Positions 1 to 39,337 of a stretch of 39,337 bases of DNA are shown here, in pieces. The stretch is from an uncultured Lachnospiraceae bacterium. GTDB lineage: Bacteria > Bacillota > Clostridia > Lachnospirales > Lachnospiraceae. The notes beneath the pieces were generated by a model. It made no database searches and was not told where the DNA came from. It saw only the letters and a list, made by a program, of their open reading frames with translations. Made by a program: the position numbers and the translations under genes. The stretch spans positions 1 through 39,337 of the forward strand of contig CALWRE010000204.1 of the NCBI GenBank assembly GCA_944383835.1. The letters run 5' to 3'. Position 1 is the first letter of the stretch. Each line of letters starts with the position of its first letter.

Positions 1-1
1 T

Positions 2-88
2 GGTACAGGTGATTTTCGGCGATACAGAAAGGACTCATTTTACTGGTATAAGAAGGTTATAGAGTCTAATGGGGAGGACTTGGATTAA
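2..88 (+). CDS. GH1 beta-glucosidase / 6-phospho-beta-glucosidase, C-terminal end only (partial)
   Basis: Only the last 28 codons are in the window, in the frame starting at base 2 and ending with TAA at 86-88. The residues include a run like SFYWYKKVIESNGED, the usual C-terminal tail of GH1 6-phospho-beta-glucosidases (R-K-K-S-F-x-W-Y-x-x-V-I-x-S-N-G). The complete GH1 protein at 21,772-23,196 ends in a matching way ([17 protein letters not shown]), which supports the call. The enzyme would hydrolyse phosphorylated beta-glucosides brought in by a PTS. The active site is outside the window, so substrate and regulation cannot be judged. The gene runs into a strong terminator shared with nrdD. 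Confidence 0.75.
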   Translation, partial: GTGDFRRYRKDSFYWYKKVIESNGEDLD

Positions 89-114
89 AAAGACTGAATT
101 AATTTCCCTCCGTA

Positions 115-178
115 AAATACCGCAGCCGTGAAGAGCAAGGACTCGGTCTGAGTCGAAAGCTTCAGGGCTGCGGTATTT
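115..178. terminator. Bidirectional rho-independent terminator between GH1 and nrdD
   Basis: Perfect 13-bp arms (AAATACCGCAGCC at 115-127 and its complement at 166-178) carry A-rich and T-rich flanks, so the hairpin can work on both strands. A small inner stem (GACTC/GAGTC, 140-154) lies in the loop. It sits between two convergent genes, as expected for a shared terminator. Confidence 0.85.
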
Positions 179-202
179 ATTTATAATGATTTGTCTTTAT
201 CG

Positions 203-2626
203 TTACCGCTGCTCCGCGTACCTCTTGATCTCCGAGGCGCTGCGGTAGGCTTCGAACTGGTCGCCGTGAACCACCACCAGCGTGGGAGCCTGGCGGACAC
301 CGTAACGGCTTACCAGGTCGGCGTGTTCCTCGGCGTCGATCTTGTCGTAGGCCAGATGGGCGTCAGTCAGGAAGGAGTCGGCCATGCGGCAGTTGGGGCA
401 TGTCTTGGTGGTGAAGAGATACAGATGTTCTCCTGTTCCTTCCATGGCTGCCGCCGCTTCTTTCTTTGAAACCATCGGCGCCTCTGTCGTTTCAGTTTCG
501 GCTTTCAGGCGCCCTGCGGGGGTGTTGGCTGAGGTCTGTTCTCTGCTGAAATGGGAACGGCCGATGTTGTAGACCTTGCGGTCCTTAAACTCCTGGGCCT
601 TGCCGTCGTTCCAGTTCTGCACCGGGCGGTAGTAGCCGGTGATCCGGCTGTAAACCTCTGTGGTGGCTCCGCAGATCGGACATTTATACTGCTCGCCGGC
701 GAGGTAGCCGTGATCCTTGCAGATGGAATAGGTGGGCGAAAGAGTGTAGTAAGGGAGCTTGTAATTCTCGGCAATCTTTCGCACCAGAGAGGCTGCGGCC
801 TTCCAGTCAGGCAGCTTCTCGCCCAGGAAAGCATGGAAAACGGTGCCGGAAGTATAGAGGGTCTGCAGCTCGTCCTGGATATCCAGGGCGGCGAAGATGT
901 CCTCCGTATAGCCCACAGGCAGGTGGGAGCTGTTGGTATAGTAAGGGGTCCCGCCGGGTTCGCTTGCCGTGATGATGCCGGGGAACTGCTCCACGTCGTG
1001 CTTGGCCAGGCGGTAGGCGGTGGACTCTGCGGGAGTAGCCTCCAGGTTGTAGAGGTCGCCGTACTGTTCCTGGTAGTCAGACAGGCGCTCGCGCATGTGG
1101 TTCAGTACCTCTTTGGCGAACTTCTGGGTTTTTTCATGGGTCATGTCCGCCCGAATCCATGAGGCGTTGAGTCCTGCTTCATTCATGCCTACGAGGCCAA
1201 TGGTGGAAAAATGGTTCTCGAAGGTGCCCAGATACCGCTTGGTATAGGGATAGAGGCCTTCGTTCAGAAGCTTGGTGATGACCGTCCGCTTGGTCTTTAA
1301 AGAACGGGCGGAGATATCCATTAGCCTGTCCAGACGGCGGTAAAAATCCTCCTCATCCCTGGCCAGATAGGCAATTCGGGGCATATTGATGGTAACCACG
1401 CCCACAGAGCCGGTGGATTCGCCGCTGCCAAAGAAGCCGCCGGATTTTTTGCGCAGCTCGCGCAGATCCAGACGCAGGCGGCAGCACATGCTGCGCACAT
1501 CGCTGGGCGCCATATCGCTGTTGATATAGTTGGAAAAATACGGAGTGCCGTATTTGGCGGTCATCTCAAAGAGAAGGCGGTTGTTTTCGGTCTCCGACCA
1601 GTCGAAATCCTTTGTGATGGAATAGGTAGGAATCGGATACTGGAAACCGCGGCCGTTGGCGTCGCCTTCGATCATGGTTTCAATAAAGGCCTTATTGACC
1701 ATGTCCATTTCTTTCTTGCAGTCCTTATAGCAGAAATCCATTTCTTTTCCGCCGACGATGGCCGGAAGATTGGCCAGGTCGTCCGGAACCGTCCAGTCCA
1801 GGGTAATATTGGAGAACGGAGCCTGCGTGCCCCAGCGGCTGGGGGTGTTGACGCCGTAAATAAAGGACTCAATACACTTTTTCACCTGGTCATAGGTCAG
1901 ATTGTCCGTCTTGACAAAGGGGGCCAGATAGGTGTCAAAGGAGGAAAAAGCCTGGGCTCCCGCCCACTCATTCTGCATAATGCCGAGGAAGTTGACCATC
2001 TGGTTGCACAGAGTGGACAGATGCTTGGCCGGGGCGGAGGTAATCTTGCCGGGAATGCCGCCCAGCCCTTCCTGAATCAGCTGTTTTAACGACCAGCCGG
2101 CGCAGTAGCCGGTGAGCATGGACAGATCGTGAATATGGATGTCGGCGTTGCGGTGGGCGTCGGCCACCTCGTCGTCGTAGATTTCGGACAGCCAGTAATT
2201 GGCTGTGATGGCTCCGCTGTTGCTTAAGATCAGGCCGCCTACGGAGTAGGTGACAGTGGAGTTTTCTTTCACCCGCCAGTCGTTTACTTTTACATAGTTG
2301 TCCACCAGCTCCTTGTAATTGAGCAGGGTGGACTTCGCATTGCGGACCTTTTCGCGCTGGCGGCGGTAGAGGATGTAGGCCTTGGCCACGTCGGCATAGC
2401 CGGCCTGGCTCAAAACCGACTCCACGCTGTCCTGAATGTCTTCTACCTGAATGATTCCGTCCTTGATTTTCGGCTCGAAATCAGCCGTTACCTTCAGCGC
2501 CAGAAAATCGATGATGTCCGGATGGTACTGTTTCTGCCTGGCGTCAAATGCCTTTGTGATGGCGGCGCTGATCTTTTTGATATCGAAATCGGCGATCTTG
2601 CCGTCGCGCTTCATTACCTGATACAT
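203..2626 (-). CDS. nrdD: Anaerobic ribonucleoside-triphosphate reductase with fused C-terminal glutaredoxin-like domain
   Basis: This is the class III ribonucleotide reductase catalytic subunit, which makes dNTPs without oxygen using a glycyl radical. The ATG at 2,626 (807 aa) follows a GGGGAGG ribosome site with good spacing; an upstream in-frame start would run through that site. An ATP-cone-like region fills about residues 1-95. The body has the NTPSRWGTQAPFSN stretch and an MCCRL stretch. Near the C-terminus of the reductase part are CxxC zinc-ribbon cysteines (CPIC) and the radical loop RITGYYRP, with the glycine near residue 664. After a ~40-residue linker, about 75 extra residues form a thioredoxin-fold domain with CPNC near 743 and a cis-Pro motif (QAPTLVV). 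The CCRL-type body resembles the Thermotoga-like, thiol-dependent reductases more than the formate-dependent E. coli type, so the fused domain may supply the reductant in cis. That last point is inference. Confidence 0.95.
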   Translation of the reverse strand: MYQVMKRDGKIADFDIKKISAAITKAFDARQKQYHPDIIDFLALKVTADFEPKIKDGIIQVEDIQDSVESVLSQAGYADVAKAYILYRRQREKVRNAKSTLLNYKELVDNYVKVNDWRVKENSTVTYSVGGLILSNSGAITANYWLSEIYDDEVADAHRNADIHIHDLSMLTGYCAGWSLKQLIQEGLGGIPGKITSAPAKHLSTLCNQMVNFLGIMQNEWAGAQAFSSFDTYLAPFVKTDNLTYDQVKKCIESFIYGVNTPSRWGTQAPFSNITLDWTVPDDLANLPAIVGGKEMDFCYKDCKKEMDMVNKAFIETMIEGDANGRGFQYPIPTYSITKDFDWSETENNRLLFEMTAKYGTPYFSNYINSDMAPSDVRSMCCRLRLDLRELRKKSGGFFGSGESTGSVGVVTINMPRIAYLARDEEDFYRRLDRLMDISARSLKTKRTVITKLLNEGLYPYTKRYLGTFENHFSTIGLVGMNEAGLNASWIRADMTHEKTQKFAKEVLNHMRERLSDYQEQYGDLYNLEATPAESTAYRLAKHDVEQFPGIITASEPGGTPYYTNSSHLPVGYTEDIFAALDIQDELQTLYTSGTVFHAFLGEKLPDWKAAASLVRKIAENYKLPYYTLSPTYSICKDHGYLAGEQYKCPICGATTEVYSRITGYYRPVQNWNDGKAQEFKDRKVYNIGRSHFSREQTSANTPAGRLKAETETTEAPMVSKKEAAAAMEGTGEHLYLFTTKTCPNCRMADSFLTDAHLAYDKIDAEEHADLVSRYGVRQAPTLVVVHGDQFEAYRSASEIKRYAEQR

Positions 2627-2688
2627 ATAACCTCCCCCTTGCAATCCTGTAATTGGGCCATTCTCAGTAATGTGCCCGGATATTTCCT

Positions 2689-2717
2689 ATCATACCACTT
2701 GCCGCAGAATACGTCAA
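2689..2717 (-). promoter_or_regulatory. nrdD promoter (sigma-A type)
   Basis: On the minus strand a -35 TTGACG (2,712-2,717), a 17-bp spacer and a -10 TATGAT (2,689-2,694) lie about 60 bp upstream of the nrdD start. nrdD can therefore be transcribed independently of nrdG. Confidence 0.8.
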
Positions 2718-2767
2718 TATATTGATGAAAATCCCGAAAATTCCCTTCCGCACCACAAGATATTGTG
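2714..2767. promoter_or_regulatory. Candidate NrdR box pair upstream of nrdD
   Basis: A perfect 12-bp palindrome TCAATATATTGA (2,714-2,725) overlaps the nrdD -35 box. A near-palindrome CACAAGATATTGTG (2,754-2,767) lies with its centre 41 bp away, close to four helical turns. Both have the AT-rich core and outer CA/TG bases of NrdR boxes, which usually occur as phased pairs at ribonucleotide reductase promoters. The spacing is longer than the common three turns, so the assignment is probable rather than certain. Confidence 0.55.
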
Positions 2768-2837
2768 AAAGCTCCGCTGCGAATATTCCCGAGGATGGCG
2801 GGAGTGCGAAGCACGGAGCCATCCGGCTTTCACAATA
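2761..2837. repeat. Long inverted repeat between nrdG and nrdD
   Basis: An 11-bp perfect inverted repeat (TATTGTGAAAG at 2,761-2,771 and complement at 2,827-2,837) is extended inward by CTCCG/CGGAG. It would form a large hairpin in RNA of either strand. There is no U-tract, so it is not a classical terminator. It shares bases with the second candidate NrdR box. A second small hairpin (GGGCGCA/TGCGCCC, 2,868-2,885) lies between it and the nrdG stop. Confidence 0.5.
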
Positions 2838-2909
2838 GGGCAGGAGCCCCGGACGGCGACCGCCGGTGGGCGCATTTATGCGCCCGACCGAGCGGGCATC
2901 GGACGGATC

Positions 2910-3617
2910 TCACACGCCCCGCAGCTTGGCCGCCGGGACGTAAGGGAGGACGAGCTGACGGTATTCCTCCATCTCCTCTGCGCTGAGTCCGTGCAGGCCA
3001 GGGCAGATCACGGTGTCGGAGGCGATGAAGCCCTGCAGGAAGTATTGGGCGGCCCCCTGAATCAGCCGACCGATGGAGACCATGTCCTCGGGGCGGTGGA
3101 ATTCCCGCACGACGGTGGTGCGGAATTCATAGGGGAGCCGTCCTTTTATCAGCCAGGAGACAGAATCCAGGATTGGGGCCAGGTCAAAGTCCTCTGGCAG
3201 TCCGGCCGTTTCCCGATAGCGCTCCTGCCCGTTCTTGATATCCATCGCCACATAATCGATCAGCCCCTCTTCGGCCAGGGCGGCAAGCCGGTCGGAAAGA
3301 CTCCCGTTGGTATCCAGCTTTACCAGATAGCCCAGGGAGCGGATTTGGATGAGAAAGTCTTTCAGATCCGGCCATAGGAGGGGCTCGCCGCCGGTAATGC
3401 AGACGCCGTCCAGGATTCCCTTCCGCTTGGCCAGGAAAGCCAAAATTTCCTCTTCCGTAAGGCCCGGAGCATCGGGGCCGGGCATATCGGGTCCCAGCAC
3501 CAGATCTCGATTGTGGCAGAAGGGACAGCGAAAATTGCAGCCGCCGGTGAAAATCGTACAGGCTACCTTGCCGGGATAGTCTAAGAGAGTCAGTTTTTGG
3601 ATGCCCTGTATATTCAT
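2910..3617 (-). CDS. nrdG: Anaerobic ribonucleotide reductase activating protein (radical SAM)
   Basis: This radical SAM enzyme generates the glycyl radical on NrdD. The product is about 235 aa when started at the ATG at 3,617 (MNIQGIQKLTLLDYPG), preceded by an AAGG ribosome site. The frame stays open for 50 more codons upstream, but those residues look non-coding. The [4Fe-4S] cluster motif is GGCNFRCPFCHN (CxxxCxxC, about residues 28-35), and a GGEP SAM-binding motif follows (CITGGEPLL). The gene lies upstream of nrdD on the same strand, the reverse of the common nrdD-nrdG order, with about 280 bp and an nrdD promoter between them. Confidence 0.92.
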   Translation of the reverse strand: MNIQGIQKLTLLDYPGKVACTIFTGGCNFRCPFCHNRDLVLGPDMPGPDAPGLTEEEILAFLAKRKGILDGVCITGGEPLLWPDLKDFLIQIRSLGYLVKLDTNGSLSDRLAALAEEGLIDYVAMDIKNGQERYRETAGLPEDFDLAPILDSVSWLIKGRLPYEFRTTVVREFHRPEDMVSIGRLIQGAAQYFLQGFIASDTVICPGLHGLSAEEMEEYRQLVLPYVPAAKLRGV

Positions 3618-3641
3618 TGGAATTACCTTGCCTTTCTTTCC

Positions 3642-3697
3642 GGGTCCTCTGTTTCGGATGCTCTGTTTTGGATATTCTGTTCCGGATGTTTTGAAAT
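3642..3697. repeat. Degenerate 14-bp tandem repeat in the nrdG leader
   Basis: Three to four imperfect copies of a 14-bp unit of the form GGATnnTCTGTTYY lie head to tail (3,642-3,655, 3,656-3,669, 3,670-3,683, and a decayed copy 3,684-3,697), just upstream of the nrdG ribosome site. The function is unknown. Confidence 0.6.
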
Positions 3698-3828
3698 CCG
3701 AGGGGACAAAACGCTGCCGCTTGCGCGGCGCTAAAACAAGCATACGAGAAAACGGAGAGAAATACAACCCATATTTGCTATTGACTGGGTTTGCACTGCA
3801 GCCTTGCGCTGGCTTTGCCTATCCGCTA

Positions 3829-3857
3829 GTGACGGAAAACGGAATTCATGCTATAAT
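3829..3857 (+). promoter_or_regulatory. Promoter of the small membrane protein / MazG-GNAT operon
   Basis: A consensus -10 TATAAT (3,852-3,857) lies 17 bp downstream of GTGACG (3,829-3,834, 4 of 6 matches to TTGACA). The next start codon is about 35 bp further on. Confidence 0.65.
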
Positions 3858-3893
3858 TGCCTCAGAAATCTGCGTGTGAGAGGAGGCTGATGA

Positions 3894-4079
3894 ATGGAAA
3901 AGAAAAAATCTGGCAGCAGCTTATATTTCCTGGCGGGAATTTTATTTATCGCCAGCGCAGCAGTGGGCGGGAATTACGCCTTTTATGCCATAGGCCTTTG
4001 CTTTATCGTTCTCGGCTATTCGGATAAGAAAAAGAACGAAAAAGAAAAACCGGAGGAAGAAAAGCATGACAATCAATGA
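3894..4079 (+). CDS. Small membrane protein, unknown function
   Basis: This 61-aa protein has a short lysine-rich start (MEKKKSG), two closely spaced hydrophobic stretches (about residues 8-24 and 27-43) and a highly charged Lys/Glu C-terminal tail. A two-helix hairpin with the tail in the cytoplasm is likely. A GAGGAGG ribosome site precedes the ATG. The last 14 bases overlap the MazG-GNAT gene, so the two are probably translationally coupled. I do not recognise a family. Confidence 0.7.
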   Translation: MEKKKSGSSLYFLAGILFIASAAVGGNYAFYAIGLCFIVLGYSDKKKNEKEKPEEEKHDNQ

Positions 4080-4893
4080 ATACCAGGAGCTGGCGCTGCG
4101 GACGGCCAACCCGGCCATGTCCCGGCGGGATATGCTGATCAACGGCGTGATGGGCCTGTGCGGGGAGTCGGGAGAGGTCATCGATATGGTGAAAAAGCAT
4201 CTGGCCCAGGGGCATGAGCTGGATCGGCAGAGGATGGCGGAGGAACTGGGGGACGTGGCCTGGTATCTGGCGGAGACGGCCCATGTGCTTGGCTTTTCCC
4301 TGGAGGAGATTCTGCAGGGGAATATTGATAAGCTAAAGCATCGCTTCCCGGAGGGCTTCGACCGGGAGCGGTCAATCCATCGTCTGACGCTGCAGGAATA
4401 CCGGCCGGAGGATCTGCCCGCCATGGAGAGGCTGTTTTACGACACGGTGCACACGGTCTGCGCCGGCGATTACAGCGAGGAACAGCTGTCCGCCTGGGCG
4501 GACGGGCAGGCGGACGGGGACGCCTGGAATCAGTCTTTTTTGGCCCATTATACGATAACGGCCTGGATGGAAGGCGTGCTGGCCGGCTTTGCCGATTTGG
4601 ATGAGAGCGGGTCCGTCCCCTATCTGGACCGGCTCTATGTGCACAAGGATTATCAAAAGAGGGGAATCGGCCGGGCATTGGCAGAGGCTATGGAGGAGAA
4701 AGCCAGGGCGGCCGGGGCGGAAGAGATTACGGTTCACGCCTCGATAACAGCCCGGCCGTTCTTTGAACAGCTGGGCTATGTGACCGAGAGGAAACAGGAG
4801 GTAGTGCGCCGCGGCGTTTGCCTCAGCAATTTTGCGATGAGGAAGAAATTTGAGGAAGGGGCTGCAAAGGAAGCGGGAGCGGAAAAGTCGTGA
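4066..4893 (+). CDS. MazG-like NTP pyrophosphohydrolase fused to GNAT acetyltransferase
   Basis: The 275-aa protein has two domains. Residues 1 to about 100 are an all-alpha MazG-type fold with the metal-binding helices GLCGESGEVID and EELGDVAWYL, a pattern typical of enzymes that hydrolyse (d)NTPs to monophosphates. Residues from about 106 to 265 are a GNAT acetyltransferase domain with the acetyl-CoA loop QKRGIGRAL in LYVHKDYQKRGIGRALAEAM, and a C-terminal FFEQLGY typical of the fold. Both motif sets are intact and in one frame. The GNAT part resembles small-molecule or peptide acetyltransferases, but its substrate cannot be read from sequence. The gene overlaps the preceding small membrane protein gene. 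Confidence 0.88.
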   Translation: MTINEYQELALRTANPAMSRRDMLINGVMGLCGESGEVIDMVKKHLAQGHELDRQRMAEELGDVAWYLAETAHVLGFSLEEILQGNIDKLKHRFPEGFDRERSIHRLTLQEYRPEDLPAMERLFYDTVHTVCAGDYSEEQLSAWADGQADGDAWNQSFLAHYTITAWMEGVLAGFADLDESGSVPYLDRLYVHKDYQKRGIGRALAEAMEEKARAAGAEEITVHASITARPFFEQLGYVTERKQEVVRRGVCLSNFAMRKKFEEGAAKEAGAEKS

Positions 4894-4950
4894 TAAAACG
4901 GCGTACCGCTCCCGCGGCTATTTTGAACCCATTTTGCGCAGCGGGGGGAT

Positions 4951-7101
4951 TCAGCCGGGGATTTCCATGAGCTCCGCCTTTTCCCGGCGTATGACGGCGC
5001 GGTAGTGTTTGCCCCGGTAATAGAAGGAGAAGGACAGGCTGGCCCAGGCTGCGGGAAGATGGGGGGACAAAAGCGGCTGACCCTCTTTAAAATGCAGGCC
5101 CGCGAAGCCGAAAACCACAGCCTGCCAGGTTTCGCCAAAACAGGCCAGATGCAGGCCTTCTTTGCCGGTGTTGTTCATCAGCTCCCGCAGATCCAAAAAG
5201 AGGGCCTTGGCAAAATAGGCTTCGGCAGCTTCCATAAAGCCGTTTTGGGCGGCAAAAAGGGCGTGGGACGCAAAGCTTAAGGTGGAATCGTGAAGGCAGA
5301 GCGGCTCGAAATCCTCCCAAGCAGCTTCTTTCTCGGCAGGAGAGAAGTCTTCGGAGAGCCTGGTCATTAAAAGCAGGACGTCGGCCTGCTTAATTACCTG
5401 GTAGCGCTGCAGCCGGTCGAAGCAGACCTGGTGGTAGCTGGCTTCATCTCCTTTTTTTATTTCACGGATATCCACCGGTTCCAGGCGGCGGAAGGTTTCA
5501 TCCTGCAGCCAGCGGCCGGTCTGCGGATCCTTGGGGAGGGCGATATCCTGAGAGAATTCTTCCCAGCGGGCGCATTCCTCCTCCGTCAGGCGCAGCCGCC
5601 TATACTGGCCGGGGTCGGCGGATTTGAGAAAACGGGCGGCCTGGGCGGCAAGCTTCATATTGTGCTGCACCATTTTGTTGGTAAAGAGATTGTTGGAAGT
5701 AATGCCGCAGTATTCATCGGGCCCTTTGCAGAACAGAAGATTCTGTTTGCCGGTGCAGGGGTCTTTCGTGTAGCGGCTGGGCCAGAAGCGGGCTGTTTCA
5801 ATCAGGGCCTCCACCCCGCCGTGCATGAAAAAGTCCAGATCCTTTGTGAAGTCCATGTATTGCCCCAGGGCATAGGCCACATCGGCGGTTACATGGACTT
5901 CGCTGCAGCCGATATCCCAGGTCTCGCATTGTTCCGAGCCATCCAAGGCGACCATCCAGGGATAGCGGGCTCCTGTCCCGTTCATTTTAATGGCATGTTC
6001 CTTGGCCTGGGGCAGGGTCTTTACGCGAAAACCCATCAGGCTTTTGGCGGCGGAAGGATCGGTGAGCAGATAGAAGGGCATCATAAACAAATCCGTATCC
6101 CAGAAATAGCATCCCTTATAGCGGGTGTGCGTCAGCCCCCGTGCGCCGATGCCAACGGAATCGTCGCGGGGAGAACAGTTGGCGATCAGCTGATAGACCG
6201 CGTAGCGCAGAGCGGTCTGGGTCTGTCCGTCCCCTTCGATGGAAATTCCTGCGCTCTCCCATTTTTTGTCCCACCAGTCTTTTTCCTGCCGCTCGAAACC
6301 AGCGAAGGTCCAGGAGGAGGGCGGAGGCGAGATTTGCATATCGACGTCCCGGCTGGTTGTGATATAAGAAAGTTTTTCTATGCGGCAATCCTCCTCCGCT
6401 TTTAAATGGGTGCGGAAACAGAGACCCACAGATTCTCCCGGTTCTGCAAAGGGGGAGGAGGGCAGGGAGCTTTGATATTTTACCGACAGGTTCATCCGGA
6501 GACCGGAGGCTATGGTTGAGACCGGCAAGGAAAAGCCGTCCTCTGTAAAGACAGGTTCTGCGCAGCTGGTGTAGAGCCGCGTTTCCGTGGCTGCCTTTAC
6601 CTGATCATCCGGAACCGGCTGATTCAGGCAGCACAGCTCCGCTCCGCTTTGCACGTCAAGCCACAGCTCCTGACCGGCATGAAAGCATATGCGCTGCAGC
6701 AAAAGGGCTGGGTTCGTCATAGAAAAGATTCTCTCCTCCGTGATCTGCACAAGCTTGCCTCCTGCGCCGGCCGTATAGGTGAGGGTGAGCTTGCCGCAGG
6801 AAAGATCCAGATCTCTTCGCACCGGGGAGAGTATGGCGGCAGAGAGGCCGTCGATCCGGATTTTTTCCCAGACAGGGGTTGGGAGATTGACAAAATCCGT
6901 GATGGATCCCTGGTAATTGTCGAAAAAGCCTGCGATAAACATGCCGGTTTGTGCAGGACGGGGGCTGATGCGCAGGGCGGGATAGCCTCTGACCCCCATT
7001 CGGCCGTTGCCGGTAAAAAAGACGCTTTCTGCAAAGGCGTCGGCAAAGGCGTCGGTTTCGGCTTTTATATGCCAGCCGTCAAGTCGGATATCATTTCTCA
7101 T
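4951..7101 (-). CDS. Glycoside hydrolase family 65 phosphorylase (maltose/kojibiose/nigerose type)
   Basis: GH65 enzymes cleave alpha-glucosides with phosphate to beta-glucose-1-phosphate and glucose (or a shorter sugar). The start at 7,101 (716 aa) follows GGAGGG and overlaps the upstream stop by 11 bp, so it is preferred to an open extension of 31 codons upstream. The N-terminal beta-sandwich has the family signature GNGRMGVRGY. The barrel contains KGCYFWDTDLFMMPFYL, GARYPWM, and KGPDEYCGITSNNLFTN, whose glutamate is the expected general acid. The family's C-terminal beta-sheet region follows. The disaccharide specificity cannot be told from motifs. A beta-phosphoglucomutase gene nearby (15,675-16,358) would use the product. 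It is the second gene of a two-gene operon divergent from lacI. Confidence 0.92.
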   Translation of the reverse strand: MRNDIRLDGWHIKAETDAFADAFAESVFFTGNGRMGVRGYPALRISPRPAQTGMFIAGFFDNYQGSITDFVNLPTPVWEKIRIDGLSAAILSPVRRDLDLSCGKLTLTYTAGAGGKLVQITEERIFSMTNPALLLQRICFHAGQELWLDVQSGAELCCLNQPVPDDQVKAATETRLYTSCAEPVFTEDGFSLPVSTIASGLRMNLSVKYQSSLPSSPFAEPGESVGLCFRTHLKAEEDCRIEKLSYITTSRDVDMQISPPPSSWTFAGFERQEKDWWDKKWESAGISIEGDGQTQTALRYAVYQLIANCSPRDDSVGIGARGLTHTRYKGCYFWDTDLFMMPFYLLTDPSAAKSLMGFRVKTLPQAKEHAIKMNGTGARYPWMVALDGSEQCETWDIGCSEVHVTADVAYALGQYMDFTKDLDFFMHGGVEALIETARFWPSRYTKDPCTGKQNLLFCKGPDEYCGITSNNLFTNKMVQHNMKLAAQAARFLKSADPGQYRRLRLTEEECARWEEFSQDIALPKDPQTGRWLQDETFRRLEPVDIREIKKGDEASYHQVCFDRLQRYQVIKQADVLLLMTRLSEDFSPAEKEAAWEDFEPLCLHDSTLSFASHALFAAQNGFMEAAEAYFAKALFLDLRELMNNTGKEGLHLACFGETWQAVVFGFAGLHFKEGQPLLSPHLPAAWASLSFSFYYRGKHYRAVIRREKAELMEIPG

Positions 7102-8917
7102 ATTTTCCCTCCAGTGCCCACCAGATAGCATGACAGACAAAGCCTGCGCAGGTGGCGAAGGCCTCTCCTGTCGTGCAGACGCCGGTGTTTTCATCGATGC
7201 TCTCGCAGACGATGCCGTTGTCCATGGGGGCTTTTTTTAGTATGGCAAGAGACGGTTCCACCCTGCCGCACAGCAGGCTGTTGGCTACGGAAAGAAGCCA
7301 GGGATGCGGAGCGTGCGGGCAGCCGATCTCAGCGATGGGGCAGCCGGCGAAGCTGTAGGGATAAGCGGCAGAGCGGATCTGGCGCACCGTGTTTTCGTAT
7401 ACCGGTTCCTGCGGGCTGCAGAAGCCGAGATAAGGCAAAAGCTGCAGGCTGCCCGGCGGCTCGTCGTATACGTCATGGTTTCCCTTTAGATCCACGGACC
7501 AGGCGAAGTAAGGGCCTTGGGCGCCTGTGCGGACGCAGTGGGCATAGACGGCATTTTTTACCTGCGCGGCCGCCTCACTGAACTCTCTGCGCCGGCTCTC
7601 GCTGTCGGAGAAAAGAGCGAGGGTTCGGTATGCCAGCCAGACCAGAACATTGTCATAGGTCAGATAGGGATAGACGTGTTCGTCATCCGTAGGCTGAAGG
7701 AAGGTGGAGTACAGCCGGATATCGGGATGCCTGCGGGTCTCGAGCTTATCTAAAATCTCCGCCAGACCCCGGCGGACGTTATCTTCCTCCCATAAGCTCC
7801 GGTCTCCGGTGGCTTCCGTGTAGCGGCCCAGGGCGATGACGGGGGCCATCAGCTCATCCAGTTCAAAGCCGGGCTCCAATACCGTGCCGTCAATATAGCG
7901 GGAGTGAATGCCGATATTGCGGCGCTGACGTCCAAAGACATAGGCGAGCATCCGCCGGGCCAGGCGGGGATCCGCCCTCAGTATGGCAGGGAAACTCCAG
8001 AAAAGGCTGTCTCTGTCCCAGTAGGCTGCGCTGACGTAATAGCGGGGACTGCGGCTGGTAACCAGGACCAGTTCTTCCGTATCCAGGGTGATCCCTGTGG
8101 AGAAAAACAGGCAGAAATACAGATTGGTATGGTACACCTCGCTAAGCTTCGGATCGGCGATATGCAGGGCCATCTGGCGCAGCCGCCTAAGGGTGTTTTC
8201 CTCTTCCCAGGAATAACCCTGGCGGAGCATTTCCTTGGCGCTGGTGGCTGCGGCTACCTCCTCAAAGCCAAAGCCCCAGTAGATAACGGTTTCCCGGCTC
8301 TCTCCCGGCTCCAGGACGGCAGAGTGGCTGAGACGGTAGGAATAACCCTGGCTGTGCATATCCGCCGGATCCTTTGCAAGGGGTTGAAAGCTGGAACGGC
8401 AGTCCGGGTCGTCGGACATGGGCGCGAAGGCAAACAGGGGAGTTCCGCAGCGCAGGTCAAAGACCAGGCTGTTATTCCAGGCGCTGGGATAGCAGTGCAT
8501 CGAGCCGTCGATGGGTTTGTTTTCATTGACGCAGTGCCAGGCGCAGTCCCAGCATCCGGTCAGGCCAAAATCTGCCCGGTGGGACTGGGAATCGCGGTTG
8601 CAGAGGACCATTCGATAGGCAAAGCCTCTCTCGCCTGTGGGGGGAAGGATCGTTCCCTCCAGAGAGAAGGGGCCGGCCTGGACGGTGAACCGGGGAATCC
8701 AGAAGGCCAGCCGTTCCCAGAGAAATCCGGAAAGAGGAATCTCCTGTTCATCCGCCCGTACAAAAGGCAGGATGAGAGGCAGTTTTTCGCTGCCCCGAAT
8801 TTCGATCAATCCGCGGGAGGCCATATGCAGGAAGGTAATGTCCTCGATTCCTGCTGTCTGCTCGCTGAGCGTAGGGATTGAAATGGTTTCGTTTCCGGTA
8901 GGAAGGTATTTGTCCAT
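7091..8917 (-). CDS. (alpha/alpha)6-barrel glycosidase, GH125/GH15-like
   Basis: The 608-aa protein has no signal peptide, so it should be cytoplasmic. An N-terminal beta-sandwich (about 1-240) is followed by an all-helical catalytic barrel with AAYWDRDSLFWSFP, ELDELMAPVIALGRY, YDEPPGSLQLLPYLGF and PHPWLLSVANSLLCG. These resemble GH125 alpha-mannosidases and GH15-type glucohydrolases more than GH65, but I cannot assign one family firmly. The C-terminal segment with ENTGVCTTGEAFATCAGF is distinctive. The ATG follows GGAGG with good spacing. It is the first gene of the operon with the GH65 enzyme, divergent from lacI, so an alpha-linked oligosaccharide substrate is likely. Confidence 0.75.
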   Translation of the reverse strand: MDKYLPTGNETISIPTLSEQTAGIEDITFLHMASRGLIEIRGSEKLPLILPFVRADEQEIPLSGFLWERLAFWIPRFTVQAGPFSLEGTILPPTGERGFAYRMVLCNRDSQSHRADFGLTGCWDCAWHCVNENKPIDGSMHCYPSAWNNSLVFDLRCGTPLFAFAPMSDDPDCRSSFQPLAKDPADMHSQGYSYRLSHSAVLEPGESRETVIYWGFGFEEVAAATSAKEMLRQGYSWEEENTLRRLRQMALHIADPKLSEVYHTNLYFCLFFSTGITLDTEELVLVTSRSPRYYVSAAYWDRDSLFWSFPAILRADPRLARRMLAYVFGRQRRNIGIHSRYIDGTVLEPGFELDELMAPVIALGRYTEATGDRSLWEEDNVRRGLAEILDKLETRRHPDIRLYSTFLQPTDDEHVYPYLTYDNVLVWLAYRTLALFSDSESRRREFSEAAAQVKNAVYAHCVRTGAQGPYFAWSVDLKGNHDVYDEPPGSLQLLPYLGFCSPQEPVYENTVRQIRSAAYPYSFAGCPIAEIGCPHAPHPWLLSVANSLLCGRVEPSLAILKKAPMDNGIVCESIDENTGVCTTGEAFATCAGFVCHAIWWALEGKYEK

Positions 8918-8988
8918 CTGCGCACCTCCGAATCTGCATGTAGAATCTGCATGTATTGTATGGTTGGATGAATGAATGCCAATGGGTA

Positions 8989-9002
8989 TTTAAACGATTA
9001 AA
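8989..9002. promoter_or_regulatory. LacI-family operator O1
   Basis: TTTAAACGATTAAA is an imperfect palindrome with a central CG, the typical LacI/GalR operator form. It lies just after the predicted start point of the leftward (glycosidase) promoter and matches the site at 9,120-9,133 at 13 of 14 bases. Confidence 0.75.
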
Positions 9003-9016
9003 TCATTACATATTAA

Positions 9017-9044
9017 AGTTTAACAAAATTATTGCCGATGTCAA
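9017..9044 (-). promoter_or_regulatory. Promoter of the GH125-like/GH65 operon
   Basis: On the minus strand a perfect -35 TTGACA (9,039-9,044) is followed after 16 bp by TAAACT (9,017-9,022, 4 of 6). Operator O1 lies immediately downstream, so bound repressor would block initiation or clearance. Confidence 0.6.
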
Positions 9045-9059
9045 CAAGTTTTTGTTAAA
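9019..9059. repeat. 10-bp inverted repeat in the centre of the divergent control region
   Basis: TTTAACAAAA (9,019-9,028) and its exact complement (9,050-9,059) flank a 21-bp spacer. The repeat spans the leftward promoter and lies just upstream of the rightward one. It could bind a second regulator, but it is AT-rich and could also be chance. Confidence 0.4.
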
Positions 9060-9075
9060 AATATTGAAAAAAATC

Positions 9076-9104
9076 TTGACACATCCGGAAACATAGGCTA
9101 TTAT
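9076..9104 (+). promoter_or_regulatory. Promoter of lacI (and possibly of the ABC/GH31/pgmB operon)
   Basis: TTGACA (9,076-9,081), a 17-bp spacer and TATTAT (9,099-9,104) make a near-perfect sigma-A promoter. Operator O2 begins about 10 bp after the expected start point. Confidence 0.85.
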
Positions 9105-9119
9105 GTAGGTGAAGCTGAA

Positions 9120-9133
9120 TTTAAGCGATTAAA
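9120..9133. promoter_or_regulatory. LacI-family operator O2
   Basis: TTTAAGCGATTAAA differs from O1 at one base and sits just downstream of the lacI promoter, which implies autoregulation. O1 and O2 are 131 bp apart centre to centre, a distance that would permit looping. Confidence 0.75.
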
Positions 9134-9217
9134 CAAAAAGCAATCCAAAATCAACCGCTCCTGTATGGAAAACAGGGAATGGATATGGAAATTGAGGGAG
9201 ATTGAGAGGGAAGATAT

Positions 9218-10231
9218 ATGCGGACAACTTTGAAAGATGTGGCTCAGCGCGCCGGAGTTTCTCCCGCTACGGTGTCCTACGTACTGAATGGGAAACGCAC
9301 GATTTCCGAAACCACCAGGAAAAGGGTCATGGATGCGGTGAAGGAGCTGGATTATGTTCCGGATCTGAATGCCAGAGGGCTGAGCATGCGGGATTCCAGG
9401 CTGATCGGCGTCGTGGTGCCCCAGACGGAGCCGGGAGACCGGCTGATGTTCCAGAACAGCTTTTACAGCGAGGTACTGGGGAGCATCGAGTATTACGCCC
9501 GGCAGGAAGGATATCACATTTTAATTTCGGCCACGGACGCCAATGAGAGCTACCTTACCCTTGCCAAGCAGCGCAGCCTGGACGGGATCATTGTCATTGG
9601 GATGTATCCCAGCGACTTTTACCGCCAGATGAAAAAAACGCAGATTCCCATCGTGCTGGTGGACAGCTACTGCAACGACTACTATTATCACAACGTCCGC
9701 ATCGACGACGCCTATGGGAGCTATCTGGCTACCCAGTATCTGCTGCGGTGCGGGCATCGGAATATTGCCTTCTTTGTCGGTCAGATGTATGAGAACGGGG
9801 TGATGAAGAAAAGGCTGGTGGGGTATCAGAGGGCTCTGGAGGAGTTTTCGGTGGAATACCGCAAGGAATACGTATTTGAAGGGCAGATCGACTATGAAAA
9901 CGGTGTGCTTCTGTCCGGCAAGCTTTTGGCCGCCGGCCTTCCCGCTACGGCGGTGGTGGCTGCAGCGGATATCCTGGCCATTGGGGCGATGAAGGGCTTC
10001 TATGAAGCGGGGGTAAAGATTCCCGAGGATATGTCGATCATCGGCTTTGACGATCTGGAGATATCGCAGTATCTCACGCCGGGCCTCACCACAGTGCGGC
10101 AGCAGATTTCCTTAAAGGGACAGAAGGCGGTGGAGCTTTTGCTGCGGCATATTGCGCAGCCGGACCTGACCAAGCAGGAGGTGATTCTGCCGCTGCAGCT
10201 GATTGAGAGGGGCTCGGTGAAAAAGCTCTGA
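9218..10231 (+). CDS. LacI-family transcriptional regulator of the alpha-glucoside regulon
   Basis: The 337-aa protein starts with a helix-turn-helix (TLKDVAQRAGVSPATVSYVLNGK, cited here in part as VSPATVSYVLNG) and the hinge region VPDLNARGLS. A periplasmic-binding-protein-like effector domain follows (SLDGIIVIG, IPIVLVDSY, GYQRALEEF, IIGFDDLEISQYLTPGLTTV). It most likely represses the divergent GH125-like/GH65 operon and its own promoter through O1 and O2, and responds to an imported alpha-glucoside or a derived sugar. A GAGAGGG ribosome site precedes the ATG. The neighbouring sugar genes on both sides support this role; the inducer is not known. Confidence 0.92.
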   Translation: MRTTLKDVAQRAGVSPATVSYVLNGKRTISETTRKRVMDAVKELDYVPDLNARGLSMRDSRLIGVVVPQTEPGDRLMFQNSFYSEVLGSIEYYARQEGYHILISATDANESYLTLAKQRSLDGIIVIGMYPSDFYRQMKKTQIPIVLVDSYCNDYYYHNVRIDDAYGSYLATQYLLRCGHRNIAFFVGQMYENGVMKKRLVGYQRALEEFSVEYRKEYVFEGQIDYENGVLLSGKLLAAGLPATAVVAAADILAIGAMKGFYEAGVKIPEDMSIIGFDDLEISQYLTPGLTTVRQQISLKGQKAVELLLRHIAQPDLTKQEVILPLQLIERGSVKKL

Positions 10232-10310
10232 CAGCAAGGGCCCGCGGCAAAACCTTTCATTTCGCACCAGAACGCGCCCCTTTGGGAGGACGCGTCTGAT
10301 ATATGCAAAA

Positions 10311-10400
10311 AAGCCCGCACGGATCGGCTAAAAAGCGTGCAGGCTTTGAGCGAAGCAAGTCTTACAAGGCTGTTTTCGCTGACCTTATTGTAAGCGAAAA
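10311..10400 (+). other. Structured leader before the ABC transporter operon
   Basis: Three possible hairpins lie in the 207-bp gap before the binding-protein gene. One has 11-bp arms with one mismatch (10,311-10,346). AGCGAA at 10,349-10,354 can pair with 10,375-10,380. TTTTCGCT (10,373-10,380) can instead pair with AGCGAAAA (10,393-10,400). The last two pairings exclude each other, as in an attenuator, but no good U-tract follows. I see no convincing separate promoter in the gap, so readthrough from lacI is possible. Confidence 0.35.
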
Positions 10401-10438
10401 GGGCCGAAAAAGCAACTAAAATTTAAGGAGGAAAAGAC

Positions 10439-11767
10439 ATGAGACGCAACAAAAAATGGATTTCGCTGATTGCCTGCCTGATGGTATTTATCCTGGCATT
10501 GTCGGCCTGTACCGCTGCAGATACCTCTGAGAGTACGGACCCTGCGCCGCAGGAGACGCAGGAACAGGGCGATGCGACGCAGACGTCTGACACGGAGCCG
10601 GACGCCGGAGAACCGGTGACCATTACCTACTGCAATTTCAACGCCTCCGGCGGCAATGAGGAGACGCTTCAGAAAATGTACGAGGCCTTCCATGAGCAAT
10701 ACCCCAACATTACGGTGGAAATCGAAACCATCGGCTTTGACGATTATTTTACCCAGATGCAGACGAGGGTGGCAGGCGGGACTGCGCCGGATTGCTATGA
10801 GCTGAACATCGAAAACTTTGCGGCCTACGCCAACCGGGGCGTGCTGGCGGAGATTACCGGCGTGGATTTAAGCGGCATCGACGAGACGGCCCTTAACGCA
10901 TTTAATGTGGACGGCAAGCAGTATGGCCTGCCTGGAAACTTCTCCAACGTGGTTCTGTTCTATAACAAAGACCTGTTTGACCAGGCTGGAATCGATTATC
11001 CTACAGCCGACTGGACCCAGGAGGATGTGCAGGCGGCGGCAGAGGCGATCCGTGCGCTGGGAGAGGATATTTACGGCTATTACCAGCCGATTACCTATAA
11101 TGAATTCTATAAAGTGGCGGCCCAGTACGGCGGCAGCCTTCTGAATGAGGATAAAACGGCCTTTACCATCAATTCGCCGGAGAACCTGGAGGCTGCGCAG
11201 ATGATGGTGGATCGCGTGCTGGTCAGCAATGTACAGCCCACGGAGGTGCAGATGGGCGGCATGGGAGACTGGGATCTGTTTATGAGCGGACGTTTGGGGA
11301 TGATGCCCACCGGTATCTGGACTTTCACCACCTTCGCCGACGGCTGCGACTTTGCGTGGGATGTGGTGGTAGAGCCTGGGGCGGACCAGAAGGCAACGGC
11401 TTTCTTCTCCAATGCCTGTGTGATCAATGCGGACAGTGAGAACAAAGAGGCGGCGGCGACCTGGATTACCTGGCTGACTTCCAGCCCGGAGGCATCCGCC
11501 CTTAGAATCGAAGCCGGCTGGGATCTTCCTGCGGTAAACGATGAAGCGGTGCTGGCCCCGTACCTGGATATTACGCTTCCCGAAAACCGCCAGGCGGTGT
11601 TCGATTCCCTGGATTATCTGGTTCTGCCTCCGGTCATTGAGGATTACAGCATGATGAGCGATATCATCGGACAGAAGCTGTCCGCAGCGGCCAGCGGTTC
11701 GATGACGGTGCAGGAGGCTTTGGATGAGGCGCAGAGCGAGTGCGAAGCGCAGATTCCTCTTTCTTAA
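10439..11767 (+). CDS. ABC sugar transporter substrate-binding lipoprotein
   Basis: The 442-aa protein has a lipoprotein signal peptide: a basic start (MRRNKKW), a hydrophobic core and lipobox LSAC, with the lipidated cysteine near residue 23. An acidic, Thr/Glu-rich linker runs to about residue 58 and is followed by an extracellular solute-binding protein family 1 domain (VTITYCNFNASGGNEE, FHEQYPNITVEIE, GKQYGLPGNFSNVVLFYNKDLFDQAGI). It captures an oligosaccharide at the cell surface and passes it to the two permeases downstream. A strong AAGGAGG site precedes the ATG. The stop is followed by a hairpin that may raise its level relative to the permeases. Confidence 0.93.
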   Translation: MRRNKKWISLIACLMVFILALSACTAADTSESTDPAPQETQEQGDATQTSDTEPDAGEPVTITYCNFNASGGNEETLQKMYEAFHEQYPNITVEIETIGFDDYFTQMQTRVAGGTAPDCYELNIENFAAYANRGVLAEITGVDLSGIDETALNAFNVDGKQYGLPGNFSNVVLFYNKDLFDQAGIDYPTADWTQEDVQAAAEAIRALGEDIYGYYQPITYNEFYKVAAQYGGSLLNEDKTAFTINSPENLEAAQMMVDRVLVSNVQPTEVQMGGMGDWDLFMSGRLGMMPTGIWTFTTFADGCDFAWDVVVEPGADQKATAFFSNACVINADSENKEAAATWITWLTSSPEASALRIEAGWDLPAVNDEAVLAPYLDITLPENRQAVFDSLDYLVLPPVIEDYSMMSDIIGQKLSAAASGSMTVQEALDEAQSECEAQIPLS

Positions 11768-11788
11768 TTGCGCCTTATAGAGACAGGT

Positions 11789-11819
11789 AAAGGGGAGGAC
11801 AAAGGTTCCTCCCCCTTTT
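11789..11819 (+). terminator. Intra-operon hairpin (partial terminator) after the binding-protein gene
   Basis: AAAGGGGAGGA (11,789-11,799) pairs with the segment ending in CCCCCTTTT (11,807-11,819), with one bulged base, and ends in a short T-run. In many ABC sugar operons such a hairpin lets the binding protein be made in excess of the permeases. Confidence 0.6.
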
Positions 11820-11882
11820 GCGCGAGTGCGAGCGAAGTATCGCGTTCCCCATTCGATCCGGATACGGAGAAGGAGGTGTTTC

Positions 11883-12812
11883 ATGGTACCCAAAACAAAA
11901 AGAGTAAAACACAGACGGTCACAGGAGGGACTTTTGCACGCTTTCCCCTTCCTCCTGCCCAGTCTTTTGGGACTGCTGGTCTTTTCCGCCCTGCCTTTGG
12001 TTATCTCGGCCTTTATCAGTCTGACGGACTGGAACGGCCTGGATGAGCTTTTGGCGCCGGGCATGTTCCAAGAGCATTTTGTCGGTCTGGATAATTACAA
12101 AAACATTTTTGCCAGCAAGGAGTTTTGGCAGGTTTTGCGAAACACCTGCTATTATATTGTGCTCTATATTCCATTGATGCTGATTACCTCCTTGGCTGTC
12201 GCCCAGCTTTTGGCCAAGAAGAGACGGGGAGTAACGGTGTTTCGTGTTATTTACTATATTCCGGTTCTCACCTCATGGGTGGCGGCCTCCCTCATTTGGA
12301 AGAGCGTGCTGTCGCCGCAGTACGGGGCCCTCAATAATCTTCTGGCTCTCGTCGGCATAGAGGGGCCCGGCTGGCTTCTGGATGAGACCTGGGCGATGCC
12401 GGCCATTGTTCTGGTCTCGGTCTGGAAGGATATGGGCTTTTTCGGTCTGATTCTGTTATCCGGCATGGTGAGCATCAATCCCAGCTACTATGAGGCGGCC
12501 TCCCTGGATGGAGCGGGGGCCTGGTCGAAATTCTTTCGGATTACGCTGCCGCTGATGTCGCCGGTAATTTTTTATGTGTTGATTGTCAGCCTGATCAACG
12601 CGTTTCAGCTGTTCCCGCAGATTATGATCATGACGGACGGCGGACCCAATGGGGCTACCCAGGTGATGGTGGAGCGCATCTATAAATACGGATTCCGCTA
12701 TTATCGGATGGGCTATGCCTCCGCCTTTTCCTGGATTCTCTTTGTTATCATTATGATCTGCACCTTCATTCAAATGAAGTGCCAGAAAAGGTGGGTGAAT
12801 TATGACACTTAA
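11883..12812 (+). CDS. ABC sugar transporter permease, MalF/UgpA type
   Basis: The start at 11,883 (309 aa) has AAGGAGG seven bases upstream; the open frame upstream of it has no ribosome site. About six membrane segments are visible, the first at FLLPSLLGLLVFSALPLVIS. The cytoplasmic EAA loop that contacts the ATPase is present as YYEAASLDGAGAWSKFFRIT, near residue 205. No ATPase gene lies in the cluster, so a shared MsmK-type ATPase encoded elsewhere is likely, as is common in Firmicutes. It overlaps the next permease gene by 11 bp. Confidence 0.93.
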   Translation: MVPKTKRVKHRRSQEGLLHAFPFLLPSLLGLLVFSALPLVISAFISLTDWNGLDELLAPGMFQEHFVGLDNYKNIFASKEFWQVLRNTCYYIVLYIPLMLITSLAVAQLLAKKRRGVTVFRVIYYIPVLTSWVAASLIWKSVLSPQYGALNNLLALVGIEGPGWLLDETWAMPAIVLVSVWKDMGFFGLILLSGMVSINPSYYEAASLDGAGAWSKFFRITLPLMSPVIFYVLIVSLINAFQLFPQIMIMTDGGPNGATQVMVERIYKYGFRYYRMGYASAFSWILFVIIMICTFIQMKCQKRWVNYDT

Positions 12813-13629
12813 ACGGAAAGGATCAACTCTTCTGTATTATGCGGTGGCCATTGCGGTGGCGATTGTCGCCCTGGTGCCCTTTGTCTGGATGGTTTCGACC
12901 TCGCTGAAAAGCAGAGGAGCGCTGATGTCGATCCCTATAGAATGGATTCCGGAGGAGCCAACCCTTGACGCCTACCGGACGGTCTTTGAGCGTTTTCCCT
13001 TCCTGCGCACGGTGGGAAACAGCCTTTTTATCTCCGTGACCTATACGCTCATAACCCTTCTTTCCGCCTCCATGGCAGCCTTTGCTTTTGCAAAGATTCG
13101 GTTTCGGGGTTCGGGAGTTCTGCTGGGCCTTTATCTGGCCACTATGATGATCCCTACCCAGGTGACGATGATTCCCCTGTTTGTAGTGATGAACCAGATA
13201 GGACTGATCAACCATTACAGCAGCGTTATCCTGCCTTCTATCTTCCGGCCCTTCGCCGTATTTATGCTGGTGCAGCAGATGCGGACAATTCCCGGCGACT
13301 ATCTGGATGCGGCGCGGGTGGATGGGGCCTCCACGTTCCGGATTTACAGGCAGGTGATGCTGCCCCTGTGCGCCCCTACCCTGGCGACTCTGGCGGTTAC
13401 TACCTTTATGGAGTCCTGGAACGATTATCTCTGGCCGCTTCTGATGCTGACGGACCGGACGAAAATGACTCTCCCCATTGCGCTGTCTACGCTCAATGGG
13501 CAGTACAACACGGAGTATAATGTTCTGATGGCAGGCAGTCTGATCTCCATGATTCCGATTGTCCTGATCTATGTGTTTGCGCAGAAATATTTCCAGAACG
13601 GTATAATCGCCGGCGGAATTAAAGGATAG
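12802..13629 (+). CDS. ABC sugar transporter permease, MalG/UgpE type
   Basis: The 275-aa protein has about six membrane segments, starting with YYAVAIAVAIVALVPFVWM. The MalG-type features MIPTQVTMIPLFVVMNQIGL and an EAA loop, YLDAARVDGASTFRIYRQV, are present near residues 165-185. It pairs with the upstream permease, whose 3' end it overlaps by 11 bp, to form the membrane channel of the sugar importer. Confidence 0.93.
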   Translation: MTLKRKGSTLLYYAVAIAVAIVALVPFVWMVSTSLKSRGALMSIPIEWIPEEPTLDAYRTVFERFPFLRTVGNSLFISVTYTLITLLSASMAAFAFAKIRFRGSGVLLGLYLATMMIPTQVTMIPLFVVMNQIGLINHYSSVILPSIFRPFAVFMLVQQMRTIPGDYLDAARVDGASTFRIYRQVMLPLCAPTLATLAVTTFMESWNDYLWPLLMLTDRTKMTLPIALSTLNGQYNTEYNVLMAGSLISMIPIVLIYVFAQKYFQNGIIAGGIKG

Positions 13630-13641
13630 AAGGAGAGCGGG

Positions 13642-15678
13642 ATGAAAAAGGTTTTCTTTTCGGAGGAGGAGAATCGGATGCGGTGGGAGTACCGGACGGG
13701 TACGGCCGTTCTCGACTGGAAAAGGGAGGGAAGGCAGGCGCTGCTGCGGATTCGGCTCTCCTATCAGGGAGCCTATGGCATGGGAGAAAAGTATGACGCC
13801 CTGAATCAAAAAGGTCATGCCGTAGTCAACCAGGTGGAAGAAAAGTTTTGTTTCCAGGGAGAAAAAACCTACTGCCCGGCCCCTTTTTTCTGGACGGACA
13901 GCGGATTCGGGCTATATGCGGATACCGGGGAGACGACGCAATTTTGCTTTGGCGAGTCGGAGATCGAGGTGAGGCTGCCGGCAGACTGCAGGCTCGTCTT
14001 GTTTGCGGGGACGCCGGCGGAGATCCTGCGGGAGTATATGGGCCTTTTTGGGGAAACGCCCCTGCCGCCGGCCTGGGCATTCGGGCCGTGGATTTCAGCG
14101 AATCACTGGGACAGCCAGGCCAAGGTGGAGCAGGCGGCTGCACAGGCGGCTGCGTACGGCTATCCGGTGTCGGCCCTGGTGATAGAGGCGTGGAGCGATG
14201 AGGCTACCTTTTACATATTCCGGGGGGCAAAGTACCGGCCGCGTCCGGATGGCGAGGCCCTGGGGATAGGGGATTTTGATTACAGCGAAAGTCCCTGGCC
14301 CGACCCGGCGGCCATGATCGAAGGCCTTCACAGGCAGGGGATCCATGTCCTTTTATGGCAGATCCCCGTTTATAAGCGGCAGGGAGAGGATGAGGAGCCC
14401 TGCAGGCAGAATGAGCTGGACCGGGAGGACGCCGTAAGGAGAGGGCTGTGCGTCCGTCTGGCGGACGGAACCCCCTACACCATACCGGAGGGAAACTGGT
14501 TTGCCGGCTCGATGATCCCTGATTTTACCAATCCGGAGACAGAAAAAACCTGGTTTGCCAAGAGGGCGTATTTGACGGAATTGGGCGTGGATGGATTTAA
14601 GACCGACGGGGGAGAGTTTGTCTACCGGGAGGATCTGCGCTTCTGTGACGGAACGGACGGGCGAAGCGGGAAAAACCGCTATGCACAGGAATATACGGCC
14701 GCCTATACCCGTCACTTAAAGAAAGGCCAGATTCTATTCAGCCGGGCGGGATTCTCCGGCCAGCATACGACGCCGCTGCACTGGGGAGGCGACCAGCAGT
14801 CCCAGAACGCGGAACTGAAAAGCGTGCTGACCGCCGGTCTGTCGGCTGCCCTCACCGGGATTTCCTTCTGGGGCTTTGATATCGCCGGTTTTGCCGGGCT
14901 TCTGCCGACCTTGGATCTGTATCGGAGGGCGACGCAGCTTTCCTGCTTCTGTCCTGTGATGCAGTGGCATTCGGAACCGGACGGAGGCCAATTCAAGCTT
15001 TTGATGCCGGGAGGGGAGGGCAACAATGAGAGGAGCCCCTGGAACCTGGCGGCTGCCTGGGGAGAGGAGGGCTTTATCAATGAGATGCGGTTCTGGCACA
15101 GGCTGCGGAGAAATCTGCTGCCTTATCTGTGGAATGCGGCCCAACTCACCAAAAAGAGCGGCAGGCCGCTGATGTGCCCGCTGGTGTATGACTGGCCGGA
15201 CGACAGAGAAGCGGTCGCCTGCGAGGATGAATTCCTTCTGGGGGAAAGCCTGCTGGTGGCCCCTCTTTTGGAGGAAAATGCGAAGCAGAGACAGGTCTAT
15301 CTGCCCCAGGGCAGGTGGATCGGGCTTTTTGACTGCCGGGGAGCCGCGGGCGGCCAGACGGTGACGGCCGGGGGCGGCGGCAGGCTGCCGGTATTTTTGC
15401 GCTGCGGCTATGGCGTAGCCCTGCATCTGGGACAGACTCTGTCTCTGGGCTCGCCTGTGGAAGAGGAGAGGCCGTCTCTTCACTTCATTCTGGCCGGTTC
15501 CCGCGGAGAAGCCGTCTTTGCAGGGATGGAGGAAAAGACCTGCGGGGAAGGCTGCGGGGAATGCGCGGAGGAAAACGCCGCGGGAGGAAGCGGCGCGTGG
15601 AAGGTGACCTGGGACGGGGGAAAGGCGCAGATCACAGGAGGGGATGGAAGCGCCGTTACATGGGAAATATGGGAATGA
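13642..15678 (+). CDS. Glycoside hydrolase family 31 (alpha-glucosidase/alpha-xylosidase-like)
   Basis: The 678-aa cytoplasmic enzyme (no signal peptide) starts 12 bp after the permease stop with AAGGAG upstream. A GH31 N-terminal beta-domain includes GAYGMGEKYDALNQKG. The barrel has PPAWAFGPWIS, the nucleophile Asp in VDGFKTDGGEF, and the acid/base Asp in HWGGDQQSQN. The KTDGGE and HWGGD forms resemble the YicI-like side of GH31 rather than the classical WxDMNE alpha-glucosidases, so alpha-xyloside or another alpha-glycoside cannot be excluded. It is co-transcribed with the importer, so it probably acts on the imported oligosaccharide. The stop overlaps the pgmB start. Confidence 0.92.
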   Translation: MKKVFFSEEENRMRWEYRTGTAVLDWKREGRQALLRIRLSYQGAYGMGEKYDALNQKGHAVVNQVEEKFCFQGEKTYCPAPFFWTDSGFGLYADTGETTQFCFGESEIEVRLPADCRLVLFAGTPAEILREYMGLFGETPLPPAWAFGPWISANHWDSQAKVEQAAAQAAAYGYPVSALVIEAWSDEATFYIFRGAKYRPRPDGEALGIGDFDYSESPWPDPAAMIEGLHRQGIHVLLWQIPVYKRQGEDEEPCRQNELDREDAVRRGLCVRLADGTPYTIPEGNWFAGSMIPDFTNPETEKTWFAKRAYLTELGVDGFKTDGGEFVYREDLRFCDGTDGRSGKNRYAQEYTAAYTRHLKKGQILFSRAGFSGQHTTPLHWGGDQQSQNAELKSVLTAGLSAALTGISFWGFDIAGFAGLLPTLDLYRRATQLSCFCPVMQWHSEPDGGQFKLLMPGGEGNNERSPWNLAAAWGEEGFINEMRFWHRLRRNLLPYLWNAAQLTKKSGRPLMCPLVYDWPDDREAVACEDEFLLGESLLVAPLLEENAKQRQVYLPQGRWIGLFDCRGAAGGQTVTAGGGGRLPVFLRCGYGVALHLGQTLSLGSPVEEERPSLHFILAGSRGEAVFAGMEEKTCGEGCGECAEENAAGGSGAWKVTWDGGKAQITGGDGSAVTWEIWE

Positions 15679-16358
15679 GAGAGCGAAACGCAGACGATAG
15701 AAAGACGGGGGCCAAGCTGCGGACGCAGATACGGGCGGTGATCTTTGATTTGGACGGGGTGCTCTGCCATACGGACGAATACCACTATCAGGCCTGGAGA
15801 AAGCTGGCGCAGCGGATAGGACTGCCCTTCGACCGGAAGATCAACAGCCGGCTGCGCGGCATAAGCCGCATGGACAGCCTGAACATTATACTGGGGGAAA
15901 AGGCTGGCTGTTATACGGCGGAAGAAAAACGGCAGCTGGCGGAAGAGAAAAATCAGATCTATCGAAAGATGCTTCGCCAGATGACGCCGCAGGATCTGAG
16001 CAGGGAAGTAAAGGAAACGCTGAATGCGCTCCGGGCGAAAGGAATCAAGCAGGCGGTGGGTTCATCCAGCCGCAATACGGGTTTTATTCTGGAACGGCTG
16101 GGTCTGGCAGATTTCTTCGACGCGGTGGCTGACGGGACGGAGATTACGCATTCCAAGCCGGATCCGGAGGTATTTTTGCTGGCGGCCAAAAAATTAGAGG
16201 TTCCTCCTTCGCAGGCTCTGGTGGTGGAGGACGCCGCGGCCGGGATAAAAGCGGCCCGCGCCGGAGGCTTTCATTCGGCAGCAGTAAGCGAAGAAGCCCG
16301 CAGCGCGGGGGCGGATTATTTTTTGGAAAAAATTTCGGATGTTTTGTATATTCTGTGA
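15675..16358 (+). CDS. pgmB: Beta-phosphoglucomutase (HAD family)
   Basis: It converts beta-glucose-1-phosphate, the product of the GH65 phosphorylase, to glucose-6-phosphate. The HAD motifs are in order: FDLDGVLCHTDEYHYQAW (catalytic Asp pair), GSSSRN, SKPDPEVFLLAA and VVEDAAAGIKAARAGG. The start at 15,675 shares ATGA with the GH31 stop; ATG codons at 15,660 and 15,669 are alternatives and would only lengthen a non-conserved leader. About 227 aa. It closes the operon and links this transcript to the divergent GH65 gene in one pathway. Confidence 0.9.
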   Translation: MRERNADDRKTGAKLRTQIRAVIFDLDGVLCHTDEYHYQAWRKLAQRIGLPFDRKINSRLRGISRMDSLNIILGEKAGCYTAEEKRQLAEEKNQIYRKMLRQMTPQDLSREVKETLNALRAKGIKQAVGSSSRNTGFILERLGLADFFDAVADGTEITHSKPDPEVFLLAAKKLEVPPSQALVVEDAAAGIKAARAGGFHSAAVSEEARSAGADYFLEKISDVLYIL

Positions 16359-16422
16359 TTATAGTCTGTGATGTATATTCGGTGAGTCCCGCATATTCCG
16401 CAGGTTCGCAGGAAACCCAGCC

Positions 16423-17610
16423 TCACCCCATAAGATCCACGACCAAACCGCAGAATACCTTAACGGGGGCGGGGAAGCTGGCCTCATCCACATCGAAGGT
16501 TTTTCCGTGGGCCGGGCCGGTTCCGCGGACGATGGTATTGAAAAACAAGCCCTTTCCCCCTCTTTCCCGGACGCGGTTCATCATGTAGGCAAAATCTTCG
16601 CAGCCGCCGTTGGTCCTCTCCGGAGGAGCGACCGTCAGGCCTAGCTTTTCCTCACAGCATTTTTGGCACCATTCCATCAGCTCCGGATCGTTTTGCAGGG
16701 ATTCGGAGGCCCCCATAACGGTAATTTCATAGGTGCAGCCGTGCATTTCGGCGGCAGCGGCGATAATGCGGCGGGCATAGGCTTCCATATACTGGTTGGC
16801 CTCGGTGGTGGAGCCGCGGACTTCCAATGTGATGTCCGCCTGGTCGCAGATCACGTTTCGCCCGGTGCCGGCATGGAAGGCCAGACCGGTGAAGCGGACG
16901 TCCAGCTTGGTGGTAGCCATGGTTGCCCCCAGCGGCAATAGGATGTCGGCAGAAGAATCGTTTTTTACAACCAGATGATTGCCGATCACATAATCCACAT
17001 CGTCCAGGTGGCCGTGGGCTACGATGGATTTCGCGCCCCGCACCCCCTCTTCGGCTGGCTGGAAGATCAATTTGATTTTCACGTGCAGGAAATCCTTATA
17101 TTCCATTAAAATTTTGGCGACGGCCAATCCGATTGCCGCATGGCCGTCGTGGCCGCAGGCATGCATGACGCCGGGGTTGACGGAGGAAAAGCCCTCCCGC
17201 CGGGGGCGGTGGCTTTCTTCGGCGGATTCGCGCACGCCCAGGGCGTCGATATCAAACCGCAGGGCCACGACGGGCCCCTCGCCGCAGTCCAGAATACCGA
17301 TTACCCCGGTAAAGCCGCCTTTGGCTTCTTCGGCGTAGGGCTGCACCGCCCCCTGGTCCAGGGCACGCTGGTATTCCCTGTCCAAGACCTCCGGGGAGGG
17401 AAGGCCCATCCTGGCCTCGTCCAGGCAGACGTCCCTGCCGGTCAAAACCGTGTAGCCCAGGCCGCTTAGCTCCTGGGCAATCAGGGAGCTGGTGCGGATC
17501 TCCAGCCATCCGCCCTAGGCATACTTATGAAAATCCTAGCGGCGGGCCTTCATTTCCTGCTGAAGCTTCTGCGCAGAGCTGCAGATTTGCGTGTAAAGGT
17601 TTTCTTTCAT
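16423..17610 (-). pseudogene. M20-family amidohydrolase (AbgA-like) gene with two in-frame TAG codons
   Basis: The 395-codon frame starts at an ATG (17,610) with a perfect AAGGAGG site. Codon 25 (17,536-17,538) and codon 32 (17,515-17,517) are both TAG. They flank DFHKYA in a conserved N-terminal motif: M20 amidohydrolases usually have an Arg-Arg-(x)-Asp-Phe-His-x-Tyr-Ala-Glu-x-Gly-Trp stretch, so the second TAG replaces a Glu codon (GAG). The rest is intact: MHACGHDGHAAIGLA and QPAEEGVRGA metal-site motifs, the dimerisation domain and a C-terminal GGCEDFAYMM. A shortened protein could start at TTG 17,445 (340 aa), with the catalytic residues intact. Relatives hydrolyse N-acyl amino acids or aminobenzoyl-glutamate. 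Recent pseudogene, readthrough or sequence error all remain possible. Confidence 0.8.
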
Positions 17611-17673
17611 TGGAATCCTCCTTCCTGAAATCTGTCTCAAGACAATGCCTGCCATCCTATCCGGAAGTAGGTC

Positions 17674-18534
17674 TTAGTTAAACCCGCGGAACCCCTTGCC
17701 GATGATTTCGCTGCTGTTGGTGATTGTAATGAAGGCCCCCGGTTCGTGGCGGCGGACAAAGTTGCGCAGCTGTACGGCCTGGCTGCGCTTCATTACGGTG
17801 AGAATCACCGTTTTAGGGTGGTGGGCGTAGGCTCCCTCGGCTTTGTAAACGGTCGCGCTGCGGTTCAGGTTTTTCATAATGAAATCGCAGATCGGCTGCG
17901 GATCCTCGCTGATGATCGTGAAATACTTGCAGAGATTGATATTTTCAATAACTCCGTCGATGACCAGGGATTTGGCCATCAGGCCGGTGAGGGAAAAGAG
18001 ACCCGTCTGCGCGTCAAAGACAAAGAAGGCGGCAATGACCATGAAAAGGTCGACGAGGAAGAGGGCCATCCCGATATTGAAGCTGCTGTACTTTTTCAGG
18101 ATCATGGCCACAATGTCCGTTCCCCCGCTGGACGCTCCGATGTTGAAGAGGATGGCCGAGCTGACGGCGGGAAGGATGGTGGCAAAGATCAGTTCCAGCA
18201 TGGGCTCGTTCGTGATGGGGGCGGCGATGGGAAACCACCGATCGGCAAGGCTCAGGGCCACGGAGGTCAGGACGCTCACGTAGACGGTTTTGATGCCAAA
18301 GCTCTTTCCCAGGAAGATAAAGCCAAAGACCAGCAGCACCATATTGATGATGAAGGTATAGGAGCTGGCGCTTAAGGCTCCCAGACGGCCCAGAATGACG
18401 GCAAAGCCGGTGACGCCGCCAAAAGAAAAGTTATTAGGAAACTTGAAAACATGGACACCTGTCACCAGAATCAAGGTGGCAATGGTCAGAATGCCGTACT
18501 CAATCAGTGTCTGAGTCACTTTGCTGCGTTCCAT
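17674..18534 (-). CDS. YitT family membrane protein (DUF161 + DUF2179)
   Basis: The start at 18,534 (286 aa, MERSKVTQTLIEYG) follows AAGGAGAG; codons upstream lack a ribosome site. Five or so membrane helices make the YitT domain, with hallmark stretches FPNNFSFGGVTGFAVILG and IGASSGGTDIVAMILKKYS. A soluble C-terminal DUF2179 domain follows (about 200-286: VYKAEGAYAHHPKTVILTV, ITNSSEIIGKGFRG). The family is widespread in Firmicutes and its transport substrate is not established. The gene lies upstream of the M20 gene on the same strand, 63 bp away. Confidence 0.9.
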   Translation of the reverse strand: MERSKVTQTLIEYGILTIATLILVTGVHVFKFPNNFSFGGVTGFAVILGRLGALSASSYTFIINMVLLVFGFIFLGKSFGIKTVYVSVLTSVALSLADRWFPIAAPITNEPMLELIFATILPAVSSAILFNIGASSGGTDIVAMILKKYSSFNIGMALFLVDLFMVIAAFFVFDAQTGLFSLTGLMAKSLVIDGVIENINLCKYFTIISEDPQPICDFIMKNLNRSATVYKAEGAYAHHPKTVILTVMKRSQAVQLRNFVRRHEPGAFITITNSSEIIGKGFRGFN

Positions 18535-18661
18535 CGTTTTAAAAGCTCTCCTTATCCGTAGGAAATAGTATGGGAAAATGGCTGGTCGCCCGCTTGGCTG
18601 CCAGGGCATTTCCTCACAGCGTAGCTTAGCACAAAAAGGTTTAGGATACAACAAAAAAGGC

Positions 18662-18690
18662 TTGAATTTTTAAAAAATTTGTGATAGCAT
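18662..18690 (+). promoter_or_regulatory. Candidate promoter of licT
   Basis: TTGAAT (18,662-18,667), a 17-bp spacer and TAGCAT (18,685-18,690) lie 36 bp upstream of the RAT sequence. The -10 is weak (4 of 6). Confidence 0.45.
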
Positions 18691-18725
18691 AAAGCATAAA
18701 TAACAGAGGGAAATCATAAGATATT

Positions 18726-18754
18726 GGATTGTAACTGCCAGAGCAGGCAAGACC
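18726..18754 (+). promoter_or_regulatory. RAT antiterminator site 1 (LicT/BglG type), upstream of licT
   Basis: The 29-nt sequence begins GGATTGTAACTGCC and ends AGCAGGCAAGACC, a close match to the ribonucleic antiterminator bound by LicT/SacY proteins. It overlaps AGACCA, which can pair with TGGTCT just before a T-run (about 18,793-18,811) to form a terminator. licT is therefore likely autoregulated by antitermination. Confidence 0.85.
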
Positions 18755-18891
18755 AGAACGTAAGTGATATCAAGGATGTCGCTGTATGTTTGTGGTCTCT
18801 TTTTATTTTTTAAATAGCTTTGCAGAATTTTGTCCGGCGGCAGTAAATTTCCAAATCCGTATTCCTGGCTCTGGAGGGGAAGGTGGGGCCG

Positions 18892-19731
18892 ATGGTGATC
18901 AAAAAAATTTACAATAACAATATTCTGCTGGTGGAGGATGAGCGTCAGCTGGAGATGATTCTGATCGGCCGAGGGATTGCTTTCCAGAAAAAGGTGGGGG
19001 ATCCGATCGCAGAGGACAGGGCTGAGAAACGCTTTGTCATCGACTCACCAGAGCTGACTTCTCGTTTTGCCGAGCTGGTAAAAGAAGTGCCAGTGAATCA
19101 TCTGGAGTTGGCCTGCCGCATCATTGAGGACGCACAAGAGGGATTGGATGTAAAATTCAGCGACGCGATTTATATAGGACTTTCGGATCACATTAGCTAT
19201 GCCCTTTACCGATATAAACAGAATCTTCCTTTGAAAAATAATCTTCTGTGGGAGATTCGCCGGTTTTATCCTCGCGAATACGAACAGGCGAAAAAGGCGC
19301 TGAAAACCATTGCCTATTACGAGAACGTGTATCTGCCGGAGGATGAGGCGGGTTATATTGCCCTGCATTTTGTCAACGCCACCCAGGAGGGGGAGGAAAT
19401 GCAGACCACGATCATGGTGACGGAGACGGTGCAGGATCTGCTGCAGATTATACAAATTCATTTTAATACGCATCTGGATGAAAATACATTAAGCTACGAA
19501 AGGTTAATTACGCATCTGCGCTATTTTATTCATCGTCTTTTTGTAGGGGAACTTGTAGAAAACGAAGACGATACGCTGTATGAACAAGTGAAGGCTGCTT
19601 ACCCTCGTTCTTACAGGTGCGTGGAGAAAATTTGCGAATATATGCATCTAAAGTTTCATGCGCAGATTACGCGAGAAGAAAAAATGTATTTGATGCTGCA
19701 TATCAGCCGTGTAACAGACAGGAAAAATTGA
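18892..19731 (+). CDS. licT: BglG/LicT-family transcriptional antiterminator
   Basis: The 279-aa protein has an N-terminal CAT RNA-binding domain (residues 1 to about 57: MVIKKIYNNNILLVED, GRGIAFQKKVGD) and two PRD domains (about 65-168 and 172-277). The PRDs hold the expected regulatory histidines, for example in VNHLELA, GLSDHISYAL, ERLITHLRYFIHRL and MLHISRV. PTS-dependent phosphorylation of these tunes activity. ATG 18,892 is chosen because it restores the conserved M-x-I-K-K-I-x-N-N-N start and follows AAGGTGG; GTG 18,883 is an alternative. RAT sites both before and after the gene make it regulator of itself and of the PTS-GH1 genes. Confidence 0.93.
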   Translation: MVIKKIYNNNILLVEDERQLEMILIGRGIAFQKKVGDPIAEDRAEKRFVIDSPELTSRFAELVKEVPVNHLELACRIIEDAQEGLDVKFSDAIYIGLSDHISYALYRYKQNLPLKNNLLWEIRRFYPREYEQAKKALKTIAYYENVYLPEDEAGYIALHFVNATQEGEEMQTTIMVTETVQDLLQIIQIHFNTHLDENTLSYERLITHLRYFIHRLFVGELVENEDDTLYEQVKAAYPRSYRCVEKICEYMHLKFHAQITREEKMYLMLHISRVTDRKN

Positions 19732-19737
19732 AAAATC

Positions 19738-19767
19738 GGATTGTAACCGCATAAGGCGGGCAAGACC
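19738..19767 (+). promoter_or_regulatory. RAT antiterminator site 2, upstream of the PTS gene
   Basis: A second RAT begins GGATTGTAACCGC and ends GGCGGGCAAGACC, just after the licT stop. Its 3' end overlaps the 5' arm of the following terminator, so antiterminator and terminator exclude each other. Confidence 0.9.
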
Positions 19768-19816
19768 AGACAAGATACGCTGCATAGGGCAAGCTGTATT
19801 TTGCTGGTCTTTTTTA
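19763..19816 (+). terminator. LicT-controlled terminator before the PTS gene
   Basis: AGACCAG plus CAAGATAC pairs with GTATTTTG plus CTGGTCT, with one bulged A, followed by six T residues. Binding of LicT to the overlapping RAT would prevent this stem and allow readthrough into the EIIBCA gene. Confidence 0.9.
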
Positions 19817-19898
19817 TGGAATGAGCCGTTTCGGACGGCGGCCGACGGGGCGATATCCAAGCGCGCGGGCCTTCCCGGCAGCCGGACGTAAGCAATAA

Positions 19899-21755
<1,857 letters not shown>

Positions 21756-21771
21756 GCGTCGAGGAGGTTAA

Positions 21772-23196
<1,425 letters not shown>

Positions 23197-23207
23197 GAGT
23201 AAAGAGG

Positions 23208-23247
23208 AAGGCAGCCATTTCCCAAACCGGGCATGACTGCCTTTTTT
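23208..23247 (+). terminator. Rho-independent terminator after the PTS-GH1 operon
   Basis: AAGGCAG (23,208-23,214) pairs with CTGCCTT (23,237-23,243); the stem extends inward by CAT/ATG, and a run of T follows. It also separates the operon from the convergent CBS gene. Confidence 0.85.
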
Positions 23248-23271
23248 AGCTGAAAACCGATGCGGATTCGC

Positions 23272-23757
23272 TTAAAAGTGCGTTTCGCAGTTCGCCGGGG
23301 CGCATTCCTCTTTTGCCGCCGCAGTTTCTTCGAGGGCCGCCACCTGCTCCTGCAGCCGGCTGAGCTCCTTGTAGCAGTAAAGAATAATATCCCGGCGGGT
23401 GATGATGCCGATGAATTTCTCCTGGTCGTCGACCACGGGGACGAAATTCTGGCCGGCCGCCCTCTCGATCAGGTCCTCCATCCTGGCTCTGGCGTGGACG
23501 GAGTGGACGGGACGGCCCTTGGGAATATCGGTTACAAAGATGCTTTCTGCTTCTTTTAAATCCAGGTCATATTCCTTTTTGACCACGCGCAGGATATCCC
23601 CCTCGGCCAGGGTACCCACGTAGCGGCCTTCCCGGTCTAAGATCGGAACGGCCGTGTAGCCGTGGTAATCCATCTTTTCGATGGCTTGCCGCAGGGTAAA
23701 ATCGTCGTAAATATAGTCCACCTCGCTTTTGGGTGTCAGGAAAAACAATATATTCAT
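23272..23757 (-). CDS. CBS domain-pair protein
   Basis: The 161-aa protein has two CBS motifs (about residues 15-65 and 78-130: YTAVPILDREGRYVGTLAEGDIL and FVPVVDDQEKFIGIITRRDII, the typical Val-Pro-Val-Val-Asp...Gly-Ile-Ile-Thr-x-x-Asp-Ile form). A short coiled-coil-like tail follows. CBS pairs bind adenosyl nucleotides and serve as energy or ligand sensors; nothing here shows the partner. It is transcribed alone from its own promoter. Confidence 0.88.
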   Translation of the reverse strand: MNILFFLTPKSEVDYIYDDFTLRQAIEKMDYHGYTAVPILDREGRYVGTLAEGDILRVVKKEYDLDLKEAESIFVTDIPKGRPVHSVHARARMEDLIERAAGQNFVPVVDDQEKFIGIITRRDIILYCYKELSRLQEQVAALEETAAAKEECAPANCETHF

Positions 23758-23805
23758 AAAGACAGCTCCTTATGTAGTAATGAGATGTTGGTCTTGCTCC
23801 ACTTC

Positions 23806-23834
23806 AGTATACTTCATTACGGGCGGCAGGTCAA
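23806..23834 (-). promoter_or_regulatory. Promoter of the CBS-domain gene
   Basis: On the minus strand TTGACC (23,829-23,834), a 17-bp spacer and TATACT (23,806-23,811) precede the start codon by about 50 bp. Confidence 0.7.
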
Positions 23835-23884
23835 AACAATTGAGGGAATTCATAAAAAATTAAGGGATATGGTGCGGCGCTGCC

Positions 23885-23913
23885 TTGAAGCGGGGACGGA
23901 TATCTGCTATGCT
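23885..23913 (+). promoter_or_regulatory. Promoter of the DUF6472 gene
   Basis: TTGAAG (23,885-23,890), a 17-bp spacer and TATGCT (23,908-23,913) lie about 28 bp upstream of the first ATG. Confidence 0.65.
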
Positions 23914-23940
23914 GAAAAGCAGAAGAAAGGCGGGAGAAAA

Positions 23941-24138
23941 ATGGAAGGGAGAAAAATGGCTGGACAGGAAGGCTGCGAATACTGCAGCAATTATGTATAC
24001 GATGAAGAGTATGAGTGCTACGTGTGCGACAGGGCTCTGGATGAGGACGAGATGGTGCGTTTCCTCCAGGGAAGGACGACGGGCTGCCCGTATTTCCGTT
24101 TCGACGAGGAATACCAGATTGTGCGCCGACAGATTTAA
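23941..24138 (+). CDS. DUF6472 family small cysteine-rich protein
   Basis: The product is 65 aa from ATG 23,941, or 60 aa from ATG 23,956; both have a purine-rich ribosome site. Conserved features are CEYCSNYVYDEEYECYVC (two CxxC pairs, probably metal-binding), LDEDEMVRFLQG and CPYFRFDEEYQIVRRQ. This pattern matches a small family found in Clostridia that I recall as DUF6472. Its function is unknown. Confidence 0.85.
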   Translation: MEGRKMAGQEGCEYCSNYVYDEEYECYVCDRALDEDEMVRFLQGRTTGCPYFRFDEEYQIVRRQI

Positions 24139-24209
24139 GGAGAGGAAAGCCTTGCTCTGCGCAGGATGGTACGGATACAAGCAAGGTGTTACGGATGCAG
24201 ACAAGATTA

Positions 24210-24233
24210 GGGCTGCCGCAATTGCGGCAGCCC
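24210..24233. terminator. Palindromic terminator hairpin between DUF6472 and fba
   Basis: A perfect 24-bp palindrome with arms GGGCTGCCGCAA lies between two convergent genes. The rightward side is followed by T-rich sequence. It can probably act for both strands, though the T-tract is imperfect. Confidence 0.65.
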
Positions 24234-24312
24234 ATTGGTTTTCGTTCTCTCTGCTTTCGTTCTCTCTGTGCCGAGAGCCTGTCCCTCCTAAGAAGGCTCA
24301 GACTGAGAAGGC

Positions 24313-25278
24313 TCAGATCTTGTCGTTGGAGCCCAGCACGTCTACGATCTTGTGCATAACCAGCTTCTTGATGTTCTCGCGGGCGGGCTTCAGATACTGA
24401 CGAGGATCGAAGTGAGAAGGGTTCTCGTCGAAGTACTGGCGGATCGTGCCGGTCATAGCCAGACGCAGGTCGGAGTCGATGTTGATCTTGCAGACCGATC
24501 TTCTGGCTGCCTCACGCAGCTGCTCCTCCGGGATACCTACGGCATCGGGCATCTTGCCGCCGTGCTCGTTGATCATCTTCACATACTCCTGGGGTACGGA
24601 AGAAGAGCCGTGCAGAACGATGGGGAAGCCGGGCAGTCTCTTGGAAACCTCCTCCAGGATATCGAAGCGCAGGGGCGGAGGAACCAGCTCGCCCTTCTCA
24701 TTGCGGGTGCACTGAGCGGCGGTGAACTTGTAAGCGCCGTGGGAGGTGCCGATGGCGATAGCCAGGGAATCGCAGCCGGTGCGGGTCACGAATTCCTCAA
24801 CCTCCTCGGGACGGGTATAATGGGACTCCTCAGCGGAAACCTTTACGTCATCCTCGATGCCGGCCAGAGCGCCCAGCTCAGCCTCGACCACTACGCCGTG
24901 GGCATGCGCATACTCTACGACCTGCTTGGTCAGGGCGATGTTCTCCTCGAAGGGCTTGGAGGAGGCGTCGATCATAACGGAGGTAAAGCCGTCGTCGATG
25001 CAGGACTTGCAGATTTCAAAGCTGTCGCCATGGTCCAGGTGCAGGACGATGGGCAGGCCGGTTTCAATAACGGCAGCCTCTACCAGCTTAACCAGATAGG
25101 TACGGTTTGCATAGGCGCGGGCGCCCTTGGAAACCTGCAGGATTACGGGAGAATTGCACTCCTTTGCAGCTTCGGTGATACCCTGGATAATCTCCATGTT
25201 GTTGACGTTGAAAGCGCCGATGGCATAGCCGCCATTGTAGGCTTTCTGGAACATTTCGGTTGAAGTAACTAAGGGCAT
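24313..25278 (-). CDS. fba: Fructose-1,6-bisphosphate aldolase, class II
   Basis: This zinc-dependent glycolytic enzyme splits fructose-1,6-bisphosphate to dihydroxyacetone phosphate and glyceraldehyde-3-phosphate. ATG 25,278 (321 aa) is chosen because a GTG four codons earlier lies inside the ribosome site AAGGTGG. Motifs include YAIGAFNVNN, the catalytic and zinc-binding HLDHGDSFE, EAELGALAG, the zinc-ligand region GTSHGAYKF, and VLHGSSSVP. Codon use is strongly biased, as expected for a highly expressed gene. It is monocistronic. Confidence 0.95.
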   Translation of the reverse strand: MPLVTSTEMFQKAYNGGYAIGAFNVNNMEIIQGITEAAKECNSPVILQVSKGARAYANRTYLVKLVEAAVIETGLPIVLHLDHGDSFEICKSCIDDGFTSVMIDASSKPFEENIALTKQVVEYAHAHGVVVEAELGALAGIEDDVKVSAEESHYTRPEEVEEFVTRTGCDSLAIAIGTSHGAYKFTAAQCTRNEKGELVPPPLRFDILEEVSKRLPGFPIVLHGSSSVPQEYVKMINEHGGKMPDAVGIPEEQLREAARRSVCKINIDSDLRLAMTGTIRQYFDENPSHFDPRQYLKPARENIKKLVMHKIVDVLGSNDKI

Positions 25279-25346
25279 TTGTTTTTCCACCTTTCTTGGT
25301 ATTTTGGGGTGGCGGATGGGGATTTCCCCCTGCCGCCTTCCCCTTC

Positions 25347-25374
25347 ATTATACCATAAGAATTTCATCTGTATA
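25347..25374 (-). promoter_or_regulatory. fba promoter with extended -10
   Basis: On the minus strand TGGTATAAT contains an extended -10 (TATAAT at 25,347-25,352), with TATACA (25,369-25,374) 16 bp upstream. The leader is about 65 nt long. Confidence 0.75.
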
Positions 25375-25443
25375 GAAGATTTTTGCTGTAGAGGAAGAAA
25401 AAATCCAGTGCGGACCGTATTTCAGCCTTTCTTTTGTCTTCCG

Positions 25444-27303
25444 TCACAAGCCGGCCAGGCGGCAGAGGGAGGCGATGGCGATGCAGAGAACCGCTCCCGC
25501 CAGGGTGGGAATCGCGGCGGCAAGGAGGGTCCAGCGCAGGCTCCCGGTTTCCTTCTTGATTGTCAGGCAGGTGGTGGAGCAGGGCCAGTGGAACAGGCAG
25601 AAGGTCATGGTGCACAGGGCGGTGGTGAGGGTCCAGCCATTGGCGGTGAGGATGGAGCGAAGGCTCTCCAGGCTGTCGTAGTCGGTCAGGGTGCCGGCAG
25701 AGAGGTAGCACATCAGGATGATGGGCAGTACGATCTCATTGGCAGGCCAGCCCAGGATAAAAGCGGCCAGGATTACCCCGTCCATCCCCATCAGCCGCCC
25801 GAGGGGATCGAGGGCCAGACAGAGGTGGGAGAGAAGGGTGCTTCCGTCCACCCAGATATGTGCCAGGGCCCAGATTAAAAGGCCTGCGGGAATGGCAATC
25901 ATAACGGCCCGCCCCAGGACGAACAGGGTGCGGTCCAGGACGGAACGGATCAGCACCCGCAGAAACTGGGGACGGCGATAAGGCGGCAGCTCCAGGGTAA
26001 AGGCCGAGGGCGTTCCCTTTAACAGGGTATGGGACAGCAGGGAGGATACGGCAAAGGTCATCAGGATGCTGAGAAGGATCAGTCCCGTCATGGCGGCGGC
26101 GGATAAGAGGGAGTGGGAAAGTCCGCCTCCCAGGCCGACGACAAACATGGAAAGCAGGGCCAGCAGGGTGGGAAAACGACCGTTGCAGGGGACAAAGGAG
26201 TTTGTCAGGATGGCAATCAGTCTCTCCCGCCCGGAGTCGATGATCCGGCAGCCGGTGACGCCGCAGGCATTGCAGCCAAAGCCCATGCACATGGTCAGGG
26301 CCTGTTTGCCGCAGGCACGGCACCGCTTAAAGCAGGGATCCAGGTTATAGGCGATGCGGGGCAGGTAGCCGAAATCTTCGAGAAGGGTAAAAAGGGGAAA
26401 GAAGATAGCCATCGGAGGGAGCATCACGGAGACCACCCAGGCGAGGACGCGGTACATTCCCTGAATCAGGAGGCCGGACAGCCAGGCGGGGGCGCCGGCG
26501 GCCTGGGCCAGATCCAATAGCTTGGCCTCGATTCCAAAGAGAAGGGACGAAAGCAGGGAGGAGGGATAGTTTGCCCCGCAGATCGTCAGCCAGAAGATGC
26601 CCAGGAGAAAGAGAAGCATCAGGGGGATGGCCGTTGCCGGACTGGTAAAGAGGCGATCCAGCCGCCTGTCCCGTCCCCGCCTGTTCTGACCGGAAGAGCG
26701 CACCACCTCGGCGGCAATTTTTTCCGCCTGGGAGATAAAAGCCAGGGAGGTTTCTTCGTCAAACGGCGGCGCATCGCTCTGCGGTGAACGGTTTTGCAAA
26801 GCCTTGCTCTGCGATGAGCCGTTCGTCTCTGCCGCCTTTAATGCTGTCTCCCCGGAGGCTTCTTCGGAGGAACCTTCCGGGAGCTCTTTGCCGGGGCGGG
26901 ACGCCGAGGCTTTTTCGATTGCATCCAACAGGCGGTCGATTCCGTCCTTTCGCGCTGCGCTGGCGGAGACGACAGGGACGCCCAGAAGGAGGGAGAGGCG
27001 GGCAAAATCGATGGAGATTCCTTTGCGGGAGGCCTCGTCGCAGAGATTGACGCAGACGATGACCCGGCGGGTGATGGACAGAACCTGCAGAACCAGGTTC
27101 AGGCTGCGCTCCAGGCAGGTGGCGTCGCAGACTACCACGCAGGCGTCTGCCTGGCCGGAGCGGATAAAATCTCGGGCAATTTCTTCTTCGGCGGAATGGG
27201 CCAGCAGGGAGTAGGTTCCCGGCAGATCGATGATCGTATACTCCCGCCCCTTCCAGGAGACCATCCCCTGGGCGCAGGCCACGGTCTTCCCTGCCCAATT
27301 TCC
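25444..27303 (-). pseudogene. feoB: Ferrous iron transporter FeoB, 5' end removed by prophage integration
   Basis: FeoB is a membrane ferrous iron importer with an N-terminal G domain. The surviving frame begins at Gly-Asn-Trp (27,295-27,303) and is open to the stop, about 619 codons. It keeps G3 DLPGTYSL, G4 NLCDE, the FeoB membrane core with two gate regions (for example MGFGCNACGVTGCRIID) and SFVPCNGRFPT. The roughly 30 codons normally before GNW, including the GxPNxGKT P-loop (G1), are absent. Just upstream is an in-frame TAA (27,310-27,312) and then the phage recombinase gene. A GTG at 27,282 could start a 612-aa protein without a P-loop, but there is no host promoter. The missing 5' end should lie at the far prophage end, outside the window. 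Precise excision would restore the gene. Confidence 0.9.
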
Positions 27304-27335
27304 GGTCGGTTAATATTAGTTACCGGTAAAACTTT
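27285..27335. other. Prophage left attachment site (attL) region
   Basis: Homology to feoB ends at about 27,303 and the recombinase stop lies at 27,337, so the crossover is within these ~50 bp. An imperfect inverted repeat, TCCGGTCGGTTAATATTA followed by GTTACCGG, spans 27,301-27,327, as is usual in large serine recombinase sites. The exact core cannot be set without the other end. Confidence 0.75.
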
Positions 27336-27336
27336 A

Positions 27337-28743
27337 TTATAAAAAAATGATCTGATAGTCCCGTGTTCTGCCATGACTTTTGCTGATACGGATTTCTGAG
27401 ACAAAGGATCGCCAGAATTCTCTTTTCTCTTCATTGGTCATTTCGACATAAGCGGATTCAAAGTCGCTGTCTAAAATAGCCCGCAGATGGGAAAAGTCTT
27501 TTTCCTTTACTTCCTCTTCGGCCGGCAGGGATTCCAGTTGTGCTGTGAGCCGGGCCTTTTCAAGTTTATAGTTATCCAAGGAAATTCCTTCAGCTAAATA
27601 TAAATCCAAAAGCCTGCGGATTCTTTTCTCTATCGCAGCTCGTTGTTTTCCTGCTTGATTGGAGGCCTTCACAATCCGGGACTGGTAATCGGATATATAA
27701 GCACTAATCTCGTCTCGCAAATGGGTCAAAAGATATTCTTCGATTCTGACTTCCCGGATTTCTCCGCCATTGTCACAAGCTTTCGTGGTCTTCTTTGTGC
27801 GTTTAAAATGCGAACATTCATAGGCGTAGTAACGGTATCGGTATCCACGGCTGGAAGAGACATTGATGTGTCTACCTGCCATTTTATAGTGGCAAGTGGC
27901 GCAGACCAGGAGCCCGGAAAAAATATAGGGATAACGTTGGTTGGATTTAATGTTCTTTGATAGATTGCGCTGCACGGCGTCAAAAACTTCTTGGCTGACG
28001 CAGGGCTCACAGAAAGCAGTATTGTCTCGCTTTTTTCCAATATATGTTTCATTTTTTAGCATCACTTTGAGCCCCTGGATGGACAGGACAATGCCGTGTA
28101 CATCGTATAGCCTCCGCACCGTCCTATTCAAACTCCCAGAACTGATGTAAAAAGAAAATATATCGGCAGGTATATGAGCTGTTTCCGGATTGAGTACCAA
28201 GTGCTTATCCTTAATCATGTATCCAATCGGAACTTTGCCGGAGACCACTTCGCCGTTGGCAATCTTACTGCGGAACACAGAACGGACTCGCTCCGCACCG
28301 GTTTGTGCCTCCAGCTCTGCTATCATCATGCTCTGAGCCACAAACATGCGTCCAAAGGCTGTCTTTGTTTCAAACTGCGGCTGTTCGATGGCAACCCAGC
28401 TGACTCCGTGCTTTTCCAGGATAGCCTGGGTATTCAGGTAGTGCCGCAGATTGCGAAACCAGCGGTCAAGACGCTGGAAGAGGATCAACTGTACTTTACC
28501 AGTCTTTACATCTTCGTCTAACATTCGCTGCAGTTCATCCCGATCCAGCTTCTGCCCGGACACGCCGTCATCGATGTAGACTTTGTTCAGGACTATGTCG
28601 TCGTGGCTGTCGATATATCGGCGGCCGAGTTCTTCCTGGTTACGGATGGAGTCACCGAAAGCGGCCTGCTCATCGCTGCTGACACGAATATAGATATCGG
28701 CATAGGTAATGCCGGCAGGGGAGGAGGAAGGCAAAGAGGACAT
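27337..28743 (-). CDS. Large serine recombinase (phage integrase)
   Basis: The 468-aa protein starts at ATG 28,743 after AAAGGAG; an ATG nine codons earlier lacks a ribosome site. The resolvase-type catalytic domain has the nucleophile Ser in YIRVSSDEQ and the downstream LILFQRLDRWFRNLRHYLN. A recombinase domain (GEVVSGKVPIGYMI, SIQGLKVMLKNETYIGKK), a zinc-ribbon (GLLVCATCHYKMAGR...C), and a coiled-coil-like C-terminal region follow in the standard order. Serine integrases act directionally, so the phage can leave only with an excision factor. The gene ends about 35 bp from the feoB junction, which makes it the likely enzyme for this insertion. Confidence 0.93.
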   Translation of the reverse strand: MSSLPSSSPAGITYADIYIRVSSDEQAAFGDSIRNQEELGRRYIDSHDDIVLNKVYIDDGVSGQKLDRDELQRMLDEDVKTGKVQLILFQRLDRWFRNLRHYLNTQAILEKHGVSWVAIEQPQFETKTAFGRMFVAQSMMIAELEAQTGAERVRSVFRSKIANGEVVSGKVPIGYMIKDKHLVLNPETAHIPADIFSFYISSGSLNRTVRRLYDVHGIVLSIQGLKVMLKNETYIGKKRDNTAFCEPCVSQEVFDAVQRNLSKNIKSNQRYPYIFSGLLVCATCHYKMAGRHINVSSSRGYRYRYYAYECSHFKRTKKTTKACDNGGEIREVRIEEYLLTHLRDEISAYISDYQSRIVKASNQAGKQRAAIEKRIRRLLDLYLAEGISLDNYKLEKARLTAQLESLPAEEEVKEKDFSHLRAILDSDFESAYVEMTNEEKREFWRSFVSEIRISKSHGRTRDYQIIFL

Positions 28744-28763
28744 AGAGTGTCTCCTTTCTACGT

Positions 28764-28792
28764 TTGACAAATCGTTTATTCTGGCTTATAAT
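28764..28792 (+). promoter_or_regulatory. Consensus promoter for the antisense antitoxin RNA
   Basis: TTGACA (28,764-28,769), a 17-bp spacer and TATAAT (28,787-28,792) match the sigma-A consensus perfectly. Transcription runs toward the 3' end of the small toxin gene, away from the recombinase gene, and there is no protein gene in that direction. Confidence 0.85.
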
Positions 28793-28798
28793 ATACTT

Positions 28799-28892
28799 AC
28801 CAAGAGAGCCGATGACTAGATCAAACCTAGCCGCCGGCGGGTAGTATGCTAAAAATAGCGCCCTACTTTACCAGAGCGGGGGCGCTATTTTT
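28799..28892 (+). ncRNA. Antisense RNA antitoxin (predicted)
   Basis: The RNA would begin about 7 bp after the consensus -10 and end at the T-run of the 12-bp stem terminator, giving about 90-95 nt. A GC-rich hairpin (CCGCC/GGCGG near 28,831-28,840) lies inside. Its 3' half is complementary to the end of the toxin mRNA, as in TxpA/RatA-type modules. Confidence 0.7.
28852..28892. terminator. Shared bidirectional terminator of toxin mRNA and antisense RNA
   Basis: AAAATAGCGCCC (28,852-28,863) pairs perfectly with 28,880-28,891. T-runs lie on both sides, so it can stop the two converging transcripts. The toxin stop codon lies inside the stem. Confidence 0.85.
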
Positions 28893-28974
28893 TGCGTTTT
28901 GTAACAGTTACAACAAGAGTTATAACAGCGCATAGCATAATTACAAACTGAAACAGTTCAGAATATGTAACCAT
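28885..28974 (-). CDS. Small hydrophobic type I toxin, holin-like toxin family
   Basis: This 29-aa peptide begins MVTYSELFQF, has a hydrophobic core (FVIMLCAVITLVVTV) and ends TKRKK. This is the form of the putative holin-like toxins (Hol-Tox family) in Firmicutes prophages. Such peptides insert in the membrane and are kept off by an antisense RNA. An AAGGGG ribosome site lies about nine bases before the ATG. The 3' end overlaps the antisense RNA and the shared terminator. It lies in the prophage next to the integrase, as addiction modules often do. Toxicity is inferred from family and layout. Confidence 0.8.
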   Translation of the reverse strand: MVTYSELFQFVIMLCAVITLVVTVTKRKK

Positions 28975-29040
28975 TGGCACCAGCCCCTTTCGTAAAAACG
29001 TCCGGCAGCTGGAATAATCGCCCCATCGGCTCCCCTGGTA

Positions 29041-29070
29041 AGTATATTATGGTGTCAAGGTGCTTTAAAA
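29041..29070 (-). promoter_or_regulatory. Candidate toxin promoter
   Basis: On the minus strand TATACT (29,041-29,046) has TTTAAA (4 of 6) 17 bp upstream. CATAAT, two bases earlier, aligns with the antitoxin -10 and is an alternative. The promoter is weaker than that of the antisense RNA, which suits an antitoxin made in excess. Confidence 0.5.
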
Positions 29071-29550
29071 ATCATCTCTCATGCTCAGCAGTCCCACCGT
29101 CGGCTCCAGCAGTAAGATATCATCGCCTACACGGACATACTGACCGTACTTCTGGCGATAGCCTTCAATAGCCATGCATAAAAATTCTTCTGTCACGCCC
29201 AGATAGTCCGCGATCTCTTCCTGTGATCGGAGACCTCGGCGCAGAGCTGCGGCGATCATGTGCAGATCGGCGCGGCGATGTGCGGCCAACATGCGGGCTT
29301 TGCGCTCCTGGCGGCGGTTCTGTGCGGATTCCATGTAAATGATGTTGCCGGCAGTCAAATCGTGGTGAGCTATTTCCTCCTCCAGAACGCATGCAGCAGC
29401 AGTGCTATTCGGTAGCTTTTTGCTCAAGGCGATTATTCCATCGCAATACAGCCCCTGTATCCGGTCGCTCTCAAAATCCCAATCGATCACATCAATTCCC
29501 TTGTCAGCGGCGGTCTGCCGCAACTGTTCAAAATCCTTCAATAATATCAT
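29065..29550 (-). CDS. ImmA/IrrE-like metallopeptidase family protein
   Basis: The 161-aa protein is encoded just after the cI-like repressor, the usual place for ImmA, which cleaves the phage repressor on induction. The signature helix is LEEEIAHHDLTAGNI, a phage variant of HExxH in which the first His is replaced by Glu (E-E-I-A-H-H). An N-terminal DGIIALSKKLPNSTAAACVL stretch and a C-terminal helix-turn-helix-like LRSQEEIADYLGVTEEFLCMA follow. The ATG at 29,550 is only two bases from AGGAGG, so the TTG at 29,541 may be the true start. Loss of the first His may mean reduced or altered catalysis. Confidence 0.8.
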   Translation of the reverse strand: MILLKDFEQLRQTAADKGIDVIDWDFESDRIQGLYCDGIIALSKKLPNSTAAACVLEEEIAHHDLTAGNIIYMESAQNRRQERKARMLAAHRRADLHMIAAALRRGLRSQEEIADYLGVTEEFLCMAIEGYRQKYGQYVRVGDDILLLEPTVGLLSMRDDF

Positions 29551-29588
29551 CTCCTCCTGATTATCATAGCAGTAAAGCTGTCCGAAAA

Positions 29589-29903
29589 TCAGGACTTTCT
29601 TTTGCCGCGGACAAATTCAGCAAAATTGTAGATTTCTTTAAGTTCGTCCTCGGTATAGTCGTCGCCGTCGAAGTGGGCGGCAAGGGTGCTGGGGGTTTTT
29701 GGAGGATTTTGTTTATCGTCAAAATCATTTAAAGATAAGCCTAGAACCTTTGCTATTGCTTTTAATGTTTCCAGCTTAGGATCCTTAGTTGCCCCACTTA
29801 AAATCTTGTTCAGAGTACCGACGGGAACACCGGATTTTTCGGAGAGCTCTTCAGTTGTTAAGTTCATTTTCTTTTTGTATTCAGCAATTATTTCTAATCC
29901 CAT
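29589..29903 (-). CDS. cI-like XRE-family phage repressor
   Basis: The 104-aa protein (ATG 29,903 after AGAGGAG) has an N-terminal XRE helix-turn-helix (MNLTTEELSEKSGVPVGTLN, then ILSGATKDPKLETLKAIAKVL). A short acidic C-terminal part (about 70-104) ends KRKS. It is small for a lambda-type repressor and has no peptidase domain; ImmA-dependent repressors of Firmicutes phages are often this size. It faces three CCGTTAACGG-type operators and should keep the rightward early promoter off while sustaining or limiting its own. Confidence 0.88.
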   Translation of the reverse strand: MGLEIIAEYKKKMNLTTEELSEKSGVPVGTLNKILSGATKDPKLETLKAIAKVLGLSLNDFDDKQNPPKTPSTLAAHFDGDDYTEDELKEIYNFAEFVRGKRKS

Positions 29904-29932
29904 CGTTTGTCTCCTCTTCTTATTATAGAAAA

Positions 29933-29961
29933 ATTTTACCACCATTTATAAATGAGGTCAA
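29933..29961 (-). promoter_or_regulatory. Leftward promoter of the repressor operon
   Basis: On the minus strand TTGACC (29,956-29,961), a 17-bp spacer and TAAAAT (29,933-29,938) lie just upstream of the repressor gene; operator O1 is about 10 bp behind the -35. Confidence 0.75.
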
Positions 29962-29971
29962 GAATATTTTT

Positions 29972-29981
29972 CCGTTAACGG
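29972..29981. promoter_or_regulatory. Phage operator O1
   Basis: The perfect palindrome CCGTTAACGG lies between the divergent promoters. It is one of three related sites spaced 30 and 32 bp apart, about three helical turns. Confidence 0.8.
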
Positions 29982-29991
29982 TAAAAAACTA

Positions 29992-30020
29992 TTGACATTA
30001 ACCGTTAAAGGGTGTATCAT
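29992..30020 (+). promoter_or_regulatory. Rightward early (lytic) phage promoter
   Basis: TTGACA (29,992-29,997), a 17-bp spacer and TATCAT (30,015-30,020) form a strong promoter. Operator O2 fills the spacer and O3 follows the start point, so the repressor would shut it off. Confidence 0.85.
30002..30011. promoter_or_regulatory. Phage operator O2
   Basis: CCGTTAAAGG, one base off the perfect palindrome, lies inside the spacer of the rightward promoter. Confidence 0.75.
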
Positions 30021-30033
30021 AAATAAAAATTAA

Positions 30034-30043
30034 CCGTTAACGG
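30034..30043. promoter_or_regulatory. Phage operator O3
   Basis: The perfect palindrome CCGTTAACGG lies about 8-17 bp after the rightward start point, before an AAAGGAG ribosome site and ATG at 30,060. Confidence 0.8.
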
Positions 30044-30059
30044 TAGAAAGGAGAGGCTC

Positions 30060-30164
30060 ATGTATAGTTTTTTGGGTTCTTCCAAGTTTATGGTGGATAG
30101 CCCTAAATCAGCCCCCTTTTTACTGCTCCCAAAATGTCCTCAAATGCCGCCCCATAATCCTTAA
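30060..30164 (+). CDS. Hybrid 34-codon frame at the former first lytic gene position
   Basis: The ATG at 30,060 has a good AAAGGAG site from the phage early transcript. After about four codons the sequence becomes IS-derived and the frame ends at 30,164. The native first gene (a Cro-like protein is usual here) seems to have been displaced. I would not expect a functional product. Confidence 0.4.
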   Translation: MYSFLGSSKFMVDSPKSAPFLLLPKCPQMPPHNP

Positions 30165-30608
30165 TAACGCTCTGATTCCAGTGCGTCATGTGGTCAAAAT
30201 CTGTTTTGGGTGTTTCAGCCTTTCTCCCTGCTGACAAGAGTACCTTGCCACGGAGAATATCAAAATCGTAGCCCCGTCCATTATCAGATATGGAGCGTAT
30301 GACGCTGTTAAGCCCCTCGACAAAGGCATTGGTATATGGAGCGTCAAAGTAGTTGAAAATAGGTTTCCGGTGTCTCCTTACGGTAGATGCCAGCATCCAC
30401 CAACCATTAAAGTCTGAGTCGTTTGCTGGAATACTGCGTTGCCATTCCCGAAACGCTTTTTCGGCTTCACGGCGAGTAGAACAGTCATATATCCGGTAGA
30501 ATGATTCTTTGTCTGAACGTAGAAGCCCATATCATTATCATTCTGTTTGAAGTCGGTAACTTCAAACTCCGGGAGGTCGAGCATTTTTTCCATGAGAGGA
30601 TTGCTCAT
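30073..30608 (-). mobile_element. Remnant of an ISL3-family insertion sequence
   Basis: Two pieces of one transposase lie on the minus strand in different frames. The N-terminal ~37 residues (MEKMLDLPEFEVTDF, start 30,608) join, through an internal deletion and frame change near 30,495, to a C-terminal part with EAEKAFREWQRS, FNYFDAPYTNAFVEGLNS and GRGYDFDILRGKVLL, ending at 30,103. The TNAFVEGLN stretch is typical of ISL3 DDE transposases. About 250 of the usual ~400 residues are missing. The bases from about 30,073 (GGGTTCTTCCAAG) look like an IS end; no matching inverted repeat is visible at the other side. It cannot transpose on its own. Confidence 0.75.
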
Positions 30609-30629
30609 TCAGTCTCCTCACTGGAGGGC

Positions 30630-30812
30630 TTATTTTTTTTGCGCCTTTTTTTGCTCCTCCTGCTCTTTTTTTAGCTGTTCAATACCAAGGCGGATTAACT
30701 CTAATGTTGCAGCGGAACGGCTAGGATAGCGATTTTCAAAACGAAAATCATCAATCTCTTTAAGCAATTCCTCATCAACTATGACTGTATAGCGTGGCTT
30801 TTCTGTTGGCAT
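30630..30812 (-). CDS. Small ribbon-helix-helix-like DNA-binding protein
   Basis: The 60-aa protein starts at ATG 30,812 after AAGGAGG. It has a short beta-strand (RYTVIVDEELLKEIDDF), then helices (RYPSRSAATLELIRLGIEQL) and a lysine/glutamine-rich tail, the MetJ/Arc form. Such proteins bind DNA as dimers and often control their own promoter. It is divergent from another small regulator-like gene across a region full of GTTCA repeats. Confidence 0.8.
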   Translation of the reverse strand: MPTEKPRYTVIVDEELLKEIDDFRFENRYPSRSAATLELIRLGIEQLKKEQEEQKKAQKK

Positions 30813-30836
30813 CAATACCACCTCCTTACAGTTCAT

Positions 30837-30865
30837 ATTATGCACAGGTTCATACGTTCTGTCAA
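30837..30865 (-). promoter_or_regulatory. Leftward promoter of the RHH gene
   Basis: On the minus strand TTGACA (30,860-30,865), a 17-bp spacer and CATAAT (30,837-30,842). A GTTCAT-type repeat lies in the spacer. Confidence 0.75.
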
Positions 30866-30888
30866 GCAGAACTTTTTGCAAAAACCAC

Positions 30889-30918
30889 TTGACAGGTTCA
30901 GAACCTATGAACTATAAT
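30889..30918 (+). promoter_or_regulatory. Rightward promoter of the small regulator gene
   Basis: TTGACA (30,889-30,894), an 18-bp spacer and TATAAT (30,913-30,918). The palindrome AGGTTCAGAACCT (30,894-30,906) lies in the spacer. Confidence 0.8.
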
Positions 30919-30945
30919 ACGGTTAGGTTCAGAAGTTCAGACCCA
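30894..30945. promoter_or_regulatory. Candidate RHH operator cluster (GTTCA repeats)
   Basis: AGGTTCAGAACCT is a palindrome and is followed by ATGAACT and then GGTTCAGAAGTTCAGACC, giving several GTTCA/TGAAC half-sites. Another is in the leftward promoter. Short repeated half-sites are what ribbon-helix-helix regulators bind. Confidence 0.6.
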
Positions 30946-30965
30946 AAGAAAGGAGGTGTCTCTGC

Positions 30966-31157
30966 ATGGCTACTGAATTGAAAAGAATGACGTTTGTTGT
31001 TACCCCAGAAATGGAAGAACCGCTTAATTCAATTAAAAGGGAGATGTTTTATAACCGTACACAATCTGACATGATACGTGAACTTGTGTCAGCTGGAGTA
31101 CGAGCAATCAAGGCTGAAAAAGCGGCAAAAGAAAACAGGTGCGAGAGGGCGTCCTGA
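30966..31157 (+). CDS. Small RHH-like regulator
   Basis: The 63-aa protein starts at ATG 30,966 after AAAGGAGG. A strand-like RMTFVVTPEMEEPLNSIKR is followed by TQSDMIRELVSAGVRA and a basic tail. It resembles CopG/Arc-type proteins, though less clearly than its divergent neighbour. The stop codon TGA is inside the loop of a GC-rich hairpin (31,147-31,164). Confidence 0.75.
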   Translation: MATELKRMTFVVTPEMEEPLNSIKREMFYNRTQSDMIRELVSAGVRAIKAEKAAKENRCERAS

Positions 31158-31164
31158 GACGCCC
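31147..31164 (+). other. Hairpin with the stop codon in its loop
   Basis: GGGCGTC (31,147-31,153) and GACGCCC (31,158-31,164) flank CTGA, which holds the stop of the preceding gene. No T-run follows. It may protect or attenuate the transcript. Confidence 0.5.
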
Positions 31165-31205
31165 ATCCACCACGAAGTTGGAATACCCGTTTTTTGCGAG
31201 GAGAG

Positions 31206-31406
31206 ATGGTAAGAGCCGGAATATCTATCTCGTCTTTATCTAAAGATATTGGAGTGTCTGAAAAAACATTGCGAAACAAATTGAAAGGCGAAACAGATTT
31301 CACTTGGCCAGAAGCCACTGCAATAAGAAAAATCGTAAATCCAAATATGAGCATGGAGGAGCTATTTGTAACTGACGAACAAAGGAATAAGAAGGAGGTG
31401 GGGTGA
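31206..31406 (+). CDS. Small phage XRE-like DNA-binding protein
   Basis: The 66-aa protein has a helix-turn-helix-like stretch SISSLSKDIGVSEKTLRNKL followed by TDFTWPEATAIRKIVNPNMSMEELF. This form is common in small phage regulators that resemble Cro or excisionase-like factors. The ATG at 31,206 is only two bases from GAGGAG; TTG 31,194 is an alternative. It is the second gene after the rightward promoter at 30,889. Confidence 0.75.
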   Translation: MVRAGISISSLSKDIGVSEKTLRNKLKGETDFTWPEATAIRKIVNPNMSMEELFVTDEQRNKKEVG

Positions 31407-31451
31407 ATCACATATATTTCTAAGCATAAATTTTAGAAGGAGGTGATGAGT

Positions 31452-31628
31452 ATGTGGATAAGTAAAAAGAAAATGAAACGAATCTTTGATGAGGCAGAAA
31501 AAAACAATTTTAGAATCTTCCTTTTAGAGCAAAAAGTTGCTCGTCTGGAGAGCCTTTTAGAAAAAGAGATAAAAGACTCAGAAGACGAGCTTGCAAATTT
31601 CATCAATGATTATCTTTCAGATAGTTAG
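31452..31628 (+). CDS. Small coiled-coil phage protein, unknown
   Basis: The 58-aa protein (ATG 31,452, AAGGAGG eight bases upstream) is highly charged, with a heptad-like FLLEQKVARLESLLEKEI that suggests a coiled coil. GTG 31,443 and ATG 31,446 overlap the ribosome site and are less likely. Its last 26 bases overlap the end of the convergent minus-strand gene. No family recognised. Confidence 0.7.
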   Translation: MWISKKKMKRIFDEAEKNNFRIFLLEQKVARLESLLEKEIKDSEDELANFINDYLSDS

Positions 31629-31989
31629 AAACAAATTCATCAAGAGAATAGTCAGAATCGTTAAGCAAATTGTGAAGACGGAAAATTTTGCTACAAAGGA
31701 GATCAAAATCCTGGCCATCGCTGAGGGCAGTATATTCATGGATAGAATAAGTTTTGGAATCCTTTATATGGATAAAAATATCAACATCTGTGAACCGAAC
31801 AAACTCTTTAGCAAGAATGCCGACAGCCAAAACAGCATTTTTGATTTCACAGTAATAGGATTCTTTTAAGGACAGTCTAGGAAACCAGGATTCGATAAGC
31901 TCATTTTTTACCGGTGACCAGGTTATGAGTCCTTGTTTGGTTTGGTCTATCAAACGGTCAATAAATGCTACAGATTGCGAGATTGTCAT
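31603..31989 (-). CDS. Uncharacterised protein, second gene of a counter-oriented phage pair
   Basis: This 128-aa soluble protein starts at an ATG that overlaps the stop of the upstream gene (TAATG) and has AAAGGAGG upstream, so the two are coupled. It is predicted alpha/beta: N-terminal helix (SQSVAFIDRLIDQTKQG), strands (TDVDIFIHIKD), then C-terminal helices (LCSKIFRLHNLL). It is AT-rich and runs against the phage early operon. I recognise no domain or catalytic motif. Confidence 0.75.
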   Translation of the reverse strand: MTISQSVAFIDRLIDQTKQGLITWSPVKNELIESWFPRLSLKESYYCEIKNAVLAVGILAKEFVRFTDVDIFIHIKDSKTYSIHEYTALSDGQDFDLLCSKIFRLHNLLNDSDYSLDEFVSNYLKDNH

Positions 31990-32396
31990 TATGAGTCCTC
32001 CTTTTTGCCAAAACGCGAAATTAAATAATCTAAATCCCGAATAACCTCAGCAACATCAATTGCGTTGGGAGCTTTGTTTATTTTTTTTAATAGACGCTTG
32101 ATTAAGCGATGGTCTTTAAAGTAAAGAATGTGGCGAAACGAAAATTCGCAATCATAGAGCAATCGACGCAGCTTACTAATTGTTTTTTGGGAGAGAGGAT
32201 CGCCTTCTTGGAGAGCTTCGCATAGAGCCATTAGATTGGCTTTAGTTGCGACATGGGTGCGATTGTATTCCAATCTTTGATAAATAATGGTTTGACGAAG
32301 CGTCTCTGATCGCCAAAGCAAAACTATGGACAAAACAAAACTAAATATTCCAGTTATGTCAGCAACAGTGGATATCCAACTAGGTATAAGTATCAC
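31989..32396 (-). CDS. Uncharacterised membrane-anchored protein, first gene of a counter-oriented phage pair
   Basis: The 135-aa protein begins at GTG 32,396. One hydrophobic segment near the N-terminus (about residues 6-28, ISTVADITGIFSFVLSIVLL) is followed by a long, helical, basic cytoplasmic part with LEYNRTHVATKANLMALCEAL and ISKLRRLLYDCEFSFRHIL. A single-pass membrane protein with a soluble sensor or effector region is likely. The layout (membrane anchor plus soluble partner, own promoter, opposite strand) is that of an accessory 'moron' unit such as superinfection exclusion or defence, but this is inference. Confidence 0.75.
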   Translation of the reverse strand: MILIPSWISTVADITGIFSFVLSIVLLWRSETLRQTIIYQRLEYNRTHVATKANLMALCEALQEGDPLSQKTISKLRRLLYDCEFSFRHILYFKDHRLIKRLLKKINKAPNAIDVAEVIRDLDYLISRFGKKEDS

Positions 32397-32411
32397 CGCC
32401 TTTTCGCCTAA

Positions 32412-32440
32412 ATATTACCATAAATGATAAAAAAATACAA
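32412..32440 (-). promoter_or_regulatory. Candidate promoter of the counter-oriented pair
   Basis: On the minus strand an extended -10 TGGTAATAT (TAATAT at 32,412-32,417) has TTGTAT (32,435-32,440) 17 bp upstream. The leader would be only about 10 nt before GTG 32,396. Confidence 0.5.
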
Positions 32441-32528
32441 GATGGAATGGAAGCGGGAAGCAAGAATCAAAGCAAGTCGGACAATCCATAAGGAATAAAC
32501 TGAATTATCAAAGTAAAGGAGGATACAT

Positions 32529-32705
32529 ATGGGAAGAATTACAGCGATTGTGGAAAGCGTCAACGAACCTGACATGAACAAAGTATTTGAGGCGCTTGCC
32601 CGGATCATTGGCCGACGCGAAGGCGTCGAAATCAAGGTACTCGATGTGCGCAAAAGGAAACCTGGTGATCCGCCGGGGATGTTTGTGGAAAAGAAGGGCG
32701 GTTGA
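32529..32705 (+). CDS. Small phage protein, unknown
   Basis: The 58-aa protein begins MGRITAIVESVNEPDMNKVF after AAAGGAGG, and ends in KKGG. A helix with LARIIGRREGVEIKVLDV follows the start. It opens the rightward early operon. The stop TGA sits in the loop of a hairpin (GGGCGG/CCGCCC, 32,696-32,712), as in the gene at 30,966. The 120 bases before it hold the leftward promoter of the previous pair and no clear rightward promoter. Confidence 0.7.
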   Translation: MGRITAIVESVNEPDMNKVFEALARIIGRREGVEIKVLDVRKRKPGDPPGMFVEKKGG

Positions 32706-32750
32706 ACCGCCCATGATGGACAAGCAGGTATTGAAGGGAGGAAAAAGACA

Positions 32751-33227
32751 TTGGAACCAAAAAGAACCGGTTGCCTGCTGGCCCTGGTCATCCTGGCCAT
32801 CATCATCGGCATCTGCGTCCACGGCCTTAGGGCGCAGGCCGCGGAGCCCACAGTGACAGGATACCAGCATCTGGCCGGAGTGGACGAGCGCCTGATCTGG
32901 GAGCTGCCGGACAAGCCCAAGGAGTCGGAGCTGATAAGCCTGGGTGTCTGGAAGATTACATACTACTGCTGTGAGCCGTACGAGCATATCTGCGGGGACG
33001 GAGACGGCCTGACAGCCACCGGCATACCGGTCGCCCCTGGTATCGTTGCAGTTGATCCGGAGGTCATCCCGTATGGGACTACGGTCGTGATCGACGACGA
33101 GGAGTATCTGGCGGCGGATTGCGGCGGGGGGATCAAGGGCGATCGGATAGATATCGCAGTCTCCACGCACCAGGAGGCCCTGGAGCTTGGAGTACAGTAT
33201 AAGGAGGTGTTTATAAGCAATGATTAA
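32751..33227 (+). CDS. Secreted 3D-domain protein
   Basis: The 158-aa protein starts at TTG 32,751 after GGGAGG. A signal peptide (CLLALVILAIIIGICV, cleavage near AQAAE) leads to a C-terminal 3D domain (about 75-150): KITYYCCEPYEHICGDGDGLTATGIPV, VAVDPEVIPYGTTVVID, then ADCGGGIKGDRIDIAV, which carries the three conserved Asp residues. This fold is a double-psi beta-barrel like that of MltA and Rpf/YabE-type cell-wall enzymes. Its place among early replication genes is unusual, since wall-acting phage proteins are normally late. Confidence 0.85.
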   Translation: MEPKRTGCLLALVILAIIIGICVHGLRAQAAEPTVTGYQHLAGVDERLIWELPDKPKESELISLGVWKITYYCCEPYEHICGDGDGLTATGIPVAPGIVAVDPEVIPYGTTVVIDDEEYLAADCGGGIKGDRIDIAVSTHQEALELGVQYKEVFISND

Positions 33228-33408
33228 GCCGTATACGATAGAGCAGGTCAAGGACGGAGAGACACGTCTGGTCATGAATGTATCGAAGCTGCACGGATAC
33301 TTGGAGGAGGTAGTGAAACAGTGGCGTGTAAGTGGGAATCGCATTTGTTTTGATGAAATGAATGAGGTTGTGAAATTCCTGGACAAGATCATGGAGGTGG
33401 GACAGTGA
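33220..33408 (+). CDS. Small phage protein, unknown
   Basis: The 62-aa protein overlaps the 3D gene by 8 bp (ATGATTAA) and has AAGGAGG upstream. Mixed charged helical sequence (SKLHGYLEEVVKQWRV, MNEVVKFLDKIMEV); no recognised motif. Its stop shares GTGA with the next gene. Confidence 0.7.
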   Translation: MIKPYTIEQVKDGETRLVMNVSKLHGYLEEVVKQWRVSGNRICFDEMNEVVKFLDKIMEVGQ

Positions 33409-33503
33409 TATCAGTATGGGAGGTTTTACTGATTTTCGGCTGCGGATACATATGCCGCCTGGCCCAGGAAATCTTGAAAGAAGGAGGTAAGAAAACTTGG
33501 TAG
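33405..33503 (+). CDS. Very small membrane peptide (32 aa)
   Basis: GTG 33,405 overlaps the previous stop (GTGA) and GGAGGTGG lies upstream. The product starts MISVWEVLLIFGCGYIC, one hydrophobic segment, and ends LKEGGKKTW. The coupling on both sides argues that it is translated, but the codon evidence is short. The next gene starts inside it. Confidence 0.55.
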   Translation: MISVWEVLLIFGCGYICRLAQEILKEGGKKTW

Positions 33504-33736
33504 AGATACTGGAAATTCAGGGAGAAGAAATATTAGATGAAGCAGTAATAAGGTGCAACGAAGCTACCCGCATCCTTACGAACCCTGGGGAAAATGGAGT
33601 AATAAGCACTTACGATATGCTTACGGCGTGTTTGGCTGCGCGCATGATCGCACATGCATTCGAGGACAGGGCGGAGGCCGCTTGGAAAATATCTGAGGAT
33701 ATTTTTAACTCACTATGGCCGCATCTAAAGAAATGA
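33497..33736 (+). CDS. Small phage protein, unknown
   Basis: The 79-aa acidic protein starts at TTG 33,497, with GAAGGAGG nine bases upstream, and overlaps the preceding peptide gene. It looks helical (STYDMLTACLAARMIAHAF, AAWKISEDIFNSLWPHL). No family recognised. Confidence 0.7.
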   Translation: MVEILEIQGEEILDEAVIRCNEATRILTNPGENGVISTYDMLTACLAARMIAHAFEDRAEAAWKISEDIFNSLWPHLKK

Positions 33737-33817
33737 GCGCCGGCAGGGCGGCAACCCAAGTCCGGCGCAAAAGAAAATCTACACTACTATCTTAAAGCAT
33801 GGGAGGAGAAAAAACAA

Positions 33818-35086
33818 GTGGGAATCAAGATCAACAAGCTTGAAATCGAGAACGTGAAGCGGATCAAGGCTGTCAAGGTCGAGCCGACAGCCAATGGGCT
33901 GACCATCATCGGAGGGAATAACAACCAAGGGAAAACCTCTGTACTGGACGCCATTGCCTGGGCCCTGGGCGGGGACCGGTACCGGCCGTCCCAGGCCCAG
34001 CGGGAAGGGTCCAGTATACCGCCTTACCTACACATTGTCATGGACAACGGCATAGTGGTGGAGCGTAAGGGGAAAAACAGCGACTTGAAGGTCACTGATC
34101 CGAGTGGCGTGAAGGCCGGCCAGCAGCTGCTCAATGAGTTTGTAGAGCAGCTTGCCCTGGACCTGCCCCGCTTTATGGAGGCGTCAGAGAAGGAAAAGGC
34201 ACAGACCCTCCTGCGGATCATCGGCGTGGGGGACCGGCTGGAACAGCTGGAACAGGAGGAGAAATCCCTATACAACGAAAGATTGGCGATCGGCCAGATC
34301 GCCGACCGGAAGAAAAAGTTTGCAGACGAGCAGCCGTACTATCCGGATGCGCCAAAAGAGCCGGTATCACCTTCGGAGTTGATCCGCCGGCAGCAGGACA
34401 TCCTGGCAAGGAATGGGGAGAACCAGCGCAAGCGTGCCCGGCTCCATGAACTGGAACAGAAGGCCCAGCGGATCATGGAGGAGCTGCGGGACCTCCTGCA
34501 GCAGCAGAAAGCAGTAGAAGCAGACCTGGCGGTTGCCCGCAAATCGGCAGAAAACCTGCAGGATGAATCCACGGCAGAGCTGGAGGCCAGCATTGCCAAC
34601 ATCGAGGAGATCAACCGCAAGGTCCGTGCAAACCTGGACAAAGATAAGGCGGAGACAGACGCCCAGGATTACAAAGACCAATATAACGCCCTGACCGGCA
34701 AGATCGAAGCGGCCCGGAAGGCTAAGACCGACCTGCTGTCCAGTGCAAAGATGCCTCTGCCCGGCCTGTCTGTAGAGGACGGCGAGCTGGTCTACCAGGG
34801 CCAGAAGTGGGACAACATGTCCGGGTCAGACCGGCTCAAAGTGGCAACGGCAGTCGTCCGGGAGCTGAACCCGAAATGCGGCTTTGTGCTCCTGGACAAG
34901 CTGGAGCAGATGGACCTGCAGACGCTGCAGGAGTTTGGCCGGTGGCTGGAGGCAGAGGGGCTGCAGGCTATCGCTACGCGAGTATCGACCGGCGGGGAGT
35001 GCTCGATCATCATTGAGGACGGATATGTGGCTGGCCAGGAAGCGCCGGCAGTAGGTACGGTAAAGAAATGGTCTACTGATTTTTAA
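33818..35086 (+). CDS. RecF/SbcC-like AAA ATPase of the phage recombination module
   Basis: The 422-aa protein starts at GTG 33,818 after GGGAGGAG. Its N-terminus is LEIENVKRIKAVKVEP, with Walker A GGNNNQGKTS (residues ~32-41) as in Rad50/RecF proteins. A central coiled coil (about 140-310, rich in Glu/Gln/Arg) is followed by SGSDRLKVATAVVREL (ABC signature-like) and FVLLDKLEQMD (Walker B-like, with Lys-Leu in place of the usual residues). It probably acts with the Sak4-like ATPase downstream in recombination or DNA end processing. No nuclease subunit is visible beside it. Confidence 0.85.
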   Translation: MGIKINKLEIENVKRIKAVKVEPTANGLTIIGGNNNQGKTSVLDAIAWALGGDRYRPSQAQREGSSIPPYLHIVMDNGIVVERKGKNSDLKVTDPSGVKAGQQLLNEFVEQLALDLPRFMEASEKEKAQTLLRIIGVGDRLEQLEQEEKSLYNERLAIGQIADRKKKFADEQPYYPDAPKEPVSPSELIRRQQDILARNGENQRKRARLHELEQKAQRIMEELRDLLQQQKAVEADLAVARKSAENLQDESTAELEASIANIEEINRKVRANLDKDKAETDAQDYKDQYNALTGKIEAARKAKTDLLSSAKMPLPGLSVEDGELVYQGQKWDNMSGSDRLKVATAVVRELNPKCGFVLLDKLEQMDLQTLQEFGRWLEAEGLQAIATRVSTGGECSIIIEDGYVAGQEAPAVGTVKKWSTDF

Positions 35087-35105
35087 AGAGGAGGAGTAAA
35101 AAAAT

Positions 35106-36242
35106 ATGAACATTACACGAGGGCGCATTGGCGGCGCAAAAAAGATCGTGGTCTATGGCCCAGAGGGGATAGGCAAGTCTACCTTTGCCTCTTGTTTCCC
35201 AGACCCTGTCTTCATCGATACAGAAGGGAGTACCAAGGACATGGATGTGGCCAGGTTTGACAAGGCATCTTCTTGGGAAATGCTCCTGCAGCAGGTGAAG
35301 TATGTTATTGCCCATCCGGAGGTGTGCAGGACATTGGTGATAGACACGGCGGACTGGGCTGAACAGCTGGAGATCGAATCCCTTTGTGCCCAAAAAGGGT
35401 GGACAGGCCTGGAAGACGCCGGCTATGGCAAGGGATATACCTATAGCACGGAAACTTTTGGGCGTTTTTTGAACAGCCTGGAAGATGTCATCCGGAAAGG
35501 AATCCATGTGGTCATGACAGCCCACGCGCAGCTGCGCAAAGTAGAACTGCCGGAAGAAATGGGGGCCTATGACCATTGGGAGATGAAAACCAGCAAGAAG
35601 GTAGCCCCGATGATCCGCGAATGGGCGGATGCCGTGTTTTTTGCAAACTACAAGACCCGTGTCATCGAGGTGGACAAGAAGAAAAAAGCCCAGGGCGGGC
35701 AGCGGGTCATGTATACCACCCATACCCCGTTTTGGGATGCAAAGAATCGTTACGGGCTCCCGGAGGAGATGCCTTTTACGTATGACAGCATCCGCCATGT
35801 CATTGAAAAAGATATGGCTCCCCAAGCAGCGCCTGTAAACCAGGCAGCTGCAAGCCTTCAGAGGGATACTGAAAAGCCAGTTAAAACGGAACCGGCAAAG
35901 TTTATCCGGCAGGAGCCAGATACTTCCATGGATACCGCGCCAGCTGCCCCAGGGGAAAGCAGCGCCCCGGATCCTTTTACAGGAAACGGGCCGGAAAAGG
36001 GCAAAAGAGATCCGGATAAGCGGATCCCCAAGGCCTTGCGCGACTTGATGATCGCAGGGGATGTGGATGAATGGGATATCCAGGAAGTAGTCAACGACCG
36101 GCAGCCAGGGATTTTCCCCTTCGACATGCCTGTGCGGGACTACCCGCAGGATTTCATCAACGAATGGATTATCCCTAACTGGGCAAGGATTTTGGATTAT
36201 ATCAAAGAGATAAAAGAAAAAGAAGAAATACCATTCAATTAA
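35106..36242 (+). CDS. Sak4-like RecA-fold ATPase (AAA_24)
   Basis: The 378-aa protein has Walker A YGPEGIGKSTFA near residue 20, DTEGSTKDMD, a Walker B-like TLVIDTADW, and VVMTAHAQLRKVELPEE, the pattern of phage Sak4/AAA_24 single-strand annealing ATPases. Residues beyond ~240 are a proline- and acid-rich linker and a helical C-terminal part. It sits just before a DUF669 (candidate ssDNA-binding) gene, a common phage pair for recombination-dependent replication. Confidence 0.88.
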   Translation: MNITRGRIGGAKKIVVYGPEGIGKSTFASCFPDPVFIDTEGSTKDMDVARFDKASSWEMLLQQVKYVIAHPEVCRTLVIDTADWAEQLEIESLCAQKGWTGLEDAGYGKGYTYSTETFGRFLNSLEDVIRKGIHVVMTAHAQLRKVELPEEMGAYDHWEMKTSKKVAPMIREWADAVFFANYKTRVIEVDKKKKAQGGQRVMYTTHTPFWDAKNRYGLPEEMPFTYDSIRHVIEKDMAPQAAPVNQAAASLQRDTEKPVKTEPAKFIRQEPDTSMDTAPAAPGESSAPDPFTGNGPEKGKRDPDKRIPKALRDLMIAGDVDEWDIQEVVNDRQPGIFPFDMPVRDYPQDFINEWIIPNWARILDYIKEIKEKEEIPFN

Positions 36243-36263
36243 AAATTTCAGGAGGATATAGAT

Positions 36264-36728
36264 ATGGCAATGAATGAAGAGATGAACCGCGAATACGACT
36301 GGGATGATGAGATCGAGAACCGGTCAGGGTTTGTTGATATCCCGGAAGGGGAGTATGAGTTTTTTGTAGACCATTATGAGAGGGCAAAGGTTGGCGGCGA
36401 TGGCAAGTATGCCGGCCAGAATAAGGCGGTTGTCTACTGCAACATCCTTATGGAAAATGTGCCCCAGGACCAGGGCCCGCAGCTTAAGTCAAACCTGATC
36501 TTAAATAAGGCGTTCGACTGGAAACTGGCGCAGTTTTTTATCAGTATCGGCCTTATGAAGGACGAGGAGGGGGCCACCCTGAAAATGAACTGGAACCTTG
36601 TCGGAGGTACCCGCGGGCGCTGCCGCATTGAGCACAAGCCCAACCTGAACGATGCTACAAAAACGCATCCGGAGATCGTTGAGTTTTTAAAACCGCGGAA
36701 AGATAAGAAATGGGGCGCGGGTTTCTGA
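36264..36728 (+). CDS. DUF669 protein, probable ssDNA-binding protein
   Basis: The 154-aa protein follows AGGAGG. Features are DIPEGEYEFFVDHYERAKVG, NKAVVYCNILMEN, LKSNLILNKAFDWKLAQFFISIG and GGTRGRCRIEHKPN, which match DUF669, an OB-fold-like family linked to Sak4 or Sak3 genes in phages. The stop is overlapped by the helicase start (TGATG). Confidence 0.88.
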   Translation: MAMNEEMNREYDWDDEIENRSGFVDIPEGEYEFFVDHYERAKVGGDGKYAGQNKAVVYCNILMENVPQDQGPQLKSNLILNKAFDWKLAQFFISIGLMKDEEGATLKMNWNLVGGTRGRCRIEHKPNLNDATKTHPEIVEFLKPRKDKKWGAGF

Positions 36729-38341
36729 TGGGAGCGATGGCTTTGCGGCCATACCAGGAAGAGGCTAAGGCCGCAGTATTTGAAAAATGGTCGGAGGGGA
36801 CAAAGCACACCCTGCTGGTCCTCCCGACCGGGACCGGCAAAACGATTGTCTTTGCCGCTATCACAGAAACCTGCGTCCGCCATGGTGAACGCATCCTGAT
36901 CCTGGCACACCGTGGTGAGCTGCTGGACCAGGCATCCGATAAGATCAAGAAGGCAACCGGTCTAAACTGTGCCGTTGAAAAAGCAGAACAGACTTGCCGG
37001 GGCTCTTTTTACCGTATTGTCGTGGGATCTGTCCAGACCCTGATGCGGGAACGGCGTTTATCGGGTTTCCCGAAAGATTACTTCCAGACGATCGTCGTTG
37101 ACGAGGCCCACCACTGTATCTCTGACAGCTACCAGAAGGTGCTGCAGTATTTTTCGGGCGCCAAGGTGTTGGGGGTGACCGCAACGCCGGACCGTGGGGA
37201 TATGCGTGACCTGGGTGAATATTTTGAAAATATCGCTTACGAGTATACACTGCCCAGGGCCATCAAAGAGGGATACCTTTCCCCGATCAAAGCACTGACA
37301 ATCCCCCTAAAGATCGATATCAGCCAAGTGGGGATGCAAAGCGGCGATTTTAAAAGCGGGGAGTTGGGGACAGCACTGGACCCATACCTGGAACAGATCG
37401 CGGTGGAAATGGAAAAGCATTGCCGGGACCGGAAAACGGTGGTGTTCCTCCCCTTGGTCAAGACGAGCCAGAAATTCCGGGAGATCCTTTGCGCCCATGG
37501 GTTCCGGGCTGCAGAGGTCAATGGGAACAGCGAAGACCGGGCAGAAATCCTGGCAGCATTTGACCGTGGGGAGCATAACGTGCTGTGCAACTCTATGCTT
37601 TTAACGGAGGGATGGGACTGCCCGTCGGTGGATTGCGTTATCGTCCTCCGGCCCACTAAGGTGCGGAGCCTTTACTGCCAGATGGTAGGGCGCGGCACCC
37701 GGTTGTCCCCAGGGAAAGACCATCTTTTGCTTTTGGATTTTTTATGGATGACCGACCGGCATGAGCTTTGCCATCCGGCTGCCCTGATCTGCAGCAATCC
37801 CGAGGTTGCCCAGCAGATGACAAAGAACCTGGAGGATTCTGCAGGCGTTGCTATGGACATTGAGGAGGCAGCACGAGAGGCTTCTGAAGATGTACAGAGC
37901 CAGCGGGAAGAGGCGCTGGCGAAACGCCTGGCAGAGCAAAAATATAAAAAAAGCCGGCTTGTGGACCCGCTGCAGTGTGAAATGTCTATCCAAGCTCAAG
38001 ACCTGTCGGATTATGTGCCGACTTTTGGTTGGGAGATGGCACCGCCGTCCGACCAGCAACTGAAAGCTTTGGTGAAAAACGATATCAATCCGGAAATGGT
38101 AGATAATGCCGGCAAGGCGTCCCTGTTGCTGGATCATCTGGCAAAACGCGGCGCCCTTGGCTTATCGAGCCCGAGGCAAATTCGGCAGTTAGAGCAGCGT
38201 GGCTTTCAGGATGTGGCATCGTGGAGCAGGGAGCAGGCAAAACGGCTGATCGACCGGATTGCGGCTAATGGCTGGCGTACGCCTAGGGATATCAATCCCC
38301 GGACATATGTCCCGCCGGCAGAGAAATCAGTGGAGTGGTAA
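36728..38341 (+). CDS. Phage DEAH-box helicase (superfamily 2)
   Basis: The protein is ~537 aa from ATG 36,728, which overlaps the preceding stop; ATG 36,737 is equally possible. SF2 motifs are in order: LRPYQEEAK (Q-like), LPTGTGKT (I), ILAHRGELL (Ia), VVDEAHHC (II), GVTATP (III), MLLTEGWDCPSVDCVI (V) and YCQMVGRGTRL (VI). The C-terminal ~150 residues hold a helical region with SDQQLKALVKNDI. It should unwind DNA at the phage replication fork. Confidence 0.93.
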   Translation: MGAMALRPYQEEAKAAVFEKWSEGTKHTLLVLPTGTGKTIVFAAITETCVRHGERILILAHRGELLDQASDKIKKATGLNCAVEKAEQTCRGSFYRIVVGSVQTLMRERRLSGFPKDYFQTIVVDEAHHCISDSYQKVLQYFSGAKVLGVTATPDRGDMRDLGEYFENIAYEYTLPRAIKEGYLSPIKALTIPLKIDISQVGMQSGDFKSGELGTALDPYLEQIAVEMEKHCRDRKTVVFLPLVKTSQKFREILCAHGFRAAEVNGNSEDRAEILAAFDRGEHNVLCNSMLLTEGWDCPSVDCVIVLRPTKVRSLYCQMVGRGTRLSPGKDHLLLLDFLWMTDRHELCHPAALICSNPEVAQQMTKNLEDSAGVAMDIEEAAREASEDVQSQREEALAKRLAEQKYKKSRLVDPLQCEMSIQAQDLSDYVPTFGWEMAPPSDQQLKALVKNDINPEMVDNAGKASLLLDHLAKRGALGLSSPRQIRQLEQRGFQDVASWSREQAKRLIDRIAANGWRTPRDINPRTYVPPAEKSVEW

Positions 38342-38344
38342 AGA

Positions 38345-39316
38345 ATGATGGAACGCAAAACAGACTTAAAAGAACTGTTACAATATATCGACCCGTCCCA
38401 GTGTTCCTACCAGGAGTGGGTCAATGTAGGGATGGCCCTTAAGCATGAGGGCTATAGCCCTGCAGACTGGGAATCCTGGAGTGCACGAGATCCTGGCCGG
38501 TACCATTCGGGGGAGTGCGGCCGCAAATGGAAAAGCTTTCAGGAAAACACTTCCGAGATCGTGACCGGCGGGACGATTTTCCAGATGGCTGTGCAGGGTG
38601 GGTTTGTTCCGATGTCCAACCAGGGATTGGACTGGGATGCTGAGATCACTGCGCCGGGCGTTATTGTGGCGCCGGGCTGGGTAGAAGGGCAGGAAGTCAT
38701 GGAGCCAAAAAGCTGGCATCCCGGTAAAGAAGTGTCCAGATATATTGAAACGCTATTTGAGCCTGGTGAGGTGATCGGCTATGTAATGCAGTCCCGGCTG
38801 GACGAGGAAAAAAACAAGTACATCCCTAGGAACAAGGGGGTCTATACCCTGACTGCTGGGGAGGTGCTGGAGAAGCTCAGCAAGCACGGAGATGATTTGG
38901 GAGCCGCGCTGGGGGATTATGATCCGAAAGCGGGAGGTTGGATCCGATTTAATCCCTTAGATGGGAAAGATGTCCGAAACAGCAATGTAACGGAATACCG
39001 GTATGCCCTGGTAGAATCAGATGATCTGGAGATTGAAAAACAGAACACGATTATTCGAGAGCTGGAACTGCCGGTGGCGGTACTGATGTTTTCTGGCGGG
39101 AAAAGCATCCATGCCATTGTCCGGGTAGACGCGGCCGATTATAAAGAATATCAAAAAAGGGTGGAATATCTCTACCAAGTCTGTGAGAAAAATGGGCTCA
39201 AGGTAGACACCCAGAACAAGAACCCTTCCCGACTTTCCCGGTTGCCGGGATGTGTCCGGGGGGACAAGAAACAGTTTATCATCGACACCAATATTGTTGT
39301 ACGGCGAATTAAATGA
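38345..39316 (+). CDS. Phage primase, PriCT-2 plus AEP-like domain
   Basis: The 323-aa protein starts with a PriCT-2 type domain (about 5-80: YQEWVNVGMALKHEG, DWESWSARDPGRYHSGEC). A second domain has ALVESDDLEIEKQN, MFSGGKSIHAIVRVDA and NPSRLSRLPGCVRG, stretches found in archaeo-eukaryotic-type prim-pol enzymes. It probably makes primers for phage DNA replication beside the helicase. The order PriCT-2 before AEP is less usual. ATG 38,345 and 38,348 are both possible. Confidence 0.85.
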   Translation: MMERKTDLKELLQYIDPSQCSYQEWVNVGMALKHEGYSPADWESWSARDPGRYHSGECGRKWKSFQENTSEIVTGGTIFQMAVQGGFVPMSNQGLDWDAEITAPGVIVAPGWVEGQEVMEPKSWHPGKEVSRYIETLFEPGEVIGYVMQSRLDEEKNKYIPRNKGVYTLTAGEVLEKLSKHGDDLGAALGDYDPKAGGWIRFNPLDGKDVRNSNVTEYRYALVESDDLEIEKQNTIIRELELPVAVLMFSGGKSIHAIVRVDAADYKEYQKRVEYLYQVCEKNGLKVDTQNKNPSRLSRLPGCVRGDKKQFIIDTNIVVRRIK

Positions 39317-39337
39317 TGCTCTATCCGGCAGATTATT
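39316..39337 (+). CDS. Start of the next phage gene (partial)
   Basis: An ATG shares TGATG with the primase stop and stays open to the window end (MLYPAD). Too little is present to identify it; a replicative helicase or polymerase part would be typical at this place. Confidence 0.45.

Follow-up and report, generated by a model that had tools for sequence, protein, structure and literature searches.

A prophage interrupts feoB at a site used repeatedly by large serine recombinases, with a possible link to sporulation

The feoB gene of an uncultured Lachnospiraceae bacterium is interrupted near its 5' end by a prophage, at a site where related large serine recombinases (LSRs) have placed elements repeatedly. 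We read the gene as a mother-cell sporulation gene that would be rebuilt by excision of the inserted element, with the present prophage as a phage-borne and probably recent case, and put the probability of this reading at roughly 0.7. The DNA analysed, here called the window, is a stretch of 39,337 nucleotides comprising contig CALWRE010000204.1 of assembly GCA_944383835.1.

Results

The interrupted gene

Features of the window are collected in Table 1. The feoB reading frame opens with Thr-Gly-Asn-Trp directly against the prophage at position 27306. Absent from it are the first 35 codons, a number that matches the codons ahead of the equivalent Thr in genome G001, and with them, because of the insertion, the P-loop. 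The initial annotation had proposed a prophage with a serine recombinase inside feoB at a conserved site, and the reading frame, the domain matches and the intact relatives confirm this. The gap it gave as 35 bp, between the LSR stop codon (27337-27339) and the Thr codon of feoB, measures 30 bp. Stop codons stand in frame ahead of the junction (AAC TAA TAT TAA CCG ACC GGA AAT TGG). The intact, phage-free feoB that it suggested seeking in relatives is present in two genomes of the same genus, G001 and G003, where the P-loop reads GNPNVGKST. The remaining window protein has the G domain, Gate and FeoB_C domains of the FeoB class and scores 330 bits against TIGR00437, above the cut-off of 315.65; the FeoB_N profile matched it only from position 24 or 28 onward in two profile searches.

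A chimeric assembly at the junction was considered and is unlikely, since the independent genome of Hungatella hathewayi carries a prophage whose right junction is very similar, with ATATTAACCG-ACCGG identical in both. Pairwise dN/dS is 0.131 and 0.158 for the window feoB against its sisters, compared with 0.105 between G001 and G003. Because the window copy is thus somewhat richer in non-synonymous change, some relaxation is possible since the insertion, which may be recent.

Table 1. Coordinates of features in the window
Feature	Position	Strand	Description
feoB 3' part	25444..27306	-	620 codons, Thr36 (numbered as in the intact gene of G001) to stop; domain matches and intact relatives
Crossover core ACCGG	27302..27306	-	Common to feoB and element; junctions of six relatives
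Element half of attachment site, GTTTTACCGGTAACTAATATTAACCG	27307..27332	-	Resembles the Hungatella hathewayi junction
Large serine recombinase (LSR, integrase)	27337..28770	-	477 aa from TTG; Resolvase, Recombinase and Zn_ribbon_recom domains; phrog_95 integrase
ImmA/IrrE-type metallopeptidase	29065..29550	-	PF06114; phrog_87
XRE-type repressor	29589..29945	-	88% identity over 65 aa to an ORF of the H. hathewayi feoB prophage
58-aa ORF with Shine-Dalgarno sequence	32529..32705	+	Candidate recombination directionality factor
Phage AAA ATPase	33818..35086	+	phrog_1499
Sak4-like ssDNA annealing protein	35106..36242	+	AAA_24; phrog_124
Phage protein, function unassigned	36264..36728	+	phrog_2698
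Phage DEAD/ResIII helicase	36710..38341	+	Domain and phage-family matches
PriCT-2 primase-type protein	38345..39316	+	Contig end just beyond, within prophage

The LSR has the resolvase N-terminal, recombinase and zinc ribbon domains of phage integrases, and an ATG at 28743 may be its true start in place of the TTG. Its best NCBIfam match, NF041201, represents XisF, the recombinase of the fdxN element of heterocyst-forming cyanobacteria, a different development; the score of 124.2 bits is far below the cut-off of 375, so the window enzyme is not XisF. Of a temperate phage the window displays the early region alone, and genes for terminase, portal, capsid and tail sheath are carried by the element that H. 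hathewayi has at this feoB site. Relatives of the 58-aa ORF were found in the other elements examined at this site, hereafter site 1.

When the assembly was searched with the FeoB N-terminus of relatives, the 5' part of the gene was not recovered; the 20 matches are other GTPases, since every one sits within a longer open frame (248-837 codons). The window contig ends inside the prophage, and the host assembly consists of 244 contigs at 86.6% completeness. The neighbour found upstream of feoB in relatives is located here right at the beginning of a different contig, C67, which places the missing piece in an assembly gap. Six relatives retain the 5' fragment, two of them (G089 and G398) on another contig.

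The host encodes three other full-length FeoB proteins, on contigs C76, C47 and C191. In the initial annotation a full-length paralog was to count as a sign that the window copy had died before the phage arrived. The proteins on C47 and C191 are only 27-41% identical to it and are therefore other paralogues, so earlier death is not shown. The suggested general switch of iron uptake is weakened by the same three proteins, owing to which iron import need not stop, and by a sigma-K-type promoter described below, a sequence feature that points to sporulation rather than iron as the more likely trigger.

Recurrence of insertion

A core of ACCGG or ACGGG is found at both element ends in all six relatives (one end is available in the window). 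The central dinucleotide appears to be the AC with which the Thr codon begins; arm symmetry is best centred between A and C in six of six relatives and in a native attP. The inverted-arm match exceeds all 2,000 shuffles in three of the six (G398, G328 and G089; not G076, G282 and G350). In a related IMG/VR contig, L174, the attP is unbroken and contains the feoB core. Codon phase of the core agrees on both sides in the relatives, as in-frame rebuilding requires (one side is available in the window).

Among 397 genomes of the family, nine others have an LSR at E<=1e-60. In six of these, belonging to five genera, the recombinase gene adjoins this same feoB codon, and the remaining three have the least similar LSRs. 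Viral and genome contigs were searched for LSR relatives with alignment A1; a scan with the single LSR sequence gave no relative among genome contigs and one, at 39%, among viral contigs. The count of named loci covers 34 of the 36 fetched (L284 and L285, at 27% and 38%, were left out), and 21 of them sit at feoB, one (L255) counted from its att sequence alone. These include all 18 with at least 47% identity, at codon QHT/GNW. Together with the six genomes, the count upholds the proposal that feoB offers phages a reliable target. Ten viral contigs encode an LSR at 48-54% identity: the feoB 5' part lies beside the gene in three (L168, L169 and L172), L174 has the unbroken attP, and six end at the LSR gene. 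Among annotated phages identity is at most 43%, in Enterococcus phiFL phages.

Elements at site 1 range from 2.2 kb to a 45-kb phage, and the same feoB clade is split at three further sites by other LSRs. By hand count among the clade-bearing family genomes listed (73, the host's own included), feoB is intact in 55, interrupted in 13 and ambiguous in five (G352, G303, G231, G007 and G078), without the broken additional copy of G208. Single genes with several inserts occur in H. hathewayi and Clostridium sp. 12(A). In these two genomes the LSR lies at the opposite end of the element. Integration in opposite orientation was considered for both and rejected for H. hathewayi, as its right-hand att arm matches that of the window and gene order alone differs.

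Co-inheritance in Lacrimispora

Among the matches listed, feoB is split in 22 of 25 Lacrimispora genomes, and its N part ends at a second position, site 2, in 20. The site-2 LSR has been co-inherited, and has co-diversified, with feoB: distances between the two give a Mantel r of 0.96, a value reached in 0 of 20,000 permutations. The test used 12 of the 22 split species, namely those with a locus in which the C half starts at site 2 and the LSR is readable (G350, G580 and G641 fall outside). Genome G739, whose LSR is in two frames and whose CcdA-TlpA gene is also broken, was kept; r is 0.97 without it.

Both halves of feoB are under purifying selection, with dN/dS of 0.03-0.11, as is the site-2 LSR, at 0.16-0.18 where not saturated. 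These values come from nine pairs among 11 species, and the dS of the LSR is saturated in three of the nine. For feoB pieces split at three sites dN/dS is 0.076. The N piece of G719 has one stop, in a stretch that was taken from a point upstream of the site-1 junction onward. At site 2, dS differs by no more than about a factor of two among LSR, cargo and feoB, and each of the 11 elements examined carries a CcdA-TlpA cargo gene. As a control, 51 of 54 canonical Lacrimispora FeoB loci among those listed (hand count) are open for at least 666 codons, the exceptions being G731 C92, G732 C395 and one in G739. Since the split is very old and the gene is still under selection, rebuilding by excision of the inserted DNA is suggested.

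In all 11 site-2 elements the C half begins with an ATG that belongs to the crossover core, and the arms match at 14-17 of 18 positions, compared with shuffled maxima of 11-13. A conserved sequence block precedes the site-2 LSR. An ORF of about 50 aa lies directly before the LSR in five of the 11, and in the other six the LSR itself starts there, so no universal partner is known for site 2.

Excised forms and promoter

In two assemblies the break points suggest that integrated and excised forms are present side by side. In [Clostridium] aerotolerans DSM 5434, both ends of contig C37 fall exactly where attL and attR diverge from attP, and the contig overlaps its neighbour by 95 bp. Contigs of G723 break at site 2 where attB diverges from attR and, judged from relatives, at site 1 where attB diverges from attL. 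Additional or tandem copies of an element would be another possible source of such breaks, as would mixed strains if G723 is a metagenome bin.

A sigma-K-type motif, AC-N17-CATATGTTA, lies upstream of feoA in 20 of 20 aligned Lacrimispora regions. The alignment takes in 20 of 21 regions; G734, with too little upstream sequence for it, carries the motif in a separate motif scan. Outside Lacrimispora, the strict motif precedes eight of 12 interrupted clade genes and 10 of 38 uninterrupted ones (p 0.017, relatedness ignored), the 38 including four of ambiguous state (L023, L030, L152 and L154). With L278, interrupted and motif-free, the count is eight of 13 (p 0.041, relatedness again ignored). 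Four of the 12 interrupted genes (five of 13 with L278) thus lack it, and two relatives of the window have a near match alone, CATATGCTG. For feoA-feoB of C. difficile (CD1518-CD1517), Table 2 of PMC3789822 gives 0.05 in a sigK mutant and a sigma-K promoter. Promoter sequence and that published transcriptome together suggest that excision would probably take place during spore formation.

Discussion

In the mechanism we propose, a temperate phage would integrate by its own LSR at a fixed position in feoB, between codons 35 and 36, which leaves the larger part of the gene without its P-loop. The attachment site of the circular phage would consist of two inverted arms around ACCGG, mimicking the Thr-Gly codons of feoB. 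With a small partner protein, for which the 58-aa ORF is the candidate, the LSR would run the reaction in reverse and rebuild feoB in frame, an ability that the window phage may retain. The feoB of this clade would be expressed in the mother cell from its sigma-K-type promoter. Because the mother cell dies, a split in the germ line would be tolerable, and the gene may stay split there while excision rebuilds it when needed, as for sigK and skin. Such expression would make feoB an old and repeated home for these elements.

At slightly better than even odds, we hold that this ferrous-iron transporter gene undergoes developmental rearrangement in Lachnospiraceae. In Lacrimispora, feoB would have been split in the germ line from an early point in the history of the genus, and one to three independent LSR excisions would restore it in every sporulating mother cell, so gating iron import into that cell. 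At least four LSR groups would have converged on different codons of the gene, with elements ranging from phages to a 2.2-kb unit that holds hardly anything besides a recombinase and a partner of about 48 aa.

A simpler account is plain phage parasitism, in which the feoB of this clade is dispensable, elements land in it and the gene is lost, the window being one recent loss. The three other FeoB proteins of the host suit this, as does the patchiness of insertion outside Lacrimispora, with 13 of the 73 clade-bearing family genomes listed affected, and several inserts per gene in H. hathewayi and Clostridium sp. 12(A) are expected of an unneeded gene. Genome G696 gives no match to codons ~44-374, though a short contig may be absent from the data. 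Lacrimispora shows none of the decay that loss should bring: dN/dS stays at or below about 0.11 in both halves, in pairs with dS values reaching 1 or beyond, the LSR is also under selection, core codon phase is kept, and two assemblies seem to contain both the integrated and the excised form. As a general explanation we think parasitism rather unlikely; for the window alone it is possible. Elements caught lately and independently by each species, with low dN/dS a legacy of the whole gene, would suit a possibly recent window insertion and the variety of site-1 elements, and may hold for many of these. The idea fails at site 2 of Lacrimispora, where the LSR tracks feoB divergence, LSR, cargo and feoB have similar dS and every element examined keeps the same cargo, so that overall it is improbable; the odds given to these readings are not exclusive of one another.

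That separate chains assemble into a functional FeoB, the element staying in the DNA, seems to us very improbable. The site-2 C half does start with ATG in 11 of 11, and the recombinase gene ends 12 bp ahead of that ATG in four listed elements. The ATG is there by necessity, however, as part of the crossover core, and no Shine-Dalgarno sequence was seen before it in the junctions inspected. A split at site 1 would leave a P-loop peptide of about 40 aa; where sites 1, 2 and 3 are all occupied, the protein would have to be put together from four chains, of which one has about 41 residues.

The titles and abstract openings listed from the open literature, without subscription papers and preprints and so weak evidence of novelty, yielded no mention of feoB as an insertion target, and the main text of PMC10083194 contains neither "feoB" nor "ferrous". 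If our reading is right, programmed gene rebuilding in spore formers reaches further than regulatory and coat genes in individual species or strains, the gene of a metabolic transporter is a common landing site for different recombinases and split genus-wide, and iron import is tied to late mother-cell development. Whether the elements are parasites in the safe harbour of doomed-cell genes or timing devices would become a testable question. Some feoB genes called "pseudogene" or "truncated" in these genomes may be functional, and the 2.2-kb elements with candidate partners of about 48 aa would be small recombination modules open to study in laboratory strains.

The likeness to phage-split sporulation genes drawn in the initial annotation is apt. 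The skin element in sigK of C. difficile is described as having an LSR (CD1231), a directionality factor of 72 aa (CD1234) and a link to the mother cell (PMC5025042). The feoB elements likewise have an LSR that splits the gene, a candidate small partner and a presumptive mother-cell programme; they differ in their target, a metal transporter in place of a sigma factor, and in the use of four sites within one gene by different LSR groups. For Bacillus cereus ATCC10987, PMC5595907 describes gin, a non-phage element in gerE that encodes serine recombinases as well as a partner (GirC, GirX), and the rebuilding of gerE during sporulation. The feoB elements of 2.2 kb and those of site 2 seem to be of a similar kind, although gene and host are others and feoB at site 2 is split genus-wide and vertically inherited. 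SPbeta in spsM of Bacillus subtilis is presented as a true phage in a sporulation-phase gene (PMC4191935), as the H. hathewayi element and, judged from its early region, that of the window are phages, the target here being feoB. For yin in yabG of Clostridium botulinum, integrated and circular forms are reported together in pure culture (PMC10747680); contig ends suggest the same coexistence in feoB, and whereas yin is described in one isolate, feoB splits recur across genera.

The split feoB gene of the window

The initial annotation described a feoB gene split by a prophage with a serine recombinase adjoining it, and this description is correct. The remaining 3' part is open and lies beside the gene for a large serine recombinase (LSR), as listed in the table. 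It contains FeoB_N, Gate and FeoB_C domains, with the G domain matched from profile position 28 only, and scores above the cut-off of TIGR00437 (feoB). The contig stops right after the phage replication region. The feoB 5' part was not found in this genome's assembly, which is 86.6% complete; the gene that adjoins the missing part forms the start of contig C67, so an assembly gap hides the other phage end.

Features of the window and coordinates of compared inserts
Feature	Position	Strand	Remarks
feoB 3' part	27306 (Thr-Gly-Asn-Trp) to stop 25444	minus	620 open codons
LSR	ends 30 bases upstream of feoB 3' part	minus	477 aa
ImmA/IrrE-type peptidase, then XRE repressor	behind LSR
Phage replication region	behind XRE repressor		phrog_1499 ATPase, Sak4-like protein, helicase, PriCT-2 primase
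Two short ORFs in prophage	30103-30608		by eye, resemble insertion-sequence transposase fragments
Counterpart of ~48-aa ORF	32529-32705		preceded by Shine-Dalgarno sequence
Hungatella hathewayi feoB, two inserts (L104-L107)	G076 C1 1194638-1312679		codon ~38: 45-kb prophage; codon ~528: 70-kb element
2.2-kb feoB insert, L110	3483-5669		LSR, ~47-aa ORF, one other small gene, little else
2.2-kb feoB insert, L111	6920-9112		as L110

A check for relatives with an intact, phage-free feoB found it in the same-genus relatives G001 and G003; the window host itself has three further full FeoBs. Pairwise dN/dS of the window gene is 0.131 and 0.158 against G001 and G003, and 0.105 between those two. The values are close to normal, so that the phage is recent, or excision is frequent enough, or both. 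For the window genome alone, simple parasitism is possible.

A conserved target codon and its recombinases

A search of 397 family genomes with the window LSR gave ten genomes with an LSR at E<=1e-60, own genome included. A piece of the same feoB adjoins the LSR in six of the other nine genomes, from five genera (G076, G089, G282, G328, G350, G398); the remaining three, with the least similar LSRs, have no feoB piece beside it. All six relatives show ACCGG or ACGGG at both junctions, the Thr-Gly codons of Q-H-T-G-N-W (site 1). The arms appear to be inverted repeats, for which A|C of the core is the best of five centres tested in every relative. At this centre 11 to 20 positions out of 26 match; the match exceeds all 2,000 shuffles in three of the six and not in the other three. 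An unbroken attP (circle site) with the feoB core occurs in IMG/VR contig L174, and it too is most symmetrical at A|C (17/26, versus 4-11 at other centres).

Scanning named genomes brought up 36 LSR loci, of which 34 were examined. The location is feoB for 21, including every locus with at least 47% identity (18) and counting L255 by att sequence only; the other 13, at 40-46% identity, are located elsewhere. Sister LSRs L265 and L267-L271 (45-46% identical) appear by eye to be inserted in an ABC-transporter ATPase gene, near the Walker B motif.

Site-1 elements vary widely in size and content. The prophage in H. hathewayi DSM 13479 (G076) encodes terminase, portal, capsid and tail sheath, and two inserts of just 2.2 kb with an LSR and a few small ORFs, one in a Lachnospiraceae bin (G328) and one in Clostridium sp. 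MCC353 (G282), are minimal recombination elements. An ORF of about 48 aa recurs beside LSRs of this clade, including both smallest elements, and relatives of it also accompany some LSRs in other genes. Pfam has no family for it. By analogy with CD1234, a directionality factor of 72 aa (PMC5025042), we infer that it is a candidate directionality factor. Two partial feoB N-part copies lie close together in Clostridium sp. Marseille-P2415 (G735, L326), each near a copy of this ORF (here ~49 aa), which suggests duplication at the site.

Further split sites and the genus Lacrimispora

Further splits were found in the family with intact FeoB as query. By hand count among the matches listed, the clade occurs in at least 73 genomes, 55 intact, 13 interrupted and 5 unclear. 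A split at site 2, which precedes Cys-Met-Gly-Phe-Gly-Cys or a variant, occurs in G124, G339, G234, G084, G271, G230 and G350, and outside the family in G052. LSRs of another group adjoin the junction in most of these; the exceptions lie inside the element (G271), in pieces (G234) or beside the feoB 5' half (G084). G350 also has a split at site 3 (NGRFP). Site 4 (codon ~528) is where the 70-kb element of G076 lies, whose end holds three recombinase-like stretches.

Most named members of the genus of G350 are Lacrimispora (family Lachnospiraceae), and 22 of its 25 genomes have a split feoB. Site 2 is the end of the N part in 20 Lacrimispora genomes and the start of a C side in 19 (including G350, G580, G641, G720, G729 and G730), and site 3 is split as well in nine. 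The middle part is absent from the assemblies of G696 and G723. No clade copy was among the matches listed for G726 (67% complete) and G733 (82% complete). G727 shows just an intact paralogue (58-64% identical); G719 and G720 carry this paralogue in addition to the split gene. As a control, 51 of 54 canonical FeoB loci in the same genomes, among the matches listed, have open frames of at least 666 codons.

Age and selection

Over 12 species, the protein distances between site-2 LSRs follow those between feoB C halves (r 0.96), a correlation reached by none of 20,000 permutations; inside each of two groups r is 0.92-0.94. The core ATG is in phase on both sides in 11/11, and 14-17 of 18 arm positions match (shuffled maxima 11-13). 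A CcdA-TlpA fusion gene is part of the site-2 element in all 11 regions examined, followed in at least four elements by a VanW-type gene, three of these named by sequence likeness only. Among the site-2 elements L312-L322, the sequences inspected have a TTGACA/TATAGT-like promoter with a palindrome like CTGTAACT..AGTACAG ahead of this cargo. A conserved block, GTATATGGTACAAACC..GAATAAGATTTT..CAGGAGGTG, lies upstream of the LSR and leads into a 47-51-aa ORF in five of the 11 and straight into the LSR in six.

LSR, cargo and feoB have dS values that differ by no more than about twofold (nine pairs, LSR dS being saturated in three), for example 0.38, 0.29 and 0.34 for G721-G722. The feoB halves have a dN/dS of 0.03-0.11, the cargo one of 0.05-0.10 and the LSR one of 0.16-0.18. 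Between G350 and G641, in which sites 1, 2 and 3 are all split, the combined pieces yield 0.076 (0.060-0.095), with zero stops over dS 1.3. Over such a span a dead gene would be expected to decay.

Possible traces of excision

The assembly of the type strain [Clostridium] aerotolerans DSM 5434 (G696) has a contig, C37, with precisely the extent of the site-1 element. Its first base is the first that attL (an element-gene junction) and attP have in common, and its last base is the last that attR (the other junction) and attP have in common. It shares a 95-base overlap with the feoB 5' contig, as expected of an assembly graph with an inferred K of 96. The start of contig C82 in G723 is the first base that attB (the empty gene site) and attR of site 2 share; element contig C137 overlaps C82 by 21 bases and opens with 21 bases of left flank. 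The last base of contig C6 of G723 is also the last that attB and attL of site 1 share, with attL taken from relative G738. The simplest cause of these contig ends would be DNA holding both integrated and excised forms.

A probable link to sporulation

The sigma-K -10 element has the form CATANNNTA. The block AC-N17-CATATGTTAGGATATGGAAAC lies upstream of feoA in all 20 Lacrimispora aligned, and fits a sigma-K promoter as described for C. difficile, with a -35 AC and, for example, CATATAAT at -10 (PMC3789822). A strict match occurs in 41 of 75 clade upstream regions, many from close relatives, versus 4 of 51 other loci and 1.7-2.0% of shuffled sequences; G001 and G003 have a near match, AC-N17-CATATGCTG. 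Among clade genes from outside Lacrimispora, those that are interrupted have the motif more often (8/12 versus 10/38 others, p 0.017; 8/13 and p 0.041 once L278 is added), relatedness being ignored in both tests. Between promoter-like block and feoB start, L010 and L011 have a conserved inverted repeat (AGAGGAAgcgctgcgcctgcagtgTTTCCTCT), possibly an attenuator.

The sigma-K regulon published for C. difficile includes feoA and feoB (CD1518-CD1517), with a value of 0.05 in the sigK mutant and a sigma-K promoter (PMC3789822, Table 2). Known intervening elements are described as located in sporulation genes and excised during sporulation (PMC5025042, PMC5595907, PMC4191935), and integrated and circular forms of the yin element are reported together in culture (PMC10747680). 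By analogy, feoB would fit the pattern of their targets. Of the excision-controlled iron switch proposed in the initial annotation, the excision part is supported mainly by the relatives, and the gate on feoB is probably sporulation rather than iron. No description of feoB as such a split gene was found in the literature searched. Compared with the known sporulation intervening elements, the present case differs in its metabolic transporter gene, its several sites, its several recombinase groups and a split inherited genus-wide.
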